Shown here: positions 1-64,000 of the stretch, piece after piece
Numbering within the stretch: position 1 is the first letter of the stretch
Layout: each line of letters starts with the position of its first letter
Origin: Planctomycetota bacterium
GTDB taxonomy: Bacteria; Planctomycetota; MHYJ01; WSZJ01
Length of the DNA stretch: 64,000 bases
Direction: 5' to 3'
NCBI GenBank assembly: GCA_009773755.1
Contig: WSZJ01000097.1
Location: 1-64,000 of the forward strand
The notes under the pieces: model-generated
The model's database searches: none
Seen by the model: only the letters and a program-made list of their open reading frames with translations
What the model was told of the DNA's origin: nothing
Program-made: the position numbers and the translations under genes

Positions 1-291
1 GTCGTCGCCGTCGGCACCACCGTCGTGCGCGCGCTCGAGGGAAGCGCCGCTTCCGGCGGCGGCAAGCTCCGTCCGGGGCCGGGCCGCACGACCCATCTCG
101 TCACGCCGGAGACGCCCCCGCGGATCGTGGACGGGATCTTCACCGGCATCCACGAGCCCGGCACGAGCCACTACCGGCTGCTCTGCGCGTTTGCGCCGGA
201 GGAAGTGCTGCGCGAGTCGTACCGGCATGCCGAGGCGGAGGGATACCTCTGCCACGAGTTCGGGGATTCGTGCCTGATTCTCGAAGCGTGA
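1..291 (+). CDS. QueA-like S-adenosylmethionine:tRNA ribosyltransferase-isomerase, C-terminal part (5' end outside window)
   Basis: Frame 1 reads VVAVGTTVVRALEG...RIVDGIFTGIHEPGTSHYRLLCAFA...GYLCHEFGDSCLIL, resembling the QueA C-terminus. Confidence 0.75.
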   Translation, partial: VVAVGTTVVRALEGSAASGGGKLRPGPGRTTHLVTPETPPRIVDGIFTGIHEPGTSHYRLLCAFAPEEVLRESYRHAEAEGYLCHEFGDSCLILEA

Positions 292-440
292 TCGCAGCCG
301 CTCCTTCCTTCGAGAGCTTCCGCGGAGAATTCGGACGCAATGGTCTGCCCGCGCTTCACTTCAGACTTGAATCCGCCGCCGCGCCGCGCGAGAGTTGGAC
401 CTCTTCCCTTTCGCCACGCTTTCTTTCGAAGGAGCCTCCC

Positions 441-1163
441 ATGATCCGCGCTTCCGTTGCCGCCTTCCTGCTCACGCTGTACGCCGGCGCCGAAGAACCG
501 AAGACCCCGGTGCCGCCGGACGAGCCGGTGTTCACGCAGGATTTCGGCGAAGCGGTCGAAGACTTCGTGACGACCGGGAAGAATCCATACTTCATTCTCG
601 AGCCGGGGTACGTGCTCGAGTACGAGGGGACGGAGGGGAAGACGAAGCTCAAGCTGGCGATCACGGTCCTCGACGAGACGAAGAAGGTGGACGGAATCAA
701 GACGCGGATCGTCGAGGAGAAGGAATGGGAAGGCGACGAACTGATCGAGGTCTCGCGCAACTACTTCGCGATCTCGAAGCGGACCAACGCCGTGTACTAC
801 TTCGGCGAGGACGTCGACATGTACAAGGGCGGGAAGGTCGTGTCGCACGACGGCTCGTGGCTCGCCGGCAAGGACGGCGCGAAGTTCGGGATGATCATGC
901 CGGGGACGGCGCTTCTCGGCGCGCGCTACATGCAGGAAGTCGCCCCTGAAGTCGCGATGGACCGCGCGGAAGTCGTGAGCCTCGACCGCAAGGTGACGAC
1001 GCCGGCCGGCAAGTTCAAGGAAGTCCTCAAGATCCAGGAGTCGACGCCGCTGGAGCCCGGGCACATCGAGTACAAGTACTACGTGAAGGGGATCGGGCTG
1101 ATTAAGGATGGGCCGGTGAAGCTGGTGAAGCATGGGAAGCCGGACGTCACGGAAGACAAGTAG
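441..1163 (+). CDS. secreted hypothetical protein
   Basis: ORF 270..1163; internal ATG at 441 gives a signal-peptide-like N-terminus MIRASVAAFLLTLYAGA. Confidence 0.65.
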   Translation: MIRASVAAFLLTLYAGAEEPKTPVPPDEPVFTQDFGEAVEDFVTTGKNPYFILEPGYVLEYEGTEGKTKLKLAITVLDETKKVDGIKTRIVEEKEWEGDELIEVSRNYFAISKRTNAVYYFGEDVDMYKGGKVVSHDGSWLAGKDGAKFGMIMPGTALLGARYMQEVAPEVAMDRAEVVSLDRKVTTPAGKFKEVLKIQESTPLEPGHIEYKYYVKGIGLIKDGPVKLVKHGKPDVTEDK

Positions 1164-1173
1164 TCCGGACGCC

Positions 1174-2736
1174 ATGGGCAAGCGCGTCTTCATCGGGATG
1201 GTGGCCTGCCTTCTGCTGGCACTCGTGGCCGGACTCTGTCTCCGCGAACGCGGGAAGCCGACCGGCTCAGGGGAGTCCGCGAGCGCCGCGAGTCCTGAGG
1301 GGGGACCGGCTGAGGGCACGGCCATCGACGGGAAGGACAATACGCACGGAAAGCTGGCCGCTCCGCCACCGCGACAGCCCGCGGTCCGGCTGCGCATTTC
1401 CGGAAGGGTCCTGGATCATGAAGGCGGCGCGGCAGGCGGATGCCGCGTCGGGCTGACCCAGGATTCGAGCTTCCCCTCGCCAACATTCGGTTTGAGCACG
1501 AAGTGCGATTCGGAAGGAGCGTTTCGCTTCGAGGTCGATCAATCGATGCGATACGTGCTTTCTGCGGCAGACGGTCGAGTGACCCAGCCGGTCGACCTGA
1601 GCGACGGCAAGGACGTCGATGGAATTGAGATCCGACTTCCAAAAGGCCGGATAATCGCCGTGACCGTTGCCGACATGCGGGGTACCGCTGTGAGGGGGGC
1701 GCTGGTGGCTCTGCCACGGGAAGAAGGCGCGCCGAGCGCGCTGACCGACGAGCGCGGCGGCGCCACGTTGACGGGTTTCGACGAGTACGTCGCCGTGCAG
1801 GTCATGTCGGCGCCGGAGGACGGCCGCCGGTACCTGCTCCCTCCGGAGGATCTGCTCTACCCGGGAGATAACGAAGCGCGCTTCGTGCTCGAGGATGCGG
1901 GCCTGGCCAGCGGCGTGGTTCTCACGCCGCGCGGGCTCGCATGGAAGGGCGGCGCGGTCGCTGCCGTGGAGAAAGAAGGGACGCTGGGCTGGAGCATCTC
2001 GACCGCCGCGACGGACATCGAGGGCCGATTCGAAATCACGGTTCCTCTTGGGAAAACGGTCATTCTGGTCCCCGAGTTCGGCGAACGGGAGCCCACGATC
2101 AAGGAGAGTGCGGACGAAGCGCCGGTGCGTGTCATCGGTTCCCTGGGGGGCGTCAAGGCAGGCGACCGCGATCTGGTGCTGCAACTGCAGGTCGAGCCGC
2201 TGGACCGCTCCCTGAAGATCCGGGTCGAGTCGCCGACCGGCAAGGCGGTCGCGGGCGCGCCGGTGAGCCTCTTCGAGCAACTCGAGACCCCTCTCTCGTC
2301 CCGCATCACGAACGCCGTGGGCCTCGCGGAATTCCCCGGCCTCCCGGCCCGGATGCTGATGGTCGAGGTCTCGCCCCCTCCGGGCGACCCCGCGGCCGCG
2401 GAATGGGTCAAGGGGATCGTCCGCCGCGTCGTCCCCGAAGGACAGGAGCTCGTCGTCCGCCTGCGCGCCGGATTCCGCATCTCGGGCGTCATTCTCAAGC
2501 CAAACGGCGAGCCCTGCGCCGGCGCCAGCGTCTGCACGATGATCCGGCGCCCCGACTCGGGCGTCGTCACCGTCGGCGCCGACGGGAGATTCAGCCTGCT
2601 CTTCGATTCCGAGGACGTCGACCTGCTCGACCTCGAAGCGTGGGGCGAGGCGGACGGGCTGAGGGTGTCCGCGAGCGTGAAGCTGCGCGACCGTTCGGTC
2701 CGGGAAGTAACGATCCGGCTTGAGCGCGGGGATTGA
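1174..2736 (+). CDS. membrane-anchored protein with carboxypeptidase-regulatory-like (beta-sandwich) repeats
   Basis: ORF 1132..2736; MGKRVFIGMVACLLLALVAGL TM segment; repeated RISGRVLDHEG / FRISGVILKPNGEPCAGA motifs. Confidence 0.6.
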   Translation: MGKRVFIGMVACLLLALVAGLCLRERGKPTGSGESASAASPEGGPAEGTAIDGKDNTHGKLAAPPPRQPAVRLRISGRVLDHEGGAAGGCRVGLTQDSSFPSPTFGLSTKCDSEGAFRFEVDQSMRYVLSAADGRVTQPVDLSDGKDVDGIEIRLPKGRIIAVTVADMRGTAVRGALVALPREEGAPSALTDERGGATLTGFDEYVAVQVMSAPEDGRRYLLPPEDLLYPGDNEARFVLEDAGLASGVVLTPRGLAWKGGAVAAVEKEGTLGWSISTAATDIEGRFEITVPLGKTVILVPEFGEREPTIKESADEAPVRVIGSLGGVKAGDRDLVLQLQVEPLDRSLKIRVESPTGKAVAGAPVSLFEQLETPLSSRITNAVGLAEFPGLPARMLMVEVSPPPGDPAAAEWVKGIVRRVVPEGQELVVRLRAGFRISGVILKPNGEPCAGASVCTMIRRPDSGVVTVGADGRFSLLFDSEDVDLLDLEAWGEADGLRVSASVKLRDRSVREVTIRLERGD

Positions 2737-2743
2737 CACGCCC

Positions 2744-2767
2744 GGCAGAAGTGATTACACTTCTGCC
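2744..2767. promoter_or_regulatory. perfect palindromic operator upstream of the vapB-like gene
   Basis: GGCAGAAGTG-ATTA-CACTTCTGCC ends 2 nt before the ATG; TTGACA at 2733-2738 lies just upstream. Confidence 0.7.
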
Positions 2768-2769
2768 AT

Positions 2770-2985
2770 ATGAGTCGTACACTCTCCATCCGTATCGAAG
2801 ACGACCTCGCCGACTGGCTCGAGAAGGCCGCTGCCCGAAGCGGCGTATCGCAGGGTCGCATCGTGCGCGAGCAGCTTGAGAAAGCGCGCGCGGCGGGCGC
2901 GAAGCGCGGCTTCATGAGGCTCGCCGGCATCATCCGCGGAATGCCTCGCGACCTGTCACGCCGCAAGGGGTATAGCCGGTCTTGA
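2770..2985 (+). CDS. ribbon-helix-helix antitoxin (VapB/CopG-like)
   Basis: MSRTLSIRIEDDLADWLEKAAARSGVSQGRIVREQLEKA; overlaps downstream PIN gene. Confidence 0.8.
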   Translation: MSRTLSIRIEDDLADWLEKAAARSGVSQGRIVREQLEKARAAGAKRGFMRLAGIIRGMPRDLSRRKGYSRS

Positions 2986-3389
2986 AAGGAATCGCCGACA
3001 CCGGCTTCGTAGTCGCTTTCGCAAGCAGCGACGACCACGATCACGAATGGGCCGTGGGAGTGGCGAACGGTGTTACCGTGCCGCTTCTCACCTGCGAAGC
3101 GGTGCTGTCGGAAGCGTCGTTCCACCTTAAGAACTCGGCCATCGTGCTGGCGATGGTCGGGGAAGGACTGCTGGAGCCATCGTTCAATTGCCTTGAGAAT
3201 CTGCCGCATCTCGCAGAGCTGGCGAAGCGCTACGCAGACCGGCGCCCGGACTTTGCCGACCTGTGCCTGATTCGAATGAGCGAGTTACATCGGCGTCACA
3301 GCGTGATCACGACGGACCAGGTGGACTTCCGCGTTTATCGCCGGAACAAGCGGGAGGCCATTCCTCTGATCTGTCCGCCCCTGAAGTGA
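2982..3389 (+). CDS. PIN-domain toxin (VapC-like)
   Basis: KGIADTGFVVAF...LTCEAVLSEASF...DFADLCLIRMSE...VITTDQVDF PIN acidic motifs. Confidence 0.8.
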   Translation: MKGIADTGFVVAFASSDDHDHEWAVGVANGVTVPLLTCEAVLSEASFHLKNSAIVLAMVGEGLLEPSFNCLENLPHLAELAKRYADRRPDFADLCLIRMSELHRRHSVITTDQVDFRVYRRNKREAIPLICPPLK

Positions 3390-3426
3390 TGGCGTACGCG
3401 CCCGCCGGGCGCCCCATTCACCCTTA

Positions 3427-4188
3427 TCACCCGTCGGCTCGACTGGCGAACAGGAGCCGGCCGTCCGCGTCGAACTCGAAGATCACCTCGTCGCCGAGGT
3501 CCTTGAGCGTGACGCGAAATCCGCCCGCGGGCCGCGCGGCCGCCGAGGCGCTCTTGCGGGCGACCTCCAGGGCGCGCACCGGTTCGGCGTGGCGGTAGAG
3601 AGCGACGAGGGCGGCGGCGGTTTCCCGTGCGCTGTCGGCCGAAGTGACGGGGCGGAGTAGCGTTTTGATTTCGGCGATGTGGCTGACGTGGCCGCCGCGG
3701 AGGAGCTTGTGGCCGCCCGATTTCTTGAGCAGCAGAATGGCGGCCGTCGCCGGGCCCTTGTGCGCGGCCTTGCACTGGCGGCAGAGCGCTCGAAACAATT
3801 TCACGTCTTCAAAGAGATCGCGGAAATCTTCCTGCGTGACCGCCTCGGCGATCTCGTAGTTCGGCTGCTTGCAGATCGGGCACACCTCTGCTTTGACCGC
3901 CTCCGCCGCCAGCGGAGTGGAGTCCTTCTCCCACGCTTCCGATTGCCGTGCCTTCGCCACGACTTCCCGCAGCCGGGCCTGGATTTCCGCGTCCCGGAAT
4001 TCGGGGGCGCCGATCGCACTTTCAAGTTCATCGACGACCGGTGCGCCCCGCTTCTCAAGCTCGGCCTGCGCGCGATCTCGCACGGCGGGCGCGTCGTCGC
4101 CGAGCGCCCGGATGAGATCGGCGACCGACTCGTCGGCGAAGGCGGGGAGGGCCAGGATTCCGGTGAGGATCAGGCAGGCGACGCGCAT
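3427..4188 (-). CDS. secreted HEAT-like protein with CxxC motifs
   Basis: MRVACLILTGILALPAFADESVADLIRALGDDAPAVRDRAQAELEKRG. Confidence 0.6.
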   Translation of the reverse strand: MRVACLILTGILALPAFADESVADLIRALGDDAPAVRDRAQAELEKRGAPVVDELESAIGAPEFRDAEIQARLREVVAKARQSEAWEKDSTPLAAEAVKAEVCPICKQPNYEIAEAVTQEDFRDLFEDVKLFRALCRQCKAAHKGPATAAILLLKKSGGHKLLRGGHVSHIAEIKTLLRPVTSADSARETAAALVALYRHAEPVRALEVARKSASAAARPAGGFRVTLKDLGDEVIFEFDADGRLLFASRADG

Positions 4189-4257
4189 GGGGGCTCCCTT
4201 TGGCTCACGGCAGTCTACTCCCCCGAACGCCCTGAACCTCACCGCATATTCCCCGCT

Positions 4258-6087
4258 TCAGCGCACGTCGCGAAGAAAGTGCTGCCGGCCGAACAGCAGG
4301 TCGTACTGCATGAGACGGTAATCGGCGAGGCTGAAGACCGGCGAGCGCGCGCCTGCATTTTCTACCAGCCGCACATGCGCGGGCTTCGGAAGCTCGAGGG
4401 CGTCGAGGAGAAGCGGGAGCACGTACGACATTCCGATGGGGCTTTCACAGGCGGTAAGCCGCTTCCCGTAGTTGTTCCAGATCGCGGCGGGGACCGTGCG
4501 CATCTCGAGGCAGGTGCTTCCCTCTCCTGGCGGAAGGTAGCCCGTCTCGCGCCAGGCGAGGAAGTTGTCGCCGAGATCGGGGAGGTGGTCGCCGTAGAAG
4601 AAAATGAGCGTGGGTTCGGGGGAGTCGCGGTACGCGTCGATGAGCGAGCGCAGCGCGCGGTCGGCGCGGCTGAGGCCGAAGGCGTAGCCGGTGAGAATCG
4701 CGCGCGCTTTTTCGGAGAGCGGCCTGGTGAAGCGGATACCGCACTTCGGGTCCGGGTACTTGGCGTCGTAGGGCGCGTGCCCCTCGATCGTGTTCGCGCA
4801 GAGGAACCACGGGCGCGGAAGCTCGCGCGAAACGCGCACGATTTCCTTCGTCACGGCATCGTCGGTCACGAGCCAGCCGAGCGATTCGCGATTCACCCAC
4901 TCGCTTCCGGGTATGCACCGCTCGAAGCCCAGAAGCGGCTGCACCTGCGCGTCGTTGTGGAAGCCGCCGACGGCGTGGAGGGAGAGCGCTCGGTAGCCGT
5001 GACCGCGGAGGATCGACGCGAGCGACGGCACGGGGCGGCGGACCGAGTCGACCCAGGCGGCGGAGGGCTCGGCGAAGAAGCGCATGCTGAACCCGGTGAG
5101 GAGTTCGAGCTCGGCGTTGCAGGTGATCCCGGCGTAGACGGGGCTGACGAGGTCGAGGCGGCCGAAGTCGCGCTGGAGTTCATGAAGGGTCGGCAGCGGA
5201 TCGGTTTCGAACTCGACGCCGGGGATGCGCGTGACGTCGCTGAACGACTCGCTCAAGACGACGATGACGTTCGGGCGGAGGTCGCTGGTCTTCGCCGTGG
5301 ACGGCGGTAGCTCGCGGATGATCCGCGCGACGGCCTCTTCGCTGTAGCCAGGCGGCGCTTCCACCGGCACGTACCGGCAGTTCATCGCGAAGAACACGAC
5401 GAAGCCGTTCTGGTCGTGGGTGCCGCGGCTGTCCCAGCTGGTGCGGGCGAACAGTCCCGGCAGTTGTGCGAAGACGTTGGTCGCGGGGAGAAAGAGCGAC
5501 CCGAGGAACGCGACCGCCGCCAGCCCCGCGACGGCGCGCGTCCGCGGGCGGCTCTTCGGCGCCGGCAGGAGCAGGATCGACATCGGCATTGGTAGCGTGA
5601 ACGCGAAGAGCAGCGCGAGCTTGAGCCAACCGCCCGGCCGCAGGAAGTCCGCGTGAAACACGGACATCATGTCGCCGATCCGGTACACGTCGAGGGGCAG
5701 AAGCGGCAGATCCAGGCTCGCCAGCTTCGCCGCATTCGCGATGGCCGGCGGCGCGCACAGGACAAGCAGCAGCATCGCCGCGAGCCGCGCGCGGTGCGTC
5801 GCCGCCCACAGCGCGACCCAGGCTGCCAGCAGGACGGCGATGCTTCCGAGAAGCGGCCAGAAGCGCGTGGCGTAGACGGCTAGCCCTTCGCGAAAGCGCG
5901 GGCCTTCCGGTTGCGACAGGATCTGAACGGAGAAGGCCGCACTGAGCAGGAACACGGTCGCGGCCAGGCGACTCACCCAGGGCCGCTTGCGGCAAGCCTC
6001 GACGAATCCGCGAATCCTGGCTTCGAACGCGGAGCCGCGCAGGATCGGGGGATCGGAAGAGCTCGAGTCGGGCATGGACGGAAGCAT
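4258..6087 (-). CDS. LTA synthase-like membrane sulfatase
   Basis: N-terminal TM helices, then RPNVIVVLSESFSD...FFYGDHLPDLGDN; start placed at MLPSMPDSS. Confidence 0.75.
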   Translation of the reverse strand: MLPSMPDSSSSDPPILRGSAFEARIRGFVEACRKRPWVSRLAATVFLLSAAFSVQILSQPEGPRFREGLAVYATRFWPLLGSIAVLLAAWVALWAATHRARLAAMLLLVLCAPPAIANAAKLASLDLPLLPLDVYRIGDMMSVFHADFLRPGGWLKLALLFAFTLPMPMSILLLPAPKSRPRTRAVAGLAAVAFLGSLFLPATNVFAQLPGLFARTSWDSRGTHDQNGFVVFFAMNCRYVPVEAPPGYSEEAVARIIRELPPSTAKTSDLRPNVIVVLSESFSDVTRIPGVEFETDPLPTLHELQRDFGRLDLVSPVYAGITCNAELELLTGFSMRFFAEPSAAWVDSVRRPVPSLASILRGHGYRALSLHAVGGFHNDAQVQPLLGFERCIPGSEWVNRESLGWLVTDDAVTKEIVRVSRELPRPWFLCANTIEGHAPYDAKYPDPKCGIRFTRPLSEKARAILTGYAFGLSRADRALRSLIDAYRDSPEPTLIFFYGDHLPDLGDNFLAWRETGYLPPGEGSTCLEMRTVPAAIWNNYGKRLTACESPIGMSYVLPLLLDALELPKPAHVRLVENAGARSPVFSLADYRLMQYDLLFGRQHFLRDVR

Positions 6088-6143
6088 AGCGCGGACTTGT
6101 TTTTCCTCTAATCCCGGCGAGCCGCCGGGCACTCCCGGCCCGG

Positions 6144-8114
6144 CTACCGGCCGCCGCCGGCGGTCGCGCCGGCATCGGGAGCCGGGGGCGCGGGCGGAAC
6201 TCGCGTCAGGCACATCATCCGGAAACCGCTGTTCGGGGAAATGTGGTCCTGCCTCGAGCACGAGCGAAAGCTGGAATGGCATCGCAGTCCGTCGCTCGCC
6301 CAGTAACCCCCGCGCATCACGCGCTGCCCTGCGAATTCCGGCCCCGGCTCATTGAGGCAGATGTCGCGCGCGTTCCCGCCCAGCCCGATCACGCCGTACG
6401 GCGATTCGTCCCCCGGAAATTCGTCGACACCCGCGGGGCTCGCCGCCTGAGTGTTCTCGCTGATCGTCCTGCACGCCCCGCGCCGCAGGTGATGCCCCCA
6501 CGGAAAAGTGCGCCCGTCCACTCCCCGCGCCGCTTTCTCCCATTCGACTTCGTGCGGAAGCGTCATCAGCCATCCCGACACGGAACGCTTCCATTCGCAG
6601 TACAGCATCGCGTCCACCCAAGAAATCGAGACGATCGGCCACCGCTCGTTCCAGTCGGCGATGCAGCCCGGAAGTTTCCTGGCGGCTGCGCGGATTTCAG
6701 GAGTCGCGGCCGCAAGGGCCTGCGCCGTCGGGACGAAGAAGGGCGGGCCCGGCCAGAGTGAAGTGGCCTTCTCGAGCTCGCGCGGCGCGCTCCGCCGCAC
6801 GACGAGGTCGAGCTCGGTCTGCTGACGCGCGTTCAGGAATTCGGCGTACTCCTTCGCGGTCACCGGGTACTTCGCCAGCAGGTACTCCGGCGTTGTCCCG
6901 GCCTGGCTCGGCTCCGAATGCGGATTCTTTGAATCCCCCTGGTAAACAAACGTCCCTTCGGCAATCGAGGCAAACCGCGGCGGAACTTCCGTGGGAAGAG
7001 ACAGCGTCACCTCGATCGCGCACGACCCGCTGACGCCGGTCCGCACCGGCACCCGCGCCGGATTGCGCCCCGATTGCCACACAAGCAGCATCCAGGAACC
7101 CGCAGGAAGGACAACCCCTTCCACCGGCGTCGTCCCCAGGTAGACGCCCGGTCCCACAGGCGCGTGCGGCGATTGCTTCGCGAACAGCGCGTCACGCAAG
7201 TGACTGGGAAGCGGCTCGATTCCGCGCCCGGTCACGTCCTTCGGCGTGGCGAGCACGGAGGCCTGCGCACTCACTTCGTAACGGAACAACCAGACCTGCG
7301 CTCCGGGAAGCGGCGCCGGGACGCACTCGGGTCCGTGGGCTTTCAGCCGCCACGGTCGCGGCGGACCGCCGGGCCCTCGCGACGCCTGCTTCCCCGCGGA
7401 AAGTCCCGAAAGCAGGTTCAGCCCCCGCAACATCAGCGTTTCCTGCGCGAATTCCCTTCCCTCCCGCACGCAGGCACAGGCGAACGCCCGCGTCCGAACG
7501 GTCAGAGACCCCGAGCGACGGACATCCGAAACTCCGGCAACCCGAAGTTTCTGCGCGCGATGCGCCTCCTGGACTTCCGGCGTTTCAGCGGGCCGCGCGG
7601 GAGCGGAAGCGGGGATGAGGACGACGCTTCCGGCCGCGGGGCGCGCGGCGCGAAGGTCCTTCTTCAGGTCGATGTCCCCTTCGCTGAGGACGTCGTCCAG
7701 GTCGGACGTGTCGATGAGAGCCATCTGCGGCGAGTGTCCCGGCAGCACCGCCGTTCCGAGCTTCTCAGACGGTCGCAGCATCCGCAACAGCCCCTTGAGC
7801 TTCGGCGACGGCCCGGCGTCGATCAGCGCGTCGATCACCTTCGGGTCGATCGGCGCCGCCGCCAGCGCCGCGGTCTCGTCCCCCCCGTGCTGTCGCACCT
7901 GCCCCACCGCCAGCATCAGGATCGACGCCATCTCCGCTTCGCCGACCACCCGGTCCGCCACGAGGCGCCGGGTCAGCTGCACGGAAGGATCCGCCTCGGC
8001 CTGCGCGCCGGCCTGGATGAATCGCGGGCCCGGCACGAGGCGAAGTTGCACCGCCATCAGGCCGGCCAGGATTTCCAGGTCCTTTCCCACGCACCACCTC
8101 CTGCGCCTGCGCAT
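6144..8114 (-). CDS. formylglycine-generating-enzyme (SUMF1-like) domain protein
   Basis: WPIVSISWVDAMLYCEWKR...TLPHEVEWEKAARGVDGRTFPWG...RVMRGGYWAS...GFRMM; start trimmed to ATG 8114 because the longer ORF overlaps the next CDS. Confidence 0.65.
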   Translation of the reverse strand: MRRRRRWCVGKDLEILAGLMAVQLRLVPGPRFIQAGAQAEADPSVQLTRRLVADRVVGEAEMASILMLAVGQVRQHGGDETAALAAAPIDPKVIDALIDAGPSPKLKGLLRMLRPSEKLGTAVLPGHSPQMALIDTSDLDDVLSEGDIDLKKDLRAARPAAGSVVLIPASAPARPAETPEVQEAHRAQKLRVAGVSDVRRSGSLTVRTRAFACACVREGREFAQETLMLRGLNLLSGLSAGKQASRGPGGPPRPWRLKAHGPECVPAPLPGAQVWLFRYEVSAQASVLATPKDVTGRGIEPLPSHLRDALFAKQSPHAPVGPGVYLGTTPVEGVVLPAGSWMLLVWQSGRNPARVPVRTGVSGSCAIEVTLSLPTEVPPRFASIAEGTFVYQGDSKNPHSEPSQAGTTPEYLLAKYPVTAKEYAEFLNARQQTELDLVVRRSAPRELEKATSLWPGPPFFVPTAQALAAATPEIRAAARKLPGCIADWNERWPIVSISWVDAMLYCEWKRSVSGWLMTLPHEVEWEKAARGVDGRTFPWGHHLRRGACRTISENTQAASPAGVDEFPGDESPYGVIGLGGNARDICLNEPGPEFAGQRVMRGGYWASDGLRCHSSFRSCSRQDHISPNSGFRMMCLTRVPPAPPAPDAGATAGGGR

Positions 8115-8155
8115 CGACAACGGAGCGTCACGGCGCCGGCATTGTAGCGGCGAGC

Positions 8156-9460
8156 TTACTTCTTCCGGAGATTCCTGCCGGACTCGAGGAACGCCTGCAG
8201 CTCGGCGAGCTGCTCCGGTGCGACCGGCTTGAGATCCGGCGCGTCCATCCCGCCGAAGCGGTCGATCGCCTCTTTCCACTTTCCGCCCCGGACGAATTTC
8301 CCCTGGGATTCCCACAGCTCGACGAGCATGCCGGTGCATTCCTGCGCGAGCTGCGCGACGTCGCCGTCGGCCATGTCGGGGTTCCGGCTGTACTGCACGA
8401 GAAGCGGCACGCATCGTGGGTCGCCGAGCTTCGCGCCTTCGATCGCCGCCTGCACGCGGCTGAATTCGTGGCCGTCGCGGAGCGCGAACTCGAAGATCCG
8501 GTCGAGGACGCGCGGGTCGCGCACCTTGAGGCGTCGAAGGGAGACGGGAAGCGTGCACTTCTCCTTGCGGGATTCCTCGGGCTTGAGAAATGCCGCGAAC
8601 GCGAGCGCAATCTCGACATCCCCGGCACACGACCGCGTGTCGATCGCGCGCATCGCCCCGGTCGCGTCGCCGGCGGCGCGCAGCTGCTCGAGAATCCCGT
8701 CGCGTTTCCTCGAAGCCTCCTCGAAATACGTGCCCAGCCGCACACGGACTCCCGCCGCGTCCAGCGCGTCCCGGAGCCGCTTCAGCTCGACCCACTCCCA
8801 CGCGAGCATCCGCTTCCGCTGAACTTCATCCGGCGAGCCGTCCCCGATGAGGCTGTACGCGAGGCCGGGAAACCAGGGTTCGAGGGGCGGATCCAGGGCT
8901 TCGATGGCGTCGGCCGCGCGCGCGTACGGCGAGTCCGAAGCGGGGACCGAAATCGCCAGCTCCGGCTCCCTGCCGGGTCCCTCTCGCGGCGGACGATCCG
9001 CATTGCCGAGGTAGTGCGCCTCGCGGATCTCGACGCGCGTTTCCTTTCCCGCCGGAATCCGCAGTTCCCGGTCGCGCACGACAAAGAAATAGAGGAACTC
9101 CGGCTCCCGCCCTTCGCTCTTGTTGCTGTTCTTCCACCCTTCGCCTTTCCCAAGCAGGTATTTCGGGCAGCGGACGCGCGCCGGCGAAGCGGTGCTGTTC
9201 GTGACCGTGATGAAGAACTGGTAATCGCCGTCGATGACGAAGACTCCGCCCTGCCGGTACCCCGTGTACTCGCGGCGGGTCAGACGCGCCTGGATTCCCT
9301 CGGGGAGAGGCTTGGTGAAGACATCGCCGGCGTCGATTTCGGGCGTTTCGTGAGCGACCTGGGGGGGCTGCGTCTTCGATCCAGACGGCGCCGGGGACGA
9401 CTTGCGGCAGGAAGCGAGCGCCAGGATTGCGAGTGCGACAGCGATCTGTTCGTGTTTCAC
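8156..9460 (-). CDS. hypothetical lipoprotein, paralogue A
   Basis: MKHEQIAVALAILALASCRKSS lipobox; similar to next ORF. Confidence 0.65.
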   Translation of the reverse strand: MKHEQIAVALAILALASCRKSSPAPSGSKTQPPQVAHETPEIDAGDVFTKPLPEGIQARLTRREYTGYRQGGVFVIDGDYQFFITVTNSTASPARVRCPKYLLGKGEGWKNSNKSEGREPEFLYFFVVRDRELRIPAGKETRVEIREAHYLGNADRPPREGPGREPELAISVPASDSPYARAADAIEALDPPLEPWFPGLAYSLIGDGSPDEVQRKRMLAWEWVELKRLRDALDAAGVRVRLGTYFEEASRKRDGILEQLRAAGDATGAMRAIDTRSCAGDVEIALAFAAFLKPEESRKEKCTLPVSLRRLKVRDPRVLDRIFEFALRDGHEFSRVQAAIEGAKLGDPRCVPLLVQYSRNPDMADGDVAQLAQECTGMLVELWESQGKFVRGGKWKEAIDRFGGMDAPDLKPVAPEQLAELQAFLESGRNLRKK

Positions 9461-9475
9461 GAATTGTCTCCTGCT

Positions 9476-10789
9476 CTATTTCTGCCCTTCACGCTGCAGG
9501 TTCTTCCCCGACTGGAGAAATGCGTCCAAATCGGCCAGCGATTCCGGAGGGAACGCCTTGAGATCCGGCGCATCCATTCCCCCGAGTCTCCGAACCGCCT
9601 CCTCCCAGGTTTCTCCGCGCACCTGCTTCCCCTGCTTACTCCACAGCACCATCAGCACTACCCTGCATTCATGCGCCAGCTCCGCCACGTCGCGATCCGA
9701 CTTGTTCGGATTCTGGCTGTACTGCACCAGAAGCGGCACGCACCGCGGCTCGCCGAGCTGGGCGCCGGCGATCGCCGCCTGCACCCGGCTGAATTCATGG
9801 CCATCGCGCAGCGCAAACTCGAGCAGCCGGTCCGTCACCAGGGGGTCGCGCACATTCAGGCCGCTGAGACGCCCGGGAAGCCTCGACGTCGCTTCCCGGC
9901 GCACTTCGGCTTTGAGAAATTCGCTGAGGAGGATCGCCACCTCCGCGTCGCCGTGGCAGAAGCCCGCGTCCGCGACGCGAAGTGCCTCCGCTTCGTTCAT
10001 CGCGGCGTGAAGTGACGCGAGCAGGCCTTTCCGCTTTTCCGACGCTTCTTCGAACAAGCCATACAGCCGCGGACGGACGCCGGCGCGGTCGAATGCCTCA
10101 CGGAGCCGCGCCGTCCCCTTCGCCGCGCATTCCATCAGGCGGATCCGCTGCTTGTTCTCCGGCGCGCAGTCGGAAATCATCTCGTAGGCCAAACCCTGGA
10201 ACCACGCGTCGAGCGGCGGGTCCATCCGATCGAAATCACGCGCAAGCTTCACATAGGGTGAATCCGTTCCAGGAACCGTTACGCGCAGCACATGCTCATT
10301 CCCATTCGCCTGAGGCTGGGGAGGGGGCCGATCGACGTTCCCTAGAAAATAGACATTGTGAAGCGGCAGTCGCGTTTCCTTGCCAGGGGGAATCTTGAGC
10401 AAGCAGTCATCGACCACAATGAAGTACGGATGCTCCGGCGAAGGCGCTCCCTTCTCCTCGTGGTTTTTCCCGATTTCGACCGCCGCCAGCAAGTACCTGG
10501 GACAGATCACGCGCACGGGCGCCTTCGTGCGGTTCTCGACGACCAGGAGGCGCTCGCTCCCCTGAGCGAGCGTGAAAACAGAGCTTTTCTGCTCAAAGCC
10601 GTATTCGCGAAAGGTGATGCGGGCCTCGATCCCGTCGGGCGGCGGCTTCCTGAAGAGTTCGCCCGCGTCGACTTCGGGGAATTCGCGCAGGTCGGTTGGT
10701 GCGGGAGTCGAAGCGCCGGGCTTTTTCGCGCCGCAACCAGCAAGGCAGACGAGCAGGAGGCCAGGGAGAAGCCGGATCATCGACGGCAT
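9476..10789 (-). CDS. hypothetical lipoprotein, paralogue B (tandem duplicate)
   Basis: MPSMIRLLPGLLLVCLAGCGAKK lipobox; shares FSRVQAAI.GA.LG.PRCVPLLVQYS and GGMDAPDLK with 8156..9460. Confidence 0.65.
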   Translation of the reverse strand: MPSMIRLLPGLLLVCLAGCGAKKPGASTPAPTDLREFPEVDAGELFRKPPPDGIEARITFREYGFEQKSSVFTLAQGSERLLVVENRTKAPVRVICPRYLLAAVEIGKNHEEKGAPSPEHPYFIVVDDCLLKIPPGKETRLPLHNVYFLGNVDRPPPQPQANGNEHVLRVTVPGTDSPYVKLARDFDRMDPPLDAWFQGLAYEMISDCAPENKQRIRLMECAAKGTARLREAFDRAGVRPRLYGLFEEASEKRKGLLASLHAAMNEAEALRVADAGFCHGDAEVAILLSEFLKAEVRREATSRLPGRLSGLNVRDPLVTDRLLEFALRDGHEFSRVQAAIAGAQLGEPRCVPLLVQYSQNPNKSDRDVAELAHECRVVLMVLWSKQGKQVRGETWEEAVRRLGGMDAPDLKAFPPESLADLDAFLQSGKNLQREGQK

Positions 10790-10852
10790 CTTACGCAAAA
10801 CACCAGTTCGCCGGATTTCCCTGCTTCTGCCGCTTTGCATATCATTTCCGCG

Positions 10853-12238
10853 ATGACCACAACTTTCCCTGGCCGCCCCTCTCCCCTCATCCTCTTACTC
10901 CTCGCTCTTCTTGCGGCCGCCGATCCGGTCGATCCTTCCATCGGGGTCTGCACCCGGAAAGACGACCTCGCGAAAAGGCTGGCCGCGCTCGATCCGGTCG
11001 TCGCCGAACTTTCGACAACGAAAGACGAGGCGAAGCGCAGGAAGCTCACGGCCGTGCTCGTCAAAGCCGCCGACACGGACATCGAGGCCCTCATGCGGTA
11101 CCGCGAGCCTTCGCTGTCCCCCGTCATGATCGAGGTGCTGGCGAAATCGAAGAAGTGGTTCATGCGCGCGCGCGCCGCGTACGTGATCAAGCTCGTCGGC
11201 GACACTTCCGCAGTGCCGGCGCTTGTCACGGCTCTCGACGACGCCGATCCGATCGTCCGCGAAACGGTCGCCACCGCCCTCGGGCACATCGGCGGGGAGG
11301 ACGCGAAGGCCGCGCTCGAGAAACGCAAGCAGGCGGAGAAGGACCCGTTCGTCCTCGCGACGATCGAGGCCGCGCTTTCCGTGGCCGCTGCCGCGCAGAA
11401 GCCGTACGGCCCGCGGGCGGACGGGAAGAACTGGGCTCCCGTGCTCGAAGGTCCCGACGGTGCGAAGCGGGTCGCCTATGCCTGGGTCCACAAAGGCCAG
11501 AGCGTGTTCAACGACTACGACGCGAAAACTACCGACTACCCCGAGGCCGGCCGCTTCGTCTTCCCGATCCAGAAGTACAAGGAGGACCTCTTCGCAGGCT
11601 ACCCGCGCAAGTCCTTCGGCGCCGGCGGCAACCACGCGGGCGAGGATTGCGGCTGGTTCCGCGAGGGATGCTCCTATTACGCCATCGCCGACGGTGTGGT
11701 CCGGATGGTCCAGGGCGCCGGCGGCGACTGGGGATTCATCGCCGTCGTCGAGCACCGCCTCACCGACGGCCGCTTCATCACGTCCGTCTACGGCCACGCC
11801 GGTTTCGACGTTCTCGTAAAGGTCGGCGACAAAGTGAGGCCCGGGCAGAAAATCGCGACGCAGGGGATGTCGTGCGCCATCGAAAACGGCGGCTACGGCT
11901 CGCACATTCATTTCGGCCTCGGCGACGGCCCGTTCCGGCGGCCCGTGGGGCTGGCGACCGGCGACAGCGTCGAAGTTGATCCCGGGGACGGGAAAAAGGT
12001 GAAGCTGCCGATCCTGCGGCTCGTGTACGCGGCCACTGCGAAGAACTCGTTCGGCTGGCCGCTGACCGCGTACGTCGTGAAGAAAGCGGATGGCGCCGAG
12101 TTGACCGTCGAAGTTCCCGAGCAGCCGGTGCAGAACGAGCTCGGCTGGTTCCAGGCGTACGTGAAGGGCTGCCGCGGGTGGCTCGATCCGCAGAAGTTGC
12201 TGCCGGAACTCGTCGAGGGTGTGGCGCCGAAGAAGTGA
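10853..12238 (+). CDS. secreted HEAT-repeat / M23-type peptidase
   Basis: Signal peptide MTTTFPGRPSPLILLLLALLAAA; HEAT segment; GGNHAGEDCGWFREGCSYYAIADG...VYGHA...GSHIHFGLG. Confidence 0.7.
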   Translation: MTTTFPGRPSPLILLLLALLAAADPVDPSIGVCTRKDDLAKRLAALDPVVAELSTTKDEAKRRKLTAVLVKAADTDIEALMRYREPSLSPVMIEVLAKSKKWFMRARAAYVIKLVGDTSAVPALVTALDDADPIVRETVATALGHIGGEDAKAALEKRKQAEKDPFVLATIEAALSVAAAAQKPYGPRADGKNWAPVLEGPDGAKRVAYAWVHKGQSVFNDYDAKTTDYPEAGRFVFPIQKYKEDLFAGYPRKSFGAGGNHAGEDCGWFREGCSYYAIADGVVRMVQGAGGDWGFIAVVEHRLTDGRFITSVYGHAGFDVLVKVGDKVRPGQKIATQGMSCAIENGGYGSHIHFGLGDGPFRRPVGLATGDSVEVDPGDGKKVKLPILRLVYAATAKNSFGWPLTAYVVKKADGAELTVEVPEQPVQNELGWFQAYVKGCRGWLDPQKLLPELVEGVAPKK

Positions 12239-12240
12239 AG

Positions 12241-12325
12241 GGGGTCGTGGGTAGTCGGTAGGGGGTAGGAACAGCCTCGACGCCAAGAGTCGTTACTACC
12301 TCCTACCCACTACCAACTACCCCCT
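12241..12325. repeat. intergenic palindrome built of GGTAGTG-like units (copy 1)
   Basis: gggtagtcggtagggggtagga...tactacctcctacccactaccaactacccc; related to 32708-32817. Confidence 0.75.
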
Positions 12326-13456
12326 GCCCTTCTCTTCCCAGAACTGGTACTCCGCCACTTTGCCGCCCGCTTCGCCGCGCTTGAGACGCTGCGAAATCAC
12401 TCCGATAACGGACGGCGCGACCGGTTTCCCGGCGAGTTGCTCGAGACGCTTCATCGCGGCCTCGTGCCCTTCCGCCTCGATGTGCATGAGGACGAGGTGC
12501 CCGCTCGTGGCCATGTTGAGCGCGGCGGCCGCCGTCTCGGCCGTCTCGAGACAGATCCCGATGGCGTTGGGGTACATCCGCATGATGCGCTCGAGCGCGG
12601 CTTTCACGACGGGCGCTTCCTCGCTGGCGACCTCGACCTGGTCGACGCCGTCGACTCGCACGTAGGCCGGATACTCGAGACTGAAAACCGCGAGTCCTGC
12701 ATCCTTCGCCAAGTGCTGGAGACACGAGAGGAGAGTGGTCGTCTTGCCGGAGCCGGGGAGGCCTGAGAAAAGAATGATGCCGTTGGGGCGATGCAGCCAT
12801 CGCTCGAACACGGCGCGGTCCTCAGCTTTCGGCGCGACCGCTTCGAGGTCGGCGATGCGGCCGCCGCCCATGAAGCGCAGTGTGAGGCGCCGGCCCTGCA
12901 GCGTGTCGATCGCCTGGAGCAGAACGGAGACTTCGTTCACCGCCTGCGCACCGTCGCGGCTGAGGAAAAGGCGGCGGATGCCGGAATCGCCGAACGGGAG
13001 TCCGATTTCGTCCCACGCCTGCTCGAGCTCGCGCGCGAGTTCCTGGGGAATCACGCGAATCGTCTCGAGACGCGCGTTCTTTCCGACCGCGATGTGCACC
13101 CCGTCCTTGCGCGGCTGGAGGTGCAACTCCGAGGCTTTCCGGTCGTGAGCTTCCCAGACCAGCGCTTCGGCCAGGTCGCCGGATTTCGATTCGATGGAAG
13201 GGTTCATGGTCTTCGGTCCCTTTCGATTGGCCCGGGAGGATTCGAGGAAGCGCCGGAGGTCTTCGCGCGCGTGGACGAGCGGGGCGGGCTCCCCGGATCC
13301 GTCGCGGAGTTTCTTGAGATCGTCTTCGGAGAAGCGCCATTGGCCGCCGACTTTGCGGGCGGGGAGTTTGCCGTCGTGGACCCAGCGGTTGAGGGTGGAG
13401 CGGCTGACCTGGAGGAAGGCCATGGCTGCGTCGAAGTCCGTTTCATACCTTTTCAT
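12317..13456 (-). CDS. excisionase-type HTH fused to divergent GspE/PilT-like ATPase
   Basis: MKRYETDFDAAMAFLQVSRSTLNRWVHDGKLPARKVGGQWRFSEDDLKKL HTH; ASELHLQPRKDGVHIAVG; Walker A GLPGSGKTTTL. Confidence 0.7.
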   Translation of the reverse strand: MKRYETDFDAAMAFLQVSRSTLNRWVHDGKLPARKVGGQWRFSEDDLKKLRDGSGEPAPLVHAREDLRRFLESSRANRKGPKTMNPSIESKSGDLAEALVWEAHDRKASELHLQPRKDGVHIAVGKNARLETIRVIPQELARELEQAWDEIGLPFGDSGIRRLFLSRDGAQAVNEVSVLLQAIDTLQGRRLTLRFMGGGRIADLEAVAPKAEDRAVFERWLHRPNGIILFSGLPGSGKTTTLLSCLQHLAKDAGLAVFSLEYPAYVRVDGVDQVEVASEEAPVVKAALERIMRMYPNAIGICLETAETAAAALNMATSGHLVLMHIEAEGHEAAMKRLEQLAGKPVAPSVIGVISQRLKRGEAGGKVAEYQFWEEKGRG

Positions 13457-13513
13457 GTCATTATTATCCAATATGATTTATTATGTGTCAAGCGCAAAAT
13501 GGAGAATTCCTGC

Positions 13514-13672
13514 TCAACCGCGGCGCTTCCGGTACTCGATCTTCCGCCAGGACTTCCCTTCCTCCGCAATGCGCCTCGCCTCGACCCAGCCGTGCCGCAC
13601 GTAAATCGCGTTCGCCCGGGTGTTGTCTTCGAACGATTCCAGCCGGGCGGAACAGCGGTCGCGCAGCCTCTC
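13514..13672 (-). pseudogene. GNAT acetyltransferase C-terminal remnant
   Basis: Minus strand reads ERLRDRCSARLESFEDNTRANAIYVRHGWVEARRIAEEGKSWRKIEYRKRRG-stop with no room for the N-terminal domain. Confidence 0.5.
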
Positions 13673-13675
13673 CCG

Positions 13676-14035
13676 TCATTCCTTCACCTTCTTCGCCTTC
13701 CCGGCCTTCTTCGCCGGCAGCGTCGCCGCGAATTCCATCCCGCGCCCGATCCACCGCTTCAGGTCTGCATCCTTCGCGCACCCCGCAGGGGACACGAACA
13801 CGTACCCCCTCATCGGCCGCCCGGTGAAGTCCATGACCCGCGCGTTCGGCTCCCGGACGAACTCGTCGTGGCGCCCCGGCCCGACGCGCACCATCAGGTC
13901 GTTCTTCACGATCCCCGCGAACATGTTCCCGCCCTTCATCCAGGCGACGCCGCCGAACATTTTCTTCGACGTCACGCCCCTCGCGCCGCCGACCTGCTTT
14001 TCAATCCGCGCTTTCAGCTTTTCGTCGTAGCTCAT
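13676..14035 (-). CDS. TfoX N-terminal domain-like protein
   Basis: MSYDEKLKARIEKQVGGARGVTSKKMFGGVAWMKGGNMFAGIVKNDLMVRVG. Confidence 0.7.
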   Translation of the reverse strand: MSYDEKLKARIEKQVGGARGVTSKKMFGGVAWMKGGNMFAGIVKNDLMVRVGPGRHDEFVREPNARVMDFTGRPMRGYVFVSPAGCAKDADLKRWIGRGMEFAATLPAKKAGKAKKVKE

Positions 14036-14060
14036 GCCGGAAAAGTATCATCGCCGGCTC

Positions 14061-14819
14061 ATGATCGCCTCCGAATCCCGCGGTCCCGTTACGATCCTGC
14101 GCCTTCGCCAGGGGAAGGCGAATGCGCTCGACGTGGGGCTCCTGCGCGAGCTGGAAGCGTCGTTCGCGCGCGAAATAAAAACATCGGTGCGCGCCTTCGT
14201 CCTCGCCGCGGACGGGCCGATCTTCTGCGCGGGCCTCGACCTGTTCCAGCTCGCCAACGGCGGACCTGCCTACATTCGCGAGCTGCTCCCCGCCCTGCAC
14301 GACGCCCTGCGCGCCGCGTTCACCTTCCCGAAGCCGCTCGTCGCCGCGATCAGCGGCCACGCCCTCGCCGGCGGCTGCGTTCTTGCGGCGGCCGCGGACG
14401 CGCGCGTCATGGCCCGCGGTCCGTACAAGATCGGCGTCACCGAAATTCTGGTCGGCATGCCCTTCCCCCCCTCCGCGCTCGGCCTGATGCGCCACGTCTG
14501 CGCGCCTTCCGTGCTTCAGGAAGTCGCGCTCACGGGACGGACATGGGGACCGGACGAAGCGCTCGCCCGAGGGCTCGTCGACGAGGTCGTCGCCCCCGGG
14601 GAACTCCTCGACCGTGCCCTCGCGCGCGCGACCGCGTTCGCGGCCGTCCCGGCGCGAGCGTTCGCCCTCACGAAGCAGCAACTGCGCTCGGCCACGCTCG
14701 AGCAGATCGACCGCGACCAGAAGGAGCTCGGCGCGCAGATTCTCGAGGCGTGGTGCGCTCCCGAGGTCGGGGAGGCCGTGAAGGCGTACGTCGCGAAGAC
14801 GCTGAACCGCGCGAAATGA
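14061..14819 (+). CDS. enoyl-CoA hydratase/isomerase family protein
   Basis: FVLAADGPIFCAGLDL...PLVAAISGHALAGGCVLAAAADARVM. Confidence 0.85.
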   Translation: MIASESRGPVTILRLRQGKANALDVGLLRELEASFAREIKTSVRAFVLAADGPIFCAGLDLFQLANGGPAYIRELLPALHDALRAAFTFPKPLVAAISGHALAGGCVLAAAADARVMARGPYKIGVTEILVGMPFPPSALGLMRHVCAPSVLQEVALTGRTWGPDEALARGLVDEVVAPGELLDRALARATAFAAVPARAFALTKQQLRSATLEQIDRDQKELGAQILEAWCAPEVGEAVKAYVAKTLNRAK

Positions 14820-14850
14820 CGGCCTGGAAGGTCCATAAGCGCAAGTCGGA

Positions 14851-16331
14851 TCAGCCGACGGCCGGTCCGGGATCCGGAAGCGGCTTCCGCACGAACGTCC
14901 CTTCCGCCTGCTCCGCGATCACCTGGGTCCCGTCGGCCGAGATTCGAACGGAGCGCGTCCCCGCGGGTCTTTCGCCGACGAGGTAGGTGTCGTCGATGCT
15001 GCCCGTGAAGTGCGCCACGCGAGCACCGGTGCGCGGGTGCAGGACGTCCCATTCGAGCTGCGTGAAATAGTCCGGCCCCGAGCTCTCCGTCTCGGCCGAG
15101 TCCACGATCTTCCAGTGGCCGCGCCGCACGACCCGCATCGTCGCGGCATCCGCGCGCACACCCCGGACTTTCGCTCCGGCGAACTCCGCGCCCGACGCCG
15201 ACGCCCCGGTCAGGTCCGCGCCTGTCAGATCCGCGTCGCGGAAGTCGCACCCGCAGAGCTTCGCTCCGGCGAAGGAAGCGCCTTTCAGTTCCGCCCCGCG
15301 GAAGTTCGCGCCGGAGCAGTCGCGCCCCGCGAAGTTCGCGGTGGCGAGTTTCGCGGAGGAGAGTGATCGGCGAAGCGGTCGTGCGCAACCGGCGAGCGCA
15401 GCGCTGCCAGCGCCGCTGCCGGGAGCCGCGCGTCCGAAGCGAGCGAGGTCCGCTTCAGGAGGTCGAGCGCCGTGTCGCCGCGCGAGTCCTTCGCGGTGAG
15501 ATCGGCGCCGGCGGCGAGAAGCGCGAGCAGCGTCGCGACGTCGGGGGCCGCGCGCTCGAGGTGGCGGTGCAGCGCCGTCGACCCCGCGCGGTCTTTCCAG
15601 CAGGCGGAGACGCCCGCCGAACCGAGGAACCGGACCATGCCTTCGTCGGCGGCCGCGGCTGCGATCATCATCGCCGCCCCGGATTCGTCCGCAGCTTCCT
15701 GCGCAGGCTCCAGAACTCCGCGCGGCGGCCCGTCGGGACGGAGGGCGTCCGCGATCCGATTCTGAGCGTATTCCCTGGAGACCGCACGCACGCGTTCCCG
15801 GTCCTGCGCATCGACCGGTTTCCACCCCGTCTCGGCCAGCGAAAACGCGGCCGCCCGGCGCAACGCTTCGTGCGGATGCGGCAGGAGCTTGATCCTCTGC
15901 GGCGCCGTCGCCCGGTCCCGCGCCCGCCGCACCATCCCTGCGATGGCGTCGAGCGCAGGCGCACGGTCCGTCGACGCCACGCTCCACAACCGCTCCAGCG
16001 TCCGAGCCTCCTCCGGAATCGGGCCCTCTACGGCCCCGATACGCGCCAGCGACGACGCCGCAACCTTGCGCACGTCGGGCTGGATCGAGTTCAGATCCGA
16101 GCCCAGCGCGTCGATGGCATCCAATCGCCCGAAATCACCGAGAGCTTCCAGGATCGCCCGTCGCGATTCCGGCCGCGCATACGGGATCGCGTCGACGAGC
16201 GCCGGCACGATCCCCGACCTCCCGGTCGCGCGCATTCTCCGGATCTCGCGCAGCTTCGCTTCCTCGTCATTGCCGCGCAATACGGGAACCTCGTCGCTGA
16301 ACGGTCCGGTGGGCCGCTTCTTCCCTCTCAT
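14851..16331 (-). pseudogene. HEAT/ankyrin/pentapeptide-repeat protein split by an apparent frameshift
   Basis: HEAT/ANK part in frame 15285..16331; pentapeptides (AKLATANFAGRDCSGANFRGAELKGASFAG...) in another frame (14851..~15360) with no local start. Confidence 0.5.
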
Positions 16332-16611
16332 GCCGCAAGAATAACGCCGAGGTCCGGACGCAACCTACTGCTCACTGTTTCATTCGCCGGATGACCGCCG
16401 GTCGGCGGCCAGGAGAACGCGCATGGCCTCAACGTACCACCCAGTCCGTCGACTACCGGGCAGAAGTCCGGCAAGCCTGTGCTCGGGGTGACGATCCGGA
16501 ACGACAACCAGTGAGCGTCGTGCGCGACCTGGCGTGCCCAGGTGCCTGCGTCGGTTCAGGGCTGTCAGGATGGCTTCGAAGCTGAAGAGTGTCATGCGGT
16601 CGGTAGCGGGC

Positions 16612-16986
16612 CTACTTCGCCGTCCCCACCGTCACCACCACTTTGATGTTCCCGCCGCCTTCGGACGTGATCGCGACGTCGACCTGGCGAGTGTCCTTCT
16701 TCAGCGAGCACTTCATGCTGCTGACGTCGTCGCCGTCGGCCGAGCGCGGCTCCCACCCGAGGTCGCGCATGGCTTCCACGTACTCGGTGTACGCCTTGTG
16801 AACTTCGCCGGGGCCCTGGCAGGTGAGCGTGCCGTCGGTCATGAGGTCGCCCTGAACGCGGACGCCCGTGGCGACGGGGTTGCCGAGGTTTTCGGGCGCG
16901 AGCACGTCGGAGCTGAGGTAGCCGGGGGCCGAGCCGCAGGCGATCGAAAGAAAAAGGGCGGGGACGAGCAGCGCGAGCTTCTTCAT
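16612..16986 (-). CDS. hypothetical lipoprotein
   Basis: MKKLALLVPALFLSIACGSAPG lipobox. Confidence 0.65.
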   Translation of the reverse strand: MKKLALLVPALFLSIACGSAPGYLSSDVLAPENLGNPVATGVRVQGDLMTDGTLTCQGPGEVHKAYTEYVEAMRDLGWEPRSADGDDVSSMKCSLKKDTRQVDVAITSEGGGNIKVVVTVGTAK

Positions 16987-17011
16987 GTCATGCCTTTCTG
17001 AAGCCGGGATT

Positions 17012-17491
17012 CTATTTGCGACGCTTGTAGAAGAGGCGCACGGTGTGCTCGGCGCGGCCGAGGCCGGAGTCGAGCTGTTTTTCGGCGCCGTCGAATTCGA
17101 GCGACGCCTTGTCGGCGCCTGCGGCCGTGAGGCGGAGCGCGCCGGTTGTCTCGACGCCGTGGACCAGGGTGCGGACGTAGACGATGTCGCCGTTGAGCGC
17201 GAGGGCGAGGATGGACTCCTGCTTGCCGTGCTGCGCGACGGTCGGGGAGAAAACCTGCGCGCCGGGCGGCGGCCAGGTTTTCGGTTTGAGCGCCGGGTCG
17301 AAGGCGAGCGTGAGGGCGTCGAGGTCGACGGGGGCGGCTCCGCGCGGCTGGCCGTTGACGGCGACGGTCGCCGCTTCCGCATTCTCAGCAACTCGCACGG
17401 AGATCGTCATCCTGATCTTTGCCTGGGGCGGCGCGGGCGGGGTGCAGGCCGCGAGGAAGAGCGTCAGGGCGAGGGCGGGGCGCGATTTCAT
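17012..17491 (-). CDS. hypothetical lipoprotein
   Basis: MKSRPALALTLFLAACTPPAPP lipobox. Confidence 0.6.
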   Translation of the reverse strand: MKSRPALALTLFLAACTPPAPPQAKIRMTISVRVAENAEAATVAVNGQPRGAAPVDLDALTLAFDPALKPKTWPPPGAQVFSPTVAQHGKQESILALALNGDIVYVRTLVHGVETTGALRLTAAGADKASLEFDGAEKQLDSGLGRAEHTVRLFYKRRK

Positions 17492-17721
17492 GGAGGGAAC
17501 GATAGACGGAGAGGGTGGTCCGGTGCAATTGGAAGTGCTGGGAAGCATGTCGGCATATCGTCGCTTATGGTACTGATTTAATACTATCCCGTGGTTCACT
17601 TCACTATGAAAGGCTCTCGGGACCGCCTCTTGCATTGGAAGACATTCGTTCGCGTTCCCGACGTAGCACCCGGCAGTTCGGGCGCCATCCGGGAACCAAT
17701 CCAACACAGGAGACTTCTACC

Positions 17722-18681
17722 ATGATCACGCAAATCCGCATGCTCTTCCTTGGCCTCATCGTCACCGGCTTCGGCTGGGGCGTCAGCCTCGCCCACGCCG
17801 ACGCCATCGACGACTTCAAGGCCGCACGCACGGCCGTGCAGGAAACCCAGCATGCCGTCGAAACGCTCGGCCCCGACGCGACTCCGGAGGAAGTGCAGCG
17901 CGCGCAGGACCTCGCCGACGAAGCCCAGCGGGCGCTCGATGCGGCCGCCGAAGCCATCGAGGACGGCAAGGATGACGGATCGGTCGGCGAAGAGACGGGC
18001 AAGCTGCTCGATCAGTACATGGATCAGCTTCGCCGGGACCTCCGCCGAGCGACCCTTCGCCTGCCGGAGCGCGAAATGCCGGAGGCGAAGAAGCTCGAGC
18101 CGAAGGAAAACCGCACGATGGTCGAAACCTGGGGCACGGATGCGCAGTTCTGGAAGGAATTCGAGGCCTGCGCGGTCGAGCTCAAGCAGCTCAATGAGCG
18201 CCTCGAGAAAGAGCTCGGTTACGACGGAGCGAAGAAAACCCTGAAGGCCGCTTTCGACAAGGTCGGCGCTTCTTCCAACTACGTCAGCTCCTGGGGCAAC
18301 AACTACTGGCTCGCGGTCCACGACGCCCTTGCACGACTGCAGGAAGCGGAGGGGCTCGTCAAGGACCTGTCCCGGCAGCGCGGACCGCGCACGGCCGGCG
18401 ACGTGAAGTACGCGCTGTACCTGAAGGAGCAGATGGGCCTCCTGCGGCAGGACGGCAAGCGGATCTTCGAGCTCTCCGCCCGGACGATGGCGTTGCAGGC
18501 GAAGCGGGCGAAGGCGATCGAGGACTGCGTGCGGGCCGGCAAGAGCACCGTGGACAACCCCGAGCTGAAAGCCGCAGAGAAGGCGCTCGACCCGCTCTTC
18601 ACGAGCCTGAAGGACCGGTCGCTGGTGAAGGTGCCGGTTTCGAAGACGGAGTGGACGAAGCGGAACGTCGAGTCGAGGTAG
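17722..18681 (+). CDS. secreted helical hypothetical protein
   Basis: MITQIRMLFLGLIVTGFGWGVSLAHA signal peptide then charged helical sequence. Confidence 0.65.
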   Translation: MITQIRMLFLGLIVTGFGWGVSLAHADAIDDFKAARTAVQETQHAVETLGPDATPEEVQRAQDLADEAQRALDAAAEAIEDGKDDGSVGEETGKLLDQYMDQLRRDLRRATLRLPEREMPEAKKLEPKENRTMVETWGTDAQFWKEFEACAVELKQLNERLEKELGYDGAKKTLKAAFDKVGASSNYVSSWGNNYWLAVHDALARLQEAEGLVKDLSRQRGPRTAGDVKYALYLKEQMGLLRQDGKRIFELSARTMALQAKRAKAIEDCVRAGKSTVDNPELKAAEKALDPLFTSLKDRSLVKVPVSKTEWTKRNVESR

Positions 18682-18800
18682 GTTGCCGGCAGGACGATCG
18701 CGAGGCGCGGCGGGCCGGGCTCCGAGAGGGGGGGGCCGGTTCGCCGCGCCCGCGGCGTTTCAGGTACGATCAGCCCACGCCAGCAACCCGGAGGCTCGCC

Positions 18801-19046
18801 ATGTCCGAACCAAAAATCGCCGACCGCCGACCCGCCGTGAGCGAAATCGAGCCCGGCACCTACGCGTGGTGCGCGTGCGGCTCCTCGAAGACGCAGCCGT
18901 ATTGCGACGGCTCGCACGCGGGATCGATCTTCTCGCCGAAAGTGTTCACCATCACCGCGAAAGCGCGCGTCGCTCTCTGCCAGTGCAAGCACTCCAAGAA
19001 CGGCCACCTCTGCGACGGGTCGCACAAGACGCTTCCGCCGGCTTGA
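18801..19046 (+). CDS. CDGSH iron-sulfur domain protein
   Basis: Two motifs: CACGSSKTQPYCDGSH and CQCKHSKNGHLCDGSH. Confidence 0.85.
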   Translation: MSEPKIADRRPAVSEIEPGTYAWCACGSSKTQPYCDGSHAGSIFSPKVFTITAKARVALCQCKHSKNGHLCDGSHKTLPPA

Positions 19047-19409
19047 GCTCAAGTCGTCGGGCCCGGCGCGCCGATATCAGGATCAGGCGCTTTGCTGGAG
19101 AACCGCGATGAACGAGCTCGAATCCGCGATCTTCGACCTGCTTGACCCGTGGACCCCCCCGGTCTCCGCCCTTGGCGAGGACCTGCTCCGCGTCATCGCC
19201 GCGCGGCTGGCCGCCGCGGCGCGCGATGCGGTCTCGGGCGTCATGCCGCCGGGGGAATGCGACGTCGCCATGAGAGCCATTCTGCGGCGAAGCGGCTACC
19301 CGGCGGATCTGGCAGCTCCGGCCGCCAGGCGGATGGTCGAGCACGTTGCCTGAGCGCGCGAGCGACGAACGGGGGTTGGAGCGCAGCACCAGTCCTCCGG
19401 CGCGCTAGC

Positions 19410-19498
19410 GGGTGGCGAATTCAGCCGACGCGATCAAGGCGTTCGGATACGAAAGCGTCGACGCCCTCGAGGCCGAGTGGAAACTGCACTGGAAGTAG
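19410..19498 (+). pseudogene. C-terminal CDS remnant
   Basis: Reads VANSADAIKAFGYESVDALEAEWKLHWK-stop with no attached N-terminus. Confidence 0.35.
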
Positions 19499-19501
19499 CG
19501 T

Positions 19502-19750
19502 TCAGCGGTTGCGGTAGACGTCGCGCCTGTTCCCGATCCGATAGACACGCACGAGCCGCGCCGAATCGTCCACCGTGTACAGGATGCGCCAGTCGGCCGT
19601 CCGGACCCGATACCCGGTGGAACCGGCGAGTTTCTTCGCCCCCTGCGGACGCGGATTGCGCGCCAGGTCGTCAATGGCTTCGCGGACGCGCGCCATCGCT
19701 TCCGCTTCAAGCGCCCTGAACTGGCGCACCGCGGAGGTTTCGAGCTGCAC
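19502..19750 (-). CDS. RelE/ParE-family toxin (start approximate)
   Basis: SAVRQFRALEAEAMARVREAIDDLARNPRPQGAKKLAGSTGYRVRTADWRILYTVDD. Confidence 0.75.
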   Translation of the reverse strand: MQLETSAVRQFRALEAEAMARVREAIDDLARNPRPQGAKKLAGSTGYRVRTADWRILYTVDDSARLVRVYRIGNRRDVYRNR

Positions 19751-19758
19751 CCGCCAGT

Positions 19759-19986
19759 TCAGCGGCGTGGGCGGCGTGGGGCGGCTTTGACCTTTTGCCA
19801 GTCGTGGAACCCCGTGGCGTTTCGGACGGCCAGGTTCAATTCGCTGGCATCGAGCAGTTCCTCGGTTTTCTCGCGGAGGGCCGATTCGATGACGAAGTTT
19901 TTCCTCAACCCGAGCGTTTCGCACACGCGCGACAGCGTGCGGGTCAGGTCCTCGGGAAGCCGGGTAGCCAGCGGCATCGTCCTCAT
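19759..19986 (-). CDS. RHH-type antitoxin partner
   Basis: MRTMPLATRLPEDLTRTLSRVCETLGLRKNFVIESALREK; immediately upstream of the RelE-like ORF. Confidence 0.7.
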   Translation of the reverse strand: MRTMPLATRLPEDLTRTLSRVCETLGLRKNFVIESALREKTEELLDASELNLAVRNATGFHDWQKVKAAPRRPRR

Positions 19987-20055
19987 GACGAAATCATGAC
20001 AGATCTTGCTCCAGCATGCAAGTCCTTCACGGACGATCCCACCACCCCGGCCCGC

Positions 20056-21168
20056 CTACTTCTGTTCCCTCACCTTCCGGTAGTCCTTGAGCGCCTCCTG
20101 GTACGCCTCCTTGATCACCTCGATGCTGCCCATCTGCGAGTCGAGCGCGTAGCCGTCCAGCTCGGGATTCGCGTACGGCATTCCCTCGGCGGCCGCGGCG
20201 ATGTAGCAGCGCCGCGCCAGGTGGTCGTCGGGGAGATTCTCGACGACCCAGCACCAGTGGAAGTTCGCGCGGTCGCGCTTCTCGAGGAACCAGCAGGAGA
20301 CGCCGGCATAGAAGCGCATTTCGGCGAGCCGTGGTGATTCCGGATACTTCGCGATCGCCGCTTCAAGGGACTCGAGCGCGCCGGCGTACTTTTTCTGCGC
20401 GATGCGCCGGTAGCCGTTCTCCATGACGACGTCAGCGTCGACTTCCAGCCCCTTCACCGCCTTTTCTTGCGCTTCCCAATCCTTGCGAAACCGCGCAATC
20501 CGCGCCAGCCCGAGGCGGGCCTCGCGCTTTGCGCCCGCTTTTTCCCACGCGGCCGCCGCCTTCTCGTAGTCGCCAAGAGCTTCGTGGATCCGCGCGGCCA
20601 CGACAGGCTCTCCCGCAACCGCTTTCTCTTCTTCAGGCGTCATCGTGTTGAAGCCGGGATTGTCGCGAAGCAGAGCGAGCAGAAACTCGAACGCACCGTC
20701 CTTGTCCGCGTAGATCTCCGACTCTTCGAGATACGTCCCGTCGGGCTTGAACGCGGCGAAATGCGCCCACTTGTTCTTCACTTTTCCCTTCACGAACGCT
20801 TCGGCGGCCTCATCCCGGCCCAGCCCGGGCCCGCCGGTGTTGAAGTAGAACGGCACGAAGCGCCGGTTCAGCAGCTCGATCACACGCGGTTCGGCGAAGG
20901 CGCCCGCCCTCATCGGTTCGGCGCCGGGTCACCAGTCGCCCTTCGTCGCGCATTTCGCCCCGGCCTCGTCCACCCCGAACGCGATCCCCTTGATGATGAT
21001 GAGGCGGTTTTCCTTCTTCGCCCGGGCAAGCGCTTCTTCGAAATGACCGGGAAGCGTCCACTGGATCGCCGAACGGTCGCAGCCGTATTCGGCCTGCGCC
21101 GTGGCGGGCAGGGCAACGGCAGCAACGAGGAGGGCGAGGGCGGACAACGGGCGAGCGATCGAGCTCAT
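20056..21168 (-). CDS. thioredoxin-like/TPR secreted protein interrupted by an in-frame UGA at 20929-20931 (selenoprotein candidate or nonsense allele)
   Basis: ORFs 20929..21168 and 20056..20913 are in the same frame and join as ...KCATKGDW-(UGA)-PGAEPMRAGAFAEPRVIELLNRRFVPFYFN... Confidence 0.5.
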
Positions 21169-21458
21169 GTGGGGTTCTCCGCAGGGTGCCTGCAGTTCAT
21201 GTAACGCGGCCCGGTGAGCCCGGGTTTAGCGGGATTCCCTATCGCGGGATTTCCGGGTATCCGCACCCGGCCCTCGAGGATATCGGCCATGTGGACGACG
21301 CCGAAAGGGGGATCTATCTCAGGAGAATTCCGGATTCCGGAAGAAGTGGGGCCGTGACGCGCGGCACGATCAGCGGACTGCGCCCGAGCACAGGTCTCCA
21401 CCCTTCGCGAGCGCCTCATTCAGGTCCGGCGATGAAGATCCACAAGTGATCCCCGGCT

Positions 21459-21956
21459 TCAGCGCGCGGCCCTCTTTTTCGCCTTCGCGGGCTTCGCCTT
21501 GTGATACGCGCCCAGCGAGGCCTGGTAAAACTCGATGTACTTCTTCGCCGGCACGCGGCGGACGAGCTCGCCGATGACGTCGAGGGGCAGGTCGTCGAGC
21601 TTCCTGAAGCGGATGCACGCGGCGCCCATGTCGAGTTTCTTGCCTGTCTTCGCCCATTCCTTCCTGAACCAGTCCGCGAGCTCGCCGCCGCCGTAGATGG
21701 ACATGAACATGACGGTCATGTAGCCCTTGCGCGACGCGAGAGCGCCGAGCGGAAGGGGCTGTTTCGGATCGCAGTGGTAACCCGCGGGGAAAATCCTGTG
21801 CGGGACGAAGTAGCCGATGCACCCGTACTGGATTCCTTCTTCGTAGTCCTTGTCCATGTTCTTGAGGATCACGGCGCGAACGGCCTGGATCGCCGTTCGG
21901 CGGTCTTCGGGAAGCGAGGCCAGGTACTTCTCTATCGTCAGGGGAGTGGGGCTCAT
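21459..21956 (-). CDS. DUF1801-like protein
   Basis: TIEKYLASLPEDRRTAIQAVRAVILKN...YEEGIQYGCIGYFVP. Confidence 0.65.
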   Translation of the reverse strand: MSPTPLTIEKYLASLPEDRRTAIQAVRAVILKNMDKDYEEGIQYGCIGYFVPHRIFPAGYHCDPKQPLPLGALASRKGYMTVMFMSIYGGGELADWFRKEWAKTGKKLDMGAACIRFRKLDDLPLDVIGELVRRVPAKKYIEFYQASLGAYHKAKPAKAKKRAAR

Positions 21957-21965
21957 GGGGGAAGC

Positions 21966-24900
21966 TTACCGCAGGACGACGCGGAACCCGACATTCGGGA
22001 CGCGCTTGTCGGGCGCCAGCCGCGCCCGCACTCCGGAGGCCGTCGTCGCGGCCGGCTCGTCCCACGCGCCGCCGCGCAGGACGCGTTCGGTCCCTTTGTC
22101 GGGGCCGCGCGGGTCGATCGAGTCCCCGCCGTACGGCGCGTACCAGTCGGCGCACCACTCACGGACGTTGCCGGCCATGTCGTACAAACCCCAGGAGTTC
22201 GGGCGCAGCTTCGCCACCGTCTGCGCTTCCTTCGCGTTGCCGGAGTGCCAGGCGTATTCGCCGACCTGGTCGGGAGAATCGCCGCTCTGGAAGACGTTCG
22301 AACCGCCGGCGCGGCAGGCGAACTCCCACTCGGCCTCCGTCGGAAGAGCGGGCCTGAGCTTTCCGGTTTTGGAAGCCAGCCGGCGCGTGAAATCCTGCAA
22401 GTCGATCCAGCTCAGCGTATCGGCGGGAAGATCCGCGCCCTTGCGCGTAAATGTCTTCCGGCCGACCACGGATTCCCACTGCGCCTGCGTCGTCTCCGTC
22501 GTCGCGATCCAGTAGTCCTCCGTGACTCTCACGGAATGCACGGCGGCGTCCGGCGCGAGGCTCCCCGGCGCCCCGGCCGTGAATTGCCCGGCGCGCACGT
22601 ACACGAAATCCATGCGCAGCTTTTTCGATTCGTCGAGCATCACCGACATCCGCTTCAGGTGCGGATTGCCTTCCTTCCCCTGCACGAGAATCAGCCGGAA
22701 CCCGACGCTCCCGACCCGCTTCCTCGGATCGGCTTCGCTGCGCGTCGCAGGGGTCGCGGCATTTCCGTCGTTGTAGCAGCCGCCGCGGATGTGCTTCAGC
22801 GTCGCCGTCGCGGGCCCGACCGGGTCCGTCAGCTCCGGTGCCGGCGGCATCGGCGCCATCCAGTCCCAGCAGTACTCCCAGACGTTTCCCTGCATGTCAA
22901 AGAGCCCCCAGGCATTCGGCTTGAGCGTTCCGACAGGATGCGTCTTCTCGCCGGAGTTCTTCGGGAGCCACGCGAACTCGGCGAGCGCGTCCTGCGTTTC
23001 GGCCGCCCCCCAGTCCCATTTCGAGCCCGCACGGCAGGCGCACTCCCACTGCGCGACCGACGGAAGCGCCGCGGACCAGCCGGCGAGGCGGACGTTGAGC
23101 CGTTCGACGAACTCCATCGCGTCGTACCAGGTGACGTTCTCAACAGGAAGCGTTCCGCCGCGGAAGACGGAAGGGTTCGACGACATGAGGGCGGACCACT
23201 GGTCCTGTGTCACCTCGGTAGTCTGCATCGCGAACTCCCGCGTCAGCGTGACCTTCCTCGTGTCCGACGCGGCGCCGAGCGTGAACGTCCCCGGCTTGAC
23301 TTTCACGAACTCCAATTTCACTCCGCGCCCCGCGTCGAGGACGGCCTCGATCCGGTCTGCCGATACCTTCGGCTTGATCGCCGTGTCCTCGCTCTCGAGC
23401 TCCGACAGCGCCCGCGCGACGTCCCGGTCCTCCCTCAGCGCGAGCGCCTTCCGGTAGGCCAGCTTCAGCGCCTCCGCGTCCCCGCCCTTTTTCGCGGCCT
23501 CAATCTCCTTCATCGCGGCTTCCCAGTCCTTCGCCACCCTCCGGTCCGCCACCGTCCGCTGCATCTCCAGCGCTTTCGCGTCGTTCGCTTTCAACTCGAG
23601 CGCGTCCTGGAAGCGCTTCCCCGCAACGTCCAGGTTTCCAGCCGTGAGCGCCTCGGTTCCTTCGCGCATCGCGGCGTCGAAGAGGGTGTCGCGTTCGGCG
23701 CCCTGCAGCCGGTCGGTGACCTGTCGAAGCCGCTCCCGAGCGCGACTGAGGTCGGCGGGTTCCTCGGCGAGGCCGACCGCGGTCGTCCAGAGGGCGCGGG
23801 CCTTCATGGCATCGGGCTCGCGTTCCGCCGCCTCGACCGCCGCGTCGAATTCCTTTTTTTTCTTGAGCTTCCCTTCGGAATCCTTCGCCTTCGTTTCCAG
23901 CGCAACGAGGAACGCGTCGAGGAATTCGTTCTTCGGCCCTGCCGCCACTGCCTTGCGCGCCAGTTCGAGCGCCGCGACGAAGTCGTTTCCCCTTTCGGCC
24001 ACCCGCGCCGCTGCCCAGTGGCGCCGCTGGGTCGCCTCCGATTTCATCTGCGCGACGAGTTGTTTTTCCGCGTCCGTCTGCGCCGAGGGTTCCAGCTTCC
24101 CGCAGGCGTCGAGCATCTTGTCCCAGAGCTCGACCGTGTCCGCCGCGTCGGCCGCCAGGCGCGTCGCGTCGGCCGCCGGCAGGTACGCGCGGTAGGCGGC
24201 GGACTTTTCGGAGGAGGCCTTCGCGGCCGCGATCTTCCCTTCTATCCGGTCCCGCATTTCCTCCAGGCGCCGGTCCTCCGGCGCATACGCCGCCACCCGC
24301 GTCAGCGTCGCGAGCGCGTCCTCGTGCCGCCCCGCGGTTTCGAGCCGCCCCGCCTGAGCGAAAAGTTCGTCGAGCTTGTCCGCAGCCAGGTCCTGGGGCG
24401 GTTCGGCAGGCGCCGCATTGTCTCTTCGCTTCTTCGCAACCATGACGCCGGCCACGAGCAGGCCCGCGGCCAGGAAGGTCGCGAAGACCCAGAGCGGAGC
24501 CTTGCTTCTCGGCTTCTGGGGGACATGCTCGACGACGCTGCGCTGCTTCACCATCGTAGCGTTCGGGTTCTTCTGGACGCGCAGGAGAGCCGCCAGAAGG
24601 TCCGAGCCGTCACGGAAGCGGTCCTTCGGGTTCTTGCAAAGGCAGCGGTCGACGACCCAGCGGATGCCGCCGCTGACGGTGTCCGGCAACGGCGGATGGT
24701 CCTGCTCCATCGCGGCGCGGATCACGGCCACCAGGCTCGATCCGCGGAACGGCGGGCCGCCCATCAGAAGGGCATATAAGGTGGCCCCCATGGCGAAGAC
24801 GTCCGCCGCAGGACCCGCCGATTTCGCACTCTCCGCCTGTTCGGGCGCCATGAACCCGGGCGTCCCCATCGCGACGTTCGACAGGGTCCCGAAGGTCTGC

Positions 24901-25466
24901 ACCGAACCGTCCGGCTTCGCGAGCCCCAGATCCGCCAGCTTCGCGCCTTCGAAATCCCCTTCCGGGATCAGGATGTTGTCCGGCTTCACGTCCCGGTGAA
25001 TGATCCCCTTCTCGTGCGCCGCCGCCAGCCCCTTCGTCGCGGCAATGGTGATCTCGAGCGCCGCGTCCTCGGGAATGCCGGCGTCGTCCTCCTCCATCGT
25101 CCGCTTCAGATATTGCCCCGCGCTTTCGCCGGGGACGTACTGCATGACGAAGAAGTGCGTCCGGTGCTGGATCCCCGCGCCGTAGACGCGCACGACGTGG
25201 TCGCTTTCGAGCTTCGCGGCGAGCCGCGCTTCGGAAGCGAAACGGCGCGCGAGGCCGGGGTCGGCCTCGACGAGGGTGAAGGGGAGGATTTTGACGGCGA
25301 CTTCGCGCCGGAGGGAGCCCTGGCGGCCGAGGTAGACGCTTCCCATGCCGCCGACGCCGATTCTGCGGAGGAGCGAGACGTCGCCGATGACAGGGCGGCC
25401 TTTGTTGTCGCGGGGGAAGCCTGCGACGAGGCGGTCCTGTTTCAGGTCGTCGGGCTTGGGGGGCAT
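21966..25466 (-). CDS. Ser/Thr protein kinase with two C-terminal formylglycine-generating-enzyme-like domains
   Basis: IGVGGMGSVYLGRQ, HRDVKPDNILIPEG, ADLGLAKPDG; TM segment; two FGE blocks (VRGGCYNDG..., VLRGGAWDE...). Confidence 0.85.
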   Translation of the reverse strand: MPPKPDDLKQDRLVAGFPRDNKGRPVIGDVSLLRRIGVGGMGSVYLGRQGSLRREVAVKILPFTLVEADPGLARRFASEARLAAKLESDHVVRVYGAGIQHRTHFFVMQYVPGESAGQYLKRTMEEDDAGIPEDAALEITIAATKGLAAAHEKGIIHRDVKPDNILIPEGDFEGAKLADLGLAKPDGSVQTFGTLSNVAMGTPGFMAPEQAESAKSAGPAADVFAMGATLYALLMGGPPFRGSSLVAVIRAAMEQDHPPLPDTVSGGIRWVVDRCLCKNPKDRFRDGSDLLAALLRVQKNPNATMVKQRSVVEHVPQKPRSKAPLWVFATFLAAGLLVAGVMVAKKRRDNAAPAEPPQDLAADKLDELFAQAGRLETAGRHEDALATLTRVAAYAPEDRRLEEMRDRIEGKIAAAKASSEKSAAYRAYLPAADATRLAADAADTVELWDKMLDACGKLEPSAQTDAEKQLVAQMKSEATQRRHWAAARVAERGNDFVAALELARKAVAAGPKNEFLDAFLVALETKAKDSEGKLKKKKEFDAAVEAAEREPDAMKARALWTTAVGLAEEPADLSRARERLRQVTDRLQGAERDTLFDAAMREGTEALTAGNLDVAGKRFQDALELKANDAKALEMQRTVADRRVAKDWEAAMKEIEAAKKGGDAEALKLAYRKALALREDRDVARALSELESEDTAIKPKVSADRIEAVLDAGRGVKLEFVKVKPGTFTLGAASDTRKVTLTREFAMQTTEVTQDQWSALMSSNPSVFRGGTLPVENVTWYDAMEFVERLNVRLAGWSAALPSVAQWECACRAGSKWDWGAAETQDALAEFAWLPKNSGEKTHPVGTLKPNAWGLFDMQGNVWEYCWDWMAPMPPAPELTDPVGPATATLKHIRGGCYNDGNAATPATRSEADPRKRVGSVGFRLILVQGKEGNPHLKRMSVMLDESKKLRMDFVYVRAGQFTAGAPGSLAPDAAVHSVRVTEDYWIATTETTQAQWESVVGRKTFTRKGADLPADTLSWIDLQDFTRRLASKTGKLRPALPTEAEWEFACRAGGSNVFQSGDSPDQVGEYAWHSGNAKEAQTVAKLRPNSWGLYDMAGNVREWCADWYAPYGGDSIDPRGPDKGTERVLRGGAWDEPAATTASGVRARLAPDKRVPNVGFRVVLR

Positions 25467-25663
25467 GGCCAGACAATATAACCTGCCGAGGGGGGTCGGT
25501 TTCGCGCCGGGGTGCGCGAGTGCCGTCGCTTCATTCCGGGTTCCGAAAATAGTTCGTCAGATGCTTAAAAATAGTAAAATCCTTATGGATTACAAAAGAG
25601 CCTCAAATCCCGTGTATTCCTGAACGCCGTGCCGCCCGCGCCGTCATTCGGGACTCTTCACTC

Positions 25664-26530
25664 GTGAAACAGGACCCGCGCCGTCCCTCGCGCCCCCGCG
25701 CCGACTCCGGCGCCGTCGGCGATCTCACCCCCCCGCCGGATTTTCCCAGCACATTTCCTGACCCGATCGAACCCGACCCGATGCTCGCCACCGAGCTCGA
25801 CCGCGCCCGCCTCATCCAGTCGAGCCTGCTCCCCGCCCAACTCCCCGCCGTCCGCGGCTTCGACCTCGCCGCGCGCTACCTCCCCGCCACCCACGTCGGC
25901 GGCGATTACTACGACGTCCTTCCGCTCCGCGGCGGCCGCTTCGGCATCGTCGTGGCCGACGTTTCAGGAAAGAGCGTCTCGGCGGCGATGATCATGGTCA
26001 TGGCCAGGACGATTTTCCACGGGCTCGCTCCTGCGATGGCCTCGGCGCGGGCGACCGTGCTGGAAGCCTGCGAGCGCATCACCCCGGACCTGCCGGGAGG
26101 AACCTTCCTGACCCTCGCGTACGGAATCCTCGACCCCGAAACGGGCTCCGTCTCGGTCGTGAACTGCGGCCACAACCCCCCGCTACTCTGGACCACCCTG
26201 AAGAACCGGCCCATGGTCGAAACTGTTCCAGTCAACGGCCCCGCGATCGGGCTCGTGCGCGGAAGCGCCTTCGAACGCGCCCTGGTCGAGCGCGAGATAC
26301 CCCTCGCCTCCGGCGACCACCTGCTGTTCCACACCGACGGCGTCAACGAAGCGATGGACGTCAACGCGAACGAATTCGGCGACCGCCAGCTCGTCAAGGC
26401 CATCATGCGCGGAGGTACCAAGGACGCCGGCGGGATGGCGCAAGAAGTGGTCAACGCGGTGCTGCACCATCGGGGGATTGCGCCCGCTTCCGACGACCTC
26501 ACCGTGCTTGATGTATGGAGGTTGCCGTAG
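25664..26530 (+). CDS. SpoIIE-type PP2C phosphatase
   Basis: RARLIQSSLLP...VGGDYYDVLPL...VVADVSGKSVSAAMIM...GHNPPLLW...LFHTDGVNEA. Confidence 0.85.
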   Translation: MKQDPRRPSRPRADSGAVGDLTPPPDFPSTFPDPIEPDPMLATELDRARLIQSSLLPAQLPAVRGFDLAARYLPATHVGGDYYDVLPLRGGRFGIVVADVSGKSVSAAMIMVMARTIFHGLAPAMASARATVLEACERITPDLPGGTFLTLAYGILDPETGSVSVVNCGHNPPLLWTTLKNRPMVETVPVNGPAIGLVRGSAFERALVEREIPLASGDHLLFHTDGVNEAMDVNANEFGDRQLVKAIMRGGTKDAGGMAQEVVNAVLHHRGIAPASDDLTVLDVWRLP

Positions 26531-26566
26531 GCCTCGTCCCAACTTCCGCTTGAACCGGGCGTTAAT

Positions 26567-26585
26567 TACCTAGATAATCAAGGTA
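26567..26585. promoter_or_regulatory. candidate PadR operator
   Basis: TACCTAGATAATCAAGGTA inverted repeat abutting the ATG. Confidence 0.45.
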
Positions 26586-26899
26586 TGAACCTCCAGCCCC
26601 TAGTCCTCGCCCTCCTCGAAGGCGGCCCGCTCTACGGCTACCTGATCGCACAGCGGGCGAGGAAGAAGGCGGGGCTGAAGTGGGAGGAAGGAACTCTGTA
26701 TCCGCTTCTCCACAAGATGGAACGCGGCGGCCTCGTGCGATCGGAGTGGCGCGAAGCCCCCGGAGAGCGGCGAAGAAAGTACTACGCGCTTACGCGCAGC
26801 GGCCATGCGGCGCTGGCGGGAGCGCGGACGGACTGGAGGGAACAGGTCAAGGCCGTTTCCCGCATTCTCCTCGGAGGACGCCATGCCGACGCGCGATGA
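26585..26899 (+). CDS. PadR-family transcriptional regulator
   Basis: MNLQPLVLALLEGGPLYGYLIAQRA...EGTLYPLLHKMERGGLVRSEW. Confidence 0.85.
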   Translation: MNLQPLVLALLEGGPLYGYLIAQRARKKAGLKWEEGTLYPLLHKMERGGLVRSEWREAPGERRRKYYALTRSGHAALAGARTDWREQVKAVSRILLGGRHADAR

Positions 26900-27464
26900 A
26901 GCTCTTCGACGGATGCTCGAAACCCACTCCGCGGCGTCGGCGATGACGCCGGAAGAGCGACAGGAATTGTGCGACCACCTCTGCGATGCGGTCGAAGCGA
27001 AAGTGAAGGGTGGAACGGCCGAGCTTCAGGCCGCGGCGGAGGCATTCGCGGAGATCGGCGACCTGCGGAAGATCGCGAAGTCTTTCCCGCGGGGGCCGGC
27101 GCTCGCGACGACGGGAGGCCTGCTGGTTGCGGTCTCTGGTTGGACCGCGCCCGCGGCGGCGTACCTGCTCCTCGCGGGGCTGTGGTTCCTGAGCGTCTTC
27201 GTCGCGCCGCGCACGATCATGATGGCGAGCGACGCGAACCTCGATCTCCCGGCGCTCGTCTGTTTCTTCCTCGCCGCCACGGCGCACTGCGGCCGCGGCG
27301 TCCTGCTGTTCGCCGTCGCACCGGTCGCGGCCGCGCTGGTCCTGCGCAGGTTCGGATGGAAAAGCGTCTTCCAGACCTCGAGCGCGGTCCTCGCGGTGGT
27401 CGCGATCGTCCTGGTCCTGGGCGGCGTGGTCGCCATCACCGTCGTCGGCGCTTCCGTGAAATAG
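26883..27464 (+). CDS. membrane protein co-transcribed with PadR gene
   Basis: Overlaps PadR 3' end; N-terminal helical part then TM segments. Confidence 0.65.
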   Translation: MPTRDEALRRMLETHSAASAMTPEERQELCDHLCDAVEAKVKGGTAELQAAAEAFAEIGDLRKIAKSFPRGPALATTGGLLVAVSGWTAPAAAYLLLAGLWFLSVFVAPRTIMMASDANLDLPALVCFFLAATAHCGRGVLLFAVAPVAAALVLRRFGWKSVFQTSSAVLAVVAIVLVLGGVVAITVVGASVK

Positions 27465-27554
27465 CCGCTCAGAGTCGGGTCGGACACCCGCTCAAGAATC
27501 ATCGCGGGCGTCAGCGTCGACAGCCGCGGCAGCGATCGCGGCGATCTCTCTCCC

Positions 27555-27742
27555 ATGATCGCGCGGCACCCGCCGAATCCATCAACGCCGATCTCAATTG
27601 CTTCCGTGGCCTCGACCGCTTCCTGGTCCGAACCCTTCCAAAGGTCACCTGCGTCGCCTTCTGGTCCGCCATCGCCTACGACACGCTCAAATTCCTCGCT
27701 CTCGCCTTTCGCGGCCGGCCTGGATCAGAAGCCGATCAATAA
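27555..27742 (+). pseudogene. possible transposase C-terminal remnant
   Basis: Reads INADLNCFRGLDRFLVRTLPKVTCVAFWSAIAYDTLKFLALAFRG; resembles an IS transposase tail, no upstream catalytic domain. Confidence 0.3.
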
Positions 27743-27892
27743 CGACCCTGAGAACGTGAGCAACGGTCGCCCGGAGGCGTGCGGCGTCGGCCCGTCCGGC
27801 GCGCCTCGATAGCCCCGGTTCCTCAACTACGCCTCGCGCGCGCGCCGGATGGGCTGACGTCGCGCGCCGCAGGGCGATTGTTGCTTACGTTC

Positions 27893-29356
27893 TCAGTGCC
27901 CGGAGGCGGACTTCAGCTCCGAAGCCACTTTCTGAAGCGTCTGCTTGGCGTCGCCGAAGACCATCATGGTGCGGGGGTGGACGAAGAGTTCGTTCTCGAT
28001 GCCGGCGAACCCGGGGTTCATGGAGCGCTTGAGGACGATGACGGCCTTGGACTGTTCGCAGTTGAAGACGGGCATGCCGAAGATCGGGCTGCCGGGGGAA
28101 GTCTTGGCGGCCGGGTTGACGACGTCGTTTGCGCCGACGACGAGGACGACGTCGGTGTTCACGAAGTCGTCGTTGATCTGGTCGAGGTCGTAGAGCTGGT
28201 CGTAGGGGACGTTGGCCTCCGCGAGGAGGACGTTCATGTGGCCGGGCATGCGGCCTGCGACGGGGTGGATGGCGTAGCGGACGCGGGCGCCGTTTTTCTC
28301 GAGGAGCGACGCGATTTCGCGGACGGCGTGCTGGGCCTGGGCGACGGCCATGCCGTAGCCGGGGACGACGATGAGCGAGCCCGCGTTCTTGAGCAGCTCG
28401 GACGCGTCCTCGACGGACGCTTCGTTCACGTTCGCGGCCTTGCCGCCCGTGGCCGATTTCGCGGGACCGGCGTCGCTTCCGAAGGCGCCGAAAAGCACGT
28501 TGGCGAACGAGCGGTTCATCGCCTTGCTCATGACCATGGCGAGGATGAAGCCGGAGCCGCCGTCGAGGGCGCCGCAGATGATGAGGACTTTGTTGTCGAG
28601 CGCGAACCCGGAGGCTGATGCGGCGAGCCCGGCGTATGAGTTGAGCAGGCAGATGACGACCGGCATGTCGGCCCCGCCGATCGGCAGCACCAGAAGCACT
28701 CCGAGGACGAACGCTACGCCGAGCGTGATGTAGAAAACCGTGTCTGCGACGCCGATCGAAATCGAGGCCGGCCGCGCGACGAGGAAGACGACCATCGCGG
28801 CCGCGGAGAGCAGCGCGACGAAAGTGATCGCGTTCTGCATCGGAAACACCGTCGGCTTGCCGGGCAGGAACCCCTGCAGCTTCCCGAACGCCATCAGCGA
28901 CCCCGTGAACGTGATCGCGCCCATCAGCACCTCGAACCCGACCGCGCCCATGTGGAAGCGGTCCACTTCTCCGTGCGCCGCGAACCCGCTCTCGTGGATG
29001 TAGTAAATGACCCCGACCAGCGCGACGGCGAGCCCGCCGAACGCGTGGGACAGCGCGATCCGCTCCGGCATCTTCGTCATCGGGATCTTGAGGCCCATCG
29101 GAACGCCGATGATCGAGCCGAGCAGGATCCCCCCGGCGATCCACTCGTAGCTCAGCCCCTGCACGACGAGTGTTCCCGCGACCGCCAGCAGCATCCCCAG
29201 CGCCGCCATCGTGTTGCCGCGGCGCGCCCGATCGGGGTGCGTCAGGCTGACGATGCCATAAATGAAGAGGAAGCTCGCGGCGAGATACGCCGCTGCCGTG
29301 ACGAGTTGCCGCCCCTCGATCGAGGCCGATGCCGCAGCGAGGAGAACAGGCGTCAC
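27893..29356 (-). CDS. pntB: NAD(P) transhydrogenase subunit beta
   Basis: IVPGYGMAVAQAQHAVREIASLL...IHPVAGRMPGHMNVLLAEA...NPGFAGIENELF. Confidence 0.9.
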   Translation of the reverse strand: MTPVLLAAASASIEGRQLVTAAAYLAASFLFIYGIVSLTHPDRARRGNTMAALGMLLAVAGTLVVQGLSYEWIAGGILLGSIIGVPMGLKIPMTKMPERIALSHAFGGLAVALVGVIYYIHESGFAAHGEVDRFHMGAVGFEVLMGAITFTGSLMAFGKLQGFLPGKPTVFPMQNAITFVALLSAAAMVVFLVARPASISIGVADTVFYITLGVAFVLGVLLVLPIGGADMPVVICLLNSYAGLAASASGFALDNKVLIICGALDGGSGFILAMVMSKAMNRSFANVLFGAFGSDAGPAKSATGGKAANVNEASVEDASELLKNAGSLIVVPGYGMAVAQAQHAVREIASLLEKNGARVRYAIHPVAGRMPGHMNVLLAEANVPYDQLYDLDQINDDFVNTDVVLVVGANDVVNPAAKTSPGSPIFGMPVFNCEQSKAVIVLKRSMNPGFAGIENELFVHPRTMMVFGDAKQTLQKVASELKSASGH

Positions 29357-29646
29357 TTCGCCCCCGGCTTCTTGCGGAACATCTTCAGCATCCGGTCGGT
29401 GATGAGAAATCCGCCGACGACGTTGATCGTCGCGGCCGTGACGGCGACGACGCCGAGGATGCGCGCGGCCAGGCCCCAGTCGCTGCCGGCCGCGACCAGC
29501 GACGCCACGAGCGAGATGCCGGAGATCGCGTTGGTGAACGACATCAGCGGCGTGTGCAGCAGCGCCGGCACCTTCGAAATCACCGCGTACCCCATGAACG
29601 CCGCCAGCATGAACACGAACAGCCCCGACAGGATCGGCTCCGTCAT
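29353..29646 (-). CDS. NAD(P) transhydrogenase small membrane subunit (PntA C-terminal part)
   Basis: LFVFMLAAFMGYAVISKVPALLHTPLMSFTNAISGI. Confidence 0.85.
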   Translation of the reverse strand: MTEPILSGLFVFMLAAFMGYAVISKVPALLHTPLMSFTNAISGISLVASLVAAGSDWGLAARILGVVAVTAATINVVGGFLITDRMLKMFRKKPGAK

Positions 29647-30794
29647 GGCGCGCCTCCCGCTTTCGTGACCGCTTCCAGCACCCTCGCGTTGGCCACCTGG
29701 CCCTCGCGTGTGATGACGCATCCCTTCGTAATTTCCTCGTCCATGTTCAGCTTCCACGCCCCTTCCGCCGTGATGTGCAGCAGCAGCTTCTCGATGTTGC
29801 GCGAAAACGTGAGGCTCGCGTGCTGGGCCAGGTTCGAAGGGGCGTTCGTGGGGCCCATGATGAGCACGCCGTTCTTCACGACGTCCTTCCCGGGTTCGCA
29901 GCCGGCGACGTTTCCGCCCTGGCGCGCGGCGAGGTCGACGATGACCGACCCGGGCTTCATCGAGCGGACGTGCTCTTCGGTGACGAGAATCGGCGCCTTG
30001 CGGCCGGGGATGAGAGCGGTGGTGATGACGACGTCCGCCTTTCCGATCGCCGCGGTGATGAGCTCGGCCTGCTTCTTCTTGAATTCTTCCGACTGCTCCT
30101 GCGCATAGCCGCCCTGCGCGGCCTTCACCTCGACCCCCTGCACCATCAGGAATTTCCCGCCCAGCGACTCGACCTGCTCCTTCGTCTCCGGCCGCACGTC
30201 CGTCGCCTCGACCACCGCGCCCAGCCGCCGAGCGGTCCCGATCGCCTGCAGCCCCGCGACGCCGACTCCCATCACCAGCACCTTCGCCGGCATCAGCGTC
30301 CCCGCCGCCGTCATCAGCATCGGGAAATACTTCGGCAGCCGCGTCGCCGCCGCCACCACCGCCCAGTACCCCGCGATGTTCGCCTGCGAACTCAGCACGT
30401 CCATCGACTGCGCGAGCGTCGTCCGCGGAATCATGTCGAGCGAGATCGCCGTGATCCGGCGGCCGTTCAGAAGCTTCACGAGCGGCAGATTCGAGAGCGG
30501 GTAGAGAAGCGAAACGAGCGCGGTTCCTTCCTTCAGCTTCGCGACTTCATCCGCCGAGGGCTCGTTCACTTTGGCGATCGCGTCGACCGACGCGTACAGC
30601 TCGTCCGCGCCCGCCGCAATCTTCGCCCCCGCCGCCACATAGTCCGCGTCCGGCAGGAACGACCCGTCCCCCGCCCCCGCCTGCACCACGAACTCCAGCT
30701 TCTTCGCGGTGAGTTTCCGCACCGTCTCCGGGACGATCGCCACCCGGCGCTCGTCGGAAGAGGTTTCCCGCGGGATTCCGATCTTCAGGCCCAC
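29643..30794 (-). CDS. pntA: NAD(P) transhydrogenase subunit alpha, NAD-binding part
   Basis: KIGIPRETSSDERRVAIVPETV...VLVMGVGVAGLQAIGTARRLGA; GTG start inferred. Confidence 0.9.
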   Translation of the reverse strand: MGLKIGIPRETSSDERRVAIVPETVRKLTAKKLEFVVQAGAGDGSFLPDADYVAAGAKIAAGADELYASVDAIAKVNEPSADEVAKLKEGTALVSLLYPLSNLPLVKLLNGRRITAISLDMIPRTTLAQSMDVLSSQANIAGYWAVVAAATRLPKYFPMLMTAAGTLMPAKVLVMGVGVAGLQAIGTARRLGAVVEATDVRPETKEQVESLGGKFLMVQGVEVKAAQGGYAQEQSEEFKKKQAELITAAIGKADVVITTALIPGRKAPILVTEEHVRSMKPGSVIVDLAARQGGNVAGCEPGKDVVKNGVLIMGPTNAPSNLAQHASLTFSRNIEKLLLHITAEGAWKLNMDEEITKGCVITREGQVANARVLEAVTKAGGAP

Positions 30795-31189
30795 GACCCC
30801 TCCCTCAGCGGCTTTCCCGTCTCCACGAACGTCTTGAGGTTGCACCCGATGAACGGCCAGATCCCCTTCCAGCACTTCAGAACGAACGCGTTCTTCCCGA
30901 ACCCCGAATGCCGGACCTGCAGCACCGCGTCCTTCCCCCACGGCTTGATCGTGTACTCGAGCTTCATCACCGGGTAGTCCGGGTCGTCTTTCTGCGAGTG
31001 CACGAAGCGCGCATTCCGCTTCAGCTCCAGCACGCGGCCCGTCGAGCCGCCGTCACGGAACGCCCAGTTGCCGCCCTTGCGCAGCTCGTGCGCGTGAGGC
31101 GGCGTGTACCAGCGCGCGATCCGGCGGCCGTCGGTAAGGGCGGACCAGACTTGCGAAGGCGTGGCGCGGAGCCACAGGGTCAGGCGCAC
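30785..31189 (-). CDS. SRPBCC/AHSA1-like domain protein
   Basis: LWLRATPSQVWSALTDGRRIARWYTPP...; GTG start inferred. Confidence 0.65.
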   Translation of the reverse strand: MRLTLWLRATPSQVWSALTDGRRIARWYTPPHAHELRKGGNWAFRDGGSTGRVLELKRNARFVHSQKDDPDYPVMKLEYTIKPWGKDAVLQVRHSGFGKNAFVLKCWKGIWPFIGCNLKTFVETGKPLREGSWA

Positions 31190-31303
31190 TTCGCGGGTCG
31201 CGGGCAAGGAGGCCTCTCTGCAGGAAAGTGAAGCGCGAAACGTTACCACCTGCACCCGGTCCCGTCGAAGAAGCGACCTCTTCCCCGTGCTAGACTTCCG
31301 CGC

Positions 31304-32680
31304 GTGCCCGACGAAACCGCGAGCCTCGGCGAACGCCTTTACCAGCGCTGGAAGTCCATCGAGACGTTCTTCAAGCGCGACATCTGGCTGCACAAGCCCG
31401 AGAGCCGCATCCGGCGGTTCGGGTACCACATCCTGCGGATGGGCGTGCTGACGGTCGAAGGCTCGATGAAGAGCGACGTCTTCCTTCTCTCGGCGGCGCT
31501 GACGTACCAGGTGATCTTCGCGCTCGTGCCGCTTCTGGCGGTCGTGCTTTCGATGTTCAAGGGATTCGGCGGGCTGTCGGGCGTGTCGGGGAGGGCGAAG
31601 GACTACCTGCTCCGCTACATCACGCCCGAAGTCGGCGACAAGGTCGTCACGACGATCGACTCCTTCGTCGCGAACATCAACGCGGCGGCGATCGGCGTCG
31701 TCGGATTCCTCGCGCTGCTCTACACCGCGCTCTCGCTCATGCAGACGATCGAGAAGACGTTCAACCGCATCTGGGGGATCAAGGCCCCGCGCCCGATCGT
31801 CCGGCGCTTCATGGTGTACTGGACGATCCTCACGCTCAGCCCGATCCTCCTCGTCGCCTCCGTCGCCGCGACGACCTTCGTGCAGAGCAACGCCCTCTAC
31901 ACCTGGCTCACCGAACACGTCCCCCTGTTCGGCGCCGCGACCCTTACGCTCGCCCCCTTCCTCTTCGCCTGGGTCCTCTTCACCGGCGTCTACATGATCA
32001 TGCCCAACACCCGCGTTCAGCTCCGCGCGGCGTTCACGGGCGCGCTCGTGGCGGGGACTTGCTGGGAAGGAATGAAGAGCGCGTACGTCTGGTACAACAC
32101 GAAGGTGCTGACGTCCTATGCGTTCTACGGGTCTCTCGGCTCGATCCCGGTCTTCCTGCTGTGGATCTACCTTTCGTGGATCGTCGTTCTTTTCGGGGCG
32201 GAAGTGGCCTTCGCCGCGCAGCACGTAGGGACGTACAAGCGCGAGATCGAGGGCGTGCGGATCAGCACCGCGGATCGCGACCGGCTGTCGCTGGTGATCG
32301 CGATCCAGACGGTGAAACCCTTCGTGATCGGCGAGCCGCCGCCCACGGCGGAGGCGATCGCGGCCGGCATGAACGCGCCGGTTCGCGTCGTGCACGACAT
32401 CCTCTACCAGCTTTCGGAGAAGGGGATACTCCGCGAAGTCGGGATGGGCGGGAACAAGGATCCGGGGTACATGCCGGCGCGCGATCCCGCGGTGCTTTCG
32501 GCGCGCGACGTGCTGCACGCGATGCGCTCGTTCGGGGACGCCTACGCGCTTCCGAATGGAAAGGAGACCGCGGCGGTGTACCAGCTCGTCGACCAGGCCG
32601 AGGCGCGGGCGACGGATGCGCTCGCGGGCGTGTCGCTCAAGGAACTGGCGAGCCGGAATGGAGAGGGGGCGCCCGCGTAG
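31304..32680 (+). CDS. YihY/UPF0761 family inner membrane protein
   Basis: LLSAALTYQVIFALVPLLAVVLSMFKG...FNRIWGIKAPRPIVRRFMVYW...SIPVFLLWIYLSWIVVLFGAEVAFA. Confidence 0.85.
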   Translation: MPDETASLGERLYQRWKSIETFFKRDIWLHKPESRIRRFGYHILRMGVLTVEGSMKSDVFLLSAALTYQVIFALVPLLAVVLSMFKGFGGLSGVSGRAKDYLLRYITPEVGDKVVTTIDSFVANINAAAIGVVGFLALLYTALSLMQTIEKTFNRIWGIKAPRPIVRRFMVYWTILTLSPILLVASVAATTFVQSNALYTWLTEHVPLFGAATLTLAPFLFAWVLFTGVYMIMPNTRVQLRAAFTGALVAGTCWEGMKSAYVWYNTKVLTSYAFYGSLGSIPVFLLWIYLSWIVVLFGAEVAFAAQHVGTYKREIEGVRISTADRDRLSLVIAIQTVKPFVIGEPPPTAEAIAAGMNAPVRVVHDILYQLSEKGILREVGMGGNKDPGYMPARDPAVLSARDVLHAMRSFGDAYALPNGKETAAVYQLVDQAEARATDALAGVSLKELASRNGEGAPA

Positions 32681-32707
32681 TAAGGCGTCCGTGTGAAGTC
32701 TGGCAGC

Positions 32708-32817
32708 TCGCGATGGGAGGGCAGGGAGTAGTCGGTAGGGGGTAGGGGGTAGAAAGGACTGCCTTCACCGAGGAGTTCCTACCTCCTACCCACTACCCCC
32801 TACTCACTGCCGTCCCA
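32708..32817. repeat. intergenic palindrome built of GGTAGTG-like units (copy 2)
   Basis: gggagtagtcggtagggggtagggggtag...cctacctcctacccactaccccctactcactgcc. Confidence 0.75.
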
Positions 32818-32850
32818 TTGCGAACCGCCCGGGCTGAATCGGAACCTCAC

Positions 32851-33177
32851 TCAACCCGTCAACGCATTGTCAAAATGAAGCCAGAGCACGCGCGAGTACT
32901 GATAAATCGGGAGCCAGAGGAGCGCGAATACCCCGCCGGTCGCCGCGATGCAGGGCCAGTACGCGACGCCGGCCATGAGCAGCCCGACGGCCACCGGCGC
33001 CCCGACCAGGAGGCTCAACGCGTAGCTGAAGTAGATCGCGCCCAGGTAGTACCCCGGCTCCGGGAAATACGGCAGGTCGCACTCCGGACACTTCAAGTGC
33101 ATCCGGAACACGCCCGCGAACATCCGCCCGCGACAGCAGCGCGGACATCGCCGGCGCAGGATGGCCATCAACTTCAT
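32851..33177 (-). CDS. DUF983-like membrane protein
   Basis: RRRCPRCCRGRMFAGVFRMHLKCPECDLPYFPEPGYYLGAIYFSYA. Confidence 0.75.
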   Translation of the reverse strand: MKLMAILRRRCPRCCRGRMFAGVFRMHLKCPECDLPYFPEPGYYLGAIYFSYALSLLVGAPVAVGLLMAGVAYWPCIAATGGVFALLWLPIYQYSRVLWLHFDNALTG

Positions 33178-33203
33178 GTGCCCATTCTACGCCTGGCCAT
33201 GCG

Positions 33204-33797
33204 CTACTTCGGCGGGTCCGCCGGCGGATCGGCCGGCTTTTCCGGCGCGTGCCTCCTCTTGATCAGCTCGATCGCATTCGCACGGATGTCCTTGTAGGCC
33301 ATGTCCACCTTCTGCATCCCCATGTTCTTGTGCGTCTTCCCTTCCATCTGCCCGAACGCCGCCGTCCCGGGCGTTCCGCCCATGTAGCCGAGCTCGAAGT
33401 CGATCTTCAGGATCCGGAACGTCAGCGGCCGCACGATCCCCATGTCCGGCGGCTTGCGCTCCCGGGAGCCCATATTGAAGAGCACCTCGACGCGGAAGGC
33501 GCCGATGTCGATGGTCTCCAGCAGGAGCGAGGCGAGGGCGTCCTGCTTCTTGATGGAGCACTCCATCGACTTCTGCGCCGCGGCGTACCCGTCGTCCCAT
33601 CGTTCGAGCTTCATGAGCACCTGCGCGCGGCGGTGGTGCGGCGCCGGGTCGTCGGGCGTCTTCTTGATCTGCGCGTCGATCTTCACGAGCTCCGCCTCGT
33701 TCTTTTTCTTCTCCTTCGCGGCGGCATCTTCGCCAAAGCCGGTGACGGCGAAACCGAGCAGGACCAGCAACGTCAGCGAGGCGCGGGCGATCGTCAT
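33204..33797 (-). CDS. secreted hypothetical protein
   Basis: MTIARASLTLLVLLGFAVTGFGEDAAAKEKKK. Confidence 0.6.
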   Translation of the reverse strand: MTIARASLTLLVLLGFAVTGFGEDAAAKEKKKNEAELVKIDAQIKKTPDDPAPHHRRAQVLMKLERWDDGYAAAQKSMECSIKKQDALASLLLETIDIGAFRVEVLFNMGSRERKPPDMGIVRPLTFRILKIDFELGYMGGTPGTAAFGQMEGKTHKNMGMQKVDMAYKDIRANAIELIKRRHAPEKPADPPADPPK

Positions 33798-33900
33798 CGG
33801 AATCCCTTTCAGAAGAAACCGGACGTGAAGTGGTGGCTCGACGATCGATCATACCGATCCGGGCGGCAGGCCGCATTGCGCAAAGTGGACGGGTCGCGGC

Positions 33901-35130
33901 TCAGCGGCCCTCTTTCTCGACCGGCGGATCTCCCTCGGCGAACCGGTACCGTTCGCCGAGCCCGTCCTGGTAGATGTTCAGCCACGCCAGGGTTCCCGCG
34001 GCGCCGTGCGCCGAGAGCCCGAACTCGTACTCCAGGTCCGCCTGGATCTCGACCGACAGCGATGTCTCCTTCAGCGGGTCCACCGGAACCGTCTGCCATA
34101 GCGACTCCGCTTCCCCGCGCCGGCGCCGGCGGATCACCGGCCGGTACTCCTGGGCGCCGGGGACTGCGTCCCAGCGGAACGTCACCGGCGACCGGTGCCG
34201 GCAGACCTCGCGGGTGGCGACGTCCTTCGACGTATCGACGGGCTCGCGCAGGTACATGCGGCGAATGAGCGAGAGCTCGGCCACCGGCGGAACGGGGCCT
34301 GTGGCTGAGAATCTGCGGAAGTTGTGCCAGAACGGACCGCATGTGACGTACACGCCGTAGGCGCCCTCGGGCACGTTAAAGATCCGGAACTCCCCGGTGC
34401 CGTTGTCGTAGGAGACGCGAAAATCCCGTTCGACGAACCGTCCGGTGGACTCGTCGCGGAACGGCCCGAATCGCGCTTCGTCGTCCGTGAACACGGAGGC
34501 GGGCCGTCCGGCGTGCAGGAGACGGCCGCGCACCTCCGGGATGATCACCGGCGGGACCGCGGCCGGAGGCCCGAGCAGCTTCTCGATCGCCGCCGCCACG
34601 CCCCCCAGGCTGCCGCGGTAGGCTTCATCGCCGGATTCGCGGAGGAGGACCACGGACGGGTAGGTGGGCACCTTGAAGCGTTCCCGCCACTCGGTCATCG
34701 GGCCTCCCGGCATCTCGTGAAACACGCGCCACCCGACGCCGGCGTTGCGGAACATAGTCTCGAGGTCGGGCGTGCGCGGACCGCGGTACAGGCCGATCAC
34801 CTCGAGCCCTTTGGGGGCGTAGCCGCGCTGGAAGCGATTCAGGGGCGCGAGGTATTCCACGAACGAGACCTCCGGCCCGCAATTGAAGAACAGCACCGGG
34901 TGCCCGCGGAGTTTGGCCAGCGTTCCGGCAACGGGCGGAGCCTGCTCAAGGCGGAGAACGACGGGCGCGGGCAGCGCGCGCGCTCCATGCCCGTAGAGAC
35001 TGTGCGCCGGCGCCCCCAGGTACAAGCGGACGCAAATGCCGCCCGCGACGAGCACGGCCAGCATGAACGCGATTCCCGCAACACCGCCTGGAAGGCGCCG
35101 GGGACGACCGGCCGAGGGGACCTCGTGCAC
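33901..35130 (-). CDS. membrane-anchored thioredoxin-fold-like protein
   Basis: LRGHPVLFFNCGPEVSFVEYLAPLNRFQRGYAPKGLEVIGLY; lacks a CxxC. Confidence 0.55.
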   Translation of the reverse strand: MHEVPSAGRPRRLPGGVAGIAFMLAVLVAGGICVRLYLGAPAHSLYGHGARALPAPVVLRLEQAPPVAGTLAKLRGHPVLFFNCGPEVSFVEYLAPLNRFQRGYAPKGLEVIGLYRGPRTPDLETMFRNAGVGWRVFHEMPGGPMTEWRERFKVPTYPSVVLLRESGDEAYRGSLGGVAAAIEKLLGPPAAVPPVIIPEVRGRLLHAGRPASVFTDDEARFGPFRDESTGRFVERDFRVSYDNGTGEFRIFNVPEGAYGVYVTCGPFWHNFRRFSATGPVPPVAELSLIRRMYLREPVDTSKDVATREVCRHRSPVTFRWDAVPGAQEYRPVIRRRRRGEAESLWQTVPVDPLKETSLSVEIQADLEYEFGLSAHGAAGTLAWLNIYQDGLGERYRFAEGDPPVEKEGR

Positions 35131-35162
35131 GCGGCCAGATTAGCAGCCGGACGGCGGAGAAC

Positions 35163-36530
35163 CTACCGCGCCACGCTCTCGGCCACGCAGGCCGTGCCGT
35201 GCAGGTCGTACCCCTCGGCGCGCGTCACTTTCGCCGTGACGATCTCGCCGATCGCCAGGTCCTTCCCTGTCAGGTAGATCACGCCGTCGATGTCCGGCGC
35301 GTCCCCCGCAGTTCTCCCGACCGTGCGCCGCCCCTGGCGCGACTCGACGAGCACCTCGATTTCCTTCCCCAGCCACTTCTTCTGCCGCTCGAAGGCGACG
35401 GCCTGCTGCGCGCGCATGAGGCGGTCGAAGCGCTTCTCTTTGACGTCCTCGGCGATCTGGTTCTCGTAGCGCCCGGCCGGCGTTCCCTTCTCCGGCGAGT
35501 ACTTGAATGCCCCCGCGCGGTCAAACTTCGCCTCTTTCACGAACGCAAGCAGCTCCTCGAAGTCCTCGTCGGTCTCGCCGGGGAACCCGACGATGAACGT
35601 CGTGCGCAGTACGAGCCCGGGAACACGCTCGCGGAGGCGGCGGATGAGGTCGAGCGTCTCGGCCTTCGTGATATTTCGCTTCATCGCCTTCAGCATCGGG
35701 TCTGAGATGTGCTGAAGCGGCATGTCGACGTAGCGGACGACGTTGGGCGTGTGGGCGAGGGCGTCGATCATCTCGTCGGTGAAGTACGACGGGTACGCGT
35801 ACATGAGGCGGACCCATCGGACGCCGGGGACGGCCGCGACTTCGCGGAGGAGCCGAGGGAGCTCGAAGCTGTCGTAGAGGTCCTTGCCGTAGCTCGTCGT
35901 GTCCTGCGCGATCAGGTTGATTTCCTTCGCGCCGTCCGAAGCGAGCTCTCGGACTTCCTGGACGACCATTTCGACGGGCTTCGACCGGTGCCGCCCGCGG
36001 ATCTTCGGGATGATGCAGAAGGTGCAGACGTTGTCGCACCCTTCGCTGATCTTGACGTACGCCGTGTGCCGCGGCGTGAGGCGCAGCCGCCCGACGTCCG
36101 CCTGGCATTCGCGGTCGTTGCGCTCGACCTGGTACTTCGCGGGCGCCTTCTTCCGCTTCGATTTGACGCGCTGCGTCAACTCCTCGCAGAGCTGCGCGAT
36201 CTTTTCCTCGCCCATGATCCCGAGAAACGCGTCCACGTCCGGCAGCAGCGCGACCAGCGCGTCCTTGTCCCGCTGCGCCAGGCACCCAGCGACGACCACC
36301 CCAGACGCCGAGCCCTTCCTCTTGTGCTCGCACGCCTCCCGGATCACCCCGATCGACTCCTGCCGCGACGCTTCCAGGAATCCGCAGGTATTCACCACGA
36401 TAATGTCTGCGTCCTCCGCCTTCTCGCAGATCGCGAAGTCGTCAAGAACGAGCCGGCCGAGGAGCACCTCGCTGTCGACCAGGTTTTTCGGGCAGCCGAG
36501 GCTGATGAAGTGGACGGTGCCGGTTGGCAT
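35163..36530 (-). CDS. rimO: ribosomal protein S12 methylthiotransferase RimO
   Basis: VHFISLGCPKNLVDSEVLLG...AYVKISEGCDNVCTFCIIPKIRGRHRSKP. Confidence 0.92.
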   Translation of the reverse strand: MPTGTVHFISLGCPKNLVDSEVLLGRLVLDDFAICEKAEDADIIVVNTCGFLEASRQESIGVIREACEHKRKGSASGVVVAGCLAQRDKDALVALLPDVDAFLGIMGEEKIAQLCEELTQRVKSKRKKAPAKYQVERNDRECQADVGRLRLTPRHTAYVKISEGCDNVCTFCIIPKIRGRHRSKPVEMVVQEVRELASDGAKEINLIAQDTTSYGKDLYDSFELPRLLREVAAVPGVRWVRLMYAYPSYFTDEMIDALAHTPNVVRYVDMPLQHISDPMLKAMKRNITKAETLDLIRRLRERVPGLVLRTTFIVGFPGETDEDFEELLAFVKEAKFDRAGAFKYSPEKGTPAGRYENQIAEDVKEKRFDRLMRAQQAVAFERQKKWLGKEIEVLVESRQGRRTVGRTAGDAPDIDGVIYLTGKDLAIGEIVTAKVTRAEGYDLHGTACVAESVAR

Positions 36531-36710
36531 GGGGGGGAAGAGCTTACGCCGGTGAGGGGGCCGTCGCAAGGCCGAAGGCGGAATCGGCTGAGTGAACAGA
36601 AAGGCAAAGGCCCTGCCTCAGAGGGCCTGGCGCGGCACGGCCGCAACCAAGGGCATGCGGATGCCGCGCCATCGGGAGAAGGCATGCTGCAGAGACCGAC
36701 CCGCACTTAA

Positions 36711-36776
36711 CGGCAACCACAGAGGACACAGAGAAAATAGACTTTGCTGTTCTCTGTGTCCTCTGTGGTTGCCGTT
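36711..36776. repeat. CACAGAG-type intergenic palindrome
   Basis: caaccacagaggacacagagaa...ttctctgtgtcctctgtggttg: 22-nt arms. Confidence 0.85.
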
Positions 36777-36870
36777 GAATTCGGACCGATAGCCGTTGCA
36801 TATCATTTCCCGAAAATGCGGCGACCGCGCGTGTCTGGTTGCGGCTCGGCCGCGCTGAGTGCTCTGTGGC

Positions 36871-37560
36871 TCAGGCTGTTGCGCTCGGCGGCAAAGACGT
36901 CTCCACGACGCGCCCCGAGACCCGCGCGACGCGATACCCCTTCGCGCCGGGACGCGACTTCACCACGTCGAACAGCTTCGTACCGACGAAATGCAGCGCC
37001 GCCCCGTCGTCCGCCGCATACCCGCCCGGGAACCCCGCCCTCACGAATCGGTGGTATGCCGGCCGCCGCTTCTTGTCGCCGTCATAGTGCGGGCAGGCGC
37101 TTCCCGGCAGCAGCCCCAGCCCGTCGCGCAGCGGCGCAAGCGGCCCGAACGAGTCCGTCACCCCCGCCTCGAACCAGCAGATCATCCCGGCGGAAATTCC
37201 GGAGAGGACGACGCCGCGGCGCCAGGCTTCACCCAGGAAACGGTCGACGCCGTGCACGCGCCAGATCGCAAGCATGTTCGCGGTGTTGCCGCCCCCGACG
37301 AAGATCGCGTGCTGCATGAGCAGGAAACGGCGGATGTCCGTGCGCGGCGTGCCGAACAGCTTCAGGTGCGAAGCGCGCGCCTTGCGCTTGAATGCCTTGT
37401 GAAAGCGCTCGATGTACCCGTCGGCGTCGCCGCTGGCGGTGCCCAGGAAGCAGATCCTCGGGCGCTTCCGGCCCGTGCATTTCAGGATGTAATCGTCGAG
37501 CCTCGGGTTGTCCGGCTCCATGCTGAAGCCGCCGCCGCCCAGCACGATGATCTGTTTCAT
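36871..37560 (-). CDS. peptidase E-like (S51) protein
   Basis: AIFVGGGNTANMLAIW...GVVLSGISAGMICWFEAGVTDS. Confidence 0.8.
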   Translation of the reverse strand: MKQIIVLGGGGFSMEPDNPRLDDYILKCTGRKRPRICFLGTASGDADGYIERFHKAFKRKARASHLKLFGTPRTDIRRFLLMQHAIFVGGGNTANMLAIWRVHGVDRFLGEAWRRGVVLSGISAGMICWFEAGVTDSFGPLAPLRDGLGLLPGSACPHYDGDKKRRPAYHRFVRAGFPGGYAADDGAALHFVGTKLFDVVKSRPGAKGYRVARVSGRVVETSLPPSATA

Positions 37561-37571
37561 TCCGGCTGCCA

Positions 37572-37931
37572 GTGTACATTTGCGCTGTGATCACCGAAGC
37601 GATGGTACGCAGGCTCGCGCTTGCCTTTCCCGAAGCCGTCGAATCGTCGCACTTCGACGTCGCCGACTTCCGGGTCCGGAAGAAGATTTTCGCGACCATC
37701 CACCCGACGGGGAAATCGGGGGCGCTTCTCAGGCTCGGCGCCGACCAGACCTCAACGCTGGCCGACAGCGACCCCGACACGTTCAAGAGCGCCGGAGGTG
37801 GCGTCGCGCTGATCGTCCAGTTTGCGCGGGTCGGTAAGGCACATTACGCGCATCTCATCGAGCAGGCCTGGCGGGCGATCGCGCCGAAAAAGGCGCTGGC
37901 GGCGCGGGATGCGAGACGCGGGAAGACCTGA
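37572..37931 (+). CDS. MmcQ/YjbR-like DNA-binding protein
   Basis: MVRRLALAFPEAVESSHFDVADFRVRKKIFATIH. Confidence 0.7.
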   Translation: MYICAVITEAMVRRLALAFPEAVESSHFDVADFRVRKKIFATIHPTGKSGALLRLGADQTSTLADSDPDTFKSAGGGVALIVQFARVGKAHYAHLIEQAWRAIAPKKALAARDARRGKT

Positions 37932-37965
37932 ATCCCGTTTCTCGCTTAAGCTGTACAGGTTGACC

Positions 37966-39597
37966 ATGCGCAACGCCCTCCTCGCCGCCTGCCTCGTTTC
38001 CGCGCCGCTCGCCGTCCTCGCCGACGACGAGGAAGTCCTCCCCTGCGACTCGACCGACGGATTCCAGACGGCCATGCCCGATGGCGGGAAGCCTGCGGAC
38101 GCGGAACTCAAGGCCGTGGGCGGGCATCTCGTGCTGACCTACGAACGGTCGAAGATGGCGCCGCTGGCGAACTACACCCTGCTTGCGGAATTGAAGGAGC
38201 TGCACATCAAGATCCGCTCCGCCGAAACCGCGACCTTCGTGGTCGTGGTGAAGGACCGCGACGGCGCGACCTGGAATCAGCCTTTCCGGCTCGAAGGAGG
38301 CGCCTGGACGGACGTTGCGCTGGCGGTGCAACAGTTCCGGCTGAACGCGGATTCCACCCTGAAAAAACCGGCAATCGAGGCTGCGCGTCTGGGAACCGGC
38401 TGGATCATTCTGGACGCCGCGGCGATCGTGGGGAACGCGACGGGCCGCAACGAAGTGCGCGTCGATCAGGTCCGGATCGTGCGCGAGCCCATCGACGAGA
38501 CCGTCGGCGAATGGGTTGTCGAGAACGAGACTCTCGTCGTGAAGAGCCGGAAGCACACGGGACGCCTCGTCGTGAAAAAGGGAGGAAAGCTCACGGTGAC
38601 CGCGCCGAGGTTCGTGCTCGGCGGCGAACTCAGCCTCGAAGGCGGCGCCGTCGAATTCCGCGGGGGCGTCGTCGACATCCTCCAGCGCTTCCAGCACGAA
38701 CGCGACGTCCGCCTCACGGGCGAAGCGCGCCTTGCCTTCCGCGACGCGCTCGTCTTCACGCACTTCCCTGCCGGTCTGAAACTCGACGGCGCGCAGACGG
38801 TCGAAATGACCGGCGTCGAGTGCGTCGGCGGCTTCACGGGGGACGTGCCGCCGAAGTCGAAGATCCTGCTTTCGAAAACGAAAAGCCCCGGGGAGTTCGT
38901 GATCGCGCCAGGGGGGACCATCGAAGTCGCCGACTGCGAAAACGTCATCCTGTGGCACACCTTCGGCGCGAACCTCAAGGGGGCCATCCGTTTTCCCGGT
39001 CCGGACGTCGGCGACAAATGGACGAGCGGAAACGGGCTCAACGTCACGGTCGAGCGAAGCCGCGGCATCAAATGGACGCTCCTGTCGCTCCCCGAATCCG
39101 CCGGCTCGGTCGAGAACTGCAACCCGATGGCCGCCGGCCTCCTCTTCGGCCACAGGACCGGACTCACGATCGACGATCTCCAGAACGGCCGCGCGATGAC
39201 CGAGTGGCGCGTCCCTTCGCCGGACCGCGCGCTCGTCTTCCGCAACGCCACCGTCGCGGCGTGGAACATCTACGCTTCCGACGACGCGGTCGTCCGCCTG
39301 CGCAAATCGACGATCGGCGAAGCGATGACGTTCGGGAAGGGTCGCATCGAACTCGAGGACTCGACGGTCGACGGCAAGGGCGGCTACGTCGGCGCGCACG
39401 ACGACAGCATCATCCGACTCGTGAGGTGCAAGGTCACCTGTCTCGTCGTGGCAAAGCGCCGGGCGCGGATCGAGCTCCTGGAATGCGATGTGAAAGGAGA
39501 CGTGCGCGCGGTCGAGGCGGGGCGCATCAAGCTGAGCAGGACGACCGTCTCCGGCAAGGTCGAGGCAGACGCCGGAGCCGCAATCGAGCGCGATTGA
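37966..39597 (+). CDS. secreted repetitive (beta-helix-like) protein
   Basis: MRNALLAACLVSAPLAVLA signal peptide; repetitive LEDSTVDGKGG / IRLVRCKV / RIELLECDVKG. Confidence 0.55.
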   Translation: MRNALLAACLVSAPLAVLADDEEVLPCDSTDGFQTAMPDGGKPADAELKAVGGHLVLTYERSKMAPLANYTLLAELKELHIKIRSAETATFVVVVKDRDGATWNQPFRLEGGAWTDVALAVQQFRLNADSTLKKPAIEAARLGTGWIILDAAAIVGNATGRNEVRVDQVRIVREPIDETVGEWVVENETLVVKSRKHTGRLVVKKGGKLTVTAPRFVLGGELSLEGGAVEFRGGVVDILQRFQHERDVRLTGEARLAFRDALVFTHFPAGLKLDGAQTVEMTGVECVGGFTGDVPPKSKILLSKTKSPGEFVIAPGGTIEVADCENVILWHTFGANLKGAIRFPGPDVGDKWTSGNGLNVTVERSRGIKWTLLSLPESAGSVENCNPMAAGLLFGHRTGLTIDDLQNGRAMTEWRVPSPDRALVFRNATVAAWNIYASDDAVVRLRKSTIGEAMTFGKGRIELEDSTVDGKGGYVGAHDDSIIRLVRCKVTCLVVAKRRARIELLECDVKGDVRAVEAGRIKLSRTTVSGKVEADAGAAIERD

Positions 39598-39648
39598 CCC
39601 GCAGTGTCGTTAGCTCGCAACCCGCAACTCGCAACTCGCCGTTTGCAA

Positions 39649-41742
39649 CTACTCGTGAAACTCGCGAGGCCGGTCTACCGACTTGCAGAACTCCTCTTCC
39701 CCCGCGAAAACCGCTTCCCCCTCCGACGGCCGGCCGTCGAGGAAGCCGACGAAGTCGAGCTGCTGTGAAGCGGTGCCGCGCTCCGTGCGGAACTTGCGGG
39801 CGATTTCGACGGCGGGGAGCGTGTCGCGGCCCATGACGTGGGCGAGTTCGAAGTGGACGAGGCCTTCGTAGGAGCGGTAGACGAGCTCGGTGCAGACGAG
39901 CTTGTCGGTGGTCTTGAAGTCGAACTCGTAGTCGTAGGGTTTTCCCTCGTTCGCGAAGCCGCGCGCGATCGCTTCGACTTTCTGCTTCACGGAAACGCGC
40001 GGCCGCAGGACGGCCACGAAGTCGGCGTGCACGGAGTGCTCGAGAGAATTGAAGATGACGCCGTCGCTGACGGCCTCGATGACGGCGTGGCGGTGGCCGT
40101 CGTGGCAGGGTTTGCGCCAGCGTTCGAGCTTCGCCCTGACGTCCGGGGCGTCGAGGAGGCCCATCGCCTTCATCTCTTCCTCGCTGCCGACGTAGAGGAC
40201 GGCGTGCGGCCAGAACCCGGGGAGGAACGCATTCGAGAGGAAGAAGTTCCGGCGCTCGAGGATGATGTCGCCGGGCTGCATCTTCAGGCGGAGCTCCGAA
40301 ATCTGCGATTCGCGGATGAGCGGCCGGCGCGCGACGACGCGCGTGTCGCCGATCCACTCCGAGAGCTGCGACTGCACGGCGTACACGGGCGAGTATGCGT
40401 CGCTCTTCACCTTTGAGAGCACGCGGTTCAGCCAGTTCCGGTGAGTGTGCACGTCCAGCGCCCGCGTCGCGGCAATTCCGCGCGCGATCCGCTTTTCAAT
40501 CCAGTCCAGCTCCTCGGGCGGAAAAACCTGCTCCTCGCGCCAGAGCGGCCGGCGCTCTTCGAAGTACGCCGCCATTTCCTCGAAGCGCTCCGCGTTCGAG
40601 CCCGCGCCGATCCCCGACGCAATCCTGTCGAACATTCCCGCGCTGATCCCCCACCGCGGGTCGGGCTCGTTGAGCTTCTTGCGGGCTTCCTTCCAGTCCT
40701 GGAACGTCACGACGAGCCGGCCGGAAGATTCGAACAGCACGGTCGCGGCCGTGTAGGCGACCAGGAAGCACCGCGCCTTGAGCGCCGGATCCCGCACCGC
40801 TTCGAAGCCCGCGTACATCGCGACCTGCCGGAGAAGCGCCGATCGGTAGGTGAGAAACGTCATGTACTCCTTGCGGAGCGCGTCGTCCTCCGGCGCGGTC
40901 ATGTACTCGCGCTTCTCCCCTCTCATCGCACCTTCCAGCTGCGCGCGGAGGCCGGGGAAGCGCGCCACCAGCTCGTCCATTCCGGCGGACACGGTTTTCA
41001 GCCGCGCGGCGTCGGCGCGAACCGAGGACTCGATTTCTTCGGTCGACATCCCGGCGAGCGCGGAGGGGAACGCTTCGAACAGTGTGTCGCCGCTTCCCGT
41101 GATCCGCCCGATGTAGATTCCGGCGACGAGGAGGACGGCCTGGGAGAAGCCGAACGCGGACCAGCGGAGCCACATCGGTATCGGGGACGGCTCCCCTGCG
41201 TGGAGTTTGCGGTAGCGGTAGAAGACGATGAGCGAGGTAACGGCGGCCGTCCCGCCCGGCACGGCCATGATCGCCATGTACCACACCGGCGGGTCGGCCA
41301 TCATGTCGCGGCGGAGCACGAGCAGGATCCAGGTGATCCCGTGAAGGCAGATGGACGTCGCGGTGATGTACCCGAAGCGCGACCGCCAGTTGGCGCCGTA
41401 AATCCGCAGGAGCCGCAGGTGGGCCGCGACGAGCGAAGGCACCGCGGCCCCCCACCAGATCCGCCAGAGGTCCGCCCGTTGCTTCGCATCCGTCCAGACG
41501 AGGAGGTAGAACGCGACCTGGGAGGCCGCGAGGAGGGCGATCGCGGCGGCGCCGAAGCCGTGGCGGGTCGGCGGCGGGCGGAGGTAGACGGAGGTGAGCG
41601 CGAAACCGATGGAGAGCCCGGCGGCGGTGACGAGCCACTGCCAGAGAACCGGAGGGATCGATCGGCCGAAAACTCCGAAGCCGAAAATGACGGCGGCGGT
41701 GACGGCGAAGACGGCGGCGAGGCGGGTACAGATGCGATGCAT
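39649..41742 (-). CDS. multi-TM protein with C-terminal YiiX-like permuted papain-fold domain
   Basis: LKMQPGDIILERRNFFLSNAFLPGFWPHAVLYVG...YDYEFDFKTTDKLVCTELVYRSYEG. Confidence 0.65.
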   Translation of the reverse strand: MHRICTRLAAVFAVTAAVIFGFGVFGRSIPPVLWQWLVTAAGLSIGFALTSVYLRPPPTRHGFGAAAIALLAASQVAFYLLVWTDAKQRADLWRIWWGAAVPSLVAAHLRLLRIYGANWRSRFGYITATSICLHGITWILLVLRRDMMADPPVWYMAIMAVPGGTAAVTSLIVFYRYRKLHAGEPSPIPMWLRWSAFGFSQAVLLVAGIYIGRITGSGDTLFEAFPSALAGMSTEEIESSVRADAARLKTVSAGMDELVARFPGLRAQLEGAMRGEKREYMTAPEDDALRKEYMTFLTYRSALLRQVAMYAGFEAVRDPALKARCFLVAYTAATVLFESSGRLVVTFQDWKEARKKLNEPDPRWGISAGMFDRIASGIGAGSNAERFEEMAAYFEERRPLWREEQVFPPEELDWIEKRIARGIAATRALDVHTHRNWLNRVLSKVKSDAYSPVYAVQSQLSEWIGDTRVVARRPLIRESQISELRLKMQPGDIILERRNFFLSNAFLPGFWPHAVLYVGSEEEMKAMGLLDAPDVRAKLERWRKPCHDGHRHAVIEAVSDGVIFNSLEHSVHADFVAVLRPRVSVKQKVEAIARGFANEGKPYDYEFDFKTTDKLVCTELVYRSYEGLVHFELAHVMGRDTLPAVEIARKFRTERGTASQQLDFVGFLDGRPSEGEAVFAGEEEFCKSVDRPREFHE

Positions 41743-41779
41743 GGGCCCGACGATATCAGGAATAGCCGCGGGGGAAGTC

Positions 41780-41925
41780 CTGCGGGAAACTGCAACTCTC
41801 AACTTTCAACTTCCAAGCAAACGAAGAACTTCAACTGTCAACTTCAAGGATCCCCGACGCCCAGGTCCTTGAAGTTGTCGTCTTGTAGTTCTCCCGTTGC
41901 TTGGAACTTGAAAGTTGAAGTTTTC
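41780..41925. repeat. TTCAACT-type intergenic palindrome
   Basis: CTTTCAACTTCCAAGCAA ... TTGCTTGGAACTTGAAAG plus internal AACTTCAACTGTCAACTTC units. Confidence 0.75.
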
Positions 41926-41945
41926 CGTTTTCCGGCGCAGGGGCT

Positions 41946-43144
41946 CTATCGCTTTCCAACGACGCGCTTCCCGCCGACGCCTGGAGTCTTCCCGCGGCTT
42001 CCCAGCAGCTCCTCAAGCCGGTCGAGCCCCATCTCCACATTCTCTTTCGGCGGTCCGAACGAGAATCGCATCCACTTCTTGTACGGCGACGGATTCCGCC
42101 GGTACTTCCCCGGATTCACGTCGAAAAACTCCCCCGGCACCGTCATCACCTTCCGCTCCAGCGCCTTCCTGAAAAACGTCATCGCGTCGTCGAACGGCGC
42201 CGCCAGCCGGTCGAGCGTTTTTCGCAGAACACTTTCCGAAGCGCCGTCGTCTCCTGGTCGGCGCGTTTCGGCTCGAGCGCGGCGAGCGCGGCGCGTTGCG
42301 CGATGCGCGAAGGGCCGCCGTCGATGGCGCTGGCGGTGCGCGCCATGGATTCGACCATCGCGGGCGGCCCGGCGACCCAGCCGACGCGCCAGCCGGGGTA
42401 GCGGAAGGATTTTGTCAGGCCGTCGAAGATCAGCACGGGGTCGCGGTCGGGATCCTCGACATGCGCAGCCGCGCTCACCGGCCCCGCGCCGGGCTTGCCG
42501 TCGGCGGTGTAGATGAAATGCGAGTAGAACTCGTCCATCAGCAGCGTCACCCGCCGCTCGCGCGCGAGCGCGACCATCCGCGACAGCTCGTCTCCCTGGA
42601 TCACGTTCCCCGTCGGGTTGCACGGATTCGAGATCACCACCGCGCCCAGATCCCGGTCCGCCACTTCCCTCTCGAGCTGCGCCGCCGTCAGCACAAACCC
42701 GTCCGCCTCGCGCGTCCGGATCGGAATCGGCCCCAGCCGCGCGAGGTGCATGTTGAACATGTCCTCATACGCCGTGTAGTCCGGCAGCTGATACCCGACC
42801 GTCACGCTCCCGAGCGCCGCCATTGCCCGCGTCAGCGCCAGCCGCCCGCCCTGCGCGATCGAAATGTTCTTCGCGGCGTACGGCTTCTTCCCCTTGCGGT
42901 ACAACCGGTTCACGTGCGCCGCCACCGCTTCGCGCAATTCCGGCGTCCCCTCCAGCGGCCCATACGCATGATCCGCCGGCTCCAGGTGCACGTCGCAAAT
43001 CCGCTTCGGCGCCCCCGCCATCTCCCCGATCTCCGGGCGGAAACCGAGCTTCACCGCTTCGGCCACGACGTAGATCACGCCCATGTAAGGGACGTTGCGA
43101 AGCGCGGCAAGGTCGGAATTCGGGTCGGGAAGCGCGTCGGCCAT
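41946..43144 (-). pseudogene. PLP-dependent aminotransferase (class I/II) with an apparent frameshift near 42220
   Basis: VVISNPCNPTGNV...IFDGLTKSFRYPGWRVGW in one frame; LDRLAAPFDDAMTFFRKALERKVMTVPGEFFDVNPG...MRFSFG in the -1 frame after a GAAAAAC run. Confidence 0.7.
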
Positions 43145-43212
43145 GGAGGGCTCCGGGAACTCGAGAAGGGCGGTGAGCTTCGGCGGCGGGAGGGGCCGGG
43201 TCAAGCTTCGGA

Positions 43213-43866
43213 CTAGCTCATGGCCCAGCTGCGCAGGAGGCTGTAGCCGACGAGGCAAAGAAGCGGCACCGCGTTCGCGAACCAAGCGGCCTTTTCCCGC
43301 GTTTCCCGCGCCGCGTCGCGCAGTTCGCCCGCACGCCGGGGGCGAACGGCCAGAAGCATGAGCAGGCCGAGCGCGAACCACGCGCCGCCGCCGCCGAAAG
43401 GATCCCAGAGCGCAAAGCCGGGGAGCGAATCCGCTGCGTCGCTGCCGAGGGGAGGCGCGGTGAACCAGAGAGTGAAGGGGCGGCCGAGCGAGAAGCCGAG
43501 GCCAAGCGCGGCGGTGGCGAGCGCGAACGGCGCGGGACCGCGGCGCGGCTTGAGTTCGGGCTGGTCGGTCATGCGGACGAGCCGGTCGGTCGCGAATTCG
43601 CGGGCTTCGCGGTGGTAGACGGCGCTGTGCCGGCTGGAAGGGCGCGGCGCGGGAAACTCCGGGCGGCCGACGAGCGAGGCCTGCGGTGGAGCGCCGCCCG
43701 CGGCCAGCGAGATCGTCGCGAGAAGGATGCCGAAAGCGCCCGCGATCCACACCGGGTCGCCGCTGCACGCGCACGAGAACGCACCCGCGGCCGCGAGCGC
43801 CAGCGCAATTCCGCCGGCGCGCCGCGCGCCACTTCCTCGTTCCGATGGCCGCCAATCGCCGTTCAT
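43213..43866 (-). CDS. hypothetical membrane protein
   Basis: TM segments AGGIALALAAAGAFSCAC, WIAGAFGILLATISLAAGG. Confidence 0.55.
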   Translation of the reverse strand: MNGDWRPSERGSGARRAGGIALALAAAGAFSCACSGDPVWIAGAFGILLATISLAAGGAPPQASLVGRPEFPAPRPSSRHSAVYHREAREFATDRLVRMTDQPELKPRRGPAPFALATAALGLGFSLGRPFTLWFTAPPLGSDAADSLPGFALWDPFGGGGAWFALGLLMLLAVRPRRAGELRDAARETREKAAWFANAVPLLCLVGYSLLRSWAMS

Positions 43867-43928
43867 GATCCGCCTCCTGCGACAGCGTCCGCATTGTAGC
43901 GGAGTGACGGCGCCGGCGAGGCGGATGT

Positions 43929-44074
43929 TCAGCGACTGCGTCTGTCCGACGACCGCGGCCCCGGCTGCCCGTACCAGGCAAGGCAGGCCAGCGGCAGCAG
44001 GAAGGGGCCGAAGACAATCCCGTAGAAGAGAAGGCCGAAGCAGAGGCCTCCGGAACTGAGCAGGTCGAGTCTCA
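43929..44074 (-). CDS. small hypothetical membrane protein
   Basis: MRLDLLSSGGLCFGLLFYGIVFGPFLLPLACLAWYGQ. Confidence 0.4.
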
Positions 44075-44506
44075 TCGCGCGCCTCCTGAAAGGTGCCACG
44101 CCACCAGCCCGAGATACGTCACCGTCAGGAACAGGAACAGCAGCATCAGCAGCGCATGCCCGAGCACCAGCCCGCGCCCCTCCGGCCAGTCCTCGTGCCG
44201 GAAATAGAACACGTCCACGCCGATGCGCGCAGCCCAGTGCACGCCGATGAACGCGGCGAGCGCGAGGGCAGCCTTGTCGCCGCGCAGCATCTCGTCTCGG
44301 AGGAATAACGTGAGAGCGCCGAAGGCGATGATCGTGAGAACGGTGAAGCCTCCGTAGGTCCACATCAGCTTGCGATTGAGCGGCCGGAGACGCGCGAGCT
44401 CCTCTTTCCAGCCCAGGCGCGCGGGGACCTGGAAGCTCGCGGCGAGGACGAGGAAGTGCCCGAGACCGGCCAGAGTGAGCAATTTCGGGAGAAGGGTGGC
44501 GATCAT
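44072..44506 (-). CDS. hypothetical membrane protein
   Basis: Four hydrophobic segments; overlaps neighbours in apparent operon. Confidence 0.65.
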   Translation of the reverse strand: MIATLLPKLLTLAGLGHFLVLAASFQVPARLGWKEELARLRPLNRKLMWTYGGFTVLTIIAFGALTLFLRDEMLRGDKAALALAAFIGVHWAARIGVDVFYFRHEDWPEGRGLVLGHALLMLLFLFLTVTYLGLVAWHLSGGAR

Positions 44507-44901
44507 GGCATGCCTCCCGCGGCCGCAGCCGCGAACACGAGGGCGAGGGACGCGAACAGACTGAGAAAAGCGACGTCGAGCGCGCGATTGCGCCGGCGTT
44601 CTTCACGGTCGTAGTAGAAGAGCTGCACGAGGACGCGGATCGCCCAGAACGCCGCGAGGTAGCCGCAGGTCCAGCGGGCCAGCGGCGCGCCGCTTCCCAG
44701 GAATTCCGCGGCGCCGAGGCAAAGCGCGCCCAGCCCCGCGAGGACGAAGACGATGTATCCGGCGTGCACGTAAAAGATGTTGCGCACGATTGGCGTCGCT
44801 CCGGCGAGGCTCGCGGCGTAGCGGAGCTTGTACGGGGCGATGAAGTTCACAGGAATGAGCGCGAGCTGAAGCCCTCCGGCGAGCTGGATCAGGGTAGTCA
44901 T
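44503..44901 (-). CDS. hypothetical membrane protein
   Basis: MTTLIQLAGGLQLALIPVNFIAPYKLRYAASL; hydrophobic; same operon. Confidence 0.65.
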   Translation of the reverse strand: MTTLIQLAGGLQLALIPVNFIAPYKLRYAASLAGATPIVRNIFYVHAGYIVFVLAGLGALCLGAAEFLGSGAPLARWTCGYLAAFWAIRVLVQLFYYDREERRRNRALDVAFLSLFASLALVFAAAAAGGMP

Positions 44902-44915
44902 GACGCCCTCCTTTC

Positions 44916-46154
44916 TCAGATCGCCCCGGCCGCCCGCAGCATCGGCAGCACCACTTCGCGCACGAACGGCGGGTGGAAGAGGAAGAACGCGGGGCCGGCG
45001 ATGACGGCCCACGCGAAGAGCCTTCCGGTCAGGCCGCGATCGAGCCCGAGCCGCTTCCCGATCCTGCTGCGCTCGAGAGCGACGGCGGCGCCCTGGAGGA
45101 CGAAGTAGGCAGTCGGCAGGCCCCAGCCGCCGCGGGCGGGGACGCTGATGACGAGTTCGTGGACGAGGCCGCTCAGGGCGAAGACGGCGAAGAGCGCGAG
45201 GCGGGGGGCGCGGCGGAGCGGGCGGAGGACGAGGTCGCGCACGAGGTCGCTGAAGCCGCGGTTCCAGCGGCCGCTCCAGAACTCGGCGGGGGAGGTCGCG
45301 AGGAGCGGCGCGTCCATGACGGGATCGGCGTCGCGGCCGGCGGCGCGCCAGGCGCAGCTGGCGAGATGGAATGCGCCGCAGTGGAGGGCGAGGACGAGGC
45401 CGGCCATGGCGATCCAGGCGGCTGCGAGGTCGTTCGGGCCGAAGCGCGCGACGCCGAAGAAGAGGGCGGCGCCGAGCACGAGCTTGATTTCCGCTGCGGC
45501 CCACTCCGTCGTGCGCGGCGCGGATTTCGCGCGGCCGTGCAGGAAGCGCTTCGCGTCCATTCCCGGCCAGGCGAACAGGTAGGCGAGGCTTGAGCCGAGC
45601 TTGGCGCCGGAAACGTTTCGCAGCGTCGCCCACTTGCACCCGACGAAGATCGCGGCGCAGAGCGCCCACATCCAGGCCCACGCGGGGAGAATTTCGCGAA
45701 GTGCGAAGGCCGCCGAGGGCAGCGCGATCAGCGGCGCCCACGTTACGGTGGAGGACCGCTTCTCGATCCGGCACTCCCCGCCGGCGCAGTGACGGTGCGC
45801 GGCGACCCCGCGATAGCCGGCGCGCATGAGAGCGCCGACGCCGGGGACGCGGCTCGCCGCCCACACCGGCCACGTCCACCCGATCTCGCGGCAGACGCGC
45901 GCAACGGCTTCCGCCCCGCCGAATGTCCGGCCGTCGGAATCGATGAACGCCATTTCGTCGGGGCGCAGGCCGAGGCGCGCGCGGACCCAGCCGGTCTGAA
46001 GTGGTGTGGTCTTGATGCCGCGGGCTGCGAGGAGGGAAGCGAAGCGTTTCGCGGTCGCGGAGCAGAAGGCGCATTCGGCGTCGTAGCAGACCCAGCCGCG
46101 GAGGGCGGGGGCCGCTTCGCTGAAGAACCATGCGCTTCTCGTGTGTACCGTCAT
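44916..46154 (-). CDS. DUF393 (DCC thiol-redox) domain fused to MBOAT/wax-synthase-like membrane domain
   Basis: N-term VCYDAECAFCSATAKRFASLL; C-term SPAEFWSGRWNRGFSDLVRDLVLRPL...FALSGLVHELVISVP. Confidence 0.7.
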   Translation of the reverse strand: MTVHTRSAWFFSEAAPALRGWVCYDAECAFCSATAKRFASLLAARGIKTTPLQTGWVRARLGLRPDEMAFIDSDGRTFGGAEAVARVCREIGWTWPVWAASRVPGVGALMRAGYRGVAAHRHCAGGECRIEKRSSTVTWAPLIALPSAAFALREILPAWAWMWALCAAIFVGCKWATLRNVSGAKLGSSLAYLFAWPGMDAKRFLHGRAKSAPRTTEWAAAEIKLVLGAALFFGVARFGPNDLAAAWIAMAGLVLALHCGAFHLASCAWRAAGRDADPVMDAPLLATSPAEFWSGRWNRGFSDLVRDLVLRPLRRAPRLALFAVFALSGLVHELVISVPARGGWGLPTAYFVLQGAAVALERSRIGKRLGLDRGLTGRLFAWAVIAGPAFFLFHPPFVREVVLPMLRAAGAI

Positions 46155-46206
46155 GACCGTTCTTTCTGTAATGAGTGAAATGAGCAGCGCGAAAAAAACG
46201 GGCGGA

Positions 46207-46731
46207 CTACGTCCCGACTCCCAGCAGCTTCTGCAGCTTCCCGCCGTACTTCACGACCTTCCGGAGCGACCCCGGCGACATCTTCACGAACTCGTCGAAC
46301 GCGTCCGTCAGCGTCTGGAAAAACTCCAGCATGTGCTCGAGCCTTTCCCGCGCCGGCTTCTCGCCGTCCTTCTCCGACTGCTCGATCGCTTCACGCAACA
46401 TCGCCAGCGTCGGGTCGATCTCGCGGCGTTTCCGCTCCTGCGCGACGAGCTTGAACATCGCCCAGACGTCCTGGAAGGTCTCGAAGTGGTCCCTGCGGTC
46501 GCCGAGGACGTGGGTGACTTTGGCGAGGCCCCAGCCCTGAAGTTCGCGCAGCGAGGTGGAGACGTTGGAGCGCGCGACCGACAGGGTGGTGGCGATTTCG
46601 TCGGCAGGGACGGGGCGTCCGGAGATATAGAGGAGGGCGTGGACCTGGGCGACGGTGCGGTTGATACCCCAGCGGGTTCCCATTTCGCCCCAGTGGAGGA
46701 TGAACTTCTTTTCCGTGGCGGTGAGGGTCAT
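46207..46731 (-). CDS. GbsR/MarR-family transcriptional regulator
   Basis: INRTVAQVHALLYISGRPVPADEIATTLSVARSNVSTSLRELQGWGLAK. Confidence 0.8.
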   Translation of the reverse strand: MTLTATEKKFILHWGEMGTRWGINRTVAQVHALLYISGRPVPADEIATTLSVARSNVSTSLRELQGWGLAKVTHVLGDRRDHFETFQDVWAMFKLVAQERKRREIDPTLAMLREAIEQSEKDGEKPARERLEHMLEFFQTLTDAFDEFVKMSPGSLRKVVKYGGKLQKLLGVGT

Positions 46732-46754
46732 GGGCGAGGCTCCATTTCTGATTG

Positions 46755-46770
46755 TTCTGTCTATACAGAA
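46755..46770. promoter_or_regulatory. candidate palindromic operator of the GbsR-like regulator
   Basis: TTCTGT-CTAT-ACAGAA, 24 nt upstream of the start codon. Confidence 0.55.
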
Positions 46771-46825
46771 ATATATGACGAAAACGGGGGTGTGTCAAGG
46801 AGGGGCTTCGGCAGCCGGGGGAGTC

Positions 46826-46876
46826 GGCTGGCGGAGGCTGCGGAGGCTGCGGAGGCTGGCGGAGGCTGGCGGAGGC
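46826..46876 (+). repeat. tandem GCGGAGGCT(G) repeat
   Basis: ggcggaggctgcggaggctgcggaggctggcggaggctggcggaggct. Confidence 0.8.
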
Positions 46877-47014
46877 TTCCTGGCTTGCAAGGTGGCCTTG
46901 TTGTCGGAGCGAGGCTCGTATTTTCGGACGCTTCAAGCGTCATGTTTCCGTTCGTTTCCATGTCAAGGCAGCCATGACTGGATCCTCATGAAAGTTGTAA
47001 ACTGATAGTGCATA

Positions 47015-47032
47015 AGTATTTATGTAAATACT
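47015..47032. promoter_or_regulatory. AT-rich perfect palindrome upstream of small secreted protein
   Basis: AGTATTTA-TG-TAAATACT. Confidence 0.5.
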
Positions 47033-47130
47033 CGCCAAATCACATCCGGATGGCATCGCCCTTGCTATACATACCTCCGTCGTCACAAACGAATAACACG
47101 CCTTCAAACAACGCCGTCAAGGAGATAGCC

Positions 47131-47361
47131 ATGAAACTCTTCATCATCGCCCTCGTGACCCTCGCCGTCCTGTCCAGCCCGATCCTGACATTCGCCTGCC
47201 CGCCCCCGCCCGCCCCCGGTTACGACGGCGGCGCTTCCGGCGACGGCCCGCTCCCCGGCACGGACGACCACACCGGCGGCGACGCGACCGAAGGCGGCAG
47301 CGACACCTCGGACGGCGCCTCAAGCCAGGACGACGTCGTGACCGGAGTCGAGTGCATGTAG
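47131..47361 (+). CDS. small secreted Gly/Asp/Ser-rich protein
   Basis: MKLFIIALVTLAVLSSPILTFACPPPPAPGYDGGASGDGPLPGTDDHTGG...; followed by a terminator. Confidence 0.6.
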   Translation: MKLFIIALVTLAVLSSPILTFACPPPPAPGYDGGASGDGPLPGTDDHTGGDATEGGSDTSDGASSQDDVVTGVECM

Positions 47362-47388
47362 GGACGACGCCTGAGCTCGAACGAACCG

Positions 47389-47418
47389 AACGCCGCCGAT
47401 CACTCGGCGGCGTTTTTC
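47389..47418 (+). terminator. Rho-independent terminator before the tRNA array
   Basis: AACGCCGCCGA-TCAC-TCGGCGGCGTT followed by TTT. Confidence 0.85.
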
Positions 47419-47490
47419 GTTTCCGGCATCCGCACTTCCGCGAACCTTTCCCGCCCCTCCCCCATGAAACTCCCATACCGGCGCCAAAGC

Positions 47491-47561
47491 GGGACTGTAG
47501 CTCAACAGCAGACCGCCCGGCTGTGGCCCGGGAGACGTCGGTGCAACCCCGACCGGTCCCT
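47491..47561 (+). tRNA. tRNA-His(GTG)
   Basis: Cloverleaf: GGGACTG/CGGTCCC acceptor; CCCGG-CTGTGGC-CCGGG; D-loop AACAGCA (A18); T-loop TGCAACC (G55). Confidence 0.85.
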
Positions 47562-47713
47562 TGCAGGAGATGAGTCATGCCAGCAGACGGAAGCGCCCGT
47601 TGCGGTCAATCGACGCAGCGCGAAGGGATCTTTGATAACCGGCGGATCTTCCCGAACCGGCTCCCGGTTCCATGTCACCCTGTTCCCAACTCGGGAATCG
47701 GGGGCCGGTTTTT

Positions 47714-47832
47714 CTCTGAGTGGGAATGAGGCTTCGCGGGTCAGGCTGCGTCGGCCCGCTGACGGCCATCGAAGTGTTTTCATCATGCAGGCCGACTCCG
47801 CCCGACCCACGAAGCCTCATTCACACTCAGAG
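47714..47832 (+). repeat. array spacer hairpin 1
   Basis: CTCTGAGTGGGAATGAGGCTTCGCGGGTC (47714-47742) vs GACCCACGAAGCCTCATTCACACTCAGAG (47804-47832), 27/29 paired. Confidence 0.9.
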
Positions 47833-47870
47833 AAATGTACCCCCATCAGTGGCACTCCTACTTTCTTCGC

Positions 47871-47943
47871 CGGGGTTTCGTCTAACGGCTGAGGACGGCT
47901 CCCCCCTCAAGGAGCAAATGGCGGTTCAACTCCCCCAACCCCA
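47871..47943 (+). tRNA. degenerate tRNA, anticodon ambiguous (8-nt loop CCCCTCAA; Glu(CTC)-like body)
   Basis: GGGGTT/AACCCC acceptor, GCTCC-CCCCTCAA-GGAGC anticodon arm, T-arm with one mismatch. Confidence 0.6.
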
Positions 47944-47962
47944 ATCCATGCAACGACGACTC

Positions 47963-48032
47963 TGGGGCGTCGGCTAACGGTAGGCTGCGAGCCTTTGGAA
48001 CTCGCCGTGGACGTTCGAGTCGTCCCGCCCCA
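47963..48032 (+). tRNA. tRNA-Gln(TTG)
   Basis: TGGGGCG/CGCCCCA; CGAGC-CTTTGGA-ACTCG (C31:A39 mismatch); T-loop TTCGAGT. Confidence 0.85.
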
Positions 48033-48041
48033 ATTTCTCCC

Positions 48042-48114
48042 GTGTCTGTAGCTCAACCAGAAGAGCCCCAGTCTCCGAAGCTGGAGGTTGCAGGTGCGAC
48101 TCCTGCCGGACACA
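48042..48114 (+). tRNA. tRNA-Arg(CCG)
   Basis: GTGTCTG/CGGACAC; CCAGT-CTCCGAA-GCTGG; D-loop AACCAGAA (A18); T-loop TGCGACT (G55). Confidence 0.9.
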
Positions 48115-48218
48115 TCACCGGCCCGGGCAACAATGGCCCTCCCCCGACGTCCGCCCCTCCCCCCTCAACGGCGACGCGCCCGGGCCGGTTCTTTTCCCTG
48201 TCGCTGTTGCCGTTCGGG

Positions 48219-48304
48219 GGATTTGAGGTGGGAGGGTCTTGTTTTGCGGGGCGAGGCGGCCGTTCGTCTCGCGCGGCAAAACAAGACCTTCCCACCTCAA
48301 ATCC
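48219..48304 (+). repeat. array spacer hairpin 2
   Basis: GGATTTGAGGTGGGAGGGTCTTGTTTTGC vs GCAAAACAAGACCTTCCCACCTCAAATCC: 29-nt arms, one G:T wobble. Confidence 0.92.
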
Positions 48305-48305
48305 C

Positions 48306-48376
48306 TGCGGGATGGATCAGTAGCTGATCGGCGGTCTCATAAGCCGCACAGAAGGGTGCGATTCCCTTTCCCGCTA
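48306..48376 (+). tRNA. tRNA-Met(CAT), initiator-like
   Basis: TGCGGGA/TCCCGCT with T1:T72 mismatch; D-stem GATC/GATC (A11:T24); GCGGT-CTCATAA-GCCGC; T-loop TGCGATT (G55). Confidence 0.88.
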
Positions 48377-48377
48377 T

Positions 48378-48471
48378 CGCCGGAGTGAGCCGGTCGGATT
48401 TCGCGAGGCGAGACGAACGGCCGCCTCGCCTCCCGCCTCGCCTCGCGAAACCCGACCGGCTCACTCCGGCG
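48378..48471 (+). repeat. array spacer hairpin 3
   Basis: CGCCGGAGTGAGCCGGTCGGATTTCGCGAGGCGAG (48378-48412) vs CTCGCCTCGCGAAACCCGACCGGCTCACTCCGGCG (48437-48471), 34/35 paired. Confidence 0.92.
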
Positions 48472-48488
48472 AGGAAAGGACATCTGCC

Positions 48489-48562
48489 GCGCGGATGCCA
48501 GAGAGGCTCAATGGCTCGGTCCGCAAAACCGAAGTGCAGTGGTTCGAATCCACTTCCGCGCT
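48489..48562 (+). tRNA. tRNA-Cys(GCA), C33
   Basis: GCGCGGA/TCCGCGC, T73; TCGGT-CCGCAAA-ACCGA; T-loop TTCGAAT. Confidence 0.88.
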
Positions 48563-48571
48563 TTCCTTTCT

Positions 48572-48643
48572 CGCGTCGTGGCGCAGTGGCTGCGCGCCTG
48601 GCCTGGAACCAGGAACAGGAAGGTTCGATCCCTTCCGACGCGA
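48572..48643 (+). tRNA. tRNA-Pro(TGG), C33
   Basis: CGCGTCG/CGACGCG; CCTGG-CCTGGAA-CCAGG; T-loop TTCGATC. Confidence 0.88.
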
Positions 48644-48713
48644 TTCGCATCCGGCTCCGCGAGCCGCGGCGCGGGCGCGGCGCGCGCGCCTCGCTACGCC
48701 GGACGCGAATCGC
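48640..48713 (+). repeat. array spacer hairpin 4
   Basis: GCGATTCGCATCCGGC vs GCCGGACGCGAATCGC (one A:C mismatch); 5' arm overlaps tRNA-Pro 3' end. Confidence 0.85.
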
Positions 48714-48736
48714 CGAACTGCAAGAACGTCACCCAT

Positions 48737-48810
48737 GGGGGCGTCGTCCAGCGGCTTAAGACACCGCCCTGTCACGGCGGAGACCACGGGTTCGAATCCC
48801 GTCGCCCTCG
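48737..48810 (+). tRNA. tRNA-Asp(GTC)
   Basis: GGGGGCG/CGCCCTC; CCGCC-CTGTCAC-GGCGG; T-loop TTCGAAT. Confidence 0.93.
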
Positions 48811-48908
48811 TACCGCATGCGGCTCCGCGAGGCTTGGCGCCGCACGCCGCCCCGAAAATCCGGGGCGGGCGCGGCGCGCAAGCCTCGCTCCGCCGCACGC
48901 GGTACGAG
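48807..48908 (+). repeat. array spacer hairpin 5
   Basis: CTCGTACCGCATGCGGCtcCGCGAGGCTTG... vs ...CAAGCCTCGctCCGCCGCACGCGGTACGAG; nested CCGCCCCGaaaatCCGGGGCGG. Confidence 0.88.
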
Positions 48909-48927
48909 TGCAAAACACCGATCGAAG

Positions 48928-49000
48928 AGGGGTGTGGGCTAACCGGTAAGTCACCTCCCTGTTAAGGAGGTTGATCCAGGTTCGAATCCTGGTGCCCCTG
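48928..49000 (+). tRNA. tRNA-Asn(GTT)
   Basis: AGGGGTG/TGCCCCT; CCTCC-CTGTTAA-GGAGG; T-loop TTCGAAT. Confidence 0.93.
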
Positions 49001-49006
49001 TTCACC

Positions 49007-49095
49007 GGAAGGTTGGCAGAGCCCGGCTTATCGCACCTGTCTCGAAAACAGGAGCCCCCGCGAGGGGGACGAAGGTTCGAATCCTTCACCTTCCT
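49007..49095 (+). tRNA. tRNA-Ser(CGA), class II
   Basis: GGAAGGT/ACCTTCC; CCTGT-CTCGAAA-ACAGG; long variable arm GCCCCCGCGAGGGGG. Confidence 0.93.
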
Positions 49096-49099
49096 TGCC

Positions 49100-49203
49100 G
49101 CGTGCATCGAGTCGCGCGGGCCACGCTGCGCCCTTCACGCCTTCGATTGTCCAAGGTTGTTCTTCTGCCGGGCTCCGCGCGGCCCACACGACTCGATGCG
49201 CGC
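49100..49203 (+). repeat. array spacer hairpin 6
   Basis: GCGTGCATCGAGTCG vs CGACTCGATGCGCGC (one wobble); core GGGCTCCGCGCGGCCC. Confidence 0.85.
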
Positions 49204-49240
49204 AGCAACCAACAGCCACGCAAACATGACGGAAATCCAG

Positions 49241-49332
49241 GGGGAGGTGGCTGAGCGGTTGAAAGCACCTCATTGCTAACGAGGCGGGCCGCCGCTATGG
49301 CGGCCCCGGGGGTTCGAATCCCCCTCTCCCCT
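49241..49332 (+). tRNA. tRNA-Ser(GCT), class II
   Basis: GGGGAGG/TCTCCCC; CCTC(A)-TTGCTAA-(C)GAGG; long variable arm GGGCCGCCGCTATGGCGGCCC. Confidence 0.93.
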
Positions 49333-49360
49333 TCTTCTCGTTCAAGTGAGGGTCTTACTG

Positions 49361-49462
49361 CGAATGCGCGTTCGAGGTCGCGCGGAGCCGGTTAAACCTT
49401 CCTCATCTCCCTTACCTCGGCATCAAGGCGCAGCGCGTCCGCCGACTTCGAACGCGTATTCG
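49361..49462 (+). repeat. array spacer hairpin 7
   Basis: CGAATGCGCGTTCGAGGTCG vs CGACTTCGAACGCGTATTCG, two differences both G:T wobbles. Confidence 0.85.
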
Positions 49463-49533
49463 GGAGTGTGGCCCAACGGGAAGGCACCTGCTCCGCAAGC
49501 AGGGGAATGAGGGTTCAAATCCCTCCACTTCCA
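49462..49533 (+). tRNA. tRNA-Ala(CGC), C33
   Basis: GGGAGTG/CACTTCC with G3:T70 and A73; CCTGC-TCCGCAA-GCAGG; T-loop TTCAAAT. Confidence 0.85.
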
Positions 49534-49538
49534 TTCAG

Positions 49539-49609
49539 AGAGGCGTCGTCCAAGAGCAGGACTCCGGTTTCCAAGTCCGGCGATGAGGGTGCGATTCCTT
49601 CCGCCTCTG
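49539..49609 (+). tRNA. tRNA-Trp(CCA)
   Basis: AGAGGCG/CGCCTCT, G73; CCGGT-TTCCAAG-TCCGG; D-loop AAGAGCA (A18); T-loop TGCGATT (G55). Confidence 0.88.
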
Positions 49610-49623
49610 TACGAATTCTCTCC

Positions 49624-49694
49624 GGGCGTGTCGGCTAGAGGCAGGCCTTCAGGTTCTCAGCCTGACAGCGAGGGTTCGATTCCCTCCACGCCTA
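49624..49694 (+). tRNA. tRNA-Glu(CTC)
   Basis: GGGCGTG/CACGCCT; TCAGG-TTCTCAG-CCTGA; T-loop TTCGATT. Confidence 0.9.
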
Positions 49695-49699
49695 CTCGG

Positions 49700-49770
49700 A
49701 GGGGGGTCGGGTAACGGTAACCCCCGAGCCTCTGACACTCGTTCTGCTGGTTCGAATCCAGCCCCCCCTA
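49700..49770 (+). tRNA. tRNA-Gln(CTG)
   Basis: AGGGGGG/CCCCCCT; CGAGC-CTCTGAC-ACTCG (C31:A39 mismatch); T-loop TTCGAAT. Confidence 0.88.
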
Positions 49771-49774
49771 TCTC

Positions 49775-49846
49775 AGGGTCGTCGCTTAATGGCCGAGCTC
49801 CTGCCTCTTAAGCAGGCCTATGTGGGTTCGAGTCCCACCGACCCTA
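49775..49846 (+). tRNA. tRNA-Lys(CTT)
   Basis: AGGGTCG/CGACCCT; CCTGC-CTCTTAA-GCAGG. Confidence 0.93.
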
Positions 49847-49852
49847 TTCCAC

Positions 49853-49925
49853 GGGTGCGTCGCTCAGTGGTCGAGCTCCGGTTTTTTAAACCGGCCCAGG
49901 ACGGGTTCGAATCCCTCCGCTCCCA
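49853..49925 (+). tRNA. tRNA-Lys(TTT)
   Basis: GGGTGCG/CGCTCCC (T4:T69 mismatch); CCGGT-TTTTTAA-ACCGG; T-stem weak. Confidence 0.8.
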
Positions 49926-50017
49926 TTCGACTCGCCCCGTGCGAGGCGCTTCACGCCTCCCTCGGGGCTCGCTCATGGCGGAGCCCACACCGAACACAGG
50001 CTCAAGCGGGTCGAATG
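49924..50017 (+). repeat. array spacer hairpin 8
   Basis: CATTCGACTCGC vs GCGGGTCGAATG (one wobble); internal GGGCTC...GCGGAGCCC. Confidence 0.75.
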
Positions 50018-50064
50018 CCCTGAGCGAGTGCCGGCGCGAAGCGCCGGACAGGAGTCGAAGGGCT
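50018..50064. repeat. REP-like palindrome (GCCCTGAGCGAG...GAGTCGAAGGGC)
   Basis: CCCTGAGCGAGTGCCGGCGCGAAGCGCCGGACAGGAGTCGAAGGGC. Confidence 0.7.
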
Positions 50065-50097
50065 CGTCGCTCATGGCTCAGCGTTCATCCGCATCGC

Positions 50098-50168
50098 GGG
50101 CGCGTCGGCTAGTGGCAGGCACCCAGGCCTTCAACCTGACAGCGCGGGTTCGATTCCCGCCGCGCCTA
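50098..50168 (+). tRNA. tRNA-Glu(TTC), C33
   Basis: GGGCGCG/CGCGCCT; CCAGG-CCTTCAA-CCTGA; T-loop TTCGATT. Confidence 0.88.
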
Positions 50169-50184
50169 TCCCGGCTGTTTTCCG

Positions 50185-50299
50185 CTTGATTCGCGCGGTG
50201 AGTTGCGCGGTCGCGCGCAGCCCGGTCCGGCCTGAAGCCGCTGAATCACGAGAACCTCAAGGGCGGAGCACGACCGCGCAACTCACCGCGCGAATCAAG
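50185..50299 (+). repeat. array spacer hairpin 9
   Basis: CTTGATTCGCGCGGTGAGTTGCGCGGTCGCGC vs GCACGACCGCGCAACTCACCGCGCGAATCAAG, 31/32 paired; ends at tRNA-Phe. Confidence 0.93.
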
Positions 50300-50371
50300 G
50301 TGAAGTAGCTCAGAGGGTCTGAGCGCCTGGCTGAAGACCAGGACGTGGTGGTTCGATCCCACCCTTCACCA
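50299..50371 (+). tRNA. tRNA-Phe(GAA)
   Basis: GGTGAAG/CTTCACC; CCTGG-CTGAAGA-CCAGG. Confidence 0.95.
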
Positions 50372-50376
50372 TCCAC

Positions 50377-50447
50377 ACGGGCGTCGTCCAACGGAAGGAC
50401 ACGAGATTACGAATCTCGGAATGAGGGTTCGATCCCTTCCGCCCGTA
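50377..50447 (+). tRNA. tRNA-Arg(ACG)
   Basis: ACGGGCG/CGCCCGT; CGAGA-TTACGAA-TCTCG. Confidence 0.93.
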
Positions 50448-50453
50448 TTTCAC

Positions 50454-50525
50454 GGAGGCGTGGCCGAGAAGAAAGGCGCCCGTTTCCTAAACGGGCCGAC
50501 GCAGGTGCGATCCCTGCCGTCTCCA
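50454..50525 (+). tRNA. tRNA-Arg(CCT)
   Basis: GGAGGCG/CGTCTCC; CCCGT-TTCCTAA-ACGGG; D-loop GAGAAGAAA (A18); T-loop TGCGATC (G55). Confidence 0.9.
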
Positions 50526-50549
50526 CTGCAGTTTTCTGGTGGCTGTTCT

Positions 50550-50719
50550 CTGAATTCGCGCGACGGGTCGCGTGGGTCGCGCGGAGCCCGGTACAAGGGA
50601 AAGCCTCACCATCATCACCACCGCCAGGGCGGAGCGGGAGGCCGGTACAAGGGAAAGCCTCACCATCATCACCACCGCCAGGGCGGAGCGCGACCCGCCG
50701 ACCCGTCGCGCGAATTCAG
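50550..50719 (+). repeat. array spacer hairpin 10 with internal 49-nt direct duplication
   Basis: CTGAATTCGCGCGACGGGTCG vs CGACCCGTCGCGCGAATTCAG; CCGGTACAAGGGAAAGCCTCACCATCATCACCACCGCCAGGGCGGAGCG at 50588-50636 and 50642-50690. Confidence 0.93.
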
Positions 50720-50802
50720 GGTGTGTACGAAATCGGATAATCGAGCTGGCCGTAACCCAGCAGCCCTCGCGGGCTCAGCAGGTTCGACTCCTGCCGCACC
50801 CA
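50719..50802 (+). tRNA. tRNA-Tyr(GTA), class II, C33
   Basis: GGGTGTG/CGCACCC; GCTGG-CCGTAAC-CCAGC; variable arm AGCCCTCGCGGGCT. Confidence 0.9.
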
Positions 50803-50806
50803 TCAC

Positions 50807-50879
50807 GCTCTCGTGGCCGAGGGGATCAGGCGCCTGCCTTCCAAGCAGGCCCACGCGGGTTCGAATCCCGCCGGGGGCT
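50807..50879 (+). tRNA. tRNA-Gly(TCC)
   Basis: GCTCTCG/CGGGGGC; CCTGC-CTTCCAA-GCAGG. Confidence 0.9.
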
Positions 50880-50891
50880 CTCAAACTCAAT

Positions 50892-50963
50892 GCGGCTGTG
50901 GCTCAGCGGTCGAGCGCCACCTTGCCATGGTGGTTTACGCGGGTTCGAACCCCGCCAGTCGCT
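50892..50963 (+). tRNA. tRNA-Gly(GCC)
   Basis: GCGGCTG/CAGTCGC; CCACC-TTGCCAT-GGTGG. Confidence 0.93.
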
Positions 50964-50965
50964 TC

Positions 50966-51041
50966 CGGGATGTGGTGAAGCCTGGCTCATCACGCCTCGT
51001 TCGGGACGAGGAGATCGCTGGTTCAAATCCAGCCATCCCGA
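50966..51041 (+). tRNA. tRNA-Pro(CGG)
   Basis: CGGGATG/CATCCCG; CCTCG-TTCGGGA-CGAGG. Confidence 0.95.
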
Positions 51042-51044
51042 CTT

Positions 51045-51117
51045 GCTCGCGTAGCCCAACGGCAGAGGCACCAGTCTCAGAAGCTGGTCAGTGGAGGTTC
51101 GAATCCTCCCCCGAGCA
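51045..51117 (+). tRNA. tRNA-Leu(CAG), short (class I) variable loop
   Basis: GCTCGCG/CCCGAGC (one mismatch); CCAGT-CTCAGAA-GCTGG; variable loop TCAGT. Confidence 0.85.
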
Positions 51118-51120
51118 TCC

Positions 51121-51191
51121 GGTCCTCTAGTTCAACGGCAGAACTCCGGTCTCACATACCGGTGACGGAGGTTCAACTCCTCCCGGGACCA
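51121..51191 (+). tRNA. tRNA-Val(CAC)
   Basis: GGTCCTC/CGGGACC; CCGGT-CTCACAT-ACCGG; T-loop TTCAACT. Confidence 0.88.
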
Positions 51192-51193
51192 TT

Positions 51194-51265
51194 GCTCTCG
51201 TGGCTCATCGGCTGAGCACCAGCCCGACATGCTGGGCAAGGCAGGTTCGACTCCTGCCGGGAGCA
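51194..51265 (+). tRNA. tRNA-Val(GAC), C33
   Basis: GCTCTCG/CGGGAGC; CCAGC-CCGACAT-GCTGG. Confidence 0.9.
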
Positions 51266-51269
51266 TCTC

Positions 51270-51340
51270 GCCTCTCTGGTTTAACGGCAGAACGCCTGCT
51301 TCCCAGGCAGGAGAAGAGGGATCGTCCCCCTCGAGAGGCT
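51270..51340 (+). tRNA. tRNA-Gly(CCC) with variant T-loop
   Basis: GCCTCTC/GAGAGGC; CCTGC-TTCCCAG-GCAGG; T-arm GAGGG-ATCGTCC-CCCTC. Confidence 0.85.
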
Positions 51341-51342
51341 TG

Positions 51343-51413
51343 GCGCCTGTAGCTCAACGGCAGAGCCGTCGGTCGATAACCGGCAGATGCAGGTTCGAAT
51401 CCTGACGGGCGCA
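51343..51413 (+). tRNA. tRNA-Ile(GAT), C33
   Basis: GCGCCTG/CGGGCGC; GTCGG-TCGATAA-CCGGC. Confidence 0.88.
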
Positions 51414-51425
51414 TCTGTTGTTCGC

Positions 51426-51470
51426 TCGGCGTTGAGCCCTTCGATACCTCAGGGTGGCCGAGCGAAGTGG
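51426..51470. repeat. REP-like palindrome
   Basis: TTCGCTCGGCGTTGAGCCCTTCGATACCTCAGGGTGGCCGAGCGAA. Confidence 0.7.
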
Positions 51471-51478
51471 GTCGTACG

Positions 51479-51549
51479 GCTCTTGTAGCTCAAAGGAGAG
51501 CACCTGCCTCGTAAGCAGGAGGGTGTGGGTTCGATTCCCATCGGGAGCT
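51479..51549 (+). tRNA. tRNA-Thr(CGT)
   Basis: GCTCTTG/CGGGAGC; CCTGC-CTCGTAA-GCAGG. Confidence 0.93.
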
Positions 51550-51553
51550 TCAG

Positions 51554-51626
51554 GCCCTCGTAGCCCAACGGCAGAGGCAGCCGCTTCAAAACCGGCGAAG
51601 TGCAGGTTCGAATCCTGCGGGGGGCA
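51554..51626 (+). tRNA. tRNA-Leu(CAA), short variable loop
   Basis: GCCCTCG/GGGGGGC (one mismatch); GCCGC-TTCAAAA-CCGGC; variable loop GAAGT. Confidence 0.82.
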
Positions 51627-51653
51627 TGAACGGAAGATCCGCCGAAAGTGATC

Positions 51654-51727
51654 GCCCTCGTAGCCCAACGGGCAGAGGCGCATGGTCGAGAGCCATGCTG
51701 GTGCTGGTTCGAATCCAGCCGGGGGCA
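51654..51727 (+). tRNA. tRNA-Leu(GAG), short variable loop, C33
   Basis: GCCCTCG/CGGGGGC; CATGG-TCGAGAG-CCATG; variable loop CTGGT. Confidence 0.88.
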
Positions 51728-51797
51728 CTTTGCATGAAATCCGAGCTTTCGGTTATCTCCGGCGGAAAGCGATGCATCCGCCATCGCAGGCGCCTTC

Positions 51798-54083
51798 CTA
51801 CCTGGTCTCGGCCCAGATCTTTTGCAGGATCCGCGTCGTCCGCGTGCGCACTTCCGCTTCGCGCGTCTTGCGCGCCGCCTCGACGAGGGCGCGGACGGCC
51901 TTGAGTCCCACCATCTGGAGGTTCTTCTCCGCGGCGTCGGCCCGCTCCTTGAAACCGCCGAGGTTCGCGATCATTTCGTCGATGTCCTTCGCCTCCGCGT
52001 CCGTGGGCTTCGGCGCCTTGGACAGAAGCTCGCTCGCGATCTTGTCGACGTCTGGAGCCAGCTTGTCGACATCCGGGACCAGCGCGTCGCGCTCCGACTC
52101 GTCCCAGATCTTCTCCAGGATCCGGGTCGCTCTCGCGCGGAGTTCCGTGTCCTTCGTCGTCCTCGCGGCCAGGATCAGCGCCCGCACGGCCTTTAGGCCC
52201 GCCTTCTCGAGAGCCTTCTGCGCCGCGTCCCGCTCCTCCACGGAGTCGGCGCCGAGTTTTGCGACCAGCTCCGCGCACGTCTTCTCGTCGGCGTCCGCCG
52301 GCACCCTCGGAAGCAGTTCCTGTTCCATCGTTTCCAGATCCGGCGGACCGGTCACCGCGAGCAGCACCCAGGTCACGTCGAGGTCGTACTCGTCGTTCCT
52401 GTCGCCGGGCTCGAAGCGGACGTGCGCGTAGCCGCCATCGCGCGTCAGGAGCCGGACGACGAAAGGCTCCTTGAGGTGATCGGGAATGTGGATCTCCGTC
52501 TCCGGATGCGACCGCTTGAAGCTCTTCGCCTCCTTCCAGTCGAATCTTCCGAACTCGCCGGGCACATCCTTCGCAATTCCGCCGTCGCACGAAAGCGGGA
52601 TGCCCTTGCGGTCCCGCGCACTGGCGAAGCTGAAGTCGGCCTCGCCGCCGCCGTCCCTCACGGTAAAGGTGCGGAAGTCGAAACTCGACGCGACGCAGCG
52701 GATCCGTCCGCTTCCGTGGGCAAATCCCGGTGGCCATGTGTCGACGGTTGCGAAGGCGGGGGCGGAGAGGATGCCGTCGGCGTCGATCCAGGAGACCCTG
52801 TACTCGGGGCCGGAGAATTTCGGAGGGTTCGTGTCCACGAACTCGCAGCCGTCGATGCCGCCGAGCTCGACGCGGGCGTCCCCGTCGCAACGGAGGACAA
52901 CGTAGCGGGCGGCGTCTTTAGACGGGCTCCAGGTCAGCCGCACGTGGCCCTTCGCGTCGAACGTCCCTCTGAGTCCCTCGGGCGGCAGGTTGAGCCTCAG
53001 GCCGCCTCCCGCCAGCACCCGGCCGCGCACCTTCACGGTCCAGTCGCGGCTGCCCGGCTCCCGGTCGAACCACACCTTCGCATACCGGCCGTCATGAAGC
53101 CGCACCGCGTAGACGCCTCCCTTCTCCGAGGCCAGAACAAGCGTCCGGTAGCCGAATTCCGGAAGCGGCCCGGGATCGTCGAACACCGACTTCTCCTCGC
53201 CGAGCCACTGGGCGCCGCCAGGCGACACGGTGCGAAGAAACCTCCCGTCGAAGTGGAAATTCGCGTCCGTCGCCGAGGCGCACCCATGCTCCAGATCGAG
53301 TCCGCCGGTCGTCAGGCTGGCCTCCATCTTGAAGTCGAAATCCAGGAAGCTGCACTCGCCCGCGAAGAGCGGCACGGCGCGTGGCTCTCCTTCGACGCCC
53401 GAGTCGCCGAGGGGCCGGATCTCCACCCGATACACCTTCCCCTCTTCGAGTCCCTTCAGCTCCCCGCAACCCTTCTCGACCACCATGCTTCCTTCGGCCT
53501 TTTCCGCCCCCGCCTGGAACCAATCCACCCGCCACTTCCCCTGACCGCTCCACGTCACCAGCCCCCGCCCTTTCGCGAATACCGCGCGCACGTCCTTCGC
53601 TGCCGGCGCCGGCCATTCGGCTCCCGGCGCGACGGCGAATTCCACCTGGAGCTCCCGGGGGCCGCCGAGAGAGAAGAGCGGCGCCAGTTGCGCCGCAGAG
53701 GCCGGCCAGACAGGCGTGACGAGAACCTTGCAGGGGCGCCCCTCGCTGGTCCGCCCTGCAAGGGAGATCTGCCGGTCGACCATCACCGGCTCGCCCTTGA
53801 ACGTCGCAGGGTCCGGCTCCGGCCCGTCCGCGCCCAGTCGCCCGTCCCAGGCCGCGATCGTCGCCCCTTCACACGGCGCAAGTTGCAGCTGCCCCTCCGC
53901 CGTCGTCGCCAGCTTCCATTCCGCCCGGGCCGTCTCGAATCGAGCCTTCGACAGCACCGTTCCGGTGTCGAGATCGATGTACTCTTCGTCGTGCAGGACG
54001 TTCGCGCCGATCGTGACCCGCGACTGGGCCGATGCGGCCGCGGCGCAGGCCAGTACTACGGCGAACAAACGGAGCGTGTTCAT
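51798..54083 (-). CDS. secreted protein with C-terminal duplicated HEAT-like module
   Basis: MNTLRLFAVVLACAAAASAQ; GLKAVRALILAARTTKDTELRARATRILEKIW and GLKAVRALVEAARKTREAEVRTRTTRILQKIW. Confidence 0.7.
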   Translation of the reverse strand: MNTLRLFAVVLACAAAASAQSRVTIGANVLHDEEYIDLDTGTVLSKARFETARAEWKLATTAEGQLQLAPCEGATIAAWDGRLGADGPEPDPATFKGEPVMVDRQISLAGRTSEGRPCKVLVTPVWPASAAQLAPLFSLGGPRELQVEFAVAPGAEWPAPAAKDVRAVFAKGRGLVTWSGQGKWRVDWFQAGAEKAEGSMVVEKGCGELKGLEEGKVYRVEIRPLGDSGVEGEPRAVPLFAGECSFLDFDFKMEASLTTGGLDLEHGCASATDANFHFDGRFLRTVSPGGAQWLGEEKSVFDDPGPLPEFGYRTLVLASEKGGVYAVRLHDGRYAKVWFDREPGSRDWTVKVRGRVLAGGGLRLNLPPEGLRGTFDAKGHVRLTWSPSKDAARYVVLRCDGDARVELGGIDGCEFVDTNPPKFSGPEYRVSWIDADGILSAPAFATVDTWPPGFAHGSGRIRCVASSFDFRTFTVRDGGGEADFSFASARDRKGIPLSCDGGIAKDVPGEFGRFDWKEAKSFKRSHPETEIHIPDHLKEPFVVRLLTRDGGYAHVRFEPGDRNDEYDLDVTWVLLAVTGPPDLETMEQELLPRVPADADEKTCAELVAKLGADSVEERDAAQKALEKAGLKAVRALILAARTTKDTELRARATRILEKIWDESERDALVPDVDKLAPDVDKIASELLSKAPKPTDAEAKDIDEMIANLGGFKERADAAEKNLQMVGLKAVRALVEAARKTREAEVRTRTTRILQKIWAETR

Positions 54084-54266
54084 GGACGCTTCCGGGGAGA
54101 TGAGTTGGAACCAGTCTACAGATTCGAAGACGCGAACACGGCGACGAGAAAAAAGCCCGCCACCTCGAATCCCCGGGAAGCACGGCGCTGTCGCGAGTAC
54201 CGCGCTTCCTGCGCCGCCACGTGGCGGCGTCCGCGAGGTCGGGAATTGTCGGCGGCGGGCTCTTAT

Positions 54267-55352
54267 CTACTTCGTCTGCGGTTCGACTCCGAACGGCTCC
54301 AGCAGTTCACGGACGTACACGCGGGCGCGCGCCGGGGCGGGCTCGAGGCCTGTGGAGCCGTAGAGCGCGTGAGCGAGGGAAGCGGCGACCGCACGGGCCT
54401 GTGAATCGCGAGCGGTCTCGAGGGCGGCGAGTTCGGCCATGAGGCGATTGAGACGGCGGCTCTCGTCCTTGTCGATGGCGTCGCCCTTCGCGGCGAGGCC
54501 CTTGATGTCGCGGCACAGCTCAGCGCCACGGCCGGCGGTGAGCGATTCCACGTGCCTCGAGAGCGATTCGAGATTCATGAATGCGGCCTGGATCGCCGCG
54601 GCGGCTTCGGGGTGCGACAGGTAGATGACGGAGGCGCATTTGCGGCGGAGCGTGGCGTCGTGGTCGGTCCACTCCACACGCCAGGGGGCGAGGACGAGGG
54701 CGGGATCGGAGTCGGGTGATGCGCCGACGGTGGCGAGAGTGGCGGTGAGGTGCGCGGCGGCGTCCGCGTATCCGTGGAGAAACGCCTTCTCCGTCTCTCG
54801 GGCGCGGTCGGCATCCTCGTCGGTGCCGATGACGAGGTGCGTTTCGCCGAGGCCGGTCTTCCCGGGACAGCGGCCGGTGCGGTCGATGTAGTCCTTGAGG
54901 AGCTTGAAGCGGACCGGGTTCACGCGCTCGTAATCGGCGGCGAACTCGGTATCGTCCTTGACGCATTTCGCCAGGTCGCGGAAATCGCCCAGGCGGGCCT
55001 GCATGGCGGGGTTCTGTTCTTCGAAACGGAACGCGCCGACGACGCGGTAGCGGCCGGGGGGGAAGTGCTGTTCGAGCGGGCCTATCTCGGCGAGGAAGTG
55101 GCCCTTTTCGACGATGCAGGAAGTGGTCAGGAGGAACTTGAAGCTGTCGGGGGGCTGGAGGCCGACGAAGATCCTGGTGCCGTCGGGGTAGAGGGAATCG
55201 CCGTTGATGTAGACGAAGGAGAGTTCCTTGCCGGCCGAAAAATCGGACTTGAGCTCGGCCTTCATCGTAAGGACCTGGGGCTCCTGCGCTTCCGCGAGGC
55301 CTGCAAATAAAAACATCGAGAACGCGGCGATGAAGCCGATCAGGCGCCACAT
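54267..55352 (-). CDS. secreted hypothetical protein
   Basis: MWRLIGFIAAFSMFLFAGLAEAQEPQVLTMKAELKSDFSAGKELSFVYING. Confidence 0.65.
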   Translation of the reverse strand: MWRLIGFIAAFSMFLFAGLAEAQEPQVLTMKAELKSDFSAGKELSFVYINGDSLYPDGTRIFVGLQPPDSFKFLLTTSCIVEKGHFLAEIGPLEQHFPPGRYRVVGAFRFEEQNPAMQARLGDFRDLAKCVKDDTEFAADYERVNPVRFKLLKDYIDRTGRCPGKTGLGETHLVIGTDEDADRARETEKAFLHGYADAAAHLTATLATVGASPDSDPALVLAPWRVEWTDHDATLRRKCASVIYLSHPEAAAAIQAAFMNLESLSRHVESLTAGRGAELCRDIKGLAAKGDAIDKDESRRLNRLMAELAALETARDSQARAVAASLAHALYGSTGLEPAPARARVYVRELLEPFGVEPQTK

Positions 55353-55636
55353 GGGCGTTTCCCTCCGGGTACACAGTTTCGCGACAGCGGGGGAACGGAA
55401 ACGCAAAGAGAGTGCCGGGGCGAGTGAGAAGCGGCGGTCGACGCAAGTCCGCGCGGCGCGACGGGAAGCGAGAATCGTTACGGCGATGTAACGCGGTTCA
55501 GGGTGTTTCGCGCGGAAATCACGGGGCGCCGGGGTAACAAATGGCCCGTTCCGGGGCGTTACCGCGGGGAAACGGGAGTGAATTGACGCAGCGCGTTATC
55601 CGGGCGGTTCGTGAGTAGCGGCAAGATTCTTCAGGT

Positions 55637-56053
55637 TACACGGAGTTCACGGAGACCACAGAGGTCACAGAGAAAAGTGCGTGGCTCATCCGGGAACTCA
55701 TTGGATCGCCCCACGCAGGAATCTCGAACGGCTTCCTGTCTGTATTCGCTTTTATTCTCCTTCATTCGCGACCCGTCTTTGTTTCTCAGTTCCACCGCTT
55801 GCAATCTGCGAAAAACAAAGACGGGTCGCGAATAAAAGAGAATGAAAGAGAATAGAACTGACGACCCGAATCCCGCGACCCACAGAAAGCCCGGAACGAC
55901 CCTTCTTTTTTCTCTGTTCTACTAACCGTCACATTCTTCGAGTGACGCCAAGAATTTCACGGCGTCAATCCCTACAACGGCATGTCTTTGCGCTGAGCGA
56001 GCGGAGCGAGTCGAAGGGCTCTGTGACCTCCGTGCTCTCCGTGAACTCCGTGT
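55637..56053. repeat. composite intergenic inverted-repeat element (CACGGAG-type flanks with nested 20-bp perfect hairpin)
   Basis: ACACGGAGTTCACGGAGACCACAGAGGTCACAGAG vs CTCTGTGACCTCCGTGCTCTCCGTGAACTCCGTGT; nested TTCGCGACCCGTCTTTGTTT (55765-55784) / AAACAAAGACGGGTCGCGAA (55813-55832). Confidence 0.85.
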
Positions 56054-56094
56054 CAATCCAGAGACCTTCAGCGCTCTTCAATAAGTAAGGTCAG

Positions 56095-56919
56095 CTAGTC
56101 GTCCTCGTCCTCTTCCTCCGGCGGCCCCCTCTCCGGAGCTTCCGCCGGCAGGAACGACGCCGGCCGCGGGCGCGTCGGGGCGACGCGTCCCGATTCCTTC
56201 GCGGCTTTCTGCTCGAGCGCGGTCAGCGCGGTCCAGAGCGGCTCGCTGGATTCGGCCGCGCGGAGCAGCTCCGGAAGCCCCTTCGCGACCGGCAGCATCC
56301 CGGTGCCCTTCTGACGCCTCATGATCCGCAGGTCTTCGCACGCCTGGCGCCAGAGCTTCCGCTCGGATTCGGGACGGGCGACCATGAGGTTCTCGACATC
56401 GCGTTCGACCGCCTCGTAAGGGCGCGCGGAGACGGACATGGAGCTCGACGCGGACACGGGGGCGCGGACGGTCATGTGTTTCGGCACGGCGGCGACGGCG
56501 GCAAACATGAAGATCATGGCGATGGCCGCGATGACCAGGCCGAAGCCGAACAGGATGACGTTGATGAGGGCGACCCAGTAGGCGACCTGGCACATCCCCA
56601 GCCCGCTGGGATTCAGGCGTCCTTCCTGAATGCTCCGGATATCAGACCTCGCTTTGATCCAGGCCGGGATCGACAGAAGCGGCCCGCAGCCGACGACCCA
56701 GGCCGCCGCGGCAAGGATCAGGGCGAGCGGAGAGGGGTCGGGAAGCGTCGCGCCGTAGGCGGGCGGGGCGCCTCCCTGCTGCCAGGAATTCGGGCCGGGC
56801 GCGGTGACGTAAACAGGGGTCGGCGGAGGCGCGGACGGGGCAGACGACGGCCCGCCGCACTTCGCGCAGGACGTACCGGCGGCATCGACCGGCGAACCGC
56901 AACTCGGGCAGAAAGCCAT
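56095..56919 (-). CDS. zinc-ribbon membrane protein (DUF4190-like)
   Basis: MAFCPSCGSPVDAAGTSCAKCGGP then TM segments. Confidence 0.7.
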   Translation of the reverse strand: MAFCPSCGSPVDAAGTSCAKCGGPSSAPSAPPPTPVYVTAPGPNSWQQGGAPPAYGATLPDPSPLALILAAAAWVVGCGPLLSIPAWIKARSDIRSIQEGRLNPSGLGMCQVAYWVALINVILFGFGLVIAAIAMIFMFAAVAAVPKHMTVRAPVSASSSMSVSARPYEAVERDVENLMVARPESERKLWRQACEDLRIMRRQKGTGMLPVAKGLPELLRAAESSEPLWTALTALEQKAAKESGRVAPTRPRPASFLPAEAPERGPPEEEDEDD

Positions 56920-57178
56920 GGTCCCTCTCCTTTTGGAAAGGCCGGAAACCCGGCCCGATCAAAGAGGTAAGGCTGTCGAAAGCTCTTTAGCTCGAAATCC
57001 TGCGTGACCGCTTCACTTGATCGATTTCCTGGTGGTCAGGAGATTCACCTTCATATCCATTTCCAGCATCCTCGGCGACGACCGGGCGCAGCGCGAAAAG
57101 GACGAAGGCGAGGGCCATGCGCATGGGTCGTTTCCTGATGAGGAGGAAGCGGCCCAGTCTAGTCGTCCGACGTCGGAT

Positions 57179-57316
57179 TCAGGCGCGCTGTTTTGAAGCG
57201 GCGACCGGGAGCGCCGGGCGGTCCTTCCGGGCCCGCACCGCCGCGAGCGCGGAGCCAAGGACGAGGGCGGACAGGACGAGAGCGAACAGCACACGCTCCC
57301 AGCGATCCTTCACCAT
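57179..57316 (-). CDS. small single-TM hypothetical protein
   Basis: MVKDRWERVLFALVLSALVLGSALAAVRARKDRPALPVAASKQRA. Confidence 0.4.
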   Translation of the reverse strand: MVKDRWERVLFALVLSALVLGSALAAVRARKDRPALPVAASKQRA

Positions 57317-57401
57317 GGCGGTGCCCTCCCAGAAAAACGGGAAAGGGCGCTTGCCCTCCCCCGAGTGTCGTTGCTCCGAACTCCCGACTCCCGTCTCCCG
57401 A

Positions 57402-59771
57402 CTAAGCCGTGGTGGAACCCGCCTCCGCAGTCTCACGATCAGCCGAAGAAACGTGTCTGGCTTGCCAAGCAGGAAGCGTCAGTCGCACTTCGCGCGCCTT
57501 CGCGCCGACCTGCGGTCCGACGATGCCTGCCCTTTCGAGGGCGTCCATGAGCTTGCCGGCGCGGGAGAAACCGATCTCGAGTTTGCGCTGGAGGAGAGAG
57601 ACGCTGCCGCGCTGCTCGCCGATGATGACCTCGGCTGCCCTTTCGAAGAACTCGTCGTCGCAGCCCGCTGTGCCGTCGGCGCTGTCTCCGGCGGATTCGG
57701 CGACCTGCGTCAGGGTCGGGTCGAAGGTCGCGGCGCCGCCCTTTTCGTGGAGCCAGGTGATGACGTTCTTCGACTCCTCGTCGGGGATCCAGGTGCACTG
57801 CGCGCGCATGAGCTGCTGGCAGCCGTTGATCATGAGGAGCATGTCGCCCTTGCCGAGGAGCTTTTCGGCGCCCGGCTGGTCGAGAATCGTGCGGCTGTCC
57901 ACGTTCGCGGCGACCTTGAAGGCGATGCGGCTGGGCATGTTCGACTTGATGAGGCCCGTGATGACGTCGACCGACGGACGCTGCGTCGCGAGCACCAGGT
58001 GGATGCCGACCGCGCGTGACTTCTGCGAGAGCCGCTGGATCGTCGCTTCGACTTCCTTCGCGCTCACCATCATGAGATCTGCGAGCTCGTCGATGATCAC
58101 CACGATGTACGGCAGGTGCGTCTCGACGTCCGGCGGCTCCTCGCCTTCGATCGTCAGCTTCTCCAGAATCGCCTTGTCCCCCAGCTTGTTGAACTGCTCG
58201 ATCTTCTTCACGCCGACTTTCGCGAAGAGGCTGTACCGCTCTTCCATCTGCGCCACCAGCCATTCGAGAACCATCGGCGCGCGGCGCATGTCGGTGACGA
58301 CCGGCGCCATCAGGTGCGGGATCTCCTTGAACATCGCCATCTCGACCTGCTTCGGGTCCACGAGGATCAGCTTTAGATCTTCGGAAGTGCGTGTGAGCAG
58401 CATCGACAGGATCATCGTCGTCAGGCACACGCTCTTCCCTGACCCCGTCGTCCCCGCCACGAGCAGGTGCGGCATGTCCTGCAGGTCGTAGATCACCGGC
58501 AGCCCCGTCGCGCCCTGCCCGAAGAAGAGCGGCAGATGCATCTTCCGCCACGAATCCTCGGTCTGGACGATCAGGTTGCGCAGGCGGACGGCCGCGGAAC
58601 GCGGGTTCGGGACCTCGATGCCGATCGTGGTTTTGCCGGGAAGCGGATAGACGACGCGCAGGGTCGGGACGCCGAGGTGGATGGAGAGATCCGGCGAGAG
58701 GCCGATGATCTTGCCGACGCGCGTCCCCGGACAAAGCTCGAGCTCGTACATCGTCACCACCGGCCCGGCCTGGTAGTCCACGACGCGGGCGCTGACCTCG
58801 AAGCTCTCGAGGGCGCGGGTGAGGGCGAGGACGCGGCCTTCCTGGTCGATCTCGATCTCTTCGATCTCGACGTCTTCGAGAAGCGTGATCGGGGGGAGCT
58901 CGGGGTTCGGCTTGTGGATTACGTCTTTGCGCTTGGGTTCGGGCTTCGATTCGACCTTCGCGACAGGTGCGGGCGCAGGAGCCGGAACGGCGACGGGCTC
59001 GGGCATGGGCACGTCGACCGTTTCGCCGGTCACCGGCGCCTCTTCGCGCACGACTTCCCCCATCACCGGCTTGAACTCGCGCTTCGGCGCGGGCGCTGGG
59101 ACGGCGGCGGCCGCGAGAGCCTGGCGTCGGCGATTCAGCAGGCCGCGCGCGGAGTCAAACAGCTTCCCCCACGCGACCTTCCCCCACGTCGCGTCGAACG
59201 ACCCTTCCAGCGCCTGCGAACCGCGCAGGAAGAACGAGAGCAGCACCCAGTCGGTCGCGATGAGCGCGGAAGACGCCAGCGCGAAGAGCACCGCCATCAC
59301 CGCCCCGACGGTCCCGAGGTTGTCCGAGAGGATCCGCGCTAGCGCTTCGCCATAAAGCCCGCCCATCGACGTCATCGTGTTGTGCCACCGCGAGCCCTGC
59401 GCGATCGCGGGGGTCGCGAGCGACGCCAGCGTCGAGGCCGACAGCACGACGATCGCCGCGCCGAAGAACTTGAAGAACGGGTCGGTCGTCTTCTTGCGCA
59501 GAAACATCGCGCCGCCCCAGATCGACGTGAGCGTGGCGATGAGGAACGCGCCGATGCCGAAGTGGAGGAACATGAACCAGGCGAAGGCCGCCCCTGCCTT
59601 CGACCCCTTGTTCACGATCTCGGAATTCGGCGGGTACATCATCCCGCCCCAGTCGCCCGGATCGTGCGTCGCCAGCGCGACCCACGCGAAGGCGCTCGCG
59701 AGGAAGATCGCGATGCCGACCCACTCGCAGAGTTGTTCGGACTTCGGGGCGGTTGACGGCGTCTTGGCCAT
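57402..59771 (-). CDS. ftsK: DNA translocase FtsK/SpoIIIE
   Basis: TM domain; LPHLLVAGTTGSGKSVCLTTMILSML; YIVVIIDELADLMMVSAKEVE; C-terminal gamma-like domain. Confidence 0.92.
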   Translation of the reverse strand: MAKTPSTAPKSEQLCEWVGIAIFLASAFAWVALATHDPGDWGGMMYPPNSEIVNKGSKAGAAFAWFMFLHFGIGAFLIATLTSIWGGAMFLRKKTTDPFFKFFGAAIVVLSASTLASLATPAIAQGSRWHNTMTSMGGLYGEALARILSDNLGTVGAVMAVLFALASSALIATDWVLLSFFLRGSQALEGSFDATWGKVAWGKLFDSARGLLNRRRQALAAAAVPAPAPKREFKPVMGEVVREEAPVTGETVDVPMPEPVAVPAPAPAPVAKVESKPEPKRKDVIHKPNPELPPITLLEDVEIEEIEIDQEGRVLALTRALESFEVSARVVDYQAGPVVTMYELELCPGTRVGKIIGLSPDLSIHLGVPTLRVVYPLPGKTTIGIEVPNPRSAAVRLRNLIVQTEDSWRKMHLPLFFGQGATGLPVIYDLQDMPHLLVAGTTGSGKSVCLTTMILSMLLTRTSEDLKLILVDPKQVEMAMFKEIPHLMAPVVTDMRRAPMVLEWLVAQMEERYSLFAKVGVKKIEQFNKLGDKAILEKLTIEGEEPPDVETHLPYIVVIIDELADLMMVSAKEVEATIQRLSQKSRAVGIHLVLATQRPSVDVITGLIKSNMPSRIAFKVAANVDSRTILDQPGAEKLLGKGDMLLMINGCQQLMRAQCTWIPDEESKNVITWLHEKGGAATFDPTLTQVAESAGDSADGTAGCDDEFFERAAEVIIGEQRGSVSLLQRKLEIGFSRAGKLMDALERAGIVGPQVGAKAREVRLTLPAWQARHVSSADRETAEAGSTTA

Positions 59772-59910
59772 GACTCCTCCGGGAGGACGAGGGCGAAAGG
59801 ACGGGCACGCAGGCGGGCAAGCGGGCAAAGACTCAGACCCGCCGCAGGCACGGAGTGACAGCGGGACCTCTCTTTTTTCGGCAGAAACGAGGGGCTAAAC
59901 TGAGGCCAAA

Positions 59911-60381
59911 ATGAACCCGAAGCGACGCCCCACGAAACCGCGCAAGAAACGGTTGCCGTGGATGATTGCCGACCTTCTGACTCCGCTCCCGGGCGAGCAC
60001 ATCGAGTTCGACGATCGCGGACTCAAATCGCTCTCCGGCGACCATTTGCGCTGGTCACTCGGCTGGCAGGAGATCCGGCGAATCGGCTGGATGACGGAGG
60101 ACACCGGGATCGCCGTTACGGACGATCGGTTCCTGGTCTTGCAGGCGCCGGACACCGTCTACTTCCTCGCGGATGGCGCGCAGGGTGTCGCGGAACTCGA
60201 CAGGGAGATTGAACGACGCTTCAAGCTGAGTTATGGCCCCTTGGGTTCGCTTGCAAATCGCACGGACAATGCTTCCGTCGTCACCTGGCCCGCAGAAGAC
60301 TCGGGTCGGGAACTCTGGGCACTCCTTGAACGCGATTTCGGGAATAACGTGCCCGTGCACTACATGACGAGCCGCACCTGA
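59911..60381 (+). CDS. hypothetical protein
   Basis: Uninterrupted ORF between two minus-strand genes. Confidence 0.5.
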   Translation: MNPKRRPTKPRKKRLPWMIADLLTPLPGEHIEFDDRGLKSLSGDHLRWSLGWQEIRRIGWMTEDTGIAVTDDRFLVLQAPDTVYFLADGAQGVAELDREIERRFKLSYGPLGSLANRTDNASVVTWPAEDSGRELWALLERDFGNNVPVHYMTSRT

Positions 60382-60382
60382 C

Positions 60383-62212
60383 TCATTCGTACTCCACGCC
60401 GATCGTGAACTCAACCCGCCCGTCTTCCAGCTTGCGGATGTTCGTGATCGAAACCGGCCAGCCGCCGCCGAGTTGGGAGCGGCTGGAGGGTGTGGTGAAG
60501 GGGGTGAAGGCGTCGTTGGACGCGCTCGGGTAAGGAATCGAGCGGAGGAAGACACCGGGAGCCGCGGGGCCGTCGATGCCGTGAGAGACGACGAGCGCGA
60601 CGTGGCGTTTGACGACGCGCCAGATCATGAGGCCTTCGGCCGCGAGGTCGCGGTCGAACTTGTGCTTCTTGCGGTTTTCGAGAAGGAAGTACTCGCTTCC
60701 GTCGGGGCGCACGAGCACCTTGAAGCACTCGGTGGCGCTTCCCTCAACCGGCGAGAGCACAAGCCGCTGCGGAACTCGCGGGTCGATGACGGCGGGCTTC
60801 AGCCAGCCGAGCTGCTCCTTGCACCAGGGGTCCATGTGCTGCGGGCGGCCGTTGGCAACCTGGTTGGACATGACGCTCCAGCCGCCGAGGCCCGTCGAGC
60901 CCGGGTTTTCGGGGCGCGCGTAGAGGTCGGGGAGGCCCAGGATGTGCCCGAACTCGTGCGCGACGACGCTGATGTTGTTCATGCGCTCGCCGCCTTCGGG
61001 AGCAATGATGAAGGGCCAGCGCTTGGTCGCGACGGTCGCGGTGCCGCGGTGGGGCCAGTAGAGGCCGCCGCGATTTCCCTGGGCCCAGCCGCCGGCGTAA
61101 ATGAAGAGGATGCCGTCGATTGTCTCGAGCGCGGCCTTGCCGTCGCGCGCTTCCAGCTTCGTCAGGACCTCGGTGAAGAACACGTCCTGCGCGCGACTTC
61201 CGGTCCCGGGAGAATACTCGGCGCGCTTCTTCTCGACCTGCACCCAATCGAACACTTTCCCCTCGATGCGGAACGCGCCGCAGGACTGCTCGACGTAGTA
61301 GTCGTTGAGGCTGCCGTAGACCGGCTGGCCGGTCGCGCTTCGGCGGTCGGCGTAAGTCGCCTTGCTGAAGAACTGCTCGTCCCAGTCCTTCGCGGCGACC
61401 TTCGCGTTGTGCTTCACGTCCGCGAACTCGACGCCGATCACGGCGAGCCGGTAGAAGTCCTTCTTCCAGTACGACGGCAGCCGCGGCTCGGTCGCGGGGT
61501 CGGCCATGAGCGTCGCGCGGATCCCCTGCGGCTTGCCGTCGCGCTCGATCGCCAGCGTGACCGCTTCGCCGGGGTTTTTGGTGGCGAGGTAATCGGTGAG
61601 CTGGGCGAGCGCGTTGACCTGCTGATCGTCGACGGCCAGCAGCAGGTCTTTGGCCTTCAGCCCCGCCTTCTCCGCCGGCGAGTCCTTCGTCACGCGCGAT
61701 ACCGGCGCGCCGCGGCCGTCGGGGGAAGCGCCGAGCTGGATGCCGAGGATGGCGCGCTGGGCGGCGAGGGCGAGCGGGCGGCTGACGGCGGAGATTTCGA
61801 CGGGAAGTGTGACTTCGGCGCCGCCGCGCTCGACGAGGAGCGTGGTCGCGGCGCCGGGGACGGAGGCGAGGACGCGCTCGCGCAGGTCCTCGGCATCGGC
61901 CAGCGACTCCCCGTCGAACTCCAGGAGGACGTCCCCCGCCTTCACCCCGGCCTTCGCGGCCGGCGAGCCCGCGGCGGCATCGATCACGCGCAGCACGCCG
62001 TCCTCGCCCGCCGCGACCGCGATGCCGAGATAGCCGGGCTGTCCCGTTTCGGTGCCGCCGGCCTTGGTCACGGTCGCCAGGACCGCTGTCTCCACCGTGC
62101 GAACCTCCGGCATCGCCGGAACGACACCGGCGCCCTGTCGCCCGCCGCAACCGGCAGCGAGCGACGCCAGCGCGAAGGCGGCGAAATGACGACCAGGGAA
62201 CGAGGTGTTCAT
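60383..62212 (-). CDS. M6-like metallopeptidase lipoprotein with two PDZ domains
   Basis: Lipobox ALASLAAGCGG; two PDZ-like segments; VVAHEFGHILGLPDLY. Confidence 0.75.
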   Translation of the reverse strand: MNTSFPGRHFAAFALASLAAGCGGRQGAGVVPAMPEVRTVETAVLATVTKAGGTETGQPGYLGIAVAAGEDGVLRVIDAAAGSPAAKAGVKAGDVLLEFDGESLADAEDLRERVLASVPGAATTLLVERGGAEVTLPVEISAVSRPLALAAQRAILGIQLGASPDGRGAPVSRVTKDSPAEKAGLKAKDLLLAVDDQQVNALAQLTDYLATKNPGEAVTLAIERDGKPQGIRATLMADPATEPRLPSYWKKDFYRLAVIGVEFADVKHNAKVAAKDWDEQFFSKATYADRRSATGQPVYGSLNDYYVEQSCGAFRIEGKVFDWVQVEKKRAEYSPGTGSRAQDVFFTEVLTKLEARDGKAALETIDGILFIYAGGWAQGNRGGLYWPHRGTATVATKRWPFIIAPEGGERMNNISVVAHEFGHILGLPDLYARPENPGSTGLGGWSVMSNQVANGRPQHMDPWCKEQLGWLKPAVIDPRVPQRLVLSPVEGSATECFKVLVRPDGSEYFLLENRKKHKFDRDLAAEGLMIWRVVKRHVALVVSHGIDGPAAPGVFLRSIPYPSASNDAFTPFTTPSSRSQLGGGWPVSITNIRKLEDGRVEFTIGVEYE

Positions 62213-62364
62213 GGCGCGGCCGATGATAACGTCTACGACGCCGCAGAGCATCGGTGCCAGGGTCCACATGGCGCTTCAGTAACAGATCGCCGAATCCGCA
62301 TAATGAACGAAGTGCCGCGCCGTTAGCCGTCCGCATCGGCTGCCGCAATAAAAGGGAGGGCGTG

Positions 62365-63000
62365 ATGACCTCGCAGCGGGTTTCTTCCGGTCTTTTGTGC
62401 GCCGTCCTCGTGCTCGTTCTGGGCTCGCACATGGCGTTGTCCCGGCGGCTGGCGGGGATCGAAGAAGCGCTCGCCAACGCCCGCGCAGAAGCGCCCGTTC
62501 CCGTCGCGAAGAATCCTGCGCCGGCCCCCGAACCTCCGTCGAACGCGGAAAAGCGGAACCTCGCAGACGCGAAAGAGAATCCGGCGACTCCCGTCCCGGT
62601 CGCGAATCCCGAGCCGCAGCCCGTTCGCGCGACCGCGGGCGAACTCACCGCCGCCGTCATCGAAGAAATCATCGACCGCAAGCTCAAGGAGCACGACCAG
62701 GGGCTCCAGGGCGGCGCGCAGGAATTTGAAGATCCCCTGGAAGTCATGAAGCGCGAACTGAACCTGACCGAAGCTCAGATCGCGCGGATCGAGACGCTTC
62801 AGGCCGACCGCAACGACGCCTACGGCCGCCTCCAGCAGGAGCCCGCCCCGAACGAGGACTACAACGAGTGGGTCGAGAAGTTCAACAGCGCGTACCTGGA
62901 AATCCGCAAGCGGTACATCGACGACCTGCGGTCGGAGCTGGAGCTCGCCCAGCGCGAAAAGTACGACTCGCTGATGAAGCGCGGGAAGCTCTCGGAGTGA
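62365..63000 (+). CDS. membrane-anchored hypothetical protein
   Basis: MTSQRVSSGLLCAVLVLVLGSHMALS; Pro/Ala linker; helical C-terminus. Confidence 0.6.
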   Translation: MTSQRVSSGLLCAVLVLVLGSHMALSRRLAGIEEALANARAEAPVPVAKNPAPAPEPPSNAEKRNLADAKENPATPVPVANPEPQPVRATAGELTAAVIEEIIDRKLKEHDQGLQGGAQEFEDPLEVMKRELNLTEAQIARIETLQADRNDAYGRLQQEPAPNEDYNEWVEKFNSAYLEIRKRYIDDLRSELELAQREKYDSLMKRGKLSE

Positions 63001-63004
63001 CGAC

Positions 63005-63880
63005 CTAGCGCCGCGGTCGGAGCTTCTTTGCCGCCGCTTCCGCGGCCTTCTTGACCCCCTCGTCCGGGTCTTCCCTCGCCGAAGCCTCCAGCGCCGTGAG
63101 CGCGAGCTCGCGCAAGTCGGGATTCAGCGCGGCGGGCTCGGCGAGCGAAGCGGCGCACGCCGCGCGGACGGCGGCGTCTTCGTCCTCGAGCAAGGACCGG
63201 GCGAGCACGGGAACGATCGCGTCCGCCCCCGGCTCGTAGCGGCACAGGCGCCCGTTCTTCGCGGCCGCGAGCCGCTTCCAGACGTCCTTCTCCTTCGACA
63301 GGACCTCGGCGAGAAGCGCCCACGGGCCGGCGCGGTAGAACGAGAGGGCGTCGGTGAGGCCGAGCATGACCGTGGCGCTCTCGGGGCCTGAGATCGCGGC
63401 CTTGAGCGCGTCGCGCCCCGCGTCCCCCATGCCGTAGAGCAGCAGCTCCGCCGCGCCCCCGCGCATGATCGTGTCCTTCGACAACATGACCTTCATGAGC
63501 GACGGGATCGCCGCCGCGGCGTCCGGGCCGATGGCGCGAAGCGCCGCGAGCGCGCCCGTACGGATGTGAAAGTCCGGCTCGAACATCAGCAGCGCCAGTC
63601 CGGTGACGGCGGATTTCGAAGCAGCCCCTGCGTACTCGAAGGCGAGGATGGCGCAGTGCCGGTACCGCTTGTTGCGCGACTCGAGGTATCCCGCGAGCGC
63701 CGAGGCCGGAAACGGGTCCATCCGCGCGATGCGGTCCGCCGCTTCCTGCCGCTTGTCCTCGCCGCCCTTCATCATCTCGTCGAATTCCGCCTGGATCGCC
63801 GCCATCTCGGGCGACGCCTCGTCCTCGGCGGCGGCGCGGAGAGCGAGAAGCGGCAGCAGGCAGAGGAGGGCGCCCTTCAT
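63005..63880 (-). CDS. secreted HEAT-repeat protein
   Basis: MKGALLCLLPLLALRAAAED then repeated HEAT-like helices. Confidence 0.65.
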   Translation of the reverse strand: MKGALLCLLPLLALRAAAEDEASPEMAAIQAEFDEMMKGGEDKRQEAADRIARMDPFPASALAGYLESRNKRYRHCAILAFEYAGAASKSAVTGLALLMFEPDFHIRTGALAALRAIGPDAAAAIPSLMKVMLSKDTIMRGGAAELLLYGMGDAGRDALKAAISGPESATVMLGLTDALSFYRAGPWALLAEVLSKEKDVWKRLAAAKNGRLCRYEPGADAIVPVLARSLLEDEDAAVRAACAASLAEPAALNPDLRELALTALEASAREDPDEGVKKAAEAAAKKLRPRR

Positions 63881-64000
63881 TTCGGACTCCTCCGGCCTTC
63901 GACGAGGTCCATGGCTTCCTGCGCCGCGGCCTTCACCGCCGGGTCCTCGTCGGACTGCAGCTCGCGGAGCGCGGGGAACGCGTCGACGACTTTCTGATAC
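63877..64000 (-). CDS. HEAT-repeat protein, C-terminal fragment (runs off window)
   Basis: YQKVVDAFPALRELQSDEDPAVKAAAQEAMDLVEGRRSPK-stop; ATGA overlap with next gene. Confidence 0.55.
   Translation of the reverse strand, partial: YQKVVDAFPALRELQSDEDPAVKAAAQEAMDLVEGRRSPK

What the first reader, a model, noticed from the sequence alone, without database searches (positions are those of the whole stretch)
47714..50719. Long hairpins fill the array spacers: arms differ between copies, base-pairing is kept
Seen: ten spacers contain inverted repeats with arms of about 12-35 nt (47714, 48219, 48378, 48640, 48807, 49100, 49361, 49924, 50185, 50550). Arms are unrelated in sequence between copies but nearly perfectly self-complementary, with differences often G:T or A:C. 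Hairpins 4-10 share a CGGAGCC-type box near the apex (GGCTCCGCG, GCGCGGAGCC, GCGGAGCCCGGT...GGGCGGAGCGCGAC). Hairpins 2 and 3 share GAGACGAACGGCCGCCTCGCC in opposite orientations. Some arms overlap the 3' or 5' ends of flanking tRNAs. Inference: either a structured-RNA/mobile family inserted between tRNAs, or processing/insulator elements of a long precursor.
Basis: partly seen in the sequence, partly recalled or inferred. Interest (0 to 1): 0.85.

Follow-up and report, generated by a model that had tools for sequence, protein, structure and literature searches.

The report
Mobile-looking DNA hairpins between tRNA genes
The long hairpins in the gaps of this planctomycete tRNA cluster are real, but they are copies of species-variable, probably mobile hairpin elements found throughout these genomes rather than parts of the tRNA machinery; their two arms change together, and they tolerate G:T mispairs mainly on their own strand, whichever way they lie next to the tRNAs.

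Summary
Ten array spacers contain long hairpins; all nine folded ones beat every shuffle (z -3.5 to -14). Similar inverted repeats occur across the genome: 52 in 387 kb against 1 in shuffled sequence, and 44 of 45 outside the array are intergenic. Four congeners carry the same tRNA array with hairpins in largely different spacers, and most empty spacers are 0-15 nt, so hairpins come and go. Several array hairpins share a GCGGAGC bubble core and belong to one polar superfamily with a GCCGTTTTCC-like tail and a head that abuts a tRNA end or, in some copies, a stop codon. The outer stem covaries strongly. G:T mispairs exceed A:C on the element's own strand (62:15, p=6e-8), and on the tRNA strand the bias reverses with orientation. 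That argues against a tRNA-processing role. Related hairpins flank an IS1182-family transposase gene. REP/RAYT, integron attC, intrinsic-terminator and Rfam membership were tested and not met. Best reading: a genus-restricted, non-autonomous hairpin element family that functions folded on one strand, with arms probably also homogenised by template switching. Mobilisation by the IS1182 transposase is inferred, not shown.

The parts
47491..51728 (+). array of 32 tRNA genes that hosts the hairpins
   Evidence: ARAGORN, Rfam tRNA; same array in four congeners
47711..47835 (-). hairpin 1, family F1; the element (GGA) strand is the minus strand
   Evidence: inverted repeat 88% complementary; R2 model 111 bits on the minus strand; z -12.4
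48218..48305 (.). hairpin 2, no GGA core; orthologous hairpin at the same junction in G002
   Evidence: z -14.1
48377..48472 (.). hairpin 3, no clear core; shares an inner segment with hairpin 2 in inverse orientation; directly after tRNA-Met
   Evidence: (I4, I5); z -13.4
48640..48713 (-). hairpin 4, TCC orientation; stem pairing runs 5 bases into the 3' end of tRNA-Pro
   Evidence: weak R1 match on the minus strand, 26 bits; z -3.5
48804..48911 (-). hairpin 5, TCC orientation; stem pairing runs 5 bases into the 3' end of tRNA-Asp
   Evidence: z -9.9; the R1 match is weak (24 bits) and on the plus strand, so the orientation rests on the box and the geometry
49095..49208 (-). hairpin 6, family F2; head directly after tRNA-Ser(cga)
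   Evidence: R1 model 100 bits on the minus strand (the model was built with this copy)
49361..49462 (+). hairpin 7, family F2; head at the 5' end of tRNA-Ala
   Evidence: R1 model 82 bits on the plus strand (a training copy)
49922..50061 (.). hairpin 8, composite structure of another family; similar sequence in own contig C17 and in G002
   Evidence: (73% over 170 nt); z -4.8
50185..50299 (+). hairpin 9, family F2; head at the 5' end of tRNA-Phe
   Evidence: R1 model 98 bits on the plus strand (a training copy); z -10.0
50550..50719 (+). hairpin 10, family F2 with an internal 54-bp tandem duplication; head at the 5' end of tRNA-Tyr
   Evidence: R1 model 85 bits, not a training copy; duplication (D4)
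27748..27896 (.). hairpin of type F4, outside the array; the same type lies beyond transposase remnants from F1 hairpins in other loci

Best explanation
The hairpins are copies of a superfamily of short (about 90-150 nt), non-autonomous, mobile hairpin elements that settle in intergenic DNA, including directly against tRNA gene ends. Each has a polar layout on its own ('GGA') strand: a GCCGTTTTCC-like tail, a variable outer stem, a conserved inner stem with a GGA bubble, a 30-50 nt loop, and a head end. SHOWN: the array hairpins are present or absent at the same spacer in different species; F1 copies occur in four of five species of one genus; F1-like hairpins, heads outward, flank an intact IS1182-family transposase gene; the stem covaries; G:T is preferred over A:C on the element's own strand whichever way it lies. 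INFERRED: what is kept is a folded form of that one strand (single-stranded DNA during transposition, or an RNA of the element), and the elements were spread in trans by the IS1182-like transposase. ALSO INFERRED: replication template switching between the arms helps keep them complementary and extends some stems a few bases into tRNA 3' ends. Hairpins 2, 3 and 8 share the architecture but were not shown to share the core.
For: Presence/absence at orthologous spacers. Genome-wide members, intergenic. Covariation score 0.575 against 0.17 shuffled and at most 0.11 slid. Wobble on element strand 62 G:T to 15 A:C, reversing on the tRNA strand with orientation: 29:8 and 7:33; F1 arms 46:17. Head gap median -1 nt, tail gap median 29.5 nt. 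Hairpins against dispersed tRNAs on own contigs C281 and C59 and on G003:C206. IS1182-family transposase, 357 bits with cut-off 270, with F1-type hairpins on both sides in G002:C42. Pairing into tRNA 3' ends above permutation, p=2e-4.
Against: No strain-level insertion, target-site duplication or transposition event was seen. Transposase copies in the own genome are fragments. DDE transposases are not known to me to need a folded single strand, so the one-strand signal and the IS1182 link do not sit together easily. Copies are related, so p-values are too small. F2 copies are almost confined to tRNA arrays, which could also mean local copying.
Confidence: 0.6

Rival explanations
1. Pure mutational origin: the hairpins are ordinary intergenic quasi-palindromes. 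Replication template switching alone creates them and keeps their arms complementary, with no mobile element and no selection on structure.
For: Double changes far outnumber single ones in own-genome F1 copies (283 to 40), 42% of them transversions. Stem pairing extends into tRNA 3' ends, and one F1 stem overlaps a predicted gene by 19 nt. Template switching is known to create and repair hairpins (PMC8794818). Many hairpins in this genome are built of simple repeats.
Against: It predicts no G:T over A:C asymmetry tied to element orientation, no shared core, loop and tail in dozens of unlinked copies, and no hairpins flanking an IS.
Confidence: 0.15
2. Functional RNA of the tRNA operon: the hairpins are processing, stabilising or insulating elements of the polycistronic tRNA precursor.
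For: Very stable folds, strong covariation, position directly at tRNA ends.
Against: Half of them show the wobble bias of the non-transcribed strand. Spacers that carry them differ between species and may be 0-5 nt long. The same family lies next to protein genes and an IS. Some stems would pair with the acceptor end of the tRNA itself. No hairpin was picked up as a terminator-like site with a T-run.
Confidence: 0.08
3. Single-strand recombination site: the element works like an integron attC site or a REP, recognised as a folded strand by a tyrosine recombinase or HUH enzyme rather than by the IS1182 transposase.
For: Strand-specific folding, a polar layout, variable arms around a conserved bubble, and an unpaired base on the GGA strand in several copies (sequences) resemble attC as described in PMC3053210.
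Against: No attC boxes at the hairpin base (0/38); no integron integrase above cut-off; no Y1 transposase match in five species of the genus; no GTAG tag (0/38) and CGTC in only 4/38.
Confidence: 0.15

Closest known systems
REP / REPIN elements (GTAG- and CGTC-tagged palindromes; PMC3733652)
   Same: High-copy intergenic palindromes with one polar end, probably moved in trans
   Different: REPs are 20-40 bp with tags; these are about 90-150 nt, untagged, with covarying stems, and the genus has no Y1/RAYT match
MITEs derived from IS elements (here IS1182 family)
   Same: Short, non-autonomous, resemble the ends of an IS with its transposase
   Different: In an ordinary MITE the terminal repeats keep their sequence; here the outer arms vary while pairing is kept
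Integron attC sites (PMC3053210)
   Same: Imperfect hairpin, structure kept more than sequence, one strand is the active one
   Different: No R boxes, no integron integrase, no gene cassettes
Rickettsia palindromic elements
   Same: Genome-wide palindromic insertions (from memory; RPE-4 and RPE-6 are named as CGTC repeats in PMC3733652)
   Different: Known, from memory, for in-frame insertion in genes; nearly all copies here are intergenic
Template-switch hairpins (PMC8794818)
   Same: Multi-base compensatory changes and stem extension
   Different: Here the hairpins also share a core, a tail and a strand bias

Membership tests
REP/REPIN | GTAG or CGTC tag at the foot of the hairpin | tested here: not met
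   GTAG 0 of 38, CGTC 4 of 38 array hairpins
REP/REPIN | Associated Y1 (RAYT) transposase | tested here: not met
   PF01797 has no match in five species of the genus, which are 81-89% complete
REP/REPIN | Size 20-40 bp | tested here: not met
   about 74-170 nt in the window
Integron attC | RYYYAAC and GTTRRRY boxes at the hairpin base | tested here: not met
   0 of 38
Integron attC | Integron integrase in the genome | tested here: not met
   TIGR02249: none above cut-off in four species of the genus; only weaker tyrosine-recombinase matches, as in all control genomes
Integron attC | One strand folds and is active | tested here: inconclusive
   Wobble bias on one strand fits; activity not testable
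IS1182-derived MITE | Similarity to the ends of an IS with its transposase | tested here: met
   F1-type hairpins on both sides of an intact IS1182-family ORF (357 bits, cut-off 270) in G002:C42; met for F1, not shown for every array hairpin
IS1182-derived MITE | Target-site duplication at insertions | tested here: inconclusive
   Filled and empty tRNA spacers show no evident duplication, but the empty sites are too short and diverged
IS1182-derived MITE | Mobilised in trans by the IS transposase | not testable with these tools
   needs an experiment
Intrinsic terminator | T-run directly after the stem | tested here: not met
Known Rfam RNA family | Score above the gathering threshold | tested here: not met
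   Only tRNA reaches it
tRNA-precursor processing element | Structure kept on the transcribed strand | tested here: not met
   Head-upstream hairpins have 7 G:T and 33 A:C on the tRNA strand

The most novel reading that the evidence does not exclude
A new kind of mobile element in an uncultured planctomycete genus. The element is recognised as a folded single strand whose stem sequence is nearly free (attC-like logic without an integron), it is probably moved by a DDE transposase of the IS1182 family, and it prefers the ends of tRNA genes as landing sites.
Probability: 0.25. Interest if true: 0.85.

Novelty: new variant of a known kind. Interest (0 to 1): 0.58.

Why it matters
Covariation is usually read as strong evidence of a functional RNA. 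Here covarying hairpins sit inside a tRNA cluster, yet the wobble test indicates that the element's own strand, not the tRNA transcript, carries the constraint. If right, it is a case of structure kept by a mobile element (and probably by template switching) that could mislead RNA-family discovery. Five species with the same tRNA array and different insertions make turnover of such elements directly measurable.

Tried and rejected
tRNA-precursor processing: disfavoured by the wobble direction and by non-conserved positions. REP/RAYT and attC: defining features not met. Terminators: none of the long hairpins. Rfam: only sub-threshold matches, mostly miRNA-type hairpins. Viral origin: the F1 core pattern has no match in viral contigs. 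The taxonomy scan with a window protein returned nothing; the pattern scan gave Planctomycetota MAGs. Protein-gene intergenic regions were too diverged between congeners to define insertion edges. A strict claim that stems always copy the target was dropped: extension is significant at tRNA 3' ends only, and one apparent case (G003 Asp|Asn) pairs with bases that look like tail motif. Two first versions of scripts were superseded: hairpin detection wrongly filtered full palindromes and was redone.
Full report
OBSERVATION. The array (47491-51728, + strand) has 32 tRNA genes and one degenerate tRNA-Glu-like sequence. Most spacers are either a few nucleotides or about 90-190 nt. The long ones hold the reported hairpins. 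Inverted-repeat search finds them at the stated places, and all nine that were folded beat every one of 200 dinucleotide shuffles, z -3.5 to -14.1. The hairpin at about 49924 is among the weaker ones and is composite.

NOT TRNA-SPECIFIC. In 387 kb of the own genome, 52 inverted repeats reach score 28, against 1 in shuffled sequence. Of the 45 outside the array, 44 are intergenic although 82% of the sequence is coding by a rough in-house gene caller. Several are made of simple repeats and form separate families. The array region itself, used as a BLAST query, finds more than 20 places elsewhere that match hairpin 1.

PRESENCE AND ABSENCE. Four species of the same genus carry the array. At one and the same tRNA junction some species have a hairpin and others a bare spacer. 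Met|Cys has 112, 131, 100 and 3 nt; Gly|Pro has 2, 137, 5, 275 and 11 nt. At Met|Cys three species hold three different hairpins. Only a few look orthologous, for example Arg|Met and Ser|Ser between the window and G002. So hairpins are gained and lost quickly.

ONE SUPERFAMILY. Family F1 has the core CGGGCGGAGTCGGCC, a loop of about 30 nt and GGCCGACGCAGCCTG; 43 copies were collected. Family F2, the CGGAGCC-box hairpins of the array, was modelled from 13 copies. The F2 model also finds F1 copies, so the two are related. F1-model hits occur in four of five species of the genus and in none of 19 other genomes of the class; the F2 model behaves likewise, with none in 26 others. Scored candidates per genome were capped, so copy numbers are lower bounds, and many places are listed on both strands. 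G004 has long hairpins in its array but no match to either model, so other families share the architecture. An exact-pattern scan of named genomes hit only Planctomycetota MAGs; contig lengths suggest that two of them are congeners G001 and G002.

COVARIATION. In the F2 alignment 95.9% of cells pair and 18 of 27 pairs show changes on both sides. The covariation score is 0.575, against 0.17 in shuffles and at most 0.11 when the partner is slid. In F1 copies of the own genome, pairwise comparison gives 283 double Watson-Crick changes and 40 other changes; 42% of the doubles are transversions, which do not pass through a G:T step.

STRAND TEST. Stems were aligned with a score that treats G:T and A:C alike. 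Orientation was set by geometry alone: the side touching a tRNA is the head. On the tRNA strand, head-downstream hairpins have 29 G:T and 8 A:C; head-upstream hairpins have 7 G:T and 33 A:C. On the element strand this is 62:15 (p=6e-8), and 25:4 by hairpin (p=1e-4). Setting orientation by the core box gives the same picture, and F1 arms genome-wide give 46:17. Both orientations sit in one tRNA cluster read in one direction, so a mutation bias tied to transcription or replication direction would not explain the reversal. The tRNA transcript is therefore unlikely to be what is conserved. The caveat is that related copies are not independent, so the p-values are optimistic.

POLARITY AND LANDING SITES. 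The head lies at a median of -1 nt from a tRNA, the tail at a median of 29.5 nt from the other tRNA (the head/tail split was part of the selection). A T-rich GCCGTTTTCC-like motif marks the tail (GCCGT in 13 of 38). Outside the array, hairpins abut dispersed tRNA genes: own contig C281 (one), own contig C59 (two, tail to tail) and G003:C206 (two). Among 27 F1 copies without the IS-type flank that passed an automatic check, 8 have a gene reading into the head, and in 6 the stop codon ends 1-6 nt inside the hairpin. Stem pairing extends into tRNA 3' ends more than permuted pairings do (1.85 against 0.64 bp, p=2e-4) but not into 5' ends.

LINK TO AN INSERTION SEQUENCE. Some F1 copies are followed on the tail side by remnants of a transposase gene, with another hairpin type (F4, as at window 27748-27896) beyond it. 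In G002:C42 an intact 433-aa ORF scores 357 bits against the IS1182 transposase model (cut-off 270) and has F1-type hairpins, heads outward, on both sides. This fits, but does not prove, that solo hairpins are moved in trans by that transposase.

WHAT IT IS NOT. No Y1/RAYT transposase match in the genus, no GTAG tags and no attC boxes, no integron integrase above cut-off, no terminator-like site at the long hairpins, no Rfam family.

MECHANISM. Shown: polar, covarying hairpin elements with a one-strand wobble bias and high turnover, related to hairpins that flank an IS1182-type transposase gene. Inferred: recognition of the folded strand during transposition. Also inferred: template switching between arms, a process already described for RNA hairpins (PMC8794818), which would explain both the abundance of double changes and the short extensions into tRNA 3' ends. 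Selection on the folded strand, or some equivalent, is needed in addition to explain the wobble bias.

LIMITS. Fragmented, incomplete MAGs; rough gene calls; no strain-level insertion polymorphism; no target-site duplication; hairpins 2, 3 and 8 not assigned to the core superfamily, hairpins 4 and 5 only weakly.

Noticed in passing
47491-51728: The array tRNAs score lower against Rfam's tRNA model (mean 53.4 bits, 32 genes) than the 34 dispersed tRNAs of the same genome (65.1 bits; p=4e-8), which suggests a redundant second tRNA set; tRNA array units elsewhere are discussed as a putative anti-defence trait (abstract of PMC12803027). Scores, comparison.
   Followed up: partly
47579-47710: A possible short ORF directly after tRNA-His; the segment reading GIFDNRRIFPNRLPVP looks conserved in G001 and G004 spacers. 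Read by eye, not tested.
   Followed up: no
47871-47944: A degenerate tRNA-Glu-like sequence missed by ARAGORN (33.9 bits); congeners have a tRNA-Glu(ctc) at this place.
   Followed up: partly
50583-50690: A 54-bp tandem duplication (98%) of the loop and right box inside hairpin 10 (D4).
   Followed up: no
36615-36870, 41783-41934, 32702-32829, 55743-55854: Other long inverted repeats in the window, several built of simple repeats such as CACAGAGGACACAGAG, AACTTTCAACTT and GGGGGTAG, with relatives elsewhere in the genome.
   Followed up: partly
L024 (G002 array), Trp|Gln spacer: A second copy of the 3' half of tRNA-Trp follows the hairpin, as if a tandem tRNA copy had been interrupted (read by eye).
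   Followed up: no
L070 (own contig C301), 12590-12732: An F1 hairpin whose stem is about 16 bp longer than usual and overlaps the 3' end of a predicted gene by 19 nt, with an inverted copy next to the tail; a candidate template-switch product.
   Followed up: partly
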